NCBI GenBank assembly: GCA_037178625.1
Contig: CM074143.1
Coordinates: 930,001-994,000 of the forward strand
DNA length: 64,000 bases
Direction of reading: 5' to 3'
DNA from: Skeletonema tropicum
Taxonomy: Eukaryota; Bacillariophyta; Thalassiosirophyceae; Thalassiosirales; Thalassiosiraceae
In this document: one piece after another, positions 1-64,000 of the stretch
Position numbering within the stretch: position 1 is the stretch's first letter
Layout of the letters: each line of letters opens with the position of its first letter
Notes under the pieces: generated by a model
What the model saw: only the letters and a program-made list of their open reading frames with translations
What the model was told of the DNA's origin: nothing
Database searches by the model: none
Translations under genes and position numbers: made by a program

Positions 1-2740
1 TGACCTATAGCGCATCTATCGTCACCAATAAGTGCACGAGCCGCTTCTAGTGGCCCAATATATTCGGTGGTAATGAAAAAGAAGCAAACGACAACGTCAA
101 AGATTGATTGCACTGATAGAACCGAAGCTATACCCTGATAGCTGATCTGAGAGGTCCAGTGTACGCTGGCATGCAGCACCACAATGAACTATAGCGCATC
201 TATCGTCACCAATAAGTGCACGAGCCGCTTCTAGTGGCCCAATATATTCGGTGGTAATGAAAAAGAAGCTCATGAGAACGTCAAAGATTGATTGCACTGA
301 TAGAACCGAAGCTATACCCTGATAGCTGATCTGAGAGGTCCAGTGTACGCTGGTATGCAGCACCACAATGAACTATAGCGCATCTATCGTCACCAATAAG
401 TGCACGAGCCGCTTCTAGTGGCCCAATATATTCGGTGGTAAGGAAAAAGAAGCAAACGACAACGTCAAAGATGGATTGCACTGATAGAACCGAAGCTATA
501 CCCTGATAGCTGATCTGAGAGGTCCAGTGTACGCTGGCATGCAGCACCACAATGACCTATAGCGCATCTATCGTCGCCAATAAGTGCACGAGCCGCTTCT
601 AGTGGCCCAATATAGTCGGTGGCGAAGCCGAGAAAGCTCATGAGAACGTCAAAGATTGATTGCACAGATAGAACTTTAGTTATGTATCATAGCTGATCTG
701 TGAGGTCCAGTGTACGCTGGCATGCAGCACCACAATGACCTATAGCGCATCTATCGTCACCAATAAGTGCACGAGCCACTTCTAGTGGCCCAATATATTC
801 GGTGGTAAGGAAAAAGAAGCAAACGACAACGTCAAAGATTGATTGCACTGATAGAACCGAAGCTATACCCTGATAGCTGATCTGAGAGGTCCAGTGTACG
901 CTGGCATGCAGCACCACAATGAACTATAGCGCATCTATCGTCACCAATAAGTGCACGAGCCGCTTCTAGTGGCCCAATATAGTCGGTGGCGAAGCCGAGA
1001 AAGCTCATGAGAACGTCAAAGATGGATTGCACTGATAGAACCGAAGCTATACCCTCTTAGCTGATCTGAGAGGTCCAGTGTACGCTGGCATGCAGCACCA
1101 CAGTGAACTATAGCGCATCTATCGTCACCAATAAGTGCACGAGCCGCTTCTAGTGGCCCAATATATTCGGTGGTAATGAAAAAGAAGCAAACGACAACGT
1201 CAAAGATTGATTGCACTGATAGAACCGAAGCTATACCCTGATAGCTGATCTGAGAGGTCCAGTGTACGCTGGCATGCAGCACCACAATGACCTATAGCGC
1301 ATCTATCGTCGCCAATAAGTGCACGAGCCGCTTCTAGTGGCCCAATATAGTCGGTGGCGAAGCCGAGAAAGCTCACGAGAACGTCAAAGATGGATTGCAC
1401 TGATAGAACCGAAGCTATACCCTGATAGCTGATCTGAGAGGTCCAGTGTACGCTGGCATGCAGCACCACAATGACCTATAGCGCATCTATCGTCACCAAT
1501 AAGTGCACGAGCCGCTTCTAGTGGCCCAATATCAATATATTCGGTGGTAATGAAAAAGAAGCAAACGACAACGTCAAAGATTGATTGCACTGATAGAACC
1601 GAAGCTATACCCTGATAGCTGATCTGAGAGGTCCAGTGTACGCTGGCATGCAGCACCACAATGACCTATAGCGCATCTATCGTCACCAATAAGTGCACGA
1701 GCCGCTTCTAGTGGCCCAATATATTCGGTGGTAATGAAAAAGAAGCTCATGAGAACGTCAAAGATTGATTGCACTGATAGAACCGAAGCTATACCCTGAT
1801 AGCTGATCTGAGAGGTCCAGTGTACGCTGGCATGCAGAACCACAATGAGATATAGCGCATCTATCGTCACCAATAAGTGCACGAGCCGCTTCTAGTGGCC
1901 CAATATATTCGGTGGTAAGGAAAAAGAAGCAAACGACAACGTCAAAGATGGATTGCACTGATAGAACCGAAGCTATACCCTGATAGCTGATCTGAGAGGT
2001 CCAGTGTACGCTGGCATGCAGCACCACAATGACCTATAGCGCATCTATCGTCGCCAATAAGTGCACGAGCCGCTTCTAGTGGCCCAATATAGTCGGTGGC
2101 GAAGCCGAGAAAGCTCATGAGAACGTCAAAGATGGATTGCACTGATAGAACTTTAGTCATGTATCGTAGCTGATCTGTGAGGTCCAGTGTACGCTGGCAT
2201 GCAGCACCACAATGAACTATAGCGCATCTATCGTCACCAATAAGTGCACGAGCCGCTTCTAGTGGCCCAATATATTCGGTGGTAATGAAAAAGAAGCAAA
2301 CGACAACGTCAAAGATTGATTGCACTGATAGAACCGAAGCTATACCCTGATAGCTGATCTGAGAGGTCCAGTGTACGCTGGCATGCAGCACCACAATGAA
2401 CTATAGCGCATCTATCGTCGCCAATAAGTGCATGAGCCGCTTCTAGTGGCCCAACATAGTCGGTGGTGATGAAAAAGAAGCAAACGATAACGTCAAAGAT
2501 GGATTGCACTGATAGAACCGAAGTTATACTCTCGTAGCTCATCTGAGAGGTCCAGTGTAAGCTGGCAAGCAGCACTACAATTAACTACATACAGCGCATC
2601 TATCGTCGCCAATAAGTGCACGAGCCGCTTCTTTTGGCCCATTTTAGTTGGGGGCGATGCCATAGAAGCTCATTAGAACGTCAAAGAAGGTTTGCACTGA
2701 TACAATCTTTGCTACAGCAACGTAGCTGATCTGAGATTGC
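1..2740. repeat. Tandem satellite array, ~184 bp unit, about 15 copies
   Basis: Copies begin at about 6, 190, 374, 558, 741, 925, 1109, 1293, 1477, 1667, 1851, 2035, 2218, 2402 and 2588, each opening with a tatagcgcatctatcg-like sequence. Spacing is 184 bp, with two 183 bp units and one 190 bp unit caused by a 6 bp duplication near 1530. The copies differ mainly in a block that reads either ttcggtggtaatgaaaaaga or gtcggtggcgaagccgagaa. The last copy (about 2588-2740) is strongly decayed, which marks the right edge; the left edge lies outside the window. Every copy has an open frame of about 89 codons on the minus strand, but 184 is not a multiple of 3, so neighbouring copies are in different frames and a repeat protein is unlikely. 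I treat it as non-coding satellite DNA. Confidence 0.95.
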
Positions 2741-3286
2741 ACATAAGTGTACAGAGTGTGTGATCCAGAGGTAAGAGTATCGGACAATACTTGCAAATCA
2801 GTTTCTGCAGCTGCAGCTGATACTCTTGCTTAGGCGTCGGTATCGTTTTCATCAATCTCATAACTTTTGCATGCGTTTTTGTGAGGTGAACGAGTTTGAG
2901 CAGACATGAGAATAGGGATAGGGTGCATCCGACTAGCCTACAATTTGCTACAGCAAATGTCAATCACTAGTTCCTTGTATAGCATAACATCCATTCATAA
3001 CATCCAATGTAAAACTGATTGAGTTTTTCGAGTGCTTTTTGCTCTGGTGGAGTTGATTCTGGTATCGAGCATATTTACTGCGGATGACATTGTTCAGCAT
3101 TGTTCCCATGTGATACATGGCGAATGGCGATAGCGCCGGCCGGGGCGGGTTCACTCCCTTCTGCGGACCCGCCATTTTCATCCCATCACTTTTGCTTGTT
3201 TCATCGACACACCCATCCACCACAATACTTCTTACGTCATGGCATTGCCATAGCCGAAAAATCTACCATCCTTTCTTTGCAGCAAC
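2741..3286. other. Intergenic region before the tocopherol methyltransferase
   Basis: Unique sequence between the satellite edge and the gene at 3287. A short GC-rich segment around 3135-3175 can form a weak hairpin (gcgggt with acccgc). I see no convincing gene. Short open frames on both strands have no recognisable domain. Confidence 0.5.
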
Positions 3287-4389
3287 ATGACCAATAACTG
3301 GTTACGTCTTTACCTCTGTGCGATCTGCTTGTGCGGAATTGCCGCATTTGCCCCATCTTCCTCGGCGTCAAAACGCGCCAGCACCTCTCTCTACGGAGTC
3401 CGTAGTGCGGTTCGAAGGGCCAGAGATTCATTGTTGTCCAAGGATCGGAATGATAAAGATTTGAAGGACGGGATTGCGTTTTTCTACGACCGTTCGTCAA
3501 AGCTGTGGGAAGATGTGTGGGGTGAACATATGCATCAGTAAGTGACAGTGTATGAGCATGATATAATTTAAAATGCCTAATGTGTGAAAGATATCTAATT
3601 TCTCCTCGACCCATCAGCGGCTACTACATACCAGAGGATAGGACAGATCATGTTCAAGCTCAGATTGATTTAATCGACGAAGTTTTGAAGTGGGCAGAAG
3701 TTGATGATAAAAATCCACCCAAAAACGTAGTAGATGTTGGCTGTGGCATCGGTGGTTCATCACGACACATTGCAAAAAAGTATGACTGCAAGGCACAAGG
3801 AATCACATTGAGTCCATACCAAGCCAACAGGGGCAACGAATTGGCAAAGGAACAGGGATTATCCGATAAAGCATCCTTTCAGGTAGCCGATGCATTGGAC
3901 ATGCCATTTGCGAACGATTCCTTTGATTTGGTCTGGTCACTTGAATCTGGAGAACACATGCCCGACAAAACAAAGTTTGTGAACGAATTGATGCGTGTTG
4001 CTGCGCCTGGTGGAAGAGTTATCATTGTAACGTGGTGTCATCGCGACTTGGAAGTAGGCGAACCCAGTTTATCCAAGAAAGAGGAGAAAATCTTGGCAAA
4101 AATTAACAGAGCGTACTATCTTCCAAAGTGGTGTAGTGTTGATGACTATTGCAAATTGCTAGAGAAAGAAGGAGCTGTAGATATCAAACGCGAAGACTGG
4201 TCGTATATTATTGCACCGTTTTGGAAAGCAGTTATCAAAAGCAGCTTGAATCTAAAGAGTGTTGTTGGCTTGCTAAAGTCTGGTTTCTCGACAATTCGAG
4301 GAGCGTATGCCATGTTTTTAATGTTGAAGGGATTTGATGCAGGTGTCATTAAGTTTGGTTTGATCACGTGTACAAAGAAGGCGGAGTAG
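3287..4389 (+). CDS. Gamma-tocopherol methyltransferase, plastid-targeted
   Basis: Two exons, 3287-3537 and 3618-4389, with an 80 nt GTAAGT...CAG intron, give a 340-residue protein. The junction restores the family signature WGEHMHHGYY and the frame continues without a stop. The class I SAM-binding motif VVDVGCGIGGSSRH starts near residue 121, followed by SLESGEHMPD and the C-terminal region of tocopherol methyltransferases. These enzymes methylate gamma- or delta-tocopherol at the chromanol ring using S-adenosylmethionine, the last step of vitamin E synthesis in plastids. The N-terminus is a hydrophobic signal peptide ending in AAFAPSS, the ASAFAP-type motif used for import into stramenopile complex plastids, followed by a Ser/Arg-rich transit segment. 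An MPBQ methyltransferase is a less likely alternative. The start is the first ATG and the only one that keeps the signal peptide whole. Confidence 0.88.
3538..3617 (+). other. Spliceosomal intron of the tocopherol methyltransferase gene
   Basis: An 80 nt intron with donor CA|GTAAGT and acceptor CCATCAG|C. Removing it joins the codon for the second His of the MHHGYY motif. Its length matches the other introns inferred in this window (80-121 nt). Confidence 0.88.
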
Positions 4390-5224
4390 GAGGAATAGAT
4401 GTGTTGCATGTTGTCTGTAAGTAACTCTACTTAGTGGGCTTTGCAGTAACCAATATGTGCACGAGGAAGAAGCAAAGTATTGAGTAAAAGTTGGTCTGTT
4501 ATATTTAATACTTGTACCTCTCTTCTCATGCCTTTCCACTTTCCACCACATCCTCTAGAAGAGTAGAACTTTCCTCGTGGAGAGCTTGAAGAGCATTACA
4601 GGATTACCACGAACATTATATGTACTCTCACGCCGCTCAGGCCACGTAAATCTAAGTACATGAGCAGCACGATTTGGATTTTGATGATAGAGCATAGACT
4701 TCCACCATCACAACTTGACCAGGCAGGAGCAGGAGAAGGCGGCGAGTGATCAAGGAAAGAGCGAATTGCTGCTGCTGACCTACTGGCGCTTGCTGGACCT
4801 CATCAGGTCATATTCCATACTCCTACAGTGAGGACACGATTGTTGCATGGTTTCTGAGTTGCATGGTTTCAGTTGCTGCATGATTTGGAAGGCTGTCATG
4901 GTCCTGTCCGTCGTCCGTTATTTACTAGTAATACTGCGTACTTGTACTTTTCAAAGTTGCATGTTGCATGGTTGAAGGCAGGTCACGGTTGCTGCATGAT
5001 AAAAGCTGGCCATGCATGGTAGGTACAATACCACGCAACAATATCTACGTACATACGTGTAATCTAACACGTGTCCTCACTGTAGTCCTATGTTCAGTTG
5101 CACGGAATAAGTCGAAAGTGAAAGGAAAATGAGGCAAAAATGAAAAATGGACAAAAATCTAAAATATCCGACGAAACGTCAGTCATTCAATATCAATCGT
5201 TGGAGAGGATCATAATTATCGACA
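4390..5224. other. Intergenic region containing a MITE candidate
   Basis: This is a gap of about 835 bp between two co-oriented genes. It holds the TA-flanked inverted-repeat element at 4826-5082 and scattered gttgcatg motifs. No gene is evident. Confidence 0.6.
4826..5082. mobile_element. Tc1/mariner-type MITE candidate, 257 bp
   Basis: A perfect 13 bp terminal inverted repeat (CAGTGAGGACACG at the left, its reverse complement CGTGTCCTCACTG at the right) is flanked on both sides by TA. The symmetry extends one base beyond each TA, giving a 16 bp perfect inverted repeat. TA target duplication plus a CAGT-starting terminus is typical of the Tc1/mariner superfamily. The interior is non-coding and has several gttgcatg(g/a)tt repeats. 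It would be a non-autonomous element; no transposase is present in it. Confidence 0.6.
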
Positions 5225-5893
5225 ATGAAAGGACATATCGCTGCTGTAGTCGCCCTTGGCCTTAGTGGTGCTCATGCATTCACTGCATCGCCATCTTCTT
5301 TACCGCGAGGTGTCACGCAGCTGAATGCTTCCTCCTCACCAGATGATCAATTTCTATCATCTCGTCGGAAGGTGTTCTCCTCGATCCTAGCCGGAGCTGC
5401 TACTGTTGCAACATCGGCAAGTGCCGCTGAACCACGTACTCTTGCACAAATTTCTGGTTCTGGACTTGTATTCAAAGATACACTTATTGTGGAGGCATTC
5501 GACGACCCAAAAGTTAAGGGAGTAACACTCTACGTTAGCAACTTTGAACGTCCCTTAACTGAACGTGTCCAAAAGGATTTCTTCACGGAGCCAAGTTATG
5601 CAAGTGTAGTTGCCGTGAAGACTGGACCAATTGAATTAGCAGATAACATTGACAAATCAAATAAGGGTGAGGCCGTTTTCAGTGAAAAGAAATCACTCCT
5701 CTTCAAGGAATTGAGGGTGCAGAGAATTTATGACGAGGAGAAGAAAAGTCTTGTGTACGTTTCATTCAACACTCGTTTGGATAAGGGAAGTGATACAAAC
5801 AAGAGTCGTTTTAAGAGCTCTGTTTCCGCTGTTGCTATTGAACCTGAAGGTCCTCCTTTGCCTCCTCCACAACCGGTTGCGAAGCCTGAGTAA
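5225..5893 (+). CDS. CreA-family protein, predicted thylakoid lumen
   Basis: A 222-residue single-exon protein. From about residue 75 it matches the CreA family: VEAFDDPKVKGVTLYVS (from residue 89), VKTGPIELADNI, then VFSEKKSLLFKELRVQRIYD and a terminal SAVAIEPEG. Bacterial CreA is a small exported protein of unknown biochemical role. The presequence is layered: an ER signal peptide ending in GAHAFTAS (ASAFAP-type plastid motif), a Ser-rich transit segment, and then SRRKVFSSILAGAATVATSASA, a twin-arginine signal with an A-x-A cleavage site. That arrangement predicts Tat export into the thylakoid lumen. The C-terminus is proline-rich. The function is unknown; the family assignment is good, and the location is inferred from the presequence. 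Confidence 0.82.
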   Translation: MKGHIAAVVALGLSGAHAFTASPSSLPRGVTQLNASSSPDDQFLSSRRKVFSSILAGAATVATSASAAEPRTLAQISGSGLVFKDTLIVEAFDDPKVKGVTLYVSNFERPLTERVQKDFFTEPSYASVVAVKTGPIELADNIDKSNKGEAVFSEKKSLLFKELRVQRIYDEEKKSLVYVSFNTRLDKGSDTNKSRFKSSVSAVAIEPEGPPLPPPQPVAKPE

Positions 5894-6132
5894 TGGATAA
5901 GACAGTGAATAGATCATCTGCTACACTTATAGCTAGTTTTACTACATTTAAATTATTGGCCCATTCTTAGAGCAAAAACGGTTGAGTGACTATGCTTTTA
6001 CATTATCACAAATAACCAAATACACAGATGATTCTTTCCTACACCATTGTCGATTGAAGTCTCATCCTTGAACTCTTTACCTCTACTAGTTCAGGTGAGA
6101 AACCTCTTGTTTTCCAAAAGAAAAAATCCACT

Positions 6133-7071
6133 TTACGTGAGATCAATATCATCGTCGCCCTCAATACCATCTCCAGATGAATCCTCTATCGATCTCTTCA
6201 CCTTAACCAGCATACTCGTCTTCCAAGGATCCAACTTGGAAATGCGATCATACTCAAAGCACGCCGTAGCAAATCCCTCCGGATCAAATTCTTCCACACA
6301 TTCCACGAGCTGTTTGGAAAACTTTCCCTCACGAGATTCGCCAAATGTATAGTCCACTGAGTCAAATCGAGAGTATGCCTGGGAGGCACCGATGGAATCT
6401 CCATTGGCAAGGTGACACATGACAGCATGTAGAAAATGATTTTTGGCATTGTACTTCAAAAGATTCGACTCGAGACATTGTTTCCCCAACGATTCATAAA
6501 TTTCCGCCGCTCTCAATAACTCCGGCGGGTCCAATGCACCCGAACTCAACTCCGCTACCTTTTGCAAACACGATGATGCTTGTGATTTCGCCTGTTCCAT
6601 CTCAAACAATTCTGCCGCCTGTTCATATGACGCAATAGCGGCAGTAACGGCATCCCCAGATGCATCATCTTCACTCTCAAAAATCTCCGCAATTTGCTTG
6701 GATAATTTCGCCGCCTGATTCAACCTCCCCGCATCACACAAAAGAGTCACCGCCGATCGATAACACCCCACTGCCTCACTCGAATTTCCCTTTTTGAAAC
6801 ACGCTCCCGCATCCGACAGACATTTACTTGCCTCCCCCAAACTATTCAATTTGTCCTTATACAACTCCGCAGCTCGCTTATACGCATTTCCAGCTTCCTC
6901 GTTCCACCCCCCAACTTTGTAGGCGTTGGCGGCCCGGGTGAAAGATTCGGCGGCATCTTCGAATTTGCGTTCGGTGGAGGAGGCAAACCAGGTGGATTTG
7001 GAGAGGGTGGTTTCGGCTTCTTTGAGAAAGGCGTCGCCTTTGCTGCGTTGGACTTGGGCTACGGCGGACAT
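6133..7071 (-). CDS. Alpha-SNAP (soluble NSF attachment protein)
   Basis: A 312-residue protein from the ATG at 7071. It has the all-helical TPR-like repeats of Sec17/alpha-SNAP: KFEDAAESFTRAANAYK, WNEEAGNAYKRAAELY, EAVGCYRSAVTLLCDAGRL, and AIASYEQAAELFEMEQAKS. It ends in an acidic tail, GDDDIDLT, with the conserved penultimate Leu that stimulates the NSF ATPase in characterised homologues. The protein recruits NSF to SNARE complexes for disassembly after membrane fusion. An in-frame ATG lies 40 codons upstream (7191), but those residues do not resemble the family, so I prefer 7071; the start there, MSAVAQVQRSKGDAFLKEAE, gives a typical family length. A hydrophobic STWF loop near the start fits the membrane-contact loop of SNAPs. 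Confidence 0.9.
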   Translation of the reverse strand: MSAVAQVQRSKGDAFLKEAETTLSKSTWFASSTERKFEDAAESFTRAANAYKVGGWNEEAGNAYKRAAELYKDKLNSLGEASKCLSDAGACFKKGNSSEAVGCYRSAVTLLCDAGRLNQAAKLSKQIAEIFESEDDASGDAVTAAIASYEQAAELFEMEQAKSQASSCLQKVAELSSGALDPPELLRAAEIYESLGKQCLESNLLKYNAKNHFLHAVMCHLANGDSIGASQAYSRFDSVDYTFGESREGKFSKQLVECVEEFDPEGFATACFEYDRISKLDPWKTSMLVKVKRSIEDSSGDGIEGDDDIDLT

Positions 7072-7582
7072 ATTCTTATTTCGCAAGTAGGATGATTGAG
7101 TTACTTCCATTCCAGTCCTCTTTCCAACTGAATTGATAACACTAAAGTAATGCAATTGAGCTGTGCCGTTGCAATGACTGACTGCATACATATCTTATGC
7201 CAAATCCATGCTCAAAATTTTTTGAGGTTTTTTAGAGTACATATGTGAAATCGTACCTTAGACCTCACATAAGTACGCACTGTCAAGCGTATTTCCGAAA
7301 ATCATCAGCGAACTCTGAAGAACAACTACCAGAAAGTCACTATTGTCTTAAGTTAGATTATGTAAACTGGTTTAGAAAGAAATAATAGTAGGAATTAGTA
7401 TGAACAAAATCAATAACTTCAATGTGCGACTGCTGGCAGCATTATCTGTCCAGGCCGGGCTTGTCCAGGGCTCAAGTGCACAAAAAGAGAGTGAGGAAGG
7501 AAGCAAGGGAGCAGGGGAGAGAGCGTGCGTGACATAATCATGATGACCCCCAACGTTCTATCTAATCACTAATGATGGAATC
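7072..7582. promoter_or_regulatory. Divergent intergenic region, alpha-SNAP / hypothetical
   Basis: About 510 bp between two head-to-head starts, so it should carry both promoters. I see no clear TATA or Inr element. Confidence 0.4.
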
Positions 7583-8185
7583 ATGATGGCAACGGCAAGC
7601 GCAACCACCAACGAACTCGCGTCAAATGACAGAGATGGGCTACCTTCACCACGCAGACGGGCGGGTGGGCGAAGGGGCATGAATAGTTTAAACAGCTCAT
7701 TCACAGCTGGTTCCGTATCGAAAACCGAACAAAATTCCGATGACAAGCCTCCATCAGAATCTGCTGAAGCCGATGATGGTGCAGCACCTACGCGACGTAC
7801 ACCAATTGCATCGAGAAGGCAACGAGGTGGATCTCTAGGAAACAACCTATCCAACTCACTTAATCGTAGCGTGAAGGGAATTGAACGGACCGAAGGACGG
7901 CTTAGCGTGAGCTTTACTGACGGCCGAGGTCTATCATCATCAACTATTGCCGACATATTATCTGGATCAGGCCTTGACCCTGACGAATCAAATTCAGATG
8001 CAGAACAATCGGTGAAGGAAATGGTGGAAGATCAAGAGGAGGCGATGGAGGGACGGGATAGTTTGGGAAGCTTGGGAGGCGCTGCATCACCACGAAGTCG
8101 TAAGATATCGAGGCCTAAATTGCAGACAATTGTTTCTCAGAGAAGTTTGGAATTTGATTTATCGGATGGGAGTGATGAAGATTGA
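7583..8185 (+). CDS. Ser/Arg-rich hypothetical protein
   Basis: A 200-residue, low-complexity, probably disordered protein. It has recurring patches of the form S-L-x-x-S-L/F and R-R: SPRRRAGGRRGMNSLNSSF, ASRRQRGGSLGNNLSNSLNRS, and RKISRPKLQTIVSQRSLEFDLSDGSDED at the end. The many S-P, R-x-x-S and acidic-S sites could be phosphorylated. I recognise no domain. It is kept as a gene because the frame is long, starts with ATG and shows consistent repeated motifs; a competing open frame on the other strand (7558-7956) is less convincing. Confidence 0.5.
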   Translation: MMATASATTNELASNDRDGLPSPRRRAGGRRGMNSLNSSFTAGSVSKTEQNSDDKPPSESAEADDGAAPTRRTPIASRRQRGGSLGNNLSNSLNRSVKGIERTEGRLSVSFTDGRGLSSSTIADILSGSGLDPDESNSDAEQSVKEMVEDQEEAMEGRDSLGSLGGAASPRSRKISRPKLQTIVSQRSLEFDLSDGSDED

Positions 8186-8352
8186 TTGTATTCGTCGATT
8201 CGTCAGGAGAAATATTAGGGGGATATATCCCAACAAGTTCACGTTTTCCAACACATAATCCAAAAGCGACGGTCCTGGGTAGGGGGAGAGAAACAAACAA
8301 GAACACAAACCCACCTCCAGTAATGATGTAATGTATAGTAGTATATAACTTA

Positions 8353-11097
8353 TCAGCGATTATATCTTATCCACAACTCTGCTTCTGTTCGAAGCATATC
8401 ACACATGAACACTTGAATTGCTAGTAGAGGTGTTCCGTCCTTCTCCACTTGGGGGTTTTCTTCTCCAAACGACAGGTGCATCCCAAGCACTGGAACTACT
8501 GTGTATGCAGGAATATTGCTTGCGTCGTAGGACCCATGTTTTTCATGATGATACATTGCACTTTTCAGCTTTAGAACGGAGTGGAGCTGGGAGCGAAGAT
8601 GAGATCCATCATCTAAATATCCAACTTTTGCTTCTGACTCTGACTCGCCCACTTTTGATACGGATGCTGCGGTGTAGTACAATCTAACATTCAAAATATC
8701 CTTTACACTGAACAGGGACTGATCCTCATCTCTCCTCTTTGCAGTCTTGATGGCCAAATCAATCATATCACTTAGAACTTGTTCAGTATCAAGATTCATT
8801 GCATTCGAGCATGAAGCACAATTTGCCATTACTGTGGACATGCTTGCACATCCGCTACCCATCGATCTTGATATTGATGACAATGTGATGCTGTTTGAGT
8901 TGCGTTCTGTACTGCCTGCTCCAGTTGGCTTGCCGTCATAGCCTGTATTCCAGGGCAAGTCCAAAGTTTCCAAGTGAGCTACATTATCACCTTTCTCTAT
9001 CGTTTCAGTCACAATCGGACTAGTGCATACTTCCAAGCATGTCGCAGCCCTTCTTGTGGCACTCACTAACTCTACTTCAGCCTGAGCCTTCGCTGGAAGC
9101 TCGGGGAGACAAACCATCAGCAAGGGAACATTTGAGGTTTGTTCCGGTTCATTGACAGTCTTATTTTCAGTAGTACCTGACATCTCCCTCCATGTTCCTT
9201 CGTCTTCGTAACCACCGTAAAGCAAACCGTCCTCATCGTACAAACTTGGATCTAAGTCGCTTGGTTGTGAATCTGGAGCGGTTCCATCAACACTGCCCAT
9301 AATGATTCCTCCATTGCATGTTAATGACTCTCTTGAAATACTATCTGCTCTTGACCAAAGTCTTTTCCATGGCACGCTTGTGCAAGCGTCGGTGCCTTCG
9401 TCGTCTAGTAACGACTCTAATGCGGTTTGAGAAAAATACACTAATGCTCCCAGAGCGTCCTCTAACTGTCCACCCATGAGTCGCCCACCATCATCGAGCC
9501 CATCAAGCACAGCTGCAGCGTTCTTCCAGCTTAGGCAAAGTTGAACTTCCCAACTACTCACTTCAGACGAATCAGGTTCAATCAAACTCATTTTTTCTGG
9601 GATTAAACCTATCATACCTGCAACAAATACAACAGCCGAGCGAAGTGTATTGGCTTGAGAGTATGGACCGATACAAACTGGTGCCCAGTGTGATATTGAC
9701 TGTACATGCAGACACTTTCTCAGTAAATGATGCTTGTTTTGAAATGCTTGGTGCAGAAGCGAATCTGAGTCAAGAGAGTCACCATCACTTCTCAAGTAGC
9801 CTCCCGAACCTCTCTGCAGAATACAGTCCATCATTACTCTTCGTCCTCCGGGAAGAGCACCCTTTCCAACTGACACACAAGCTCGGCTGGGTGGTAAGTG
9901 TGTCCCAAAGAATTGCACATAGTGGTGGTTAATTTTGGCAAAGTGCGCCATCTCTGAGAGATATAAATGGACATAAAGTATATCACGCGATGAAGTTCTC
10001 GGTACATCGCCTACGAAGAGGTTTGAAAGTATGTGCTGTAATGTTTGTGCGACGGCTAGAAACTCTTGAACGGCTGCATCGGCTTCGTTGGTCATGTTGT
10101 TGCACGAAACTGGAGAGAGGATTGCAGAAACGTGGCAAAGCCCTCCTCTCATCATTTGTACGTTCGGGGTATGCATCGATTGCAAGAAGCTCATTGTAGT
10201 CTTTTCTGCTTGCTCACAATTTGAGATATCAGGAAGAGATGAAGTTGCTGCTTGCACTCGTTCTGTGATTTGTTGTTGGCAGCCAGAGATTAATGTTCTT
10301 CCACTATTGGTGCTTCCATCGATACCGCTCTTTTTCTCTACCCTCCAATTGATAATCTTTAAAATGCCAACACCATCGTCGTTTGCATCACAAATGATCT
10401 CTGTTTCATCCATTACTAGTCGTCCTCGCTTGAAGAGCTTTGGACAATCCAAGACCATCGTTTCATACTCTCCGCCCTCCCCAGCAGGATGCATGCCCCA
10501 CTTATCTTTCAAGTGGTCCAATATTCCTTTATCGCGTAGGTCTCGAAGTGATTTACCCAAGTGACGATATGGCATGAGTCCTGGAGGACAAGCGACCCTT
10601 ACTAAGATCGCTTCAATTTCTCCGTCGTCCAGAATGCTATCAAGCAGTGTTCTCTGAGATGACATTCTCCACAAATAAGATAGTGATGTGAGATTGAGTC
10701 TAGAGCAGACATGTTCAATTCTTGTTCTTTGATATGTAGACAGAATAGCTCCGGAAGAAACACCTTCGATTTCGGGATGATTGGTTTTAATCTGCTCCAA
10801 AAGAATGTAGAGATCCTCCACCTCATCCGACCCATCACCATCATTCTCATACACCAGAGACTTGATCTTGCTCTGTCCATGAATCTCTCTCATGTAAAAT
10901 GGAACGCCGATGCATTCTTCTACTTGCGTTTTGACTACCTCAGACCCCGCCGTTTGATACATATAAGATTCCTCTTCTGTGTTTTGTTGCATAGGAGCGA
11001 GGTGGGCACAGCAAACGAGCTCGTGACCATTTTGTATCGCCTTTAGGGTTGAGTAGATGGAATCTTTTCCACCTGAAAGCAGGGCTACGAACTTCAT
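8353..11097 (-). CDS. DPH6: Diphthine--ammonia ligase with RidA-like domains
   Basis: A 914-residue single-exon protein. Residues 1 to about 230 are the ATP pyrophosphatase domain of DPH6: the PP-loop SGGKDS at 8-13, GAILSTYQRTRIEHVCSRL, YLWRMSSQ, and the family signature GMHPAGEGGEYETMVLDCP. The enzyme performs the last step of diphthamide synthesis on translation elongation factor 2, amidating diphthine with ammonium and ATP in the cytosol. The rest holds two YjgF/RidA-type segments, one around residues 300-440 (YVHLYLSEMAHFAKINHHY, then PSRACVSVGKGALP) and one starting near 470 (HWAPVCIGPYSQANTLRSAVV) and running toward the C-terminus with a low-complexity insert. This architecture is the same as in yeast and plant DPH6. 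The start at 11097 is directly before the PP-loop and fits the family. Confidence 0.92.
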   Translation of the reverse strand: MKFVALLSGGKDSIYSTLKAIQNGHELVCCAHLAPMQQNTEEESYMYQTAGSEVVKTQVEECIGVPFYMREIHGQSKIKSLVYENDGDGSDEVEDLYILLEQIKTNHPEIEGVSSGAILSTYQRTRIEHVCSRLNLTSLSYLWRMSSQRTLLDSILDDGEIEAILVRVACPPGLMPYRHLGKSLRDLRDKGILDHLKDKWGMHPAGEGGEYETMVLDCPKLFKRGRLVMDETEIICDANDDGVGILKIINWRVEKKSGIDGSTNSGRTLISGCQQQITERVQAATSSLPDISNCEQAEKTTMSFLQSMHTPNVQMMRGGLCHVSAILSPVSCNNMTNEADAAVQEFLAVAQTLQHILSNLFVGDVPRTSSRDILYVHLYLSEMAHFAKINHHYVQFFGTHLPPSRACVSVGKGALPGGRRVMMDCILQRGSGGYLRSDGDSLDSDSLLHQAFQNKHHLLRKCLHVQSISHWAPVCIGPYSQANTLRSAVVFVAGMIGLIPEKMSLIEPDSSEVSSWEVQLCLSWKNAAAVLDGLDDGGRLMGGQLEDALGALVYFSQTALESLLDDEGTDACTSVPWKRLWSRADSISRESLTCNGGIIMGSVDGTAPDSQPSDLDPSLYDEDGLLYGGYEDEGTWREMSGTTENKTVNEPEQTSNVPLLMVCLPELPAKAQAEVELVSATRRAATCLEVCTSPIVTETIEKGDNVAHLETLDLPWNTGYDGKPTGAGSTERNSNSITLSSISRSMGSGCASMSTVMANCASCSNAMNLDTEQVLSDMIDLAIKTAKRRDEDQSLFSVKDILNVRLYYTAASVSKVGESESEAKVGYLDDGSHLRSQLHSVLKLKSAMYHHEKHGSYDASNIPAYTVVPVLGMHLSFGEENPQVEKDGTPLLAIQVFMCDMLRTEAELWIRYNR

Positions 11098-11362
11098 TGT
11101 GGCTGCTTCAGTGGAAAGAGGCTAAAGTATCGATGCTTACAATGTTATTGGATTTATTGACGCAGCTATTGTAAATGAACTCAGCGACAGCAATACATCA
11201 GCTCCGCTGTGATGTGTCCTGTGGATAGCTGTTTGAGATTTTGGCGGGAGATGACGACGCTGTCCGGCAACAAATAATTGTACCATAGTTTGTACGGGGT
11301 TTGTACCAAATTGTAGTCGCTAGAAGAGGACGCTATTAGTAACTGTGCTTCGAACACTTTTT

Positions 11363-13378
11363 TTAGCTTGGAGTTGGTGATTTATCATCCTCCTTTGTTT
11401 TGTATAGACTTTTCAGGTAGCGATTAAGAACCTCAATCTCAACTCTCCTCAGCTGGGCTTTCATTCCATCATCAATGGCGTAGCGATCTGCATCCTTGCT
11501 CATCGGCTCCAGTTCAATATACTGTGCAGCTGGATATTTCTTTCTAATTTCTTCTTCAATGTGTCTGATTTCTCTCTCTACTGCACGCATGACATCTTCT
11601 GCATACCATGCGAGAAGAACACGCAGATCTCGATCAAGCGATTCCTTCGCATCGAAAAACTCTTGCTGGTAGCGTGGCATGAGCTTTGCTGCAAGGAAGG
11701 TCCCATCGAAATCTATTTCTGCTTTGAAGGAAAATGTGTCCGGACCAGTCCATTGTGTTTGAACAGCATGAACATTATCAATACTCCGCCGACCCAAAAT
11801 GATTTGTTGGATATCTTCACGAGTTGCCCTGTCGACACCGTGTCCAATCAGATACCGATGATTGACATTCACCAGGGCAATACCCATGGCACCAAGCAAT
11901 GCAGAAATACCTATACCTGCCATACCATCAAAAATTGGCAATCCAGTGTACTGCGTCATGCCAATGCCGCCAATGGCCAACACAACCCCCAAGCATGCAG
12001 CACCATCCTCCAACAACACAGCCAAAGTCGCTGGATCTCGCACCTTGGTCGTGGCATAGGTCCAAAATGACATATTCTTCGTGTCTTGACCACCATCAAT
12101 TCGCATCGATGCTCTCACACCCTGCACTGTCTTCGAAAAGACATACCCATCCACCACAAAACTCATACCCAAAACACCCCACACCTCCCACGGAACTTCC
12201 GTCATCACATGAGGGTTCATCAACTCTCCAACAGCATGAGTCATACTCACACCGGCCCCCAAGAAAAATGTCCCAAGTGCACTCACAAGTGCCCAAAAGT
12301 ATATTGCCTTTCCATACCCATACGGATGTGATCTATCAGGGGCATGCTGCGACGAATTCAACCCCACAAGTAACAATGCCTGATTGCCACAATCCACCAC
12401 CGAATGGACAAATTCCGATAACATGGCGGAGGATCCACTCGAGAGTGCCGCGGCTAATTTCGCCGCGGCAATGACAAAGTTCCCGGCGAGGGCACGTTGG
12501 ACATTTTGTGTCGTGGTAGCACGTGAGACTGCCATTTGATCTTGTAATTTTTGTTCGAGTGCCCGACGACGGTCTACGTGACGTTGTGGATCGGAGAGGG
12601 TGGCGTCTGTGGGTGAAAATTTGTAGTATAATCCAGAGATGGAATCGGACGATGATGAAGCGTCGTTGTTGGATTGTTGTTGCTCGTCTTCATAGCCGCT
12701 GGAATTTTTATCTGAATGATTTGCACTTGTCGCAGACGTTGATGAAGATGATGTGTCATCCAATTGAGAAGAAGACGATTTCGAGTTGTTTGATTTGCCT
12801 TGCCTTCTTTCAATAAAGTTATCCAGAGATGGTTTGTCACTTGTTAAATATTCTGCAAAATCATCTTGTGTCTTCTTCACTTTTGAACTGGATCTTGAAT
12901 TTCTCTCTTCATCATTATTTTGCCGTGTAGGTGCTTCCATCTCTTCAACCTCTGACTTGATTGTGTCTATCACTCCTTTTGGTAGTTTGTTATTTGAAAA
13001 GTTACGCCGCCGTATTATTGTTGATGAAGAGATGATAATATTCTGATGGGTAAAAAATGAAGGAGCATTTCTGTTGACATCAATTATTCTGTTGTAACTG
13101 AAATCTCTGTGAAGTGAACCAAACGCCCGCACTACAATTGAGATATTATTATCCCTTGCAGACGAAGGAATCTTGCTCTGATTCTTCCTACTTCTAAAAT
13201 GATGACGTGATTGACGCCAAGACATCGAATTTTCTAATGAGAATTGCCGTCTGCAGCCGTCCCGAATTATTTGATTTCGACAACATTGCGGTGATGCCGC
13301 TGCTTTCGGGCGATAGAATGATGCTACACGCTGGAATCCCTCCAAGAGACTCCCGCCGCATCTCCGGCCGTGCATCAT
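11363..13378 (-). CDS. SLC30A9/ZnT9-like cation diffusion facilitator, probably mitochondrial
   Basis: A 671-residue protein. The first ~270 residues are Arg/Ser/Asn-rich and disordered and begin with MMHGRRCGGSLLEGFQRVASFYR, which resembles a mitochondrial presequence. The transporter domain follows: NFVIAAAKLAAALSSGSSAMLSEFVHSVVDCGNQALLLVG near residue 310, with the HxxxD metal site of helix 2, then DRSHPYGYGKAIYFWALVSALGTFFLGAG, and LLEDGAACLGVVLAIGGIG for helix 5. As in ZnT9, the helix-5 metal motif is ED-like instead of HxxxD. The C-terminal cytosolic-type domain includes IILGRRSIDNVHAVQTQWTGPD. Human SLC30A9 exports zinc from mitochondria; the same role here is inferred from similarity. 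Confidence 0.85.
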   Translation of the reverse strand: MMHGRRCGGSLLEGFQRVASFYRPKAAASPQCCRNQIIRDGCRRQFSLENSMSWRQSRHHFRSRKNQSKIPSSARDNNISIVVRAFGSLHRDFSYNRIIDVNRNAPSFFTHQNIIISSSTIIRRRNFSNNKLPKGVIDTIKSEVEEMEAPTRQNNDEERNSRSSSKVKKTQDDFAEYLTSDKPSLDNFIERRQGKSNNSKSSSSQLDDTSSSSTSATSANHSDKNSSGYEDEQQQSNNDASSSSDSISGLYYKFSPTDATLSDPQRHVDRRRALEQKLQDQMAVSRATTTQNVQRALAGNFVIAAAKLAAALSSGSSAMLSEFVHSVVDCGNQALLLVGLNSSQHAPDRSHPYGYGKAIYFWALVSALGTFFLGAGVSMTHAVGELMNPHVMTEVPWEVWGVLGMSFVVDGYVFSKTVQGVRASMRIDGGQDTKNMSFWTYATTKVRDPATLAVLLEDGAACLGVVLAIGGIGMTQYTGLPIFDGMAGIGISALLGAMGIALVNVNHRYLIGHGVDRATREDIQQIILGRRSIDNVHAVQTQWTGPDTFSFKAEIDFDGTFLAAKLMPRYQQEFFDAKESLDRDLRVLLAWYAEDVMRAVEREIRHIEEEIRKKYPAAQYIELEPMSKDADRYAIDDGMKAQLRRVEIEVLNRYLKSLYKTKEDDKSPTPS

Positions 13379-14645
13379 AGCGGCGCCTGCAATTAGCTAC
13401 TTCTATTATGAGCAACTACCACAAGAATCTCAATCAATAAGAAGTATGTCGGTCGTTGGCTGGTCGTTGGCTGGTTGTATGTTGGATTTTTTGTCTGTTA
13501 TCCGTTAGTTGTCCGTTGTGGGTTCACAGTCACGTGTGATTGATCGCGTGATTGATTGATTTATTGATCGTCACGATCACAAATCAATCAATCAGTCACG
13601 CGATCAATCACGCGATCAAACCGATTGCGTGATCACGCGCTCACTCAGCTATGCTCGCTACAACAGAAGTATCTACTCCTACCTTCTATTGGTTAATGCT
13701 TATTCATCTTCTGTTGCTCTCCATCGACTCGACAATCATCGCAAAGTTACTATAAACTAACTGTTGATTCGGGGTGCGAATTTTTGCCAAACATACTCTC
13801 ATACAAGTCAATACACTGGTTGAGATTGCTGGGTGTGTGTGTGTGTGTGGTGTTCATTATTCAGGGATGATATCCAACTCAGAATGAACAGAGGACTCCA
13901 CAATGCCTTGGTGCAGAGGTCAGAGGACCTTGCACGAATCTCTGTGAACATAGAAAGCTTCAGCTGCGCTCATAGCCACACTTCATGACATTTTATGTTA
14001 TGTACCTTCGAGATAAATGAATGTGTTGCATCAAGTGATCTTTAGCAGAGTGCAGCTGAATCTACTTACCGAAGATATTGAGGACATCGAGCACGTTTAA
14101 AGATCTGTCATGGTGATTCCACGCTCCGACCGCTGCCAAGTTGTACAATACGTTCTGATCCCCTTCCCCCTTCATCTTGCATCATTTGTCTCATGATATG
14201 TGTCAGTTATGAGACTGTCAAATCATGGTCAAGCCAAACTGTCAGTTTTCGTTTCAAAAGCTTCGCGAGCGATCGAGCAACGAACACAAGGCTTGGTCGT
14301 TATTGCTCGCTCATTTCATATTTCATTCACGTTGGTGTCATCACAAAGTCATTAACTGTCGATTCTGCATTCTGCAATACACCACGGGAATACACAAGAG
14401 GCCAAAGTACATTGTTTAGACGACACAGCTGCATCAAATTCAAAGACAGGAATCTAAAATTCGACTTCACGACGTTTCGATTGTTTCTTCCGCGCTGTCA
14501 AAAGATATCATCACTTCTACACCGGCCCAATCAAATATCTACACAGTTCATTAGAGTTGATAATTCAGATATATACGACCCTGCCACACAGAATCGTCAG
14601 CCCACATCATCACCACATAAAACACAACAAGACAAATTTGAAAAC
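13379..14645. promoter_or_regulatory. Divergent intergenic region with a long hairpin and (GT)n
   Basis: It separates the head-to-head ZnT9-like and nucleotide-sugar-transporter genes. It holds the inverted repeat at 13536-13611, a nearby 12 bp palindrome (GCGTGATCACGC near 13635) and a (GT)n run near 13830-13850. The frame of the downstream gene is open upstream to 14193, but that part shows no transporter similarity. Confidence 0.5.
13536..13611. repeat. Imperfect inverted repeat (hairpin/cruciform)
   Basis: The left arm 13536-13562 starts gtgattgatcgcgtga and the right arm 13581-13611 ends tcacgcgatcaatcac. The arms pair over about 27 bp with one 4-nt slip in the attg repeat. The loop is about 18 nt. 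Confidence 0.8.
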
Positions 14646-15596
14646 ATGGATCCCAAACCATTCTACGCCACCACCCCCTTCGCAGTAGGGGGTTACATGC
14701 TCTGCAGCGCCACACTCCTCATCGCCAACAAATATGCCGTCTACAAAGTCGCTGCACCATCCTTCATCCTCTTCTCCCAACTCATGGGGACAGCACTCGT
14801 CGTTAAATCCTTCGCTGCCATGGGTAAAATCGAATGCGACGCATTGGAAATGAACAAATCGAAAAAGTTTTTACCGGTGGCACTCATTTTTCTATCGACT
14901 ATTTTCGCCAATATGAAAAGTTTGCAATATGCCAATGTTGAAACATTCATGGTATTTCGATTTTCTACCCCGTTGGTGGTAAGTATTGCCGATTATCTGT
15001 TTCTAGGGAGGAAATTACCCAATGCACGTAGTTGGACGTGCCTCCTTGCCTTGTTGGTGGGAGCATTTGGATATGCCACGACAGATTCGTCATTTGAGGT
15101 GAAGGGGTATACGTTTTGTGCGATATGGTATTTCATCTTTTGTATGGATCAGATTTATTTGAAGCATGTGATCAATACGGTCAAGATGGACTCTACGTGG
15201 GGACGAGTGTTTTATTCCAATTTCCTTGCGAGTGTGCCGTTGGTATTTACGTTTATTAATGATGCAGATGAGATTCAAGCCTTGAAGGATATGTCAATGT
15301 CAGCATTCATGGCAGTGTTTTTGAGTGTGGCTCTTGGGGTTGGAATGTCCTACTTTGCATGGATGGCACGATCATTGTTGTCGGCGGCTAGTTTTACTGT
15401 GGTTGGAAATATTTGTAAAATTCTGACGATTGCAATCAATGTATCGTTGTGGGACAAACATGCTAGTGCGGTGGGGATTGCCTGCTTGATGTTTTGCCTT
15501 ATTGCGGCGTACTTTTATCAACAGGCACCGATGCGTGCGGATAGCAAAGATTCGGATGATCTGGGGATAGAGAAGAAGAATCTGTTGCCAAAGTAA
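14646..15596 (+). CDS. Nucleotide-sugar transporter, GDP-fucose/GDP-mannose type (TPT/NST family)
   Basis: A 316-residue membrane protein with about ten hydrophobic segments. It matches the DMT/NST family: an opening CSATLLIANKYAVYKVAAPSFILF, then NVETFMVFRFSTPLVVSIADYLFLGRKLP, and YLKHVINTVKMDSTWGRVFYSN, which resembles the GFT1/GONST4 group of plant GDP-fucose transporters. Such proteins exchange GDP-sugar for GMP across the Golgi membrane and feed glycan synthesis. The C-terminus is short, charged and ends EKKNLLPK, compatible with a dilysine-like sorting signal. I chose the ATG at 14646 because the family similarity starts immediately after it; in-frame upstream sequence to 14193 is Ser/Arg-rich and unlike any NST. 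The exact substrate is uncertain. Confidence 0.82.
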   Translation: MDPKPFYATTPFAVGGYMLCSATLLIANKYAVYKVAAPSFILFSQLMGTALVVKSFAAMGKIECDALEMNKSKKFLPVALIFLSTIFANMKSLQYANVETFMVFRFSTPLVVSIADYLFLGRKLPNARSWTCLLALLVGAFGYATTDSSFEVKGYTFCAIWYFIFCMDQIYLKHVINTVKMDSTWGRVFYSNFLASVPLVFTFINDADEIQALKDMSMSAFMAVFLSVALGVGMSYFAWMARSLLSAASFTVVGNICKILTIAINVSLWDKHASAVGIACLMFCLIAAYFYQQAPMRADSKDSDDLGIEKKNLLPK

Positions 15597-15655
15597 AGAT
15601 GGTGATAGATAACAGGTTTATTATGTATACAAAACTCTGTGTCAAAGATTTACAA

Positions 15656-17308
15656 TTAAAGCCCAATCTTCTTCAAAATGTCGTACAGTGTTTTGCTATT
15701 CTTCAGCTTGTCATAATACACATCAGCCGCCATCTGTTGTAGTGCAATGCTGTAGCTGGGATAAGCGTGCATAACAGTAGACAGCTTATCAAATGGCAAC
15801 TTGCATTCTTTTGCAACTGCAATCTCTGAAATAAGTTCACCTGCCGATGGAGCCATAATAGTAGCACCAAGAATCTGTTTTGATTTAGTCTTGTAGACAA
15901 TTTTGAGGAATCCGTGCATGTCAGTTTCTTCACATATGGCTCGATCCACTTGAGACAATTTTCGGAATGATACTGATACTTTATCCTCTCCATGTTGCAT
16001 CACAGCCTCATCTTCTGTCAATCCGATGGATGAGACTTCGGGATCAGTAAAGATCGCCGCTGGAACACTGTCGCTTCGTTTTCCTGAATCTCTCAGCGGT
16101 AACAAGATGTTACGTGCCGCAATGGCACCTTGAAATCCAGCGTAATGTGTGAATTGCCTATCCCCAGTGCAGTCTCCCGCTGCATACATCCCCTTTACAG
16201 ATGTTTCCAAGTTGTCATTTACGCTTATTCCCTTTGTTTTCTCGCAGAAGTCCACTCCTAGATCTTCCAAACCCATTTGACTTGTATTGGGCTTTCGCCC
16301 AGTGGCAATTAATATGTGGTTTCCTACGACGCTCTTTCCAGATCCCAACGTGAGGGTTATGGTACCCTCATTCTCATCTTTGTTGACAGACACAGCACTT
16401 TCACCACAAAGTACATCTATACCTTCCTCTTTAAAAACATTTTGTAACTCTGAAGAAGCAATCTCCTCTCCGTTTGGGAGTAATCTACCTTTCGAAATGA
16501 GAACTACAGAGCATCCTAGACGAGATATGGCCTGAGATAGCTCGCATCCTATCGGTCCTCCACCGACAACGATAACTTTTGTATCTTTCAATTGGTTTCG
16601 CTTGTTTTGTTCAATGTCAACGAAGAAATCATTCCATACATTTTCGTATGTCCAATATTTTATATTGCCCAATCCTTGTATATCTAAAATCTGCGGAATG
16701 GCTCCAGTTGCTACGACAATACCATATCTTGCACTAAGTTGAGATACTGCCGAGGAAGATAAAGTCACATCTACTGTTTTTGAGTCCAAGAAGCTTGCTT
16801 TTCCCTCTATAACATCTATCCCAAGTGATTGCAACACTTTGGGGCTGTCATCATTATCATAAATTATTTGTCTATTCTCGTCAATCTGTCGTTTGACATC
16901 CATCAACATCCGATATTGCGAGTCATCCATGGTATCATCGTCCAAAGTGCCATACTTTTCATTCATCTTCCTCCAATTGTACACGCGCTTAGATATAGAA
17001 AGAATTGTCTTGGAGGGCACACATCCCGTCCACGTACAGTCGCCACCAAGTTTGGATGATTCAATAAGTGCCACGGACTTATCGAAAGTTGCTGCAAATT
17101 TGGCTGCTGTAAGGCCGGCGGATCCGCCGCCAATGACTACGATGTCGTAGAGTCCGTTTGCCGCAGTTGAGAGAGCAATGTCGCTTCGGCAAAGACGTGG
17201 GCATTTCATGAGGGATGGCGATGGTACTATGAAAGCAGCAACATGTATTGAAGAGTATGACGAAAGCAGTAGTAGCAATGATGCCGTCAGGGTGTATAAT
17301 GGACACAT
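15656..17308 (-). CDS. MerA-like pyridine nucleotide-disulfide oxidoreductase, plastid-targeted
   Basis: A 550-residue protein. The N-terminal signal peptide ends in the plastid motif AAFIVPS (residues 24-30). The FAD motif VVIGGGSAGLTAAKFA follows, then the redox site GGDCTWTGCVPSK with Cys91 and Cys96, the NAD(P)H motif VIVVGGGPIGCELSQAISRLG around residue 240, and the second FAD motif GMYAAGDCTGDRQFTHYAG. The C-terminal interface domain ends in HAYPSYSIALQQMAADVYYDKL. The family transfers electrons from NAD(P)H through FAD to a disulfide or metal substrate. Where glutathione reductase has its catalytic His-Glu pair (HPTSSE), this protein reads YPSYSI, as MerA-like enzymes also deviate. It has neither the N-terminal HMA domain nor the C-terminal Cys pair of true mercuric reductase, so the substrate is unknown. 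Confidence 0.85.
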   Translation of the reverse strand: MCPLYTLTASLLLLLSSYSSIHVAAFIVPSPSLMKCPRLCRSDIALSTAANGLYDIVVIGGGSAGLTAAKFAATFDKSVALIESSKLGGDCTWTGCVPSKTILSISKRVYNWRKMNEKYGTLDDDTMDDSQYRMLMDVKRQIDENRQIIYDNDDSPKVLQSLGIDVIEGKASFLDSKTVDVTLSSSAVSQLSARYGIVVATGAIPQILDIQGLGNIKYWTYENVWNDFFVDIEQNKRNQLKDTKVIVVGGGPIGCELSQAISRLGCSVVLISKGRLLPNGEEIASSELQNVFKEEGIDVLCGESAVSVNKDENEGTITLTLGSGKSVVGNHILIATGRKPNTSQMGLEDLGVDFCEKTKGISVNDNLETSVKGMYAAGDCTGDRQFTHYAGFQGAIAARNILLPLRDSGKRSDSVPAAIFTDPEVSSIGLTEDEAVMQHGEDKVSVSFRKLSQVDRAICEETDMHGFLKIVYKTKSKQILGATIMAPSAGELISEIAVAKECKLPFDKLSTVMHAYPSYSIALQQMAADVYYDKLKNSKTLYDILKKIGL

Positions 17309-17699
17309 GGCTGGGATAGGATTGGTGGTCCAGTCTGCCTAAAGCAATGCATGTGGTCGATCTCTCTAGAGTGTAACTTAGCTAGGTTGCATGCTGTTGG
17401 CTGTTGCATCACTCACATCTCATTTTTGCACAAATTTTTGCTGAGCTCAAAAGCCCTCCAAAATTGATACTAATTCCCATCGTTCTTACAAATCTCTGTC
17501 CATGAAAATCTTTCCTTTTTATGAGGTCATGGTGCAGTGATTGTCGTGTAATGCCGACGACGTGGTTACTTATTATTTTGACGACAAAGTTGGCGTTGAG
17601 GAGATAACCTGAGCATGTTTAGCAGGATGATAGACCTTAAATATTGCAATCATATTGCAACCTGGTAAAAATTAGAAGACATTATTGCCCGATACACTA
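17309..17699. other. Intergenic region upstream of the MerA-like gene
   Basis: About 390 bp that should include the promoter of the minus-strand gene starting at 17308. Nothing else was recognised. Confidence 0.4.
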
Positions 17700-18050
17700 G
17701 CGTGTCCCAGATCCACTTTCCCACGCCAAATTCCCACTTTCCCACGCCAGAATCCCACGTCGAATTTTGATTCTGAAAATCAAAATCCTACGGCCACCCC
17801 AGAATCCCACGTCGACGTAGCATTCTACTTTTCCACTTTCCCACCTCAGAATCCCACGCATTTTTTTATTTTGTGCGGGGTGTATCGCGCAGGCCCTCAA
17901 AAAGTGGGAATTTGGGGATGGAAATTTGGTTCTGGGACCTGGGACACAGAAGCAAATTTTGACGGCTAGGATTCCCACTTTCCCACGTCAAATTACGGCG
18001 TGGGAATCCTACGTGGGAAAGTAGGAATCCTAGCCACATCTGGGACACGC
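17700..18050. mobile_element. Foldback-type MITE candidate, 351 bp
   Basis: The terminal inverted repeat GCGTGTCCCAGAT (13 bp, perfect) is flanked by TA on both sides (17698-17699 and 18051-18052). The interior is built from many copies of TTCCCAC / GTGGGAA, with the first orientation dominating the left half. A second, internal inverted repeat lies at 17964-17988 versus 18011-18035 (25 bp with one mismatch). The open frames seen on both strands here come from this repetitive composition and are not genes. Confidence 0.7.
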
Positions 18051-18052
18051 TA

Positions 18053-18404
18053 CTGGGGAAACAAACAATAATGATGCTGCTTCCAAATCTTTTTCAAGGC
18101 GGCTTCGCTTCTTCCTTCTAATCTCAATGATTGCTCTTGGTTTAGTGAGGATGACGATATCCTGGCAGCGAAACGTAGAGTAATGTTCACTTTAGAGACT
18201 TAATAATTTCCTACTTTACATGTATTGGAGCGAGAGAAAGGATGACAGCACAACCAACAGTCAACAGCAGTATAAAAGTACCACGGTTTGTGAACTTCAA
18301 TTGTATAGGAGACACGATTATGGTCGTGTCTCCGAAGGATGGCATGTGCAACGGACAGCAGCTGGCGTCGACTGTGGCCTACGCAAAACACGTGGGTATA
18401 TTGC
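18053..18404. other. Gene-poor stretch between the MITE and the trpA relic
   Basis: About 350 bp with no recognisable gene. Short plus-strand frames (for example 18242-18448) have no family resemblance. Confidence 0.4.
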
Positions 18405-19472
18405 TCAACTACAAGAGTGCAAACGTTTCTCGAGAACTTGGACGTTAAGGGTTTGTTCGTGATGGTTGGCTGGTTGGTCAGGCACTTCGATCTGTTGAAA
18501 ACTTCCCAATAAATTGCAAACCAACTGTCGTCGATTAAGACCGAAGCGGGACATAGATGATTCGTTGACCTGCTCTGGCAGTTGGACTTGAGAAAATCTC
18601 ACAGCTTGATTCCGAGCATCAACTTGGATGGTGCCTTTGTTGAGATACATCACTTTTTCGTAAATGATGTCTTCGTCTGGTATCTCTCCTTCATTCTTGA
18701 TACCAATGCAATCTGTCAAGAAGCTTCCAACAACTGCCCCGTCAGAGAGGTTTGATACCCTTTTTACCATCTCTGAGTTGCTAATGCCAAATCCTACTAC
18801 TAGTGGGAGGTCAGTCTTCGCTCGCACTCTAGCGACTTCATCGTCTAACCCCTTTGGGAGAGCGCCCCTTGCACCAGTTTTACCCTTGCAGCTGACAATG
18901 AAAGAAAGGTGCTAGCCATGCTAGCAAGGGTGGAAACACGGTCATCGCTGCTCCCAGGAAGTACGAGTGGGATGCTTGACAGATTGTACTTGTAGCAAAC
19001 CGAGTTGAAGGCCAATTCCTGCGCCCCTTCCTCGACACCAACAAGCAAGAATCCATTTGCGCCGCTCTTCGCCGCATCTTGGCACATTTTGTGAACATTG
19101 AAGTTGTATTCTTTCACCAAGCTTGAATAGTACCCCATGAGAATGATGGGAATAGTCAACCCCTGTGACCTTGCATTGGCCAAAATAAGCAGGCAATCTC
19201 TCATGCCGGTAGTTCCGTTATCGATTGCTATCTTGTGGCTCTCTTTGATAGTGTCGCCATCTGCGAATGGATTAGCACAAGGAATTCCGAGCTCGATTAT
19301 GTCGGCGCCTCCTTTCTGCATGGCGAGAAGAATGGCAACTGTTTTTGTGGGACTATCGTACCCGCCGCAAATGTAGGGAATTAGGGCAGCACGACCATGC
19401 TGCTTTGCTGCTGCGAATGCTCATGAATGCCTTTGATTCCAGCATTCATGTTAAGTAGGACTTGATACATAT
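18405..19472 (-). pseudogene. Tryptophan synthase alpha-domain relic, frameshifted
   Basis: Read on the minus strand this is a TrpA domain: QHGRAALIPYICGGYDSPTK, then GGADIIELGIPCANPFADGDTI with the catalytic Glu of IELG and Asp of FADG still present, then IPIILMGYYSS, and RAKTDLPLVVGFGISNSEMV with GAVVGSFL. It is broken in at least two places. Near 19420 a one-base change separates the leader (GIKGIHE) from FAAAKQHGRAAL. Near 18885 the frame changes between FLSLS and GKTGARGALPKGLDDEV. After the alpha domain comes SSMSRFG, which resembles the start of a TrpB domain, and then meaningless sequence to a stop at 18405. Fungi and many stramenopiles carry TrpA-TrpB as one fused polypeptide, so this looks like the truncated front end of such a gene. 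Two frameshifts and no beta domain argue against function. Confidence 0.72.
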
Positions 19473-19477
19473 TTTAA

Positions 19478-20366
19478 CAGCTTTCCGGGTATGGTCGCGC
19501 ATGCGCGACCATTTTTGCCACCTAGCTTCTTACGTAGTTAATAAAATAGCAACAACTAACATTTAGAAGACGTTCAGTGCAGTTATGAAAAGCGAAGAAG
19601 CAGCTCTTTCCATCGGTGTAGTCCACCGATAACGAAGCTCGACTATTTTGGCGGTTACAATGCAGGAAAGGCAACGGGTCAACATTTTTGTGTGTCAAAA
19701 ATCATCAAAAAAATAGCCGCCGGCCGCCGACCATGGCAGTTCTGGTGTTACTATGTCGCTTACAACCTGTTACATGCAGCATACCGCATATCCAACGAAA
19801 GCTCATGACATACCAAAACGGATAGTGTGCATAGCGTTGCATGAAATGGACAATATCACCGTCGGATCACCCCCTATATGTAGGCGGTATTTTTCTCCAT
19901 CACCGCATCGTCGGCCCTACACATAAGATAGATATGGGACGATTAAACCGGATCACCGACCGAACCAAGGCACCATACCTCGCGCATATGTTATTAGAAG
20001 AGATATGTATAGTCCGATCGGTTCGTAATAGCGTTTTATTGGCATAGAAGTGGCTATAGGAAGTGAGGCGGGTGCGTCGGGCGACGAAAAATATCGACCA
20101 GGTGTGTAGTACATAAGAGCATGGTATAAACAATGAATCCATGAACCCAGCTGTAACAATCGACTAACAACTACCATTACTATTGATCCGTGGCGTTGGA
20201 TTCATTAATATAGGCCATTGCTGTCAACAGGAGAGCATGGTAGGAAGCAGATCGGCCGCCATGGTTCGTAGGGAGAAGGTGTTTTTTTTGCAAGATAATA
20301 CTACGTACGACGGTAAAAGGGGCTAGGAAGAATGTTGGCGCAAAAAACCTTATACCCGGAAAGCTG
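19478..20366. mobile_element. TTAA-flanked inverted-repeat element (piggyBac- or Kolobok-like), 889 bp
   Basis: The left end CAGCTTTCCGGGTAT and its reverse complement at the right end are perfect, and both are flanked by TTAA (19474-19477 and 20367-20370), together a 19 bp inverted repeat. Weaker similarity continues inward (TTTTTGCCACC versus TTTTTTGCGCC). A perfect 22 bp palindrome sits at 19491-19512, just inside the left end. TTAA duplication is typical of piggyBac and also of Kolobok elements. No transposase frame is visible, so it would be non-autonomous. It abuts the 5' end of the trpA relic. Confidence 0.65.
19491..19512. repeat. Perfect 22 bp palindrome
   Basis: The half-site is ATGGTCGCGCA followed immediately by its reverse complement. 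It lies inside the left terminus of the TTAA element and is absent from the right terminus. Confidence 0.9.
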
Positions 20367-20370
20367 TTAA

Positions 20371-21868
20371 TGACTACCTCGTGTTGAGCCAAAATCTTCA
20401 TGCCGATTGCTATGACATAATGTCGTAAGTTAGCAGAACTGAGGTTATCGCAATGACCACTACTTAAATCTACCAGCGCAGAGATCGAGGAGAATTTTCT
20501 TCGAAACGATACCGTACTCACGTTCACGTCGACGTCGGCAATGTGGGACTGAATGGTAGGAGGCCTACCTGCGAGTCAGGGATTTAGTTGATTCCATTTC
20601 ATTGGGTCATTTAAGTCATTATTTCCAGAAACATGCGTGTTGGAACTCGATCAAGAAATAGCGATGATTGAGGTTGATTAGATGAAAAGGCAGAAGAAAA
20701 ATGACTACATATATACCTCGTTCAACAAAGAAAAAATGACCTGTGGGACTTCATTTCTACCACCTGAACCTGCGAAGTTGATTCCATTTTTTCATTGGGT
20801 CTTAATCCCCGGAATGTATCTATGTAGCCAAAAATTGAGACAAATACTGGATTGGATTGGGGGCGGGATACCGGAGCCTGCTCTAGGTACCTAAGTAGAG
20901 TGTAGAGATATATCACAGCCCTCTACCCTTACTAGAGACATATCACACCTCAGTCATTTGCGTGGGATGGACGGGTCTGCCGGTCTGCACACGTACAACG
21001 TGACACACTCTACCACGCCCACGTACAACGTGACAAACTCTACCCACGCCTACGTCCTACGTTAGAGCTAAAAAATGACCTGTGATGTGGGACTTCATTT
21101 CTACTCCTACCTACCACCTGAACCTGAAAAGTTGATTCCATTTTTCACGGGGTTTGGAGGGCTAATCCCCGGTAGGTGCGGTACTAGCCAAAAATTGAGA
21201 CAAATACTGGGATACTCATCGGAGGGCTGCTAGGTAGAGTGTAGAGAAGTATCACAGCCCTCTACCCTTACTAGAGACATACACCTCAGTCATAATAGAC
21301 ACCCGTAAGTACCGGTCAGACAAGTTCAGATAATTAGGAGAGAAAGTTCCAGAAGTGAAAGTATTGCGCAACTAAACGTTTAAATGACCTTGACGTGTTG
21401 GAACTCGATCAAGAAATAGCGACGACGTTGATTAGATGAAAAGTCATGAAGAAAAATGACCTCGTTCAACACGTGTATCGATATTGTGAAGACGAAGCCA
21501 CAATGACGTTCCTTGTGACGTCGACAAGAATGATCTTGCACATGCAGCGGATGTGTAGGAAGATTTGGGCTTCCACTTCTTCAAGTCTTCCCTCTTCTGA
21601 CTTGGAAAATCAGAAGAATTTTGCGTTACTGAGATCAATCATAATTTCCATTTTGTGCAAAACGTCAAAGAGGTAAGTAAACTAAAGCATGTAATGCCAT
21701 CCAAGTTGGATGAGCTGCCTCTATTGTGAACTTCAGGGTAAAAATAGACGTTCAGCAGTCGTTTGCTGAAACTCCAAAACCCCATCTCTTTCTTTACTAA
21801 CGTATTGTATTTGCCTTTTTATAGAATTTCTCTCAGGACTCAGGAACGCCATCTATCACATCATCAGA
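20371..21868. other. Gene-poor region upstream of the haloperoxidase-like gene
   Basis: About 1.5 kb that holds the degenerate duplications and no gene I can support. The promoter of the gene starting at 21869 should lie at the right end. Confidence 0.5.
20637..21472. repeat. Degenerate direct duplications in an A-B-B'-A' order
   Basis: Block A (20637-20735, starting gtgttggaactcgatcaaga) recurs at 21393-21472. Block B (20736-20957, with gggacttcatttctacc, agccaaaaattgagacaaat and cacagccctctacccttact) recurs at 21070-21294. All copies are in the same orientation with indels. Between them cgtacaacgtgacacactctacc is duplicated at about 20991 and 21021. No coding frame is evident, so these are probably old mobile-element fragments. 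Confidence 0.75.
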
Positions 21869-23593
21869 ATGAAAGCTAACTCTCTCCTACTAGCGCTTCT
21901 TGCCGCTACTTCGAACTTGAACTTGAGCATGGCGAAGAAGAAGGACAAGAAGGACAAGAAAGATAAGAAAGGCCCTCCTCCTGGACCTCCCTTTTCTCCA
22001 GAAATATTCTATGTCTTGGCCGGAATCAAGGCACTAACTCCTGTAATCAAGGATTACGAGACCCCAATTGCGTCCCGCTTTGCTAGCTACTACGATGCCA
22101 GCATGTGGAATTGTGTAGCTGCCTTTTCAGACAGCTACATGGATTCTCTCACAAAGCTTCGACCATCAATTGTCTCCATGGATCCAGCTTCGCATACTAC
22201 CAAGGACCGTGCTGCTTGTTTGACCCAAGCAACAGCGTCGCTAACTGATCTCTTCTTTAGTGGCAACGATGCTTATCTGACAGAGATGAATCAGTTCGAA
22301 GAACTTGTCATCGAAGGTGAGGTACCTGCCAACATGAAGGATTGCTTAGCATCTACGAGTAGCAGCCGCCGGAATCTGCGCGCGGGAAGGCACCTTTCCG
22401 ATGTTGATACCTGCCTTGAGGAGATTGCTCAACAGATGAACTACGACCCAACTACAATGGGTCATGTCGTTGCCTTGCAGACGTATGCATACGCAATTGA
22501 TGATGGGTTCAATATGCTGGGAACTGACGATGGATATACCTCCAGCTGCCGTGCATATTCCGATACTTCTTGATACGAACCTGTCAATGCCGCGGGAAGG
22601 TGGCAACCTCTTATTGACGACAATGGGAAGGGCTTCTTTTACGAGCAGAAGTTTGTGACACCGCACATCGGAACGAAGGCCAAGTTTAGATTCCTCCCCG
22701 AGTCCGATCGTGAAGAACGCATCGTTCGTGAGCCTGTCTACTCTGAAAGTAGAGAAGCTGAGATGGAAGCAGTCATCGCACAAATGGCTCTTCTTGATGA
22801 TTACAAGAAAGTTGAGATTGAGGCCTTTGATGACAAGTTGTACACTACAACCCACATTGTCGGAGCTTTTGTGAACAAACTTCTTCAAGACGGATACGTC
22901 GATGATGAACTTGGACAAGTTGGCTACATCCTTTCTCTTGAGCGCCTACTCCATTTTGTCCAAGGACTCACTGCCGTAGAGTTGGATAGTATTATCATTG
23001 CTTGGAAGGAGAAGGCAAGCTTTGATTTGGTCCGCCCAACTAGTGTTGTCAAGGAACGTGGTGATGAAGAGATTACTACTTGGGCTCTAAACAGTGGCAT
23101 CACTACATTCAAGGCTCGTGATTTTGAGGCTTATATGCGTGTCATGGTGAGTGTTGTTTCTTGCTTGAATGGCTAAGCACACCACTCGCGTTTGCAGAAT
23201 CTTGTCTGAAATCATTCTCACTACTATTTTCATTTGTTCATCAAAACTCATTAGCCACATCCTGAGTATACAAGTGGCTCATCCTGCCTTTTTGAGGCAG
23301 TAAAAGATTACGTCAATGACTACCTCGTTGAACTAGGCTTGAATTCCACCTCATTTCCGATCACTTTCCCTCCTGTGAATCCTGGAGAGAGTAAGGTTGA
23401 GCCTGGCATCACGCCTAACTCTACCATTACGCTGCAGTACGGTTCTATTGATGAGATGGGTGATGCTGGATGCCAGTCTCGTTTCAATGGAGGCATGCAT
23501 TTCTATGATAGCGTCCCTGCAGGTATCGAGCTTTGCTCGGGTATTGGAAGCCATGGAGTTCCATGTGAGATTGAAATGGGTTTGTTTGTGTAG
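21869..23593 (+). pseudogene. Vanadium-haloperoxidase/PAP2-like secreted protein with an in-frame TGA
   Basis: Exons 21869-23146 and 23255-23593 with a 108 nt intron (GTGAGT...TTAG). The frame is continuous over 538 codons except for one TGA at 22571-22573, directly followed in the same frame by YEPVNAAGRWQPLIDDNGKGFFY and the rest of the domain. The N-terminus is a secretion signal followed by a Lys-rich stretch. Family hallmarks: KASFDLVRP (K-x6-RP) in exon 1, HPEYTSGSS at the start of exon 2 and SRFNGGMHFYD near the end. The PAP2/haloperoxidase superfamily binds vanadate or phosphate with these motifs. Here the usual PSGH is TSGS, so the general acid His is missing, and the last motif has HxxD spacing. 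Either the gene is inactivated, the TGA is an assembly error, or readthrough occurs. An acid-phosphatase-like role is also possible. Confidence 0.7.
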
Positions 23594-24303
23594 TTTGGAT
23601 TTTGAAGAGGTACGAGGTACGGACACAAACAAATTCAAATCGTAATATTGTAAGGCAAATTTTAGTAGGAGAGTATTTTCCAGTGACTTTGTCTTGTGCA
23701 TGCATGGCATTTGATGATGTATGTAGGTAGATGGGTTGACTCTACCAATGCAATTGCCCACTCGCACTCCAACTCGTGTCGTCTTCACATCTCCGTGCTC
23801 CACTATGTACATATCAGCTCGTCATCTTCTCCATTTTGCTCGATTGAGCTTCGCCCATCAAAGCAAGGAACATACCATCACCTAGCACAGGTGACAAGAG
23901 GAGTGCGGACTTGCCACTGAACTAGAGATACCTAGACTGCACTCCTCTTATTACCTAAAATGGGCAAGTTCAGATCCAGCTTGCCCAGTAAACAGCTCCT
24001 GAATACCATCCTAAACTAATCACTTATTTATCTTAAAAAAAAAAAAGGGCAAGGGCATCTGCTTCAAAAAAGAACAGATGCAAGATGCGAACAAACACAT
24101 CGCGCATCTTCAAAATGATGAGAATTCTGTTGCCGACGATATCATTATTTTCATTCAGTAGTCAGTAGCAGCAGTAGCGTTGAGATAACATCGCCACAAC
24201 CCAGCAGTTATCAATAAAAGGAAGATCGCTTACTATAGGAGGCTCTGTTCTGAAGAATAATTTTGCAGCCCGCTCTCACTGTAGTAATCAAAAGTCATAA
24301 TAA
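23594..24303. other. Intergenic region
   Basis: About 710 bp between two plus-strand genes. A weak inverted repeat (caagaggagtgc near 23893, gcactcctctt near 23939) and an A-tract near 24035 are present. No gene was recognised. Confidence 0.4.
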
Positions 24304-25569
24304 ATGAAAATGCTGCTTCCAAATCTACTCCGCGCACAACCAACTCTGTCGAACAATGCTGCTTCTTTGATAACAAGACGATGCATGTCATCTACCACAA
24401 GTAGATTCAATCACCCATCGACATCATCCAAATCATCAGACGCCATCACCGATGATATCGATACCAACAACAGCAGCATCGGCGACGACGTCGTGTCCCA
24501 GCAGATGCAGATACTCGATGAACGGACTCTTCTCACCCAATTATCACCACTCAAACGTATCTTATGCCTCTGTCCCGTCCCACTTGGTCGGGGACGAGTC
24601 TCTTGGTCTGGAGGTGACGTATTGGCAACCACCACCACCTCTCAACCGCCACCACCACCACAACAACAACAAACGATCAATCTAGATTTTCAAACACAGC
24701 ATTCCAATAAACGAACGACTATGATGATGCAACAACTTGCACCACCACCATCACCGTCGCCTCCAAAAGTTGGCAAATATCGATACGGAGAACGATTCGC
24801 AATTGGTGTAGCAGTCAGTGATCCATATTTAACCCATGCTGTACCAATCCAATTGAACCGTAAAACTGCACCCATGGACGACAACAACCACAACAATACT
24901 CACTTTACCGCCGAAATCGTCCCAACATTCAAAGGAGACATGCACAACCTCCCAACATCCTCACCCATCTTCCACACCAACTTACCCTACTTCCGAAAAG
25001 ACTTTTTACAACACATTGGACATACAGATATTGGTGCAATCGTTTTGGCCCTACCGATGGACGAATCGAGTAGGAATAATGCGTTTTGTCCCATGCCGAC
25101 CAAGTTACAGTTGGAGGAGGAGCGACAGTCCGAGGAGGTTCGTGAGTGTTTGTTTGGATTGTTGCAGAATTATGTGAGTAGTAGTAGTATGGATGAGGAT
25201 ACTGATGGAGCGTTGGATAGCAGCAGCAGCACGAACATCCAAGGAGAGGATGATAGTGTACCGTTCTTTGGTCCACTCAATGTTCAAGGACGTATCAACA
25301 TTCGACTCAGCGTCTCCGATGTCCTCTCGAAGGCATCTGAAAATGGGAATTGGGATCATCTTGTTCGAGGAATACAACGTACTCATCAAGCCAGTAGTGG
25401 ACGTAGCCGTATCTATCCATCCATGTCACAAAGTAGAAACTTTGGTGCAAGTCATGAGGAAGATGCCAATAGTGGTGCAATGAGTGTTTCACCAGAGATG
25501 CATGCGGCTGTAGCGTTGAATGCAATGTTGGAAAGGCATACAAGTGGTTTTCACAATAGCTTCTTTTGA
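24304..25569 (+). CDS. Divergent YqgF/RuvX-like protein, possibly organellar
   Basis: A 421-residue single-exon protein. The first ~50 residues are basic and Ser-rich (LLRAQPTLSNNAASLITRRCMSS), suggesting mitochondrial targeting. Three segments match the order found in YqgF/RuvX Holliday-junction-resolvase-like proteins: ERFAIGVAVSDPYLTHAVPI (GVAVSD at 168-173), IGAIVLALPMDESS, and SPEMHAAVALNAMLERH near the C-terminus, which corresponds to the DAxAAxxILxxYL helix. Low-complexity Pro/Gln and Ser/Asp inserts separate them. The first catalytic Asp (normally LDxG before GVAVSD) is not obvious; the sequence there is KYRYGERFAIG. YqgF proteins act in rRNA 5' processing or DNA junction resolution. 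The assignment rests on short motifs only, and catalytic activity is doubtful. Confidence 0.5.
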   Translation: MKMLLPNLLRAQPTLSNNAASLITRRCMSSTTSRFNHPSTSSKSSDAITDDIDTNNSSIGDDVVSQQMQILDERTLLTQLSPLKRILCLCPVPLGRGRVSWSGGDVLATTTTSQPPPPPQQQQTINLDFQTQHSNKRTTMMMQQLAPPPSPSPPKVGKYRYGERFAIGVAVSDPYLTHAVPIQLNRKTAPMDDNNHNNTHFTAEIVPTFKGDMHNLPTSSPIFHTNLPYFRKDFLQHIGHTDIGAIVLALPMDESSRNNAFCPMPTKLQLEEERQSEEVRECLFGLLQNYVSSSSMDEDTDGALDSSSSTNIQGEDDSVPFFGPLNVQGRINIRLSVSDVLSKASENGNWDHLVRGIQRTHQASSGRSRIYPSMSQSRNFGASHEEDANSGAMSVSPEMHAAVALNAMLERHTSGFHNSFF

Positions 25570-26243
25570 GTGACTGACTATCTGTGTGTGGGGGCATATG
25601 TACTGTTTACTTCTTACTCTTGTGAGTGTGTATAAAGAGAAATGGTTTTAGAAGTAGTGTATACATACAGAAACAGAAAACAGTTGGAGCTAGCGGTACA
25701 ATACTTATGATCAATTGTTTGTTATGTTTTCATTTTCATGGGAGTTGAAATTTTTTGGTCCAAGCGTTTTTTGTTTTTGAGCACAAGAACAAGCTAACCC
25801 ATGAGTTTATGAACATAATTAGGACAGAATCACAAACAAGACTATCCTCCCACAAAGATAGATTTAATATGTAAAATATTCCACAAAGGTTTTGCATTGT
25901 GGCAGACTCAGAAGAACCAAGGGAATCATTTATATTTCCTTATTGTGTACTCCTACCATCAAAGTGGCTAAAATCTCACGAGTTAGTAGAAAAAGAAGTC
26001 CCAACAAGAGGAAGTCCCTATTAATAAATTTCATTTTACTGACAATCGCGGGTAAAAACTTTTTTGGACGGACATCGATTTCCACCACAACCATGGCGCA
26101 AGCAATTCACAAGCGTCACAGACATATACCTCAATCACGTTACACAACATTTCTGTAAAATGATTCACCAATGGCCACTACCACTACAACTCCAAAGAAG
26201 CATCTAATTATTAACTTCATTACCATAATCATCACAAAAAATA
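25570..26243. other. Intergenic region
   Basis: About 670 bp, AT-rich, between two plus-strand genes. No gene or repeat was recognised. Confidence 0.4.
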
Positions 26244-28691
26244 ATGAATTATAGCGGTGGTCCCAGCGGCGGTGGCAACACAGCCGACGGATGGGAGGCA
26301 CTCCTCCTCAATAGCTTTTATGGCACCCTTACTACAGCAAATAATGCAGGAGGAGCTGAAGCAAATACTAATGGCGATAATACTAATTCCACAGTGAACG
26401 ACCAAGCTGCTGCAGCATCAGGGGGATATGATGGCAGTGGAGGGGCAGGGGCATACGATCCAAATTCATATGCAGCCTATTTGCAAAATTCTGTGGCGGA
26501 TAATTATTACAATGGAGGAGGTGGAGGAGGTGGTGGCAGTGCTGGTGTCAATAATTCCACAATAAATTATGGGAATGGTGGTGGTGGGTATTCATTGACA
26601 ATGCCTGCCTCGCCAATTCATCAACCGACCACTGCCCCGGCTGCTGCTGCTGCTGCTGCTGCGGGGGGAGGACATCCAACTCAACAATATGCACCTCATC
26701 CTCCCCCGGAACATCATCACCATCATCATCATCATCCTACTGCTCCGGCACAATCGCCATATCTTCATTATGAACCAGCGCCGGTGGCAGCAGCAGCAGC
26801 TGATCCATATGCAAATTATAATGCATTTGTTACCAACACGAGGGGTATGCATCATCAACAACAATATGCGGAAGATTTATGTGATGCGTTATTACAGGGG
26901 TTAGAGGAACCCAGTTTAAATTCACTGCACGGAGTAGGGGGATCCGCTGCTGTAAATGGGGGAAATTATAGTAACTATCATCAACAACAGCAGCAGCAAC
27001 AACAACAACCACCACCACCATTTACAACAATGAGAGGAAATGGTGGGGGAGGAATTTACATGGGAGGAGGAGGATCACAAATATCATCACAACCATCCAA
27101 TCATCAAAACACAGCAGCAAACTCATATATTCACATGGCTAATCAACAGCAGCAGCAGCAACATCATCATCATCGTCAACGTCCACCATCCAAAACTACT
27201 ACAACACGAAAACACCAACCCTCACGACAACGCTCTTCCACATCATCCAAACGAGCCTCCGCAACCACATCCTCCACAGCCATATCTTCTTCTCCCACCA
27301 CATCCTCCTCCTCCACCTTCTACCACCGCTCTCATCCCAACGAAACAGATCACTCCTCCCAACCAGTCCAACAAATCGATCCACTCCTCGAAACAATCAC
27401 CCTCCAAGTCTCGTCCGTTTCCCTCCAACCCCTCTCGGGCAATCAGGTAGTAACACACATTCGTACCAAAACTGATGATGTTACCACACGTTTCATCCCC
27501 TGTGTTGATTTTCTTGTCAATTGTCAACAAGAACTCCGTCAGGGCCTTCAGATAGCCCAGCGACGTCGTGTGACCAATCATGGACGGGGGACACGTACCA
27601 CACCCAATATGACTCCCCGTCAATTTCACAATACGTACGTGGCACCACTCCCCCGACGATTTGAACGATCCAATCAAAGTATCATGGCACGTGACCATCT
27701 CTCCAATGCCAAGACTCAATTACAACAATTGGTCAAGGATAGTGCCGCGGCTATACCCCAGGGATGTGATCATGTCAAGAATGCCTTTTTGGGGGGGATG
27801 CGTGAAAATGAATCATGGGGATTACGCAAATGGCTCTCCAAGCATGGGGGGGCAGGCTCGATATGTAATGATCTCGAGGAGGTAATGCGGACTGTCAAAA
27901 GTTTAAAAAAGGAGGAACACACCACAAAGCGTTTGGCCGAGATGCTCCGTCCCATTGCCATGCAGGCACATGAACGATTAAAGAAGGATGTCCCCCAAGC
28001 CTATCAGGAACAAAGTTCGGCACATCCGTATTTACCATTCTTTCATCGATTAGAGGCGTGTTTGAAACAAATGGCCACATATGATCCGGAAGATGATGAT
28101 GTGATTTGTTTAGATGATAGTGATGATGAAGCGGATGTTGTGGCGGTGGTCAATAATACGCATCAGAAGAAGTCTCCCCCTATGAAGAGTAGTAGTAATT
28201 CTGCAATCAAGGAGAGTAGTGCCAGTGGTGGTAGTAATAGTTTGAATTCGACTCCGGTGAAACGAAGGAGTGGAAGTGATTTTAATACTGCCATGGATGA
28301 AGGTGGGAGTTGGAAGAGGTCAAGGGGTGGTGGTGGTGGTGGTGAGGAGGTGAAATTGTCGTCTTCTTCGTCACCGATGAAGAAGAAGGAACAAGAGATA
28401 ATATGCTTGGATGATTCAAGTGACGAAGAAGAAGAAGAGGAGGATGGTGGTGCTACTACTGCAATAAAAGGAACTATACCGACAATACCACCTCCTCCGC
28501 CACAAGCAGCAGCAGCAGCATCAGTTGCAAAACCATGGCGATGTACCGAATGCACATTCCTAAATTCCTCATCCTCCACCAAATGTGAAATGTGTCAAGA
28601 TGAAGATTGTTCGGATGGTGCAGATGAATTGGCCAATTTTTTAGGTGGTAGTTTCCTTGTTGGGAATGGTTCTGGACATTCTTATACATAA
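26244..28691 (+). CDS. Low-complexity protein with two SIM-like motifs and a RanBP2-type zinc finger
   Basis: An 815-residue single-exon protein. Residues 1 to about 380 are low-complexity: poly-Gly, poly-Ala, a run of His near 160, poly-Gln near 250, and Ser/Thr tracts. Residues ~385-615 form a more ordered, mostly helical region of unknown family (LLETITLQVSSVSLQPLSG, then GCDHVKNAFLGGMRENESWGLRKWLSKHG). Two almost identical acidic motifs follow: VICLDDSDDE at residue 620 and IICLDDSSDEEEEEE at 719, each a hydrophobic V/I-I-x-L core next to acidic Ser, the form of SUMO-interacting motifs. At the C-terminus, WRCTECTFLNSSSSTKCEMCQ (from residue 765) is a RanBP2/NZF zinc finger (W-x-C-x2-C-x10-C-x2-C), a fold that often binds ubiquitin. 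This suggests a nuclear reader or scaffold in SUMO/ubiquitin signalling. No enzymatic domain is visible. Confidence 0.7.
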   Translation: MNYSGGPSGGGNTADGWEALLLNSFYGTLTTANNAGGAEANTNGDNTNSTVNDQAAAASGGYDGSGGAGAYDPNSYAAYLQNSVADNYYNGGGGGGGGSAGVNNSTINYGNGGGGYSLTMPASPIHQPTTAPAAAAAAAAGGGHPTQQYAPHPPPEHHHHHHHHPTAPAQSPYLHYEPAPVAAAAADPYANYNAFVTNTRGMHHQQQYAEDLCDALLQGLEEPSLNSLHGVGGSAAVNGGNYSNYHQQQQQQQQQPPPPFTTMRGNGGGGIYMGGGGSQISSQPSNHQNTAANSYIHMANQQQQQQHHHHRQRPPSKTTTTRKHQPSRQRSSTSSKRASATTSSTAISSSPTTSSSSTFYHRSHPNETDHSSQPVQQIDPLLETITLQVSSVSLQPLSGNQVVTHIRTKTDDVTTRFIPCVDFLVNCQQELRQGLQIAQRRRVTNHGRGTRTTPNMTPRQFHNTYVAPLPRRFERSNQSIMARDHLSNAKTQLQQLVKDSAAAIPQGCDHVKNAFLGGMRENESWGLRKWLSKHGGAGSICNDLEEVMRTVKSLKKEEHTTKRLAEMLRPIAMQAHERLKKDVPQAYQEQSSAHPYLPFFHRLEACLKQMATYDPEDDDVICLDDSDDEADVVAVVNNTHQKKSPPMKSSSNSAIKESSASGGSNSLNSTPVKRRSGSDFNTAMDEGGSWKRSRGGGGGGEEVKLSSSSSPMKKKEQEIICLDDSSDEEEEEEDGGATTAIKGTIPTIPPPPPQAAAAASVAKPWRCTECTFLNSSSSTKCEMCQDEDCSDGADELANFLGGSFLVGNGSGHSYT

Positions 28692-29635
28692 AAAAATTTG
28701 CCAGCAGTGCACGATTTATAGGGAAAGAAGGAGTGGATAGGAAGTCCCCCGCACACGCGAATGCTAGCCACTATTTCGCACGGCCATTTCGATTTATGGG
28801 ACGTGAGTGAAAGAAAGTCATTCGGTTTCTTCATGGGTATTCTACCATACTATTCGATGGTGAGAAATCCAATTTCTTTCCAAGCAATTGTGTTGGCACC
28901 AATTCGGAATTGAGATGTAGTGACCTACCTACCCGCACCTTACGACACGTTTGCTTAAGATGAACTTTGCATTGATGGATTACAAGACTGGAATAGAGAT
29001 GGAATGGACTCCATCTTTGAATCAATTTGAATTCATTGATGCATGTTGGAAAATGATGCAAATAATAACCCATCGGAAACGGATTGCTCAAAGAAAGGTT
29101 TTGTGGGATGGATTCAATTCGATCTTAACGAAGAGTTGCAACCTCACAAGAGAGGGGCCTCATCACGTACGAAAACGAGTAGATTCGTTACACGGTGATG
29201 GGAAAACGAAGCTTATTTCTCTGTAGCAGTATCATAAATTGTAACATACTTCAATTACTGCATATATAGAAGCATTAGTCAGATCAGATTCATGCACTAA
29301 TGAATCTTGCTTTCATTGCTTTATTGCTTTGTCTGCGTATAAAAATACACTTAGATCTCAAAGATTAAAAGATACTGTATTTGATGAAGGCTTGTTTTTC
29401 TTATTTCTCTTAGTAAGTGATTTTATGGAAATGATTTATTAGCATTACGCTAAATGTAAAAGAGTTGCGATAAAAGATTCGAGTGCATACGTCACAGTTC
29501 CCTCATCGACATCGCAGCGCAGTTGCAGTATCTTTCATCACCTTTGCCATCATAATCTTACTTTTGTATCTGTTGCTTGATAGCAGGTCTCAATTAGGGC
29601 GTAAAGGAGTGGACAGAAGGAAGATAGGAAGAACG
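28692..29635. other. Intergenic region
   Basis: About 940 bp. Small open frames (for example 28951-29226) start with ATG but match nothing and overlap an equally long frame on the other strand. A hydrophobic frame upstream of 29636 is continuous with the next gene but has no ATG. Confidence 0.4.
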
Positions 29636-30919
29636 ATGAATTACCTGTGGCATCTGTTATTAGTATCAACAATGAGTGCCACAACTACACACGCTCTCTC
29701 AACATCAATCGTTGTGGTCGGGCTAAACGCTGCGCTTCAAAAGAGATTTATTCTTCCTCCCAACACGAATCTGGAGCCAGGAAATGTCCATCGTGCACAC
29801 AACTCCGAGGCAGGTGTGGGTGGGAAGGGACAAGATGTAGGCGTTGCCATGTCGTGTCTAATGTCCAAGGAGAAACAATCACGTGATGACAAGGTCTTGT
29901 TGGCTCAATTTCTAGGGAAGGGTCCAGAGGGCGATGCTGTATCGGGTGCCTTGCGACTAAGGCGTGGACTATCAGATAAATTGACCATCCGTAACGCTGC
30001 TCCTCTACGAACATGCACGACAATTGTAGGGAAGGATTGTGCTACTGAATTGGTTGAGACTTCGGGGGAAGTCACTGAAGAGGAATTAGAACAGCTCGGA
30101 AGCAAGGTCGAAAGTCTAGTAAATGATGGTGGCAGGGCATCTGGTGTTTGCATAATGGGATCAATGCCTCCAGGCTGTGGTGATGATACATACGCCAAAT
30201 TGTCCGAAAAGATGACTGGAAAAGATACTCTTGTGCTGATTGACTCAGTAATTGGGCTTGATGCATTACTCAAAACATTGACTAAATGCTTTAAAAGTGA
30301 TGATAGGCAAGGTGGTGCTGTATTAAAGTTGAACGCCGCTGAACTTTGCAAATTGGCCGGTGCAGATAAAAGTGAAGCAGAAAAAGTCACAATAGAAGAG
30401 CTTACAGCCGCAACAAGTGGATTCTTGGCCAAATATGAGTGTGCAAGCAGTGCTTTAGATTATCTTTGCGTCACAGATGGCAAGTTTCCAGGGTATTTGG
30501 TGGAGGTTCCAAAAGATTCAACAACAACTTCTGATTCCAAGTTCAACCTCATCCAGTTACCCGCAATAGACATATCGAAAGAAGTCGACGGTGGAATGTT
30601 GTATCCTATCGGTGCCGGTGATACAGTTGCGGCAGGTACTCTTGCAGCGTGGCAGTATTTACATCATGAACCACAGGCTGGTGAAGAAGACAATTTCTTA
30701 GGAGTTGTACCAAAACAGGTAGGAAGAGTGTTATCTTCTGTAAAGTCAAAGTGGCTGAATGATGTATCTTCGGATGAAAGAAGTATTAAGATGGCAACTT
30801 CATTTGCATTCGGTTTATCGTGTGGATCGGCAAGTTGTTTGCAACAGGAGAATAGTGTTTTTGATGTGGATGATGCAGTCCGATACTTTAGTGACATGGA
30901 TAGTCCGGTCATCCAATAG
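29636..30919 (+). CDS. PfkB-family sugar kinase (1-phosphofructokinase/tagatose-6-phosphate kinase type)
   Basis: A 427-residue protein from the ATG at 29636. After a hydrophobic leader (MNYLWHLLLVSTMSATTTHA, then LSTS) comes IVVVGLNAALQKRF, the glycine-rich motif GVGGKGQDVGVAMSCL, then CIMGSMPPGCGDDTY, LKLNAAELCKLAG, and the catalytic PIGAGDTVAAGTLAAW with the base Asp of GAGD. The order and the GGKGQ motif place it with FruK/LacC-type kinases, which phosphorylate a sugar phosphate using ATP. The leader ends in THA|LS, which could be a signal peptide with a plastid-compatible +1 Leu. The frame is open further upstream to 29483, but without an ATG. The substrate is uncertain. Confidence 0.8.
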   Translation: MNYLWHLLLVSTMSATTTHALSTSIVVVGLNAALQKRFILPPNTNLEPGNVHRAHNSEAGVGGKGQDVGVAMSCLMSKEKQSRDDKVLLAQFLGKGPEGDAVSGALRLRRGLSDKLTIRNAAPLRTCTTIVGKDCATELVETSGEVTEEELEQLGSKVESLVNDGGRASGVCIMGSMPPGCGDDTYAKLSEKMTGKDTLVLIDSVIGLDALLKTLTKCFKSDDRQGGAVLKLNAAELCKLAGADKSEAEKVTIEELTAATSGFLAKYECASSALDYLCVTDGKFPGYLVEVPKDSTTTSDSKFNLIQLPAIDISKEVDGGMLYPIGAGDTVAAGTLAAWQYLHHEPQAGEEDNFLGVVPKQVGRVLSSVKSKWLNDVSSDERSIKMATSFAFGLSCGSASCLQQENSVFDVDDAVRYFSDMDSPVIQ

Positions 30920-30962
30920 GAAGTATGTATGAACTTCCAGAGAGTTCATTAATTTTGCATCC

Positions 30963-33900
30963 TTAATTATGCTCAGAAGAGCTCAATGCTAATAGTAAGC
31001 TACCGTTGAACGACGAAGCCATCCTTCTTGTAGACGGCACGAGACGTGCATTCAACTGACAAGGATTCAGTCTATCATTGTTGCTTAGAACATACTCTCT
31101 CATGGAAGCATCTGGAAAGAAGCTGGAGGGGTCAATTGCCACATTGACCATTTGACCACTTCGTATGGCACCCAAGAACGCATCTCTGTCGCTTGGATCT
31201 TTCACAAACACGAAATTGCCATCGGTGCTGCCTTCTTGAAGAAGACTGTCGACGAGGCCATACTTGCCAGGCAATTTCTCGAGTAGAGCCAAGGAGCGAG
31301 ATAAAAGAATCTCAAACTCTCCTATTTGATTACAGGCCTCTTCACACTTTGCTATTGTTTCAGTTGCGATGTGACTTAAAAGATCTGATTTCCCATCAGG
31401 TGCGTTGGGAGACGAGGAATCTTTGGTAAGCGCTTCGAGAGCAAGGTTAATGGCATTGTTAAGATTTTGAAAGCCTTCAGCGAGGATATGAATTTGTCTT
31501 GCATGTTTGGATGCGGCTGACAACACAAATCTAGCATTGGACAAGTTCACAGCCAAAACTTGATTCATCAGAAGAGCTGGATGTATTGTCTCTAATGAAT
31601 GGAGCATCATTTCAACAGTGGTGTATGGATTGAAAAGCGGGTCCTGTTCAAAGGCAGCTTCTGCTTCGGCTTCATCCCAACTATCCTCCCAAAAGGCACG
31701 AAGATTCATCAAGAGACTTATCGATTCTGACGCTTCTTTCAGAGCAAATTTTTTCACATCTTCGGGAGACAATTTTGAACGCATATCCTCCTTACGCTTC
31801 AGACTTTCTTCGTTTAGTTCTTCATTACCCAGCGGATTTTCGGGATTTCCGTACCAACGCACAAAGTCTTCAAAAACAGCTCCTTGATTAGCAGCTTTAA
31901 AAGAGGACATGTCGCTGAGAAGTTTCGGCTGCTGAAGTCGCTGCGCTATTTTGATGCGGTCGTGGACTGATAGAGGATCGTCTCCTTTCCTTTTGTCTGC
32001 ACCAAGCATTTGTTTGTTTTTAACTTCTTCCTCATCTGTAACTGGCGTCGTTCTTAGCAAGTAAGGAGCATACACCTGGTCACCAGTCTCGATCAAAGGC
32101 ATGGCATAAGGAACAGGACATCTCGCACCTAGGCGAGATTGTTTTGTGGCAGTGGATAAGGCAGCTCTTTGACGAAGCATGTGTTCTACTTTGCCGCTTT
32201 CGTTGTCGTCTAAAGATTTAGATAGATATTCCATTGGCGCATCGTAGAAGTCGTCGTCATCGCTGCTTTCATCAGAGCCTAACTCACGACGGTCCGCCTG
32301 TTTCATTTTCTCATTAGATAAATATTCGATGTACAACTTGCACTCCATGCAAATGTTGAATACCTGAAGTTTCTGATTGATCAAGCAGTGTTCTCGCAAT
32401 GGATCAGGCTCTGATGAGTTGACGAACGCAGCAAGGTCTGCACGATGGCCGAGCACGTGTATATTGGATTGATTGATGCGCCAATGCGTATGATCTTGCC
32501 CTTTTTCACTATCGCAGATATCGAGACCAGGAATAAAACCAAGATTTGGTAAAGTGTCATTTTGATCCCATCTCGTTCTCAAATCTTCAACAAATGAGAG
32601 CCAAAATTTCATCATGGAGGGAGGAGTGCGAAGTTTCGCCATATGTGTGAAGAGGATAGATAAAAGGCGTCCGGGAGGGGCCGCTTTCCCTTCCGCTCGA
32701 TGATTCATGTTTACCGGCACATTGCTACTCGTATTCTTGTTCAGAAATGTTGCACTATTTGGAGGTTCAGGATATGATGCGGACTCGATGCGGAAATCAG
32801 AGCCTGATGAGACTACCTTCGTATCACGCCAATGCAAAGCATCTACCAATCTTTCAGTAACAGGCCCAACTTTGGCTAACTTGATAGCCTCACGCAACTT
32901 CTTTTCCGATTCTGGTATTTCTACATCTTCCACTTCAACGGATGACCTCTTCCTCCTGGGACTCAATTTATGAAGGACATCTATCTTCGTCAAATGCCCT
33001 GGTAAAGTCTCCAATCCTAATGTTCCACAACGGATGAATGCCGCTAGGACACATCTCGTGTTGGCAGAGAGAGTTGCACAAGGCGCGTTGCTATCAAACG
33101 TCGCCGACGCGAAGAAAATGGGCTCGCGGAGATCCCCCGCATTTTGGTCATGCATCCCTACACCAATAGGATTTAACGCTGCACTCTGCAGAGCGTTATC
33201 CATTTCAAAAAGCTCTGCAGGAGACGGAGCGATTGCAGATCGCCTTTTCAGTGGCAATTGAAGCAATGGAGTGGGGGCAGCAATGGTAGAATCAATATTG
33301 CTCCTATCTCTGAGGCCTTGAGGGCGGATCGAACCCCATGAAACAGATGCGGAAAGTGAGAGGAGTGGATTCCCCTCACTAGGGCCCCACAATGGAGTTG
33401 ATTGTCTCCAGAAAAATCCTCTTGAATTCGTAAATGCACGTTCGAGACATTGAAGCGCTTGGATTTCGCATTGTTCTCTGTAAATCTCCAATTCTGATGC
33501 AGTATCTGTATTGCTTTGCCCAGCTTTTCTCCATTCTTGGTAAGTTTCATTATGGGTGTACACTTCATTTCGGTTCCAGCAGTAGCAATGCCGTGCTGCG
33601 ACCAAGGCAACTTTTTCATTTTTATTGGATGGGCATTGTGCCAACATTACCTTGGCTAATCCGTCCAAGGTCGATAAGTGTGTAGGCAAGTTGTTTTGTT
33701 CAGAGATTGAGTACACTCGATGAGTTGATCGAAAATTAGATGTTTGACATGTACCGACGATGATGGGTGATGACAAGAACAGCTTACTTTCCTCGTTGTA
33801 GTTTGCCATTTCTAGACCTTGAGGAGTAGACGGTGTAATCCAAGTAGGCGCAGCACACCGCCCACCCTCAAACATCTTTGATCCTCGTGTTTTGTTTAAG

Positions 33901-36227
33901 CCGTCATCAAATGAACCTCCTTTGTACTGTCCCCATATTCCAAATACGGGAATATTACAATCGTTCTCTGCTGCAGCAAGACTTACAGCGGTGTGGAGAA
34001 TTGATCTGAGCGCAGAAATGACTTCATTATTCATCTCTTGCTGATTGAGGCGGATGAAATCTTTCTCAAATGCTGAATTATCCTCGTAGGAGTCACTAGC
34101 TTGATCCATTTCTTCTTTAAATGAATCACTTTCAGCATCAAGCATTCTATTGGTTGTGTCACTACTACTATCATCGGCGAACGGTGAGTCCTTTTGCATT
34201 TGGATATCACTTTCAAAATCAATCATTTCCTCATTTTCCAAGTCCATTTCTCTTTGCATTTTACTGCGCTGTAGCCTCTTCCAACGGAGAGCTCGTTCCT
34301 TCTGAGCAGCACGATGTGATTCATTCGCCAGCTTGATTTGATCTTCAATGTAAGCATACATATCACTGTAAAGAACTTGAATGTCTTGACTATTCTCTGT
34401 ATCCAAGCAGAGAGTAATATGTTGTCCAATATTGAATAGAGATGACAGATCCTGACCAAATCCTGTCCGTAGTGGAGACCGAGACTTGTCAAATGCAACA
34501 CTTTTGCTAGTAGTCAGATTTGAATCATTGCAAAATGGTCGTTGAGTTCCGCACGACGAAAGCATTCCCAATTCTCCTAGTAAAGAGAATGACGAAGGTG
34601 ATGGATCTTGCCTTAAAGAACGCGGAATGTTTCTCACTTCATCATCGTCTTCTTCCTCTTCTGTACCATCTTCATCAATTTCATCACTTGGTTGTTCTCT
34701 AGCTGAGGGTATATTCGGTCCATCCCATAATGATAATACCAGAGGAATCGTATAACGGCGTTTCTTCCATGTCATCGTATCCTCCTCATCATCATCGATT
34801 TCAGGCGAGAATCCAACCGTTTGAAACCCAATTTTCTTACTACGAATGCATTGTGCTCCATGACAATTCGGATCACGTGTTGATTTAATCGTGACTTTAT
34901 CTGACCCTGACGAAGGAAGCTGAGGCTGCTTTGTTGCTATCACTTTTTCCAAAGAAGCCTTCTGAGGCAGCTGCGTCGGGGGAGCTGCGACGGGGGTGGT
35001 AATTTTATTTGGCAATTCATCGTCAATATTATTATCTTCATCGCCCATCCAAACATTGATTCTTCGGCTTCTATTTGCAAATCCCCTCTCACACATGTCC
35101 ATACTCATTACAGGGCTGAATGATGGAAAGCTGCCTTCTTCTTTTGCTTCAGCAGGAGCAGCAGCATTTTCAATTGACAAAGGAGCATCATCTGTTTCAG
35201 TAACATCACTCATTAAACTCTGAGCGTCATCTTCCGCTTGACCCAGCGCAGTTTCATCATCAGGTGCACAAGTTGCAGATGCCAATGTGTCCATCCAATC
35301 GAGCGAAACATGTCTATCACAACCCTGATGAACATTCCATTGCCGTAGTGTATTGCCCACATCTCGTGCCAACCGTTCTAATGGTGTGGAACAGGAGTGG
35401 TCTACATTGTACTCGTTGGTTAAGGAGGACTTATTGTTCGTTTGGTTGAGTTGTTGTTGCTGCTGCTGTTCTTTCGCTTTGCGATTGCACCGAAGACGAT
35501 GTCGTCGAGAAGTGGATGAATTTGTTTGGGGGTGCAATAATTTTACATGCTTGGTAGTTGAGGGAGAACGTGAGGTATCATCATGCACACTACGACTTCT
35601 TGTCCGATTATTATTTGGTTCTTCCTCACTTTTGATGCTATTTATGGAAGCTTCTTCTTCTTCTTCTTCTTCAATTTTGTCTTCCTGATGCAGTTCATTG
35701 CCGTCACTATGCTGAGTAGCAGCCACATTATCATCTTCGGGAGTGTCAAATTGCTCGATAATTATTTCATCCAATTCATCATCATCATCTTTGCTGCTTT
35801 CAAATGATTGTTTTGTCGTTTCAAATGATTTCAAATTCTCACTGGACGAGTGGGGGATGCTATTCTGGTATATGCTAAGAGGCAATGGACGACTAAGACC
35901 TAATGAGGAATTCGTAGGTGTAAATTTGGCCAGCATTGGAGCAGTTAGAGCAGCAGCTTCCCTTATTGGCGGCGGCGCTGTGGGTTCTTTTCCATCGTCA
36001 TTTTCCAATTCAAAGTTTCCATCATGATTGGATCCCTCCTCCATTATACTGCTAGCGTTATCACGTGAATCATCACTACTCTCCTGACTGGTCATTGAAG
36101 TTATTTTTTTGGCACCTATCTTGTGCATAAATTTGTTCTTGAGGCGCTTGACACTTTTACCACGTAACTCACCGCCACGGCCGCCGCCGCCGCTGCTGTT
36201 GTTAAGGCCTGTATTTCTCCTATCCAT
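30963..36227 (-). CDS. Rab3 GTPase-activating protein catalytic subunit (RAB3GAP1) homologue
   Basis: A 1754-residue single-exon protein. The N-terminal ~300 residues are disordered, with Gly, acidic and Gln runs. Rab3GAP similarity begins around RDVGNTLRQWNVHQGCDRHVSL. The C-terminal half holds the diagnostic segments: ILFTHMAKLRTPPSMMKFWLSFVEDLRTRW, NQKLQVFNICMECKLYIEYLS, and SDMSSFKAANQGAVFEDFVRWYGNPENP, the last being the most conserved block of the family, followed by FWEDSWDEAEA. In animals the catalytic subunit works with RAB3GAP2 as a GAP for Rab3 and an exchange factor for Rab18, regulating ER and autophagy membranes. Long acidic inserts make it larger than the ~980-residue human protein. 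It shares a divergent promoter with the downstream-oriented decarboxylase gene. Confidence 0.85.
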   Translation of the reverse strand: MDRRNTGLNNSSGGGGRGGELRGKSVKRLKNKFMHKIGAKKITSMTSQESSDDSRDNASSIMEEGSNHDGNFELENDDGKEPTAPPPIREAAALTAPMLAKFTPTNSSLGLSRPLPLSIYQNSIPHSSSENLKSFETTKQSFESSKDDDDELDEIIIEQFDTPEDDNVAATQHSDGNELHQEDKIEEEEEEEASINSIKSEEEPNNNRTRSRSVHDDTSRSPSTTKHVKLLHPQTNSSTSRRHRLRCNRKAKEQQQQQQLNQTNNKSSLTNEYNVDHSCSTPLERLARDVGNTLRQWNVHQGCDRHVSLDWMDTLASATCAPDDETALGQAEDDAQSLMSDVTETDDAPLSIENAAAPAEAKEEGSFPSFSPVMSMDMCERGFANRSRRINVWMGDEDNNIDDELPNKITTPVAAPPTQLPQKASLEKVIATKQPQLPSSGSDKVTIKSTRDPNCHGAQCIRSKKIGFQTVGFSPEIDDDEEDTMTWKKRRYTIPLVLSLWDGPNIPSAREQPSDEIDEDGTEEEEDDDEVRNIPRSLRQDPSPSSFSLLGELGMLSSCGTQRPFCNDSNLTTSKSVAFDKSRSPLRTGFGQDLSSLFNIGQHITLCLDTENSQDIQVLYSDMYAYIEDQIKLANESHRAAQKERALRWKRLQRSKMQREMDLENEEMIDFESDIQMQKDSPFADDSSSDTTNRMLDAESDSFKEEMDQASDSYEDNSAFEKDFIRLNQQEMNNEVISALRSILHTAVSLAAAENDCNIPVFGIWGQYKGGSFDDGLNKTRGSKMFEGGRCAAPTWITPSTPQGLEMANYNEESKLFLSSPIIVGTCQTSNFRSTHRVYSISEQNNLPTHLSTLDGLAKVMLAQCPSNKNEKVALVAARHCYCWNRNEVYTHNETYQEWRKAGQSNTDTASELEIYREQCEIQALQCLERAFTNSRGFFWRQSTPLWGPSEGNPLLSLSASVSWGSIRPQGLRDRSNIDSTIAAPTPLLQLPLKRRSAIAPSPAELFEMDNALQSAALNPIGVGMHDQNAGDLREPIFFASATFDSNAPCATLSANTRCVLAAFIRCGTLGLETLPGHLTKIDVLHKLSPRRKRSSVEVEDVEIPESEKKLREAIKLAKVGPVTERLVDALHWRDTKVVSSGSDFRIESASYPEPPNSATFLNKNTSSNVPVNMNHRAEGKAAPPGRLLSILFTHMAKLRTPPSMMKFWLSFVEDLRTRWDQNDTLPNLGFIPGLDICDSEKGQDHTHWRINQSNIHVLGHRADLAAFVNSSEPDPLREHCLINQKLQVFNICMECKLYIEYLSNEKMKQADRRELGSDESSDDDDFYDAPMEYLSKSLDDNESGKVEHMLRQRAALSTATKQSRLGARCPVPYAMPLIETGDQVYAPYLLRTTPVTDEEEVKNKQMLGADKRKGDDPLSVHDRIKIAQRLQQPKLLSDMSSFKAANQGAVFEDFVRWYGNPENPLGNEELNEESLKRKEDMRSKLSPEDVKKFALKEASESISLLMNLRAFWEDSWDEAEAEAAFEQDPLFNPYTTVEMMLHSLETIHPALLMNQVLAVNLSNARFVLSAASKHARQIHILAEGFQNLNNAINLALEALTKDSSSPNAPDGKSDLLSHIATETIAKCEEACNQIGEFEILLSRSLALLEKLPGKYGLVDSLLQEGSTDGNFVFVKDPSDRDAFLGAIRSGQMVNVAIDPSSFFPDASMREYVLSNNDRLNPCQLNARLVPSTRRMASSFNGSLLLALSSSEHN

Positions 36228-36597
36228 GTTGGATCTTTTGCGGTGTTTAGTTTAACAATAAGTAGTGCGGCTAGAGCAAAGCAATAATATGTAGCCGTTG
36301 CATAATACATGCATGCATACATGCCGATGGTGCCAAAATCATTCAAATTCAAAAAGGAAAAAGCCACCACCACCGCTACAAGGTCAATTTTGTCTGTCCG
36401 CCCACCAGAAACCAATGACGCAAATTTGTATACTAATTCCTACGTGAAATCTCTCTCAATAGTTCTTTGATGCAGGAAGGTTTTAATTCCTACAAATTTG
36501 GTTGAATTCCTACGGTGAGCAGTTTCTACGTGAATTTTGTACCAGTGGAACCTCTCTTCTGCGGACCACGCGACTTTTGGTCCGCAGCTTGAAGATC
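36228..36597. promoter_or_regulatory. Divergent promoter region, Rab3GAP1 / decarboxylase
   Basis: A 370 bp head-to-head gap. It contains repeated ATTCCTAC motifs at 36437, 36487 and 36507, and a perfect 9 bp stem (CTGCGGACC at 36559, GGTCCGCAG at 36580) that sits ten bases before the decarboxylase ATG and would lie in its 5' leader if transcribed. Confidence 0.5.
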
Positions 36598-38434
36598 ATG
36601 AGCGAGCATGACATGAGCATTTACAATCCAACTTTCACAATTGAAACAATGCGATCTGTTATCAATCCAGCCTACCGCGCTGCCCGATCAGCAGCGGCAA
36701 GAACAAGATGCCCATCATCATCATCAGTGTTACCCACCTCCGCTGCAGCCGCATCACGGGTGACAAGCAACAACAGCAACCACACCAATAGCATAACCGA
36801 TTTCCGTCGATTCAAATCCAGCCTCCCACTTCCCGAAGATGACCACGAAGAAGTGACCACTGACACTGACTCCGAAGAGCCCCGCCTCGACAACAACACG
36901 TCCTCCACCGTATCCGACTTCACCTCCGACCCCCTCAAGGCGGGAACACCCTCCCCCTGGGCCGTCTTTGACGCATGGGGCGCCGGCGAGGGCATCATCG
37001 ACCCCCTCAGCGACGAAGAGGAGGCAATGCTCAGTCCAGAAATGGTCCGCATCCCCGCCGACGATGAAGACGACGGTGCCAACCTCCCCAACGAATCGGA
37101 CATCCTCGCCACATACGACAAGCTTCTCAAACGCAAATCGTCCGTTCATTTCGGGTACCCCTACAATCTCATGTACAACCACGAGGAACTTTACGAATTC
37201 ATGAAGTACTCCATCAACAACCTTGGAGATCCATTCATCACATCCAACTACGGGGTTCACTCCCGTCAATTCGAATGTTCCGTCATTGACTTCTTTGCCA
37301 AATTGTGGAAGATGGAAGCTGACTCCTACTGGGGATACGTCACCACCTGTGGAACCGAGGGAAACCTCCATGGAATTTTATTGGCGCGTGAATGCCATCC
37401 CGATGGAGTGTTGTATTCCAGCCGTGAAACACATTACAGTATCTTCAAGGCGGCGAGGTATTACCGTATGGATGCCAAGGCCATCCCAACCCTGCCCATG
37501 GGGGAGATTGATTATGATGCATTGGCGGCGGAAATTTCCAAGAATAAGGACCGACCGGTCATTATTAATGTGAATATTGGTACCACTGTCAAGGGAGCGG
37601 TGGACAATCTGGATCGTATTTTGAGAATTCTGAAAACGTTGGGTATCCCACGTGAACGGTATCATATCCATTGTGATGGGGCGTTGTTTGCTATGATGAT
37701 GCCGTTTGTGGATTGGGCTCCGGAGGTTTCGTTTCGAAAACCGATTGATTCGATTGCTGTGAGTGGACACAAGATGTTGGGTTGTCCTATGCCCTGTGGT
37801 ATTGCTTTGACGAGGAAGGAGCATGTGAAGAAGGTGGAACAGAGGATTGATTACTTAAATAGTGTGGATACGACAATTATGGGAAGTAGGAATGGGCAGG
37901 CGGCGTTGTACCTTTGGTATTCTTTGAGAAAGAAGGGGCTTGCTGGTATCAAGAGAGATGTTGTGTAAGTGTGATCAATTGCTGGGGGCTGTGTCTTTGC
38001 TGTGTTGGTGCAAATCATTTTTATTTTGATTCTTGTTGTCATTCTTATCTCAATTTAACTTTGTTTTCGTCCAATCTTAATACAGTCACTGCATGGAAAC
38101 CGCACAATACCTTCGTGACAAAATTACCGAAGCTGGTCTTACATGTCGTCTCAATGATCTATCATCCACAGTTGTCCTTGAACGTCCAATGGATGACAAG
38201 TTAATCAAAAGATGGCAATTGGCATGTGAGGAAGATATTGCTCACGTGGTTGTCATGCCCAACGTGACAAAATTCAAGATTGACAAATTTGTGGAGGAGC
38301 TTGTGGAGTGTAAGAATACACATGGAAGGATGCAGCCCAAGAGGGAAGATTCACCCTTGAAAAAGTTGGAGTGCAGTAGTTGGGGTGGATCAGCTGTTGC
38401 ACCTGTTGCAGCTACATTTGCTGAAGATTATTAG
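36598..38434 (+). CDS. Group II PLP-dependent decarboxylase, serine-decarboxylase type
   Basis: Exons 36598-37964 and 38086-38434 with a 121 nt intron (GTAAGT...ACAG) give 571 residues. The core matches plant serine decarboxylase and bacterial histidine decarboxylase: FGYPYNLMYNHEELYEF, TSNYGVHSRQFECSVIDFF, TTCGTEGNLHGILLARE, SRETHYSIFKAARYY, HIHCDGALFAMMMPF with the Asp that binds the PLP ring nitrogen, and SGHKMLGCPMPCG with the Schiff-base Lys. Serine decarboxylase makes ethanolamine for phosphatidylethanolamine and choline. The N-terminal ~150 residues are Arg/Ser/Ala-rich then acidic, and could include a mitochondrial leader. ATG 36598 is the first in-frame ATG; upstream sequence is open but starts only with TTG. 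Histidine as substrate cannot be excluded. Confidence 0.85.
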
Positions 38435-39032
38435 GTTCTGTGAAAAAAAAAGGAACAGGGAAGAAGTTGGACATGTGTGGCACTGGACAATGATTGTGGT
38501 AGAAAATTGATTTCGACAAATTATGCACAAATGAACGAAATTTGGGGCGGGTGCTGCCGATGTGGTGTTATTTGACTGAGCCATCGTGAGAGAATTGTTT
38601 CTTTAAAATGATTTCTTGCTGGTTGCAACTCAGTTAGTAGGGCTGATTCTCTTTTGGCAACCAGTTTTTGCCGATATATATATAGATTACTAGGACCTAT
38701 TTCTCATTCCACTGCTTTGTATCGTTCGGCTTTGATTTCTGTCGCATAATTATCTCGATTGGAACCTATATTCGATCGCTGTGAAGTATCATAGCCTCTA
38801 TCTCATGTTTCAATTTCAGTGCCACCCATGATAGCTACAGATTAACCTGCGAAGAATTGAAATCCACTCAAATGATCTCATGAATGATAGTAATAAATGA
38901 TATTGATAGCGTCTTCTTTCATAATAACAAGAGGGAAAGATGTTAGGGGGAAGAAGCACAGATGTTAGAGGGCGGGAAGAAGCATAGATTACAGCATTAG
39001 ATTAATCTCCATTGCTGCCCTGAAAACCACGT
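38435..39032. other. Convergent intergenic region
   Basis: About 600 bp between the 3' ends of two genes. Two similar agatgttag(g/a)ggg copies occur near 38940-38965. No gene was recognised. Confidence 0.4.
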
Positions 39033-39866
39033 TTAACGATCCTTCTCGTAGTCCAACAATCTCTGCGTCAAAGCCTTGGCATTTCCTTGGATATCTAAAC
39101 CCCTCTCCTTCAAAGCTTCCTTCAAAGCCGCAGGCTTCATCTTCTTTATGGCAATCTTATCTATTTTCGGAATGGCATCCTTGCCCTTCTTTTTCTTCTT
39201 CTTCTTTCCATCACCATCGTCATCATCATCCCCTGCATTGGCTGCCTCGGCCGCAGCCTTTCGCGCCGCCTCCTGGGCTTCCGCGGCAGCCTTCTCATCC
39301 GCCGCCCTCTGCTGTGCTGCTGCCCTCCTAGCTTTAACTTCTGCCAACTTGGCCATATCCCTCTTGTACTCCTCCGTCAGTCCAGCCTCATGGCGCTTTC
39401 TGTAAGCAGCCGCCTTGGCCTCCTTTTCCTTCTCCTCGCGTTCTTTCCTCGTCATGGGTGCTGCCTCTCCTCCTCCGCCTCCTCCCATATCCTTCATCTT
39501 CATCATTTTGACAGGAGCCTTGTTGGGATTGTCCACCTCAATTAATGCCTCCACACCCTTTGGCTTGTATTCCTTCTCCACCCAATCACCATCCTCATCA
39601 TCGCCCCCTCCTCCTCCTCCTCCCCCCACGGACATTCCGGCAACACGCCTCCCAACTTCCATAGCCTCCCTCTCCGCCTCTCTCGTGGCACTATCCACCG
39701 AATCATCATCATCGCTATCCTTTTCAGCGTCCTCACGGCGTTTGGCACGTGCGGCATCAAATTCGGCAAGGCGGGCGTTCCTCTGCTCGATTTCTTCGGC
39801 GCTTTGGGCGGCGAAGCGGGATCCTCCTCCTCCGCGCTTGCCTCTCTTTCCTTTTCCTCGTGCCAT
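39033..39866 (-). CDS. PP28/PDAP1-like phosphoprotein with C-terminal SAP-like motif
   Basis: A 277-residue, highly charged protein. The N-terminus MARGKGKRGKRGGG is basic. An acidic stretch and a poly-Gly run precede the PP28 block: GVEALIEVDNPNKAPVK, then MTRKEREEKEKEAKAAAYRKRHEAGLTEEYKRDMAKLAEVKARR, which fits the casein-kinase-substrate PP28 (HASPP28/PDAP1) family. After a Lys-rich linker the end reads IKKMKPAALKEALKERGLDIQGNAKALTQRLLDYEKDR, a SAP-type helix-extension-helix that usually binds DNA or RNA. The animal PP28 proteins I know lack this tail. Molecular role unknown; the family is linked to translation and growth-factor binding. Poly-Gly and Ala/Glu tracts are typical of this genome's low-complexity style. 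Confidence 0.75.
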   Translation of the reverse strand: MARGKGKRGKRGGGGSRFAAQSAEEIEQRNARLAEFDAARAKRREDAEKDSDDDDSVDSATREAEREAMEVGRRVAGMSVGGGGGGGGDDEDGDWVEKEYKPKGVEALIEVDNPNKAPVKMMKMKDMGGGGGGEAAPMTRKEREEKEKEAKAAAYRKRHEAGLTEEYKRDMAKLAEVKARRAAAQQRAADEKAAAEAQEAARKAAAEAANAGDDDDDGDGKKKKKKKGKDAIPKIDKIAIKKMKPAALKEALKERGLDIQGNAKALTQRLLDYEKDR

Positions 39867-40237
39867 TGTTGTTGTTTACTTTGCTTCTCTAATTGATTTG
39901 ATGGTAGGGAGCAGGGAGCCGCAGCGACCACACAATCTAAGCAAGCAACGTCAATTTCAACTTCGATCGGATAGGAAGCTGATGAGGAAGAGAAGAAGGG
40001 AAAGAGGGAGGTTCTGAGAAACAGGAGAGTCGATTGGAATAGGTATGGTAGAAGGGAATGGATGATTGAAGCAAGGAGCTTGCATGCTAAGCAATGAGGA
40101 GGAGCAATCCGATAAGAAACAGCCTTATCATCACAGTCTATCTACAAACATACAACAAAGGGATCCAGTCCTAAACTTCACCAAAGCCCCTATGAAACAC
40201 CAAGTGAACGAATTATGCTCTAGCTATATGCAAGCTT
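39867..40237. other. Intergenic region
   Basis: About 370 bp between the PP28 gene start and the 3' end of the transporter gene. It should hold the promoter of the former. No further feature was recognised. Confidence 0.4.
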
Positions 40238-41787
40238 CTATAATCGAGATCGATTTCTTGGAGACTTTTTTCTCTCTTCCCACAAGCTGTACATATGCAG
40301 CCCTTCCTGTTCTTGCAGCCTTTTCCGTTGTTCTGTTCTCCCCGGCGTTGATAGAACTTCTGAATCAAATGGCACTTCAGGAAGCTGTAACCCACTTGGT
40401 TCTTTTGGTTTCGTTGGGCTCGGGAGAATTGGTGCAGTTAAAGATTTCCACCCACACTTGGTATCACCACCACAATTCTTCAAACAATTCATCTCTTCAT
40501 CATCTTCTTCGTCAATACTGTGTTTCAAGTGTAATATTTCTCCTTCACTTCCCATTTTTGTCTTTTCCTTCAAATCTTTTTGATTCTTTGGGAGAGATAC
40601 TTCTATTGCTATCAAATCACCGTGTTCGGTTGTTAGAACTTCAAATGATGTACCAATCATTGTAAAGAAGTTGATATTCTTTGGTGCCTTGGTCCAGCCT
40701 AATTTCCAAGCTCCTATACAATACAAGCCGAGTATGGCTGCCTCTAAGAGGCCATAATATAGTGGAACAGCCATGGCTGTGGCTAATTCTTCGCCTTGGA
40801 ACATGGTTAGTGCAACGGAAGTTGCAATTCCGACATTTTGGTAACAGCATTCTACCGACAGTGTTCTGGACAGATCATCAACAGATTCAGGTCAGATATA
40901 CATGTGATGACAATAAGTGAAAATGAACACAGTCCATCACTTCATTGGCACTTACACTCTTTCAGGCTTGTTCAAACTCACAAAAGTCGTCAATAGGTTC
41001 GAAAGACACAACCCACCCAAACAAGGCAACATTACACCCACATAAAACTGCCACTCATGATTCCAAATCTTTTGATCCCCTCCACCACTCATATTCGACA
41101 ACAATGCCGAAAAGGCCACCAGTGAAATCCCCGCATAATTTCCCAACTTATTCGCGTAAATGTTGAATTTGTACGAGTGTACCTTGGCCGAGGCAAATAA
41201 TCCCAGACCAATTGCGGATATTACCACAGTGAGTGCAATAAAGAGTGAGTTGAAATCTAAACTTTCCACAATTGTGTCGTCCTCGTGGTCAAAGGCGTAT
41301 TTACTGTAGATGAGAAGGTTGGCGGGCATCAGTACGACGGATAGGAGGGTGGATATGGCGGTCATGGTGACGGAGAGTGCTAAGTCTGCGTTGAAGATGG
41401 AGCACCACCTGATTTCATAAGTATTGTGTGCAGAGAATGATATCAAGTGAGGTATTTTGAACATGTGAAATAAACACTGTTGTAGTTATGCCACATCAAA
41501 CAAGACAAACTAAAGAACAACAAACATACTTACCAATTGGAATAACTCCCACCAGGAGAACTAGTCACCACCAAAAGCGAAATTCCCGCACTCCTATCCA
41601 ACGTCCCATACTTTACCACTAAAAATCCCAACATGGGCAATATGGCAAATTGTAAAAAGACACCCATGACAATTGCCCGAATGTTCTTGAGTTGCAGTAA
41701 GAGCATGTGTATGTCGACTGTGGCGGACATGCCGAACACTAGGAAGAAGAGGAGGGCGTTTCCGGCTATTTCGTTGAAGGATATCAT
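40238..41787 (-). CDS. BASS/SLC10 sodium-dependent organic anion transporter
   Basis: Three exons on the minus strand: 41534-41787, 40956-41408 and 40238-40865, with introns of 125 and 90 nt (GTAAGT...CAG and GTAAGT...CCAG). They join in frame to 444 residues. The hydrophobic core matches the bile acid:sodium symporter family: FLVFGMSATVDIHMLLLQLKNIRAIVMGVFLQFAILPMLGF, SPGGSYSNWW across the first junction, DLALSVTMTAISTLLSVVLMP, and LSVECCYQNVGIATSVALTMF across the second. About nine membrane segments are visible. The last 120 residues form a hydrophilic, acidic cytosolic tail. Plant BASS proteins carry pyruvate or glucosinolate intermediates and animal ones bile acids; the substrate here is unknown. 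There is no clear plastid presequence. Confidence 0.85.
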
Positions 41788-42340
41788 GTTTGTTGTGTGT
41801 ATTTTTTGTGTTGTATGTAATGATAATTGTGGAGTGAAAGAGGTTGTTGCTTATGTCGATTCGTGAGAGAAGGCTCCTTCCGACACTACCTGTTGGTGAG
41901 TTGTTTGTTACGTGTCTATGTCTACACCAGCGGCTATCAGAAGAAAAGCTTTTGTTCTATGCCCAAATTAAGTCAGCTCAGAAGACAATTGGGTGAACAC
42001 CTCTGCAATCTGCAATCTGCAATCGTATTTATTAGCCGTGATCGATCACTTTTACCTGTGTCTTGTTTGAAACGGCAAAACAGGTTCCGGATTCCGAAAA
42101 GCTTCCAGGATTAAGAAACACTGCTTGTGAGCGCCTATGTATATGATTATAATTAAGCCTCAGTTCTTCCGGAAGCTACTGAGTGCAATAGTCAAGATAT
42201 GATGATCTCCCAGTGTTGGGAGTAGTGGCTTTGCGTCGGCAGTAGGGCGGCGGGTTTGAAAGAGTTTTGGCGAACTCACACCATTTTCTTGGTTGATTAT
42301 GTGCAACGGTGCGCCGTAAAGAATAGCAGGTGCGCTCGCT

Positions 42341-42555
42341 GGGAGAAATCGTTCAAATTTAAGATGCCTATCTCTTTTTGTTCCTTTGTACTCGACCCCA
42401 GCCAAGACACTTTCAATCGTTGCTTGCCGACACTCTCTAGAGAGAGGACCAGGTTCTCGCTGCAATAATAATCACTGCACTGGCCCATTGGTCAGCTGCT
42501 ATCGTGGTTAATGAACCTTACAGATAACTGGTATTTTTAGTGGCATCACATCAAT
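42341..42555. repeat. Dispersed repeat, copy 1
   Basis: It shares ggagaaatcgttcaaattta, then tgcttgcc, gcaataataatcactgcac, gtcagctgctat and atttttagtggcatcacatc with copy 2 at 43652-43883, in the same order and orientation. Copy 2 differs by substitutions and indels. Confidence 0.8.
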
Positions 42556-43534
42556 AGGAGTTGAGATCTCTCCTCCTAAACGCTGAAGCGTCTGAAACCA
42601 GGTGAGAGATCTGCAAATCTGCGACGCACGGTCAAGCATGGCAGCCTCAAGTTGATGATTACTTTTTCTTTCGTTTGGGTGGAACATGACGTTGGGTGGT
42701 AGCGGGGAGGGTTGATCTCCGGCAGCAAGCGCAGCTGCGTTCCTTTTCTTGTTCAGCAGCGAATGCGTCTGTATTACATGTGAGTCGGTTCTCGGATCCA
42801 ATTTACCCCAAATGCCTCCTAGAATGATCCGCTTGTTGTTTCTCCTCCTATCCTCTCGTTGCGCTCTCCTTGCATGTTGAGAACTTTCTCGGCATCGTTG
42901 CCTTCTTGGGGTACGTGGCTTTCTGGCAACCTGGCTTCCACTCTTACTCTTACGGCCCCTCGTACCTCGTTATTGCCACGCCTGCCCATCTTCGTGGAGT
43001 AGGTACCGTTAGTTTGTTCGACTGATCGACCAGAGCAGCTTGGCGACCCTCATTCTAGTTTCTTTGAGAAGAAAATTATCCAGATGTGGAAGAAAGCGGG
43101 GGTTTTGCGCCAAAATAGTCGCGCTGGCAATCGAAGAGGCCACAGATATGTATGACCATTGCGCTGATACTGATACTGATACTGATACTGTGCGCTTGTT
43201 GTCGATTAGGCGCCAAGAGACCTCTCATCGTGTTAGAATACCCATGCTACTTTTGAAATCCGTCCATTCCTCGCTCTATTCTCACACCAAGTATTTCATG
43301 TTATTTATGCTAACATACTGAAGCATCGATCGAAGGTAAATTTGATCCTCTCTTGTCGCCTCTGAGTCCCACAGTGTGACTCCTTGAGTATAGTGTCAGC
43401 GCGGAGAAGCAGCCAGAGCCAGTGGCAGGCCCATTTCTCGCCTGATCGGCACACATCTCCTTTTGACGGACTCCTCTATATCCCGTGTTACTACTCTAGC
43501 TAGTGTTTACGATCCGCACTCCTACCGGGACGTT

Positions 43535-43651
43535 GATACTCGACCACTAAAATCCCAGCATAGGCAATATGGCAAATTATTGTAAAAAGACTCCCATGCC
43601 CTTGCCCGAATGTTCTTGAGTTGCAGTAAGAGACTGTGTTGTCGACCGTGG
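43535..43651 (-). pseudogene. Decayed fragment of BASS transporter exon 1
   Basis: It matches 41613-41735 of the transporter gene (for example gcaatatggcaaatt, then cccgaatgttcttgagttgc and agtaagag) with several substitutions and small frame-breaking indels. It joins directly to dispersed repeat copy 2. It cannot encode a functional product. Confidence 0.75.
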
Positions 43652-43883
43652 ATGGAGAAATCGTTCAAATTTAAGATGCCCATCTTTTTTGTCTCTGGCC
43701 TTCGATTTTGATCTAACTTTTTTGAAATCCGAGAAGTCCCACGACGAACCCTCACGTGTTGCTTGCCAAGCAAGGTTCTCGCCGCAATAATAATCACTGC
43801 ACCAGCCCGTGGTCAGCTGCTATTGTGGTTAATACTCTCTAGAGATTGCTACTATTTTTAGTGGCATCACATCAATCCGAGAA
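43652..43883. repeat. Dispersed repeat, copy 2
   Basis: Diverged direct copy of 42341-42555, placed immediately after the BASS exon fragment. Confidence 0.8.
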
Positions 43884-44047
43884 AAAGAAATTGCTTCAAA
43901 AAAAATAGTCCAATTTTGGGGTGCATTGGCGTCAAAATAAAATCTTTTCCAACGGGGTTTGTCCATCGGTGCCTCCCCCGCCTTCCATAGTTTCTAGTAC
44001 ACTCCCCTCACACTACATTATTTATCGTACGTTGGGACAATTAAAAA

Positions 44048-47000
44048 ATGGCATCATCGCTGGGGGGAAGCGACATAGAGGCTCCTACAGCAGCAGCTGC
44101 TGATGCGGGGGCCTCCTCTACGGCGGTGGCAGCAACCATCATGTCACCGTCAATAAAGGAACCTCTTGAGAATCCAGAGGAAGTAACGTCGTCATTTGTA
44201 ACGAACCAAAGTCATCCGGGGAATGGAGACTCCCTCAAATATGTCCCTCAGAATGGAAGTAGCGAATCAAAAGTGGCAGACGTGACGGCGACGGATAATG
44301 CGCTTGAAAAAATAAAAAAAGATACAGTGGGGGCATCAGCGACATCTCCGATCGATACTGCTCCGCCTCCCCCCGCTGATCCGCTAGTAACGAATGTTAG
44401 TGCTGACAATGGGACGGCAGTGTCTTCTATGACTGTGGAGGAAACTACCTCCACGGTGGCAATGATATCATCATCAGTTGTGGAGGAGCAGCAATCTTCA
44501 TCTTCATCATTATTATTGCCTGCTTCGAATCAAATTTCAGAAAAAGAAACACAAATAGTTACCACTTCTACTGCAGCAGCAGCGGCAGTATTACCTCCTT
44601 CAGCATCCACATCCATGAAAGAAGATAGTACAGCAGCCGATGCAACTCTCAAAAAAATTATTGCAAGGCCAAAAGTAGCAGACAAAACACCCCGCAAAGA
44701 AAATGATTGGTTGCGCAGTCCCACCTCCATCGGAGATGGATATTCCAAAATTGTCACGGAAATACGGAAATTACGACAGCTCTTGCGAAATAATTACAAT
44801 CCAGAAACAACTACTACTACTACTGCAACTACTTTGACCATGGAGGGAAATTCCTTCGCACCATTGAAAACTGCTGAGGAGGAGGCTCCAAATAATAGGA
44901 ATGGGAATAGTGTCATTGAAAAAATCGCAAGAGGGATCAATGGTACTACTGCTGTCAAATCTTCAAATGATGTTGATCAGAGTTCTATTGCCGCCACTGC
45001 TGCTACTGCTATCAATGATGGAAAAGGTATACTCCATCATGCTGTCCAGCAAAGTGACCAAGACACTCAACAACAACAACATGTGGAGGAACAGGAGGAA
45101 GCACAGGTCCAACAACGGTTACAAATCATTGATCAGCATGCCAAATCACTAATGGAAAGTCAACGTAGCGGGTTTTTGGGTACCAATTATGATTTACCAC
45201 AGTTGGTAGTAAACGAGTTGGATTTGATCCGAAGTCTGTTGGATCATTGTCTCATTCGCGCTAATAGTACTGATGGTGTCATTCAGAATGATAAACTACA
45301 GCAAGCCAAAGAAATGTATGACTCCATCAAATCATTCTCAGTCGAACTTTCGTCCAAGTTGGAACAGGAGATTCAAAAGGTTGTGGACAATCGTAAAGTG
45401 AAGATTACGGAGGGTCAGGGACCGCGTTTGTTACATTCTGCATCTGCTGCTGGAACTGGAAAGGGGGGAACTTTGGAACATTCTGTAACAACAGCCACAA
45501 CAACAACAGCTAGTACAACTAGCGTATCATCGTCAACAGACGTACAAGAGAAAAAGAGAAAACGAGTCGGTGCCAAATGTCTCACCAAGGTACGTCGAAG
45601 TTGGGAAATGTCCATGGGAAAGTCATCGTCCAAGTCTACCACCACTACAACTGTCAATACTCGTAACACACGACCGAAGGTGCAATTTCTATCAGCATCG
45701 TCTCGTGGAGGTGGCACATCAATTTCAACCTTTCGTAGAGATACGTATGTTTCAGGTTTGTCCAAGGTAATTTCCAATATCCCACCGGAAGAGGATATGT
45801 CGAGCAGTGGATCATTGACAGCGGATACTAACAATGAAATGACAACGAAGAGAAAAGGTCCGCATGTATCGTATGAATCTATCAATGGTAGCATTCCAAC
45901 CATGGCACCACCCATGATGGATGGACAGCCGACTATCCCGCCCGATTATGCTGCTGGATTTGGAAAGAATAAAAAGAGAAAGAGGGGTTTACCACGAGAG
46001 AGTATTGGAAGTACTGCTTCTTCTGGAGGGACCTCTGCTCAATCGAAGAATAAGCGTTCTCGACGCGACAAAGATGGTTCCGTATCTGGATCTTCTGTCG
46101 GAGAAGGAGGAGGGGCGGTACCACCATCCTCAAAGAAGGAGTCGGCGACGAATCTTCATGTGCGTGTATTGCCCGACATGACTGCTAGACCCAAGGTTGC
46201 ATACGTAGAAGGGGATGCCAACCCCAATCGACTCTGCAATCCATTACTACGCCTGCCTCAATTTCCGGAGGGGTTAGATCCTCCGATTGAAGAGATTCCT
46301 CAGGGTGGGGAACTTTGGAATTTGGCTGATTTACACTGGGCCGATCCGGATACCTACCCTATATCCTACCTAGCAAGATTACTAGGATTTGATGTTCCAG
46401 AGGAGGGAGTGGATGAGCCATTTGCAGCGAACTTTGATCCAATGTCAGTGAAGATGATGAAGGATGGAGCCGATCCTTGGGCATGTGTGCCGAGTCGTGG
46501 ATCGTTCATTGATCGTGTGTGGAAAAAGACAGAAACTTCTTTGGAAGAAACTGGACAATGTGACGACCTTCACCTTAGCTATTGTGATCCTTTATGGGCA
46601 AACATTATCAATTCCTACCAAGGATTCAATGAGGGAGATTTCAAAGATGCTGGGAAGGGATTCACGGATGATCTCTTGCCCGATTGTCTCGCATTTGCTC
46701 TAGAACGAGGTGTCCTGAGTAAGGAGAAGGGAGTATCGTTTCGGTTTGGAACTCCCAAGGATGTAGATTTGTTACGGCCGCTAGCTGACAAATGCAGTTG
46801 GAAATCACATCAGAAGCACGATCTTGCTACTTCTCTGAGGGGACAAAGTAGTTTTTGTATCATTGCCCAATCTCCTGCCAGTGGTCCAATTGCATTTATT
46901 CAGTACAGTTTCTGCTGGTATCGAGTTGAGGAGAAGATATCAGCTGCAACTGGTGCCGAAAAGGTTTCAGAACTAGTTGTTTTCCTCGATGCCCTTGTCT

Positions 47001-50000
47001 ACAATTCGGACATGGGCACTGTTGCCGAAGGATCAAATCTTATCTCGCATGATGACTTGGAATGTGTGAAGACACTATTGACTTCACTTGCTTTGGTACA
47101 TGCTGCTAGGGCAAATATATGGTATGGGATGGTTGATTCGCCCCAATCTTCGGTTCGATTTTTCACCAAGTATTTTAGAATGAGTACAATCGGCAAGGAA
47201 ATCGGCGATGTAGTTCCACTCGTGTTTGACTTGAAGAAATGTCACTTTCGATTTGCAATATTGTTGCTAGAAGAGACTTTGAAAATGAAACAATCAAATA
47301 ATTCTGGCACCACTGCCGGCGCTTCTAACGATCGTATGGTGGTGAGGCTTCCAGCAAATACGTCTGAGATGCGTTGCAATTTTTCGAATGCAGGTAAAGA
47401 AACGAGGGCGAAGAAAGCGCATGTTCGGTTGGTGCAAGATGTGAATGAGGTTGAAATGTTTTATGTCTCAGCCAACTCCGCTGAAGAGGGAGAAAGTCTA
47501 ACTATTGTTGATCGCAGTAGCGCTGATGTAAATGCACCCTCACAATGGGACGTTCTGCGGCTTTTTCCTGTGGACGACAAAAAATTACTGAATGAAGGAA
47601 CATCCGCAAGTCCAAATGATGGGTTCCTTGATGAGATGGAAAAAAAGAAAAAGGAGCTTCTGAAACTTGAGGCATCAATTGAGGTTACCGCACGTGATCT
47701 CCTAGGAAAAGCCTATGAGGAAACTTCGGACTTTCATAAAAAAGGAAGTGCAGCTAAACGACAACAAGACGAGAAGACGTTAGACGAATACGCAGAAGTT
47801 CAGAAGCGTTTACACGAAGCTGATTTGGCGTGGCAGGCTCAACTTGATCAAGATATGGATGCTGTTTGTGACATTTGCTTTGACGGCGAGGTAACACCAG
47901 AGAATCAAATCATTTTTTGTGATACGTGCAATGTGGCGGTTCACCAAGGATGCTATGGCATCGACAAAGTTCCTTCAGGCAACTACTTTTGTCGTGCGTG
48001 TACCCATTTTGATATTGATAAAGAGTTCCTCGCTGCTGAACGCCGCAGGGGTCCACGCACAAAGCCAACGCGACCTCATATCAATTGCGAGCTTTGTCCT
48101 CGTAGACATGGTGCGTTTGTTCTCGTAAAAACTCCACAACCGGCGAATCCTGAGTCTTCTGACAAACCTAAGAAAGCCAAGTGGGTACACGTCTCATGTG
48201 CGAAATGGCATGGGATGAATTACGTCGACATTACACTCAAAGATAAGATTGAAGATGTAACTGTGCTCAAGAATTGGTTTAAAGGTGCTGGTCACAAATG
48301 CTGCTTGTGCGACAGTGGCATTGGGGCAATGCATCAGTGTCGACATGAAGGCTGTGATAAGTGGTTGCATTTGACATGTGGGAGATCAATTGGCACTTGC
48401 TCTGTTCAGCACGGTGAAAATTGCTTCGGTTTTTATGACGAAACAAAGTTGAAAAATCCTCCTTGGACATTGGCCTGTCCAGAGCACTCTGAGGTTGATC
48501 CTGAATCAATTCGTGAGGATAGCGTCTCGGTTGAGCAACTTATTTCACTTGCCAAATCGTATCCACCTGAACCGGTGCCTCCAAAACCTTTTTACAAAAT
48601 GACTGGTGCGGAGAGAAAGGAGTATTGGGCCGACAAAGACAATCTAAAAGAATTTTTCGGAAAAGTCATGTCAAATTTAGCAGGTGCCAAATGTATTGTT
48701 TGCGAAGTAGGTCATGATCCAAATGATCCCAATAAAGGGAATAAGTTTTGCCCCAAGTGTGGAGTATTCTCACATGCTGAGTGCGCAGATCCTGATCGCG
48801 GAGAAGATGGAGTGTGTTACAGTTGCCGATTCATTGACGAGAACAAGGTTTCAGATAAATTTGTGGAGCCACAATGTCGCATGTGCAACACAAGTGCTCT
48901 TGCGGGTGGTCCTTTAGTGAAAACTTGGGCGGAGCCAATGTCGATGAAAAAATGGAGGGATAATAAAGCAGCATACAACCGGTCTCTTTATGGTCCAAAC
49001 AATTTTTGTCACACATTGTGTGGACTGTAAGTGTGTCTGCATTTTCTCCTTTCTTCATTGCATCTGTTACATATTTTTCTGACTTTTTGCGTTCTCTTTT
49101 CCTCGTAGATGGCACCCAAAATGCGAATCAATTGACAATGGGAAGATAATCAATTGTTTCAACATTGTTATGGCTGACGGGAGGCGTCATGTTTCTCACC
49201 AATTTCGATGTTTTCTTTGTGGTAAATATGATGGCGCTAAGGTTTGTTGCGCCGAGGAAGGTTGCGTTGCACCTGGAGGGACAAAGATTCCATACTTTCA
49301 CGTTACCTGTGCACGACAAGCAGGATTGGAAGTTTCATCCGATCCAGACTTCGTTGTGTCTTGCTTCCGTCATGCAGGTTCAAGTTTCGTATTCCGTGCT
49401 AGGCTGGAAGATTTCATGGAGATTGAAATCATGCGATATTCGGAGAAAGCTCAGATGAAGAACATTCTCAAAATTAGCAATCCAATGTCATGGGATCATG
49501 CATCAAGGTTGTTTCATTCCGCTGTCGATGTGTTGCGCACGCTTGGCTGGGCGTGGCGTTGGGCAGAATTATGGGTCGAATCAGGGGACAACTGGGAGCC
49601 GTTAATCCGTGACGACCAAAATGAAGAAGACATGACAGACAAGGAACTCAAAAGGGTCGAAAGCACGCCAGAAAGCAGATGCAATGATGCGAGGCGGTGC
49701 CGACTTGCCGCACTTGGTGCTGCACTGAGAAATCGCGATTACGACAAAAATGATGGAGACGATCAAGAACCGTTGGAGAGGGCGTTGATGGCAGTGATGA
49801 GTACTCCTAGCCTCGTTGGCCCATTGAAACAGAAAGAAAAAGAATTCTACGTTACGTGGTTTTCTTTGGCATATCGCTCAGCAGCTCCAAGACTTGGGTT
49901 TGGTGATTACAAAACTCCAGTAGCATCTGACGGCTTTTGCGTGCACCAAGCGGATGGTAGTCTCAAGTTTGAGCTCGGTGCAAGGCCTCTCCCTGGAAAG

Positions 50001-50120
50001 ACCCCGCCTGAGAAAGAGAATGGATTCTTCGAGCCGCTTGTTGACGAGCCTGACGATTTCCTGAAGCAATTGACCTCAGGAAGTCCAATCAGAAAGAAAA
50101 GATTAAGACAAAATGCATAA
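44048..50120 (+). CDS. Large PHD/extended-PHD chromatin protein with possible GNAT-like domain
   Basis: Exons 44048-49026 and 49109-50120 with an 82 nt intron (GTAAGT...GTAG) give about 1996 residues. Residues 1 to ~700 are Ser/Thr/Ala-rich and disordered with basic patches (KKRKRG). Around 890-1070 the pattern FRFGTPKDVDLLRPLADKCS, FCIIAQSPASGPIAFIQYSF, LVVFLDALVYNS and SSVRFFTKYFRMSTIGKEI resembles a degenerate GNAT acetyltransferase. A PHD finger (CDICFDGEVTPENQIIFCDTC, from residue 1274) is followed by an extended PHD (CELCPRRHGAFVLV, then WVHVSCAKWHGMN and KCCLCDSGIGAMHQC). A further PHD-like segment (CIVCEVGHDPNDPNKGNKFC) leads to a second extended PHD spanning the intron (HTLCGLWHPKC, CFLCGKYDGAKVCC, FHVTCARQAGL). 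The PHD-ePHD pairing resembles Jade/BRPF and MLL-type histone readers. It should act in the nucleus on histone tails. Confidence 0.82.
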
Positions 50121-50607
50121 GACAATTTACAACCAGTTTCTAAACTAAACTGCAAAATATATAAGGACAATATGAATATTATCGATGATGGATGGAATAT
50201 TAGTCATGCGTCAAGGCAGGTTTGTGAGTATGAAAACTATTGCATGAGTATACGAGGTACGCATGAGAGAGTGGATGCTGCAAATTTTGATCCCTGAAGT
50301 CGGAAATGCTCAAAGAAGAAGACGAGGAGTGGTGTGCTGCCGGCATGGCATAATCGATTTAATCAATTGGGAAGATAGAAACGTGAGCCTATATCATATA
50401 TCATAACGACACCCACCTCAGCCTCAGTCTCTTTACGGTTCGCAACGTAATCCCATCAACTCAATCCAATCATTTTATTCCATCAATTCCCTCTGCAGCC
50501 TCAACATCGATCAAGAACTCCTATATCTTTATGGTACCTACTTTCCACTTCCATCCAATGTGCATGTCTTCGTGTCCTTGCTCTTCTCGTATTCAGCGCT
50601 CAACTCA
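50121..50607. other. Convergent intergenic region
   Basis: About 490 bp between the 3' ends of the PHD gene and the NRPS gene. No gene or strong terminator-like structure was seen. Confidence 0.4.
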
Positions 50608-53600
50608 TTACACAATATCAATTGTCGAAATTGATGACCTACTTATCATCAAGGTCGACCTGTGAGTGCTGTCAGACACCAGTTTCTCTGTTTCGGTATC
50701 AACTCTCTCAGCGGGACTTCCTTTCCAGTGCCCTGTTGATAGTGTTTCTCCGGGATTCAAAGGAGTCAAGGGAAGAAGTGTTACGTTCTCATCACTGATC
50801 TTCCCTTCAGGGAAAAACACAGATCTTGCATGAAGCGAGCACGAAGAGGGAATGACAACATTACCCAGTTTCAATCCACCATCATTGAACTTATGACACA
50901 GCAAGGTTGTCTCCTCTTCGATCCTACAATCATCGCCAATCTCTAATAAATCAGTCTCCAAAATTAGTACATTTGGATCAATCAATGTATTCTTCCCAAT
51001 CTTCGCTCCCATCAGCTTCCAAAACGTTGCTGTTACCCAGAATTCGTCCAACAGCATCAATGGGAATTCAGAAGCTTCGTGGACTATTGAATTGCATACG
51101 AGCCATTTAAACATGAGCAAACTATCACAAGCTATCAAACCCTTTGACTTGAGCTTACGGAAGTCCCCGATGACGACCCATTTGATGAGAAGGCACAAAG
51201 ATAGTAAGACTACTACCAACGCAATGATAGAGAAGGGAAATACGCCGAAGCTGATTCCAACCGCAATACTCTTGCTCCTTTCGAAGCCGCCTTCGCTGAT
51301 GAGGTAAAAAATAACACCATTCGCATAAAAAGCTAGTGCGATAAGGACGCGCACTAATAACTTGAAATACATTATCAAGAAGTTATGCAAAAGCAAGTGT
51401 GTCTATGATAGATGCGGAGAAAGTGAATTGTGAGATATTTGATTTCAACCAAACATGCACTCAAAGAATCAAGAGCTCTTACCGTTGGTTCATTTGTTAT
51501 CTCCATTTGTACATCTGACACCTTGCGACTAAGGGTAAGAGCGGGTGTTCCCAGCAATAAAGTGCTTTCATCATGACTGGTATCCTCGTTAACCGAAGTC
51601 ATAGGTCCCACCATCACTTTCTTTTCGATTGATGTGTCTGGAGAAATCACTGCTCTGTCAAGGATCATTGAGTGGTCCCCAATGTTCACATTTCCATAGC
51701 GAACGATCCCCCCGCAACGAAATGATGTATTACGCAATTGAACTCCATTTGCACCAAATGTACATCGACCGATTCTAGTGAGATCTGGCTCTTGGGGTAG
51801 AGGTGAAAAGCAGTTCTTGACATCCATCACAGCTCCAAAAGCAAATCTCGTAATTAGGTATGATATGACTGTACCCTCGGAACTCAGAATAGCTGAGTGA
51901 TACAAGCTCATTGCCGTATTGCGCCGTAAGAATGACATTGAATACACTCTCTCCCATCCAGGTTGCGCTCTTTTCCCTATCAGTAAATATCTTAATAGGC
52001 GCACAAACACTGCAATAAAGACTTCGCCGATGCTCATCCAGACAGGGTAGAGTACCATCGTGATCAAAAACGTTTTGGCATTGGAAGAAGCCAAGAATGA
52101 TATTAGAATCACGAGGAGAATATTCATGACTGCAGGAATGAAACTAATCAGTAGAAATAGTAAGTGCCAGCCGAAAGACACAAGTGTTCGGTTCTCTGCC
52201 GGTTCGCCACCACCCTCCGCTTGTTCTAGCTCGGTTTCGGTTACCTCATGCCCCATAACCTCGGTTGAATCTGCAACCTGATGCCGTTGCTGGACTAGGG
52301 ACAGACTTTTGATCCAACAAGAAGCTCCAATCTTGGCTCCTAGTCCAATGTGAGTATTTGGCCCAATCACCGTGTTGTCTCCCAAAACTATTTCATCTAC
52401 AGCAACGTCCCCGTTTTTCATTATCACAAGCGTTTCAAGCTTCGCACCGGCCTCAACAACTACATTGTTTCCAGTTGTGAGCATAAATGGCAGGCGTACA
52501 TCAGCATCCTCGAAAAAGTTGTTCTTGCCAAGGCTGCATCCGAAAGCATTGTAGAACCAAGTGTGGAATTTTGTTCCACGAAACATGAGATCAGCGCCCA
52601 TCCGCGACACAAACCAAAGCCTGTCAAACACGTACCAAAGTCCATAAGTGGCTGAGCTCCGCTTGATCGTGGTTGGGCCTTTCCCGATTGAATTGAAAAG
52701 TAGATAGCCACAAAACCTTGCTAGGATGACCAAACAGGAAAAGAAAACAAACCACGCAGCGATGTTTCCTAAGATGGCAATCGTAAACAACTGAAATTTT
52801 CCAAGGGAATATTCCAAGCTTTGCATGCTTCTGATCCTCCAACTCATTTCCAACGATGTGCTAAGCAAAATATTCGCTGGGAGAATGGCAATCCCACAAC
52901 TGACAAAGAGAACGAGTACAGCGATGGTCTTGATTAGTATTTTCAAGGCAGGTTTTTCGTCGCTGGACAGTTCTGACTTCATCATAGGCCATGAATGACT
53001 AGTACTATTGATGTCAACTGACGACCCATCAATAGTAGAAAGCCTGTTGTAACCTGCAGCCAATTTCCTTTCATTTTTGTACTCGTCTATTTTTTGACCA
53101 ATGTTCCTTGCCGTCTTTAACTCAATAAATTGCCTGACTGTAAACGAATCAATATCAAATTCTACGCGAATCTTCCCCACTGCCTGCATCACAAGCAAAG
53201 AATGGCCACCTAAATCCATGAAATCACAATCAATTCCAACAACATCGATTTGTAAGATGTCTTTAAAAAGCTTGCACATGAACTTTTGGGTCGAGGTTCT
53301 TGGAGGAATCAATCTTTGCATATCAGAAGCTCGAGAGTAACGAGGAAGAAAAGAGATGACTAGAGATTTCCGATCGATCTTGCCATTCAACGTCAAGGGA
53401 AACTCCTCCATTACCAATATCTTCCAAGGAACCATATAAGATGCCAGCGAGCAGTCCTCATTCTTCAAAGCTTCCATTAACGTTACAGCCAAGGCATCAT
53501 TCTGAGAATGATCTGCAATGCCCGAAGCCACAAATGCGACCAGCTTCTCTTCATAAACTACCACCAACGCACCACTAACTCCTCCTTGCTTCTCCAGCTC

Positions 53601-53781
53601 TGCTTGGATCTCACCGAGCTCAATACGATAACCACGGACCTTCACTTGATGATCGAAACGACCCAGATACACAATCTCTCCGTCCTTGTCCCACTTCACT
53701 CGGTCACCAGTCTTGTACACCCTACCGGGGCCGAATGGATTTGGGATGAATTTCTCGGCAGTGAGCTCTGGGCGGTTGTGG
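50608..53781 (-). CDS. NRPS 3' part: end of adenylation domain, carrier domain, membrane beta-helix terminal domain
   Basis: Downstream portion of the NRPS, cut off from the rest by the transposon at 53784-56189. Exons 53781-51483 and 51402-50608, with an 80 nt GTAAGA...TAG intron. It opens inside an adenylation domain (HNRPELTAEKF, YKTGDRVKWDKDGEIVYLGRF, VKVRGYRIELGEIQ, LTLNGKIDRK), followed by a carrier domain with DFMDLGGHSLLVMQ holding the phosphopantetheine Ser near 53205. The remainder has at least six membrane helices alternating with hexapeptide-repeat, left-handed beta-helix segments (IVLGDNTVIGPNTHIGLGAKIG, IGRCTFGANGVQL, and MGAKIGKNTLIDPNV). This is the NRPS terminal domain seen in epsilon-poly-lysine synthetase and related bacterial enzymes, where membrane-tethered acyltransferase-like units replace a thioesterase. 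As it stands this part has no start of its own and is probably not expressed alone. Confidence 0.82.
51403..51482 (-). other. Intron in the NRPS terminal domain
   Basis: Donor ACG|GTAAGA and acceptor CATAG|ACA, 80 nt. Its removal joins two open frames between a beta-helix segment and the next membrane helix. It shows that this bacterial-style domain has been processed as a eukaryotic gene. Confidence 0.75.
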
Positions 53782-53783
53782 TA

Positions 53784-56189
53784 CAGTCGTCGTACAGTTA
53801 TTTTGACACACTGTGTTCTGGCTCAGCGTGTCAAAATAACCGTACTTGTCAAAACATCCGTGTAGCAAGTAAATAGGCATCGGTACATAAGCTTAAATAC
53901 CAGTACATAGGTATGTACATAGGTTTCAGACAAAGGAGGAGACAAAGCAAGGTTGCTTACATATTTAGAAGTCTTCATGCTCCCACGTCAATTTCAGTTG
54001 TTCCAGAGTCAACGATAAATCTTTCACCAATTCATCAGATTTGCTGTTTAAGACCATAATCAATTCGACGTTACGAGAGCGTAGATGACCAAATGAATTG
54101 AAGAAGATATTGTACCGTGCATCTGCATCATCATCCTCGTCGTCATTCTCGTCGTCCTCCTCTGAACCCGCATTCTCATTCTCACGGAGTTTCTTGATTG
54201 CGTCTAATGCTGCCTCTGCAAGCAGCAATGGTGTCTCGGACGAATCTTTGATATGCTTTTTACATTGATCCAATAACCAATACGCATTGTCGTGCCGTGA
54301 GTAAGGCTTGGATGCAGCTTTCTGAACCCTAAAGTATGGCGCCACATTCGGTTGTCGCAACTTATTGCCTGCAAGCTTCTTCTCCAACTTTTTCGCTTCG
54401 AAAAGGCGACACTTTGACAAGAAAATGTTTGACAAATCACTTAAATCCTGCGCAAAGTCCTCACCAAAGACCTCAGCAAAGATTTCTTCCTCAAATCCGT
54501 CAACTTCGATGGAAAGTTGCTTCACTTGTGCTGCCATTTCCCTAAGTCGTTCTGCTTTAGGAGGCACTTTTGGCGCTTGCTGATCCTCTACCTCGCCTTC
54601 GGCGTCATCAATCTCATCATCCTCGTTCTGCAAATCAAGCAACAAATCACAGTCCTCCAGAAGTTCTGAAACTTCTTCCCTCTGCAACTCTCTGCAGTAA
54701 TCATTCTCCTCCATATTCATCCAATCACGCATCATCTTCTGGGCATCTTCTGGTGGTGTACTCTTCATGGTCATTACTAGTTCGTTAATCATGACATCGT
54801 AGTCCGACATGTTGTCCAGACAACGTTGCCGATCGTTGTTGTCTTTGGCAAACTGGTTCGCCAACTCGTAGAGTCGTTCCATTTCAGCATCATCGCCATC
54901 AGAAGTCTCACTATCATCTCCAGCCGCTGCAACGACTTCTGGCTCCATATTGACATCACCATCCGCATCAGTAGTCGTGGCAGCATCAGCAACTGCTTCA
55001 CTATCGACACTATCGTTTCCAGGAGCGATCGCAGATAAACTAGTGATATCGTCTCGACCAATCAGTTGAGACTTAATCCAACACTTCTTAACAGCCTCTG
55101 GCTTCACTTCTTCCCAAACCTTATAAGGCATCGTTTTATTGAGTTCATAGAACGCACTGATACCAATTTTTATTCGCAACAATGGATCGTTTTTCACGAT
55201 CCTATTTTTGTTGCCGCTATGATTTACCACGTTCAAGTATTCCGCTTTTTGCTGCTCCCAATAACTAAGATTTTGTCTGGAACACTTATATTTCCTCACA
55301 GCTGGCCCACCACCATATTTAGCTTTGTACTCCAATATCTCAAGCCTTTTTTGAATTGAATAATTTGTTCGCTCCTTCCTTGGCTTCGGCGGCTTCTCCT
55401 TTCTTTTTCCTCCAGAAGGGGGCTTTAGTTTTGTTTGCTTTGATTTCTTCTTCTTTGGTGCATCGGCAGTTAAGTCAACGACACCTCCTCCATTACTTTT
55501 CTTTGCAGCGGAAGCGGTAGAGGAAGGCAAAGGAGCGGCTGCCGCTGAAACATCTGCTGCATTTGCTGACGCTGAACTTCTCGCTGTGGTTTGGACCGAA
55601 GAGTTCGTGGTGGTGGTGGTGGCTGGAGTTTCGACGGGCATAGGTGAGGGTGCGGGTGCAGCTGCCGGTGTTGTTGTCAATGACCGGATTTGATGAACAC
55701 AGTTAAAACAAATTTCAAGTTGCGGACCTTTTTTCCCCGCTGGCTTAGGATTAGGTCGATCACCATCCTTTTTAGGCGCAATGACATCAAGGATATCTTT
55801 GTATTCTTCTTCGTTACCTCGCAAATCATCAAATTGGTGCCCACACGGCGCATGCTTCTGATGTCCGCAACGAAGACAAAAGTGTCTCGAATCCCTGCTG
55901 CCTTCAGGCGGCAAGGGGAGGCCTTCCATGTCGCAATAATCGCCCGCAGCACATCTAGCAGCACTCATTGTCGTTTACTTTATTAATTTGTCTCGCTGTA
56001 TTGTGTAAGTATTGTGTATGGTAATGTCATGGTCATGGTCATGGTGGTTTGTGTGGCTGAGCTGCCTCTTCTCCCTCCTCGGGAGAAGCGGGGAAGCCAG
56101 CGATAAGAGAAGGTAGTGTTCTCTGCTGCTGTGTCAAAATAACTGTAATGTCAAAATAAGCGTGTGTCAAAATAACCGTACGACGACTG
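53784..56189. mobile_element. Tc1/mariner/pogo-type transposon inserted in the NRPS gene, 2406 bp
   Basis: Terminal inverted repeats of 28 bp with one mismatch start CAGTCGTCGTAC at both ends. TA flanks the element on both sides (53782-53783 and 56190-56191), while the uninterrupted NRPS copies at 59192 and 62195 have a single TA at the equivalent position. That identifies the insertion site to the base. Subterminal copies of TGTCAAAATAA(C/G) occur inside each end (near 53826, 56131 and 56150). It contains one long minus-strand frame. The near-perfect ends and exact target duplication point to a recent insertion. Confidence 0.93.
53965..55968 (-). CDS. Pogo-element-encoded protein with HTH and Cys/His-rich N-terminus, no visible DDE core
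   Basis: A 667-residue single-exon protein inside the transposon. The N-terminus has a Cys/His cluster (CAAGDYCDMEG, then HFCLRCGHQKHAPCGHQ, and a later CFNCVHQ) that could bind zinc. A low-complexity Ala/Ser/Thr linker and a strong basic nuclear-localisation stretch (KKKKSKQTK) follow. NYSIQKRLEILEYKAKYGGG, then AVRKYKCSRQNLSYWEQQK, is a psq/CENP-B-type helix-turn-helix like that of pogo transposases. VWEEVKPEAVKKCWIKSQLI resembles the segment that closes a pogo DDE domain. Between the two, only about 55 residues remain, where a pogo DDE core would need roughly 200. The C-terminal half is acidic and helical. It may be an accessory DNA-binding protein or a deletion derivative needing a transposase in trans. 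Confidence 0.7.
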   Translation of the reverse strand: MSAARCAAGDYCDMEGLPLPPEGSRDSRHFCLRCGHQKHAPCGHQFDDLRGNEEEYKDILDVIAPKKDGDRPNPKPAGKKGPQLEICFNCVHQIRSLTTTPAAAPAPSPMPVETPATTTTTNSSVQTTARSSASANAADVSAAAAPLPSSTASAAKKSNGGGVVDLTADAPKKKKSKQTKLKPPSGGKRKEKPPKPRKERTNYSIQKRLEILEYKAKYGGGPAVRKYKCSRQNLSYWEQQKAEYLNVVNHSGNKNRIVKNDPLLRIKIGISAFYELNKTMPYKVWEEVKPEAVKKCWIKSQLIGRDDITSLSAIAPGNDSVDSEAVADAATTTDADGDVNMEPEVVAAAGDDSETSDGDDAEMERLYELANQFAKDNNDRQRCLDNMSDYDVMINELVMTMKSTPPEDAQKMMRDWMNMEENDYCRELQREEVSELLEDCDLLLDLQNEDDEIDDAEGEVEDQQAPKVPPKAERLREMAAQVKQLSIEVDGFEEEIFAEVFGEDFAQDLSDLSNIFLSKCRLFEAKKLEKKLAGNKLRQPNVAPYFRVQKAASKPYSRHDNAYWLLDQCKKHIKDSSETPLLLAEAALDAIKKLRENENAGSEEDDENDDEDDDADARYNIFFNSFGHLRSRNVELIMVLNSKSDELVKDLSLTLEQLKLTWEHEDF

Positions 56190-59100
56190 TACCCGATACC
56201 CACACCTATTCCACCAACCCAAAGCTCACCAGACACGCCTGGAGGACAGAGTGTACCATCATCAGGATGCACCACATAACAGAGAGTGTTCGGAAGAGGA
56301 CGGCCGATTGTATCTGATCTGTTACCAGCCGTAGAAAAGATAGACGCTTCGGTAGGTCCATAGCCGTTGATGAAAGTGGCCACCCTTGATTCAAGACCTT
56401 GAATGCAAGCCTCCCCGCCAACAAGCATCACATTGATATTGTTCGTCTCGTCTTGAAGGAAAATGTCAGCCACAGAAGGTGTGCATATCAACATAGTGCA
56501 GCACTTCATATCCAAACTCAAAGCAAGACCATTGCCAAGTGTACCGAAGTATCCATAAACAAAGACATCAAAAATGACAGGAGCAGCGCATCCTACCACA
56601 TCCACTTGCGGTGTTCCATTGCTGAATAACATTTCGCCAGATTTGTGAAATATCATATTCACTGGCCCAATGTGGTCACATACCACGCCCTTTGGAACAC
56701 CTGTCGTTCCACTCGTGTAGATCATGTAAGCACAGTCTGAAGGCTTGACGAGACGCTCAAGCTCTGTTCCATCATGAGAGGTGTTCTCCACTGCTTCCTC
56801 CACAAGGACCTTCTCAAACCCTCCCTCAACCAGATCGACGTGCTCGCCCACAGTCACCAACAGCTTCATATCTGTATCCTCAGCAATGAACTTGATCCTC
56901 TCGGGCGGGAAAAGGACAGCATCCATCGGGACGTAAGCTGCACCAGACTTCAACACTCCCAGCACGGCCACATGCATCTCAAACGTCTTCTCCCCCATCA
57001 AAATGCCCACATAGGTGTTGGGCTTGGCACCACGTCGTTGCAGCTCCAATGCTAGCCTATGTGCTTGTGCATCAAGCTCTGCGTACGTCATCGTCTCGGT
57101 TCCGGATTTGTTCAACAAGGCGGTGGCATCAGGCCGCATCCTCGCTTGTTGCTCAACCATCTCATGAAGGCAGCAATCAATGATTTGGTCTTCGGGTCCA
57201 CGTGCCAACTGCAGCACTAGTTCTTTCTCGCATGGGAGGAGGTTGTCAATGAAATTTGGAGTTGAAGGCGATGATCGTGCTTGCGACTTTGAAGTCAAGA
57301 TTTGACTGATGATGTGTTGGAATCGGTCCTCGATGTCAGGCCAAGGTCCAATGCCGCTCTCGATGGTTATTTTAATGCTTCCATCTGCGCTGCTGCATTC
57401 GGTCCAATCCACAGTCAAATCGAACTTTGCTGTAGGTGCTGCATATCCGTTTTCTCGTTGTAGCTCTGGCAATGACTGCACCCTAGGAGCACTATCAGAA
57501 GCAGAAAAAGAAGCGGAGGTATCAATTACGCCGACATTGAATGCCAAACACAAATTTGTACCATACCCAGCGGCAGACACTAAGTCAAAGGGCGCAGTTG
57601 CCAATGGTAAGAATTGATTGATCCATCTATCATTGAGCTGCTTCAAGGTCTCCTTGTTACCTTCAGCGCCCTTCCCAAACGGAATAAGTACAGTATTCAC
57701 AAACATGCCCAAAGTGTCGCGGAAATACGATGGCCGTGAATCAAATGCTGTTCCAATAGTGAATGCTTCATGACTGTACGCACGCAATGACTTGTGCATG
57801 ACACCCAATGCCAATGAGAACAGTGATATTCTCTCCCTTCGGCAATGACCCTCAAGTGCTGCCCTGGTTGCACTATCCAAAATGATGCTGCTCTTGTAAT
57901 ATGAATTAGCAGACGCAAAATCAACCTCGAGCCTTGGTGGTGTATCTCCCAACAACTCTACATACTTCTCGACGGAAGCTTGCTGCTCCTCAACTACCTC
58001 AGGGAGGGCCTCGACCGCTGAATATTTCCTCATACTACAACTCTTTGTTGGCGATTTCACTACACCTGCGTTGATAGCTTCAAAAAGGATCTGCAAGGAC
58101 CTACCATCAGCAATGGAGTGGTGAATGTTGCCGTAGAGTAAATTACTCTTCCTGTCAACACCGAATCTACACAGAGGACCTGAGCCCATGTCAAAGGCAG
58201 AATACAAAAGACGTTGGATGTCGTCTGGAACAGCTCTTGCCAAATCCTCGACTAAAATCTTTACATCTTCGATTGCTTTTCCATTCGCAAAACGAGTATG
58301 TAGAATCGGTAGCGCATCAACCACAGTCTGTGTGTTTGTTAGCACATCAATATCCTCGTTGAACTGGACACAGAAAGGTATGTTGTACGTGGTCTGGTGT
58401 GGGTCTTGGAGCTGAATGAATACCATGCGCTGCTCCGTCCTTGTCAGCGCTGGGACTTCATCGAGGGAGGCAAAGATCTCTTTCTCTCTGGAGGAAGTAC
58501 TACATGAACATTGCAAATGTGTAAGCAGAGAAGCTGGTGTTGGATGAGCTGCGATGAAACGAACGTCACAGTCCAATGCAGCAGCAAGTGACATTGCAAG
58601 AATTGAGTGGCCGCCAAGATCATAGAAGTTGTCATTCATTCCAATGTCTTTGTCGGCACCGAGAACTGCTTGCCATTGCTCCACCATCTCCTTCTCTTCT
58701 TTCGTTGCCGGAGAGACATACTCTGTGTCAAAACCATACCCTTCGTTGAAAGTTTCTTCCAATCCAGCGAGTAGATATTTCCGATCGATCTTGCCATTCA
58801 ACGTCAAGGGAAACTCCTCCATTACCAATATAAGCGAAGGGACCATATAAGATGCCAGCGAGCAGTCCTCATTCTTCAAAGCTTCCATTAACGTTACAGC
58901 CAAGGCATCATTCTGAGAATTATCTGCAATGCCCGACGCCACAAATGCGACCAGCTTCTCTTCATAAACTACCACCAACGCACCACTAACTCCTCCTTGC
59001 TTCTCCAGCTCTGCTTGAATCTCACCGAGCTCAATACGATAACCACGGACCTTCACTTGATGATCGAAACGACCCAGATACACAATCTCTCCGTCCTTGT

Positions 59101-62100
59101 CCCACTTCACTCGGTCACCAGTCTTGTACACCCTACCGGGGCCGAATGGATTTGGGATGAATTTCTCGGCAGTGAGCTCTGGGCGGTTGTGGTACCCGAT
59201 ACCCACACCTATTCCACCAACCCAAAGCTCACCAGACACGCCTGGTGGACAGAGTAAACCATCATCAGGATGCACCACATAACAGAGAGTGTTTGGAAGA
59301 GGACGGCCGATTGTATCTGATCTGTTACCAGCCGTAGAAAAGATAGACACTTCGGTAGGTCCACAAATATTTATGAACGTGGCCACCTTGGATTCAAGAC
59401 CTTGAATGCAAGCCTCCCCGCCAACACACAACACATTGATATTGTTTGTCTGGTCTTGAAGGAAAATGTCGGCCACAGAAGGTGTGCACATCAACATGGT
59501 GCAGCACTTCATATCCAAACTCAAAGCAAGACCATTGCCAAGTGTACCGAAGTATCCATAAACAAAGAAGTCGAAAACGAACGGAGGTTTGCATCCTACC
59601 ACATCCACTTGCGGTGTTCCATTGCTGAATAACATTTCGCCAGATTTGTGAAATATCATATTCACTGGCCCAATGTGGTCACATACCACGCCCTTTGGAA
59701 CACCTGTCGTTCCACTCGTGTAGATCATGTAGGCACAGTCTGAAGGCTTGACGAGACGCTCAAGCTCTGTTCCATCATGAGAGGTGTTCTCCACTGCTTC
59801 CTCCACAAGGACCTTCTCAAACCCTCCCTCAACCAGATCGACGTGCTCGCCCACAGTCACCAACAGCTTCATATCTGTATCCTCAGCAATGAACTTGATC
59901 CTCTCGGGCGGGAAAAGGACAGCATCCATCGGGACGTAAGCTGCACCAGACTTCAACACTCCCAGCACGGCCACATGCATCTCAAACGTCTTCTCCCCCA
60001 TCAAAATGCCCACATAGGTGTTGGGCTTGGCACCACGTCGTTGCAGCTCCAATGCTAGCCTATGTGCTTGTGCATCAAGCTCTGCGTACGTCATCGTCTC
60101 GGTTCCGGATTTGTTCAACAAGGCGGTGGCATCAGGCCGCATCCTCGCTTGTTGCTCAACCATCTCATGAAGGCAGCAATCAATGATTTGGTCTTCGGGT
60201 CCACGTGCCAACTGCAGCACTAGTTCTTTCTCGCATGGGAGGAGGTTGTCAATGAAATTTGGAGTTGAAGGCGATGATCGTGCTTGCGACTTTGAAGTCA
60301 AGATTTGACTGATGATGTGTTGGAATCGGTCCTCGATGTCAGGCCAAGGTCCAATGCCGCTCTCGATGGTTATTTTAATGCTTCCATCTGCGCTGCTGCA
60401 TTCGGTCCAATCCACAGTCAAATCGAACTTTGCTGTAGGTGCTGCATATCCGTTTTCTCGTTGTAGCTCTGGCAATGACTGCACCCTAGGAGCACTATCA
60501 GAAGCAGAAAAAGAAGCGGAGGTATCAATTACGCCGACATTGAATGCCAAACACAAATTTGTACCATACCCAGCGGCAGACACTAAGTCAAAGGGCGCAG
60601 TTGCCAATGGTAAGAATTGATTGATCCATCTATCATTGAGCTGCTTCAAGGTCTCCTTGTTACCTTCAGCGCCCTTCCCAAACGGAATAAGTACAGTATT
60701 CACAAACATGCCCAAAGTGTCGCGGAAATACGATGGCCGTGAATCAAATGCTGTTCCAATAGTGAATGCTTCATGACTGTACGCACGCAATGACTTGTGC
60801 ATGACACCCAATGCCAATGAGAACAGTGATATTCTCTCCCTTCGGCAATGACCCTCAAGTGCTGCCCTGGTTGCACTATCCAAAATGATGCTGCTCTTGT
60901 AATATGAATTAGCAGACGCAAAATCAACCTCGAGCCTTGGTGGTGTATCTCCCAACAACTCTACATACTTCTCGACGGAAGCTTGCTGCTCCTCAACTAC
61001 CTCAGGGAGGGCCTCGACCGCTGAATATTTCCTCATACTACAACTCTTTGTTGGCGATTTCACTACACCTGCGTTGATAGCTTCAAAAAGGATCTGCAAG
61101 GACCTACCATCAGCAATGGAGTGGTGAATGTTGCCGTAGAGTAAATTACTCTTCCTGTCAACACCGAATCTACACAGAGGACCTGAGCCCATGTCAAAGG
61201 CAGAATACAAAAGACGTTGGATGTCGTCTGGAACAGCTCTTGCCAAATCCTCGACTAAAATCTTTACATCTTCGATTGCTTTTCCATTCGCAAAACGAGT
61301 ATGTAGAATCGGTAGCGCATCAACCACAGTCTGTGTGTTTGTTAGCACATCAATATCCTCGTTGAACTGGACACAGAAAGGTATGTTGTACGTGGTCTGG
61401 TGTGGGTCTTGGAGCTGAATGAATACCATGCGCTGCTCCGTCCTTGTCAGCGCTGGGACTTCATCGAGGGAGGCAAAGATCTCTTTCTCTCTGGAGGAAG
61501 TACTACATGAACATTGCAAATGTGTAAGCAGAGAAGCTGGTGTTGGATGAGCTGCGATGAAACGAACGTCACAGTCCAATGCAGCAGCAAGTGACATTGC
61601 AAGAATTGAGTGGCCGCCAAGATCATAGAAGTTGTCATTCATTCCAATGTCTTTGTCGGCACCGAGAACTGCTTGCCATTGCTCCACCATCTCCTTCTCT
61701 TCTTTCGTTGCCGGAGAGACATACTCTGTGTCAAAACCATACCCTTCGTTGAAAGTTTCTTCCAATCCAGCGAGTAGATATTTCCGATCGATCTTGCCAT
61801 TCAACGTCAAGGGAAACTCCTCCATTACCAATATAAGCGAAGGGACCATATAAGATGCCAGCGAGCAGTCCTCATTCTTCAAAGCTTCCATTAACGTTAC
61901 AGCCAAGGCATCATTCTGAGAATTATCTGCAATGCCCGACGCCACAAATGCGACCAGCTTCTCTTCATAAACTACCACCAACGCACCACTAACTCCTCCT
62001 TGCTTCTCCAGCTCTGCTTGGATCTCACCGAGCTCAATACGATAACCACGGACCTTCACTTGATGATCGAAACGACCCAGATACACAATCTCTCCGTCCT

Positions 62101-64000
62101 TGTCCCACTTCACTCGGTCACCAGTCTTGTACACCCTACCGGGGCCGAATGGATTTGGGATGAATTTCTCGGCAGTGAGCTCTGGGCGGTTGTGGTACCC
62201 GATACCCACACCTATTCCACCAACCCAAAGCTCACCAGACACGCCTGGTGGACAGAGTAAACCATCATCAGGATGCACCACATAACAGAGAGTGTTTGGA
62301 AGAGGACGGCCGATTGTATCTGATCTGTTACCAGCCGTAGAAAAGATAGACACTTCGGTAGGTCCACAAATATTTATGAACGTGGCCACCTTGGATTCAA
62401 GACCTTGAATGCAAGCCTCCCCGCCAACACACAACACATTGATATTGTTTGTCTGGTCTTGAAGGAAAATGTCGGCCACAGAAGGTGTGCACATCAACAT
62501 GGTGCAGCACTTCATATCCAAACTCAAAGCAAGACCATTGCCAAGTGTACCGAAGTATCCATAAACAAAGAAGTCGAAAACGAACGGAGGTTTGCATCCT
62601 ACCACATCCACTTGCGGTGTTCCATTGCTGAATAACATTTCGCCAGATTTGTGAAATATCATATTCACTGGCCCAATGTGGTCACATACCACGCCCTTTG
62701 GAACACCTGTCGTTCCACTCGTGTAGATCATGTAAGCACAGTCTGAAGGCTTGACGAGACGCTCAAGCTCTGTTCCATCATGAGAGGTGTTCTCCACTGC
62801 TTCCTCCACAAGGACCTTCTCAAACCCTCCCTCAACCAGATCGACGTGCTCGCCCACAGTCACCAACAGCTTCATATCTGTATCCTCAGCAATGAACTTG
62901 ATCCTCTCGGGCGGGAAAAGGACAGCATCCATCGGGACGTAAGCTGCACCAGACTTCAACACTCCCAGCACGGCCACATGCATCTCAAACGTCTTCTCCC
63001 CCATCAAAATGCCCACATAGGTGTTGGGCTTGGCACCACGTCGTTGCAGCTCCAATGCTAGCCTATGTGCTTGTGCATCAAGCTCTGCGTACGTCATCGT
63101 CTCGGTTCCGGATTTGTTCAACAAGGCGGTGGCATCAGGCCGCATCCTCGCTTGTTGCTCAACCATCTCATGAAGGCAGCAATCAATGATTTGGTCTTCG
63201 GGTCCACGTGCCAACTGCAGCACTAGTTCTTTCTCGCATGGGAGGAGGTTGTCAATGAAATTTGGAGTTGAAGGCGATGATCGTGCTTGCGACTTTGAAG
63301 TCAAGATTTGACTGATGATGTGCTGGAATCGGTCCTCGATGTCAGGCCAAGGTCCAATGCCACTCTCGAAGGATATTTCAATGCTTCCATCTGCGCTGCT
63401 GCATTCGGTCCACTCCACAGTCAAATCAAACATTGCTGTAGGTGCTGCATATCCATTTCCTTCTTGTAATTGTAACTTTGGCAACGGCTGCATCCTAGGA
63501 GCACTATCAGAAGCGGAGGTATCAATTACGCCGACATTGAATGCCAAACACAAATTTGTACCATACCCAGCAGCAGACACTAAGTCAAAGGGCGCAGTTG
63601 CCAATGGTAAAATGCAGTTGGTCCATCGATCATTGAGCTGCTTCAAGGTCTCCTTGTTACCTTCAGCGCCCTTCCCAAACGGAATGAGTACAGTATTCAC
63701 AAACATGCCCAAAGTGTCGCGGAAATACGATGGCCGTGAATCAAATGCTGTTCCAATAGTGAATGCTTCATGACTGTACGCACGCAATGACTTGTGCATG
63801 ACACCCAATGCCAATGAGAATAGAGAAATTTTCTCCTTTCGACAAAAACCCTCAAGTGCTGCCCTGGTTGCACTATCCAAAATGATGCTGCTCTTGTAAT
63901 ATGAATTAGCAGACGCAAAATCAACCTCGAGCCTTGGTGGTGTATCTCCCAACAACTCTACATACTTCTCGACGGAAGCTTGCTGCTCCTCAACTACCTC
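56039..64000 (-). CDS. Multimodular nonribosomal peptide synthetase (partial; 5' end outside window, 3' end cut by transposon)
   Basis: The frame is open from the right window edge to a stop at 56039. Module order, reading 5' to 3': partial condensation (C) domain to about 63250, adenylation (A) 63240-61750, carrier (T) with DLGGHS near 61610; then C 61490-60250 with the HHSIADG active site near 61115, A 60240-58750, T near 58610; then C 58490-57250 with HHSIADG near 58110, and the A domain up to the transposon at 56190. A-domain motifs are canonical: MIYTSGTTGVPKGVV, GPTE, YKTGDRV and LTLNGKIDRK. Modules are 1001 residues and nearly identical. Each A domain loads an amino acid as an aminoacyl-AMP onto the T domain; each C domain makes the peptide bond. 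The last 50 codons (from about 56190) are transposon sequence read through. The product is unknown. Confidence 0.9.
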   Translation of the reverse strand, partial: EVVEEQQASVEKYVELLGDTPPRLEVDFASANSYYKSSIILDSATRAALEGFCRKEKISLFSLALGVMHKSLRAYSHEAFTIGTAFDSRPSYFRDTLGMFVNTVLIPFGKGAEGNKETLKQLNDRWTNCILPLATAPFDLVSAAGYGTNLCLAFNVGVIDTSASDSAPRMQPLPKLQLQEGNGYAAPTAMFDLTVEWTECSSADGSIEISFESGIGPWPDIEDRFQHIISQILTSKSQARSSPSTPNFIDNLLPCEKELVLQLARGPEDQIIDCCLHEMVEQQARMRPDATALLNKSGTETMTYAELDAQAHRLALELQRRGAKPNTYVGILMGEKTFEMHVAVLGVLKSGAAYVPMDAVLFPPERIKFIAEDTDMKLLVTVGEHVDLVEGGFEKVLVEEAVENTSHDGTELERLVKPSDCAYMIYTSGTTGVPKGVVCDHIGPVNMIFHKSGEMLFSNGTPQVDVVGCKPPFVFDFFVYGYFGTLGNGLALSLDMKCCTMLMCTPSVADIFLQDQTNNINVLCVGGEACIQGLESKVATFINICGPTEVSIFSTAGNRSDTIGRPLPNTLCYVVHPDDGLLCPPGVSGELWVGGIGVGIGYHNRPELTAEKFIPNPFGPGRVYKTGDRVKWDKDGEIVYLGRFDHQVKVRGYRIELGEIQAELEKQGGVSGALVVVYEEKLVAFVASGIADNSQNDALAVTLMEALKNEDCSLASYMVPSLILVMEEFPLTLNGKIDRKYLLAGLEETFNEGYGFDTEYVSPATKEEKEMVEQWQAVLGADKDIGMNDNFYDLGGHSILAMSLAAALDCDVRFIAAHPTPASLLTHLQCSCSTSSREKEIFASLDEVPALTRTEQRMVFIQLQDPHQTTYNIPFCVQFNEDIDVLTNTQTVVDALPILHTRFANGKAIEDVKILVEDLARAVPDDIQRLLYSAFDMGSGPLCRFGVDRKSNLLYGNIHHSIADGRSLQILFEAINAGVVKSPTKSCSMRKYSAVEALPEVVEEQQASVEKYVELLGDTPPRLEVDFASANSYYKSSIILDSATRAALEGHCRRERISLFSLALGVMHKSLRAYSHEAFTIGTAFDSRPSYFRDTLGMFVNTVLIPFGKGAEGNKETLKQLNDRWINQFLPLATAPFDLVSAAGYGTNLCLAFNVGVIDTSASFSASDSAPRVQSLPELQRENGYAAPTAKFDLTVDWTECSSADGSIKITIESGIGPWPDIEDRFQHIISQILTSKSQARSSPSTPNFIDNLLPCEKELVLQLARGPEDQIIDCCLHEMVEQQARMRPDATALLNKSGTETMTYAELDAQAHRLALELQRRGAKPNTYVGILMGEKTFEMHVAVLGVLKSGAAYVPMDAVLFPPERIKFIAEDTDMKLLVTVGEHVDLVEGGFEKVLVEEAVENTSHDGTELERLVKPSDCAYMIYTSGTTGVPKGVVCDHIGPVNMIFHKSGEMLFSNGTPQVDVVGCKPPFVFDFFVYGYFGTLGNGLALSLDMKCCTMLMCTPSVADIFLQDQTNNINVLCVGGEACIQGLESKVATFINICGPTEVSIFSTAGNRSDTIGRPLPNTLCYVVHPDDGLLCPPGVSGELWVGGIGVGIGYHNRPELTAEKFIPNPFGPGRVYKTGDRVKWDKDGEIVYLGRFDHQVKVRGYRIELGEIQAELEKQGGVSGALVVVYEEKLVAFVASGIADNSQNDALAVTLMEALKNEDCSLASYMVPSLILVMEEFPLTLNGKIDRKYLLAGLEETFNEGYGFDTEYVSPATKEEKEMVEQWQAVLGADKDIGMNDNFYDLGGHSILAMSLAAALDCDVRFIAAHPTPASLLTHLQCSCSTSSREKEIFASLDEVPALTRTEQRMVFIQLQDPHQTTYNIPFCVQFNEDIDVLTNTQTVVDALPILHTRFANGKAIEDVKILVEDLARAVPDDIQRLLYSAFDMGSGPLCRFGVDRKSNLLYGNIHHSIADGRSLQILFEAINAGVVKSPTKSCSMRKYSAVEALPEVVEEQQASVEKYVELLGDTPPRLEVDFASANSYYKSSIILDSATRAALEGHCRRERISLFSLALGVMHKSLRAYSHEAFTIGTAFDSRPSYFRDTLGMFVNTVLIPFGKGAEGNKETLKQLNDRWINQFLPLATAPFDLVSAAGYGTNLCLAFNVGVIDTSASFSASDSAPRVQSLPELQRENGYAAPTAKFDLTVDWTECSSADGSIKITIESGIGPWPDIEDRFQHIISQILTSKSQARSSPSTPNFIDNLLPCEKELVLQLARGPEDQIIDCCLHEMVEQQARMRPDATALLNKSGTETMTYAELDAQAHRLALELQRRGAKPNTYVGILMGEKTFEMHVAVLGVLKSGAAYVPMDAVLFPPERIKFIAEDTDMKLLVTVGEHVDLVEGGFEKVLVEEAVENTSHDGTELERLVKPSDCAYMIYTSGTTGVPKGVVCDHIGPVNMIFHKSGEMLFSNGTPQVDVVGCAAPVIFDVFVYGYFGTLGNGLALSLDMKCCTMLICTPSVADIFLQDETNNINVMLVGGEACIQGLESRVATFINGYGPTEASIFSTAGNRSDTIGRPLPNTLCYVVHPDDGTLCPPGVSGELWVGGIGVGIGYSRRTVILTHAYFDITVILTQQQRTLPSLIAGFPASPEEGEEAAQPHKPP
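56191..64000. repeat. Tandem 3003 bp repeat: near-identical NRPS modules
   Basis: Units 56191-59193, 59194-62196 and 62197-64000 (partial) line up at an exact 3003 bp offset over most of their length. The second and first units are almost base-identical outside a ~400 bp patch (56191-56620). The third unit matches the second through A and T but diverges in the C domain (about 63325-63520 and 63610-63850, with a net 6 bp deletion). A partial further copy, 53370-53783, lies beyond the transposon. Confidence 0.92.

What the first reader, a model, noticed from the sequence alone, without database searches (positions are those of the whole stretch)
53782..56191. Recent pogo-type transposon splits an NRPS adenylation domain at a TA
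The element's 28 bp inverted repeats, its TA duplication, and three intact copies of the target sequence in neighbouring modules give a base-exact before/after picture of the insertion. It separates the last carrier domain and the terminal domain from the rest of the synthetase. Read-through adds about 50 transposon-derived codons before a stop at 56039. The host frame would be continuous if the element were cleanly absent, so this may be a polymorphic allele.
Basis: partly seen in the sequence, partly recalled or inferred. Interest (0 to 1): 0.9.

Follow-up and report, generated by a model that had tools for sequence, protein, structure and literature searches.

The report
Young transposon splits diatom peptide synthetase
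A very young 'jumping gene' that has lost its own cutting enzyme has landed inside a large peptide-making enzyme gene of a marine diatom and cut it in two, one of many fresh copies in that genome.

Summary
A 2,406-bp element (53784-56189, TA on both sides, 28-bp TIRs matching at 27) interrupts the fourth adenylation domain of a four-module NRPS. Contig lengths identify the genome as the diatom Skeletonema tropicum. The pogo call is right, but not from the window copy, whose 667-aa ORF has no DDE match. Relatives of 3.39-3.40 kb encode a 967-aa DD32D transposase (PF03184). The window copy is an in-frame 987-bp deletion that removes all three catalytic aspartates and an intron but keeps the HTH region: a non-autonomous derivative, inferred to be moved in trans. 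Of 39 TIR-paired copies, 37 have TA on both sides. The window copy equals two copies 71-80 kb away and shares a private base with them. Correction: two, not three, intact target sites lie in the window; the third is 1.2 kb beyond. No empty allele is in the assembly, but haplotigs were purged, so polymorphism stays open. Unexpected: paralogous NRPS loci are also broken, by an RT element (chr18) and an LTR-like pair (chr6), so the chr17 gene was probably the last complete one. A KP-type repressor role is possible, but in-frame deletions are not enriched (3 of 13).

The parts
53782..53783 (.). TA target-site duplication, left copy
   Evidence: 37 of 39 TIR-paired copies examined have TA on both sides
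53784..53811 (+). terminal inverted repeat (3' end of the element in coding sense), 28 bp
53824..53845 (.). subterminal copy of the TIR inner motif (TGTCAAAATAA at 53829), part of a 22-nt inverted repeat with the TIR
53965..55968 (-). 667-aa ORF with stop: N-terminal part and HTH region of a pogo transposase (residues 1-281) fused in frame to its C-terminal region (from residue 582); residues 282-581 with all three catalytic aspartates are missing
55126..55127 (-). deletion junction: 987 bp (900 coding + 87-bp putative intron) present in full-length relatives are absent between these bases
56130..56159 (.). two subterminal copies of the TGTCAAAATAA motif (56132, 56149)
56162..56189 (-). terminal inverted repeat (5' end in coding sense), 28 bp
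56190..56191 (.). TA target-site duplication, right copy
56192..64000 (-). upstream NRPS piece (continues to C17:997090): A-PCP-C-A-PCP-C-A-PCP-C-A up to about core A6 of the fourth A domain
   Evidence: core numbering recalled
56039..56191 (-). read-through tail of 50 codons ending in TGA
51375..53783 (-). downstream NRPS piece: rest of fourth A domain, carrier domain, Pls/PosA-like hexapeptide terminal region; first in-frame Met only at 53477

Best explanation
The feature is a non-autonomous, DDE-less derivative of a young pogo-superfamily transposon of Skeletonema tropicum, inserted at a TA in the last adenylation domain of a four-module NRPS. Shown: the family has full-length copies whose putative spliced product is a 967-aa DD32D transposase; the window copy lacks the catalytic core; the same derivative sits at a second, different site on the same chromosome. 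Inferred: an internal deletion arose (probably by interrupted gap repair after excision), the derivative kept its ends and so was moved in trans by transposase from full-length copies, and one such jump cut the NRPS between about core A6 and A7. The upstream product then ends after 50 element-encoded residues, and the last carrier and terminal domains are orphaned, so the assembly line should not work on this allele.
For: TIRs, TA duplication and copy number. Full-length relatives with PF03184 (4.3e-36) and a spliced 967-aa frame, identical in L012 and L011 and 2 residues different in L013; the other 3 of 6 tested full-length-like copies with a readable frame or splice site gave truncated frames, and one more lacked the acceptor (7 copies tried in all). 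Deletion of 987 bp read base by base. 100% identity over the element to L002 and L003 and a private C>T at reference position 511 in those three copies against C in 17 others with that context. Other deletion derivatives also occur at several sites with different flanks: 845 bp x5, 635 x4, 2053 x2, 1842 x2, 995 x2. Derivatives with filler DNA (L015, L018, L031) and 0-3 bp overlaps at junctions. Uninterrupted site in three sister modules. Break at 1AMU chain position 385/386.
Against: No read, transcript or transposition data. The two other copies of the 2406-bp derivative have near-identical flanks, so only two insertion events are seen for it. No Pfam HTH model matches the first 617 residues of the spliced protein; the HTH is inferred by alignment to P0025 and P0007. 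The intron is predicted from sequence alone. Assembly polishing could inflate identity between copies.
Confidence: 0.9

Rival explanations
1. The 667-aa DDE-less protein is a trans-acting repressor of the family, like the KP product of the Drosophila P element: it keeps the DNA-binding part and occupies transposase sites at the ends.
For: In-frame fusion without a stop; HTH region kept; TIR inner motif repeated subterminally. It meets the two structural criteria for P-element repressors given in PMC12393704 (passages).
Against: In-frame derivatives are not enriched: 3 of 13 distinct deletion structures that keep the ATG, about what 1/3 predicts. The most numerous derivatives have a 67-aa first ORF (845 bp) or no ATG (635 bp). 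No expression or binding data.
Confidence: 0.15
2. The insertion is heterozygous or strain-specific and an uninterrupted allele exists in the same species.
For: The insertion is young (0 differences over 2,406 bp to its sister copies); strain heterozygosity 0.73% and haplotigs purged (PMC11032307 passages).
Against: No second allele among the 125 contigs, though this is weak because of purging.
Confidence: 0.45
3. The gene was already dispensable; the insertion is one of several independent losses in a collapsing NRPS family.
For: chr18 paralog: insert with a 19-bp duplication and RVT_1 (30.3 bits, cut-off 29.6), plus in-frame stops. chr6 terminal-region copy: insert with 296-bp direct repeats, 1 mismatch, AGAAC on both sides. 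chr7 modules have no terminal-domain match.
Against: The chr17 pieces have no other stop or frameshift. Relatives are present in transcriptome sets: P0126 (Trieres chinensis) and P0123 (MMETSP, organism not shown).
Confidence: 0.5
4. Misassembly: an element placed wrongly among near-identical modules.
For: Modules share long 100% stretches.
Against: A TA duplication abutting TIRs on both sides, as in 37 of 39 copies, is not expected of a chimera; module 4 has private bases on both sides of the break (-100, -52, and 7 sites from +274 on).
Confidence: 0.03
5. The element is removed as an intron from the NRPS transcript.
For: A GT stands at the upstream junction, formed by host G and the TA; the nearest AG on the far side lies 31 nt before the end of the element with its TA.
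Against: No AG in the last 28 bases of the element, so removal would not be clean; the NRPS is otherwise open over 10.9 kb. Splicing was not modelled.
Confidence: 0.03

Closest known systems
pogo superfamily DNA transposons, as in Gao et al. 2020, PMC7386202 (passages seen)
   Same: TA duplication, TIR under 40 bp, DDE_1 (PF03184) transposase, DD32D within DD29-56D and within the ranges given there for Tigger, pogoR and Lemi, length within 1.2-5.2 kb
   Different: window copy has no DDE match; full-length product (967 aa) is near the top of the reported 300-977 aa range and has long flanking regions without Pfam matches; the family within pogo was not resolved here (no tree built)
Internally deleted P elements (KP) of Drosophila
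   Same: in-frame internal deletion keeps the DNA-binding part and loses catalysis; many deletion classes coexist with full-length copies
   Different: different transposase superfamily; repression untested; no enrichment of in-frame forms here
Multi-module NRPS with Pls/PosA-type terminal domain (TIGR02353)
   Same: A, PCP, C domains and a C-terminal hexapeptide-repeat region; TIGR02353 matched at 9.3e-30
   Different: 103.6 bits, far below that model's cut-off of 423.1; first recognised domain is A, four near-identical modules, in a diatom

Membership tests
pogo superfamily (element family) | TA target-site duplication | tested here: met
   37 of 39 TIR-paired copies; 10 of 88 TIR matches were not in these pairs and not tested
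pogo superfamily (element family) | short TIRs (type 1, up to 40 bp) | tested here: met
   28 bp, 27 matching
pogo superfamily (element family) | DDE_1 transposase with DD29-56D spacing | tested here: met
   full-length copy L012: PF03184 4.3e-36; D381, D490, D523, 32 residues between the last two (triad assigned by eye)
pogo superfamily (element family) | CENP-B / Tc5 type DNA-binding HTH | tested here: inconclusive
   no Pfam HTH hit in the first 617 residues of the spliced protein; 40% identity over 117 aa to P0025, whose CENP-B_N match (148-198) lies in the aligned part
pogo superfamily (the window copy itself) | encodes a DDE transposase | tested here: not met
   no PF03184 match; only two sub-threshold hits to unrelated families. 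The 987-bp deletion takes the three catalytic aspartates and all but the last 16 residues of the 185-residue DDE_1 match. It is a derivative, not an autonomous member
KP-type repressor | catalysis lost, DNA-binding region kept in frame | tested here: met
   (HTH by alignment only)
KP-type repressor | represses transposition in trans | not testable with these tools
   needs an assay
NRPS | A, PCP and C domains | tested here: met
Pls/PosA NRPS (TIGR02353) | terminal domain above the curated cut-off | tested here: not met
   103.6 of 423.1 bits

The most novel reading that the evidence does not exclude
A currently active pogo family in a diatom has bred a DDE-less, in-frame derivative whose 667-aa DNA-binding product damps the family (KP-like), and, lying in sense orientation behind an NRPS promoter, it is expressed from the gene it destroyed; its jump ended the last complete line of a four-module NRPS family that three unrelated transposon classes have broken in parallel.
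Probability: 0.08. Interest if true: 0.8.

Novelty: new member of a known kind. Interest (0 to 1): 0.5.

Why it matters
It gives a near-complete picture (full-length source copies, young derivatives, uninterrupted sister sites) of a possibly still active cut-and-paste transposon in a diatom. It also shows a multi-module NRPS in a diatom, apparently in the act of being lost. A genome-mining paper lists 0, 1 and 0 NRPS clusters for the three diatom genomes it covered (PMC7073580; diatom section and table lines seen). Strain differences in the insertion would be directly testable and would link a transposon jump to gain or loss of a peptide product.

Tried and rejected
Selection for in-frame derivatives: no signal. 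The 39 paired copies have 26 lengths. Thirteen deletion structures that keep the ATG were judged by whether the ORF reaches the native C-terminus: 2406, 1887, 1842 yes; 2806, 2053, 1628, 1186, 1056, 995, 986, 964, 845, 3302 no. P(3 or fewer) is 0.32 and P(3 or more) 0.86 under 1/3. Of the thirteen, 1056 and 986 carry a second small change, and the 1628 break starts in the intron, so its spliced frame is uncertain. Dropped before the count: full-length 3393 and 3403, and eleven structures with filler, several breaks or no ATG (6703, 3447, 3261, 3227, 2379, 1513, 878, 819, 802, 649, 635). The arithmetic frame list is superseded: it ignored 1-2 bp overlaps and so mislabelled 1887, 1842 and 964.

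TIR matches dropped: of 88 matches, 78 form the 39 pairs. Ten were left out of the pairing: C6:3732405, C16:958837, 962459, 981025 and 981205, C18:824864, C47:48640, C51:36000, and C19:629260 with C19:638550, which do form a 9.3-kb pair that I did not read through.

Local hopping: the two insertion events of the 2406-bp form lie about 71 kb apart, but the other multi-copy derivatives are on different chromosomes or contigs, so no general rule.

Gene conversion tied to the insertion: neither shown nor rejected. Module 4 is like module 3 in the C domain and like module 1 from about -1050 to at least -62 (all 20 informative sites from -304 to -62). Downstream it is like modules 2 and 3 from +177 on (18 of 19 informative sites, +258 being the exception). 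A switch therefore lies between -62 and +177, an interval that contains the insertion point. With one case this may be chance.

An 18S identification was asked for three times (RF01960) and never answered; the species came from contig lengths instead. One search failed on a wrong frame and was redone. One search was rejected for a two-letter term and redone. One search ended in a script error after printing results; its duplication length of 0 for chr18 was an off-by-one, corrected. A PDB search with the transposase piece found nothing. A bacterial promoter scan has no bearing on a diatom and is not used.

Full report
Source. The window is G000:C17:930001-994000 of a 78.39-Mb, 125-contig eukaryote. 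Contigs C18, C19 and C23 are 2,110,432, 2,081,782 and 1,558,474 bp. These equal StrChr18, StrChr19 and StrChr23 of the Skeletonema tropicum CNS00166 assembly (PMC11032307, passages and table lines seen). That C17 is StrChr17 follows from the numbering; its table line was not shown. The paper's total is 78.78 Mb, slightly more than G000. A window protein (diphthine-ammonia ligase) also has Skeletonema among its best named relatives, 85% to S. marinoi. The assembly is PacBio plus Hi-C, purged of haplotigs.

The element. Arms, TIRs and TA duplication are as described. The ORF is 667 aa from an ATG at 55968. Its Pfam scan gave only two sub-threshold hits to unrelated families. Relatives in the genome carry 987 bp more at the junction. 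That piece holds a putative 87-bp GT-AG intron and most of PF03184 DDE_1. The spliced product is 967 aa with D381, D490 and D523. L012 and L011 give the same protein; L013 differs at 2 residues; four other long copies tried gave truncated frames or lacked the acceptor. The deletion takes residues 282-581, so all three aspartates and all but the last 16 residues of the DDE_1 match at 413-597. The window protein aligns to the Skeletonema dohrnii transposase P0007 up to its residue 199 and again from residue 500.

The family. Of 88 TIR matches, 78 form 39 pairs, all of which I read; ten matches were left out (listed under Tried and rejected). 37 of 39 are flanked by TA on both sides and there are 31 distinct sequences. 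The two exceptions are altered at the last base or bases of one end. L012 and L013 differ at 2 of 3,393 positions. The window copy equals L002 and L003 over the element and shares with them one base found in none of 17 other copies that hold that context. L002 and L003 lie 8,155 bp apart in a probable tandem duplication: 1,283 bp of left flank and the element identical, right flank 98.0% over 1,089 bp. With the Phaeodactylum rate of 4.77e-10 per site per generation (PMC6604790, passages including the abstract), zero differences over 2,406 bp give an upper 95% bound of about 1.3 million generations. That borrows a rate from another diatom and ignores polishing and gene conversion.

The host gene. 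The NRPS reads A-PCP-(C-A-PCP)x3-terminal, with four modules of about 3.0 kb. Long stretches are identical between modules. In the A domain, module 4 has 0 differences to module 1 over 900 nt (-1050 to -150), while modules 2 and 3 form the other pair; the differences cluster 150-450 nt upstream of the break. By general knowledge of A domains that stretch holds pocket residues, so two specificities are likely; I did not test this. Affinity changes to modules 2 and 3 downstream, somewhere between -62 and +177, an interval that contains the insertion; whether the two events are linked is open. The break falls at 1AMU chain position 385/386. The rest of the A-domain core lies in the downstream piece, so this A domain should be inactive; the catalytic roles are recalled, not tested. 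Both pieces are otherwise open.

Paralogs. Condensation-domain matches occur in the genome on chr17 (3), chr18 (2) and chr7 (2) (by the tool's note, counts of large families are lower bounds). The chr18 locus has an insert of about 11.5 kb with a 19-bp duplication and an A-rich end, about 200 bp from the equivalent of the pogo site. A 3-kb sample from inside it is one open frame with RVT_1, just above its cut-off. The same locus has further stops. A chr6 copy of the terminal region is split by an insert of about 18 kb with 296-bp direct repeats, 1 mismatch, and AGAAC on both sides. A 3-kb sample from inside that insert gave no Pfam match, so 'LTR retrotransposon' rests on structure alone. The chr7 loci have no terminal-domain match and were not read. 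So the chr17 gene was probably the last complete line before the pogo insertion. This is inference from one assembly.

What is not known. No allele without the element was found, but purging makes that uninformative. The protein search with the downstream piece could not have returned an intact full-length synthetase, because only proteins of 0.55-1.75 times the query length are candidates. No expression data were available.

Literature. Four searches - diatom with nonribosomal peptide synthetase and genome (20 of 104 papers listed), pogo with diatom and transposon (15 of 19), Skeletonema with non-ribosomal peptide (10 of 27), NRPS with algal terms (10 of 36) - listed no paper whose title or abstract start names this element or this NRPS. 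The unlisted papers were not seen. A pogo survey reports the superfamily in stramenopiles (PMC7386202, passages), so the element is a new member of a known kind.

Noticed in passing
L049 (C18:795001-795700), L050, L057: Paralogous NRPS interrupted by an RT-bearing insert of about 11.5 kb with a 19-bp duplication, about 200 bp from the equivalent of the pogo site.
   Followed up: partly
L051, L052 (C6:1469801-1487900): Terminal-region paralog split by an insert flanked by 296-bp direct repeats (1 mismatch) with 5-bp duplication AGAAC.
   Followed up: partly
window 51375-64000 and L009:1-3090: Four near-identical NRPS modules in a diatom; module 4 is a mosaic: module-3-like C domain, module-1-like A domain up to at least 62 nt before the break, module-2/3-like from 177 nt after it.
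   Followed up: partly
C7:846510-857911: Two further NRPS module loci 7.8 kb apart without a terminal-domain match.
   Followed up: no
L002 and L003 (C17:1053831-1066992): Probable tandem duplication offset by 8,155 bp: left flank and element identical, right flank 2% different, as if converted.
   Followed up: partly
L015, L018, L031: Element derivatives with several hundred bp of filler DNA at a break; origin of the filler not traced.
   Followed up: no
C19:629260-638575 and C16:958837-981230: TIR matches spaced 9.3 kb or clustered without simple pairing; possibly nested or rearranged element copies.
   Followed up: no
L028 (C2:4495914-4496711): A more distant relative of the element protein (52% over residues 1-284).
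   Followed up: no
window 42570-42845: About 66% similarity to the edge of the chr18 RT-bearing insert; may be a related retroelement.
   Followed up: no
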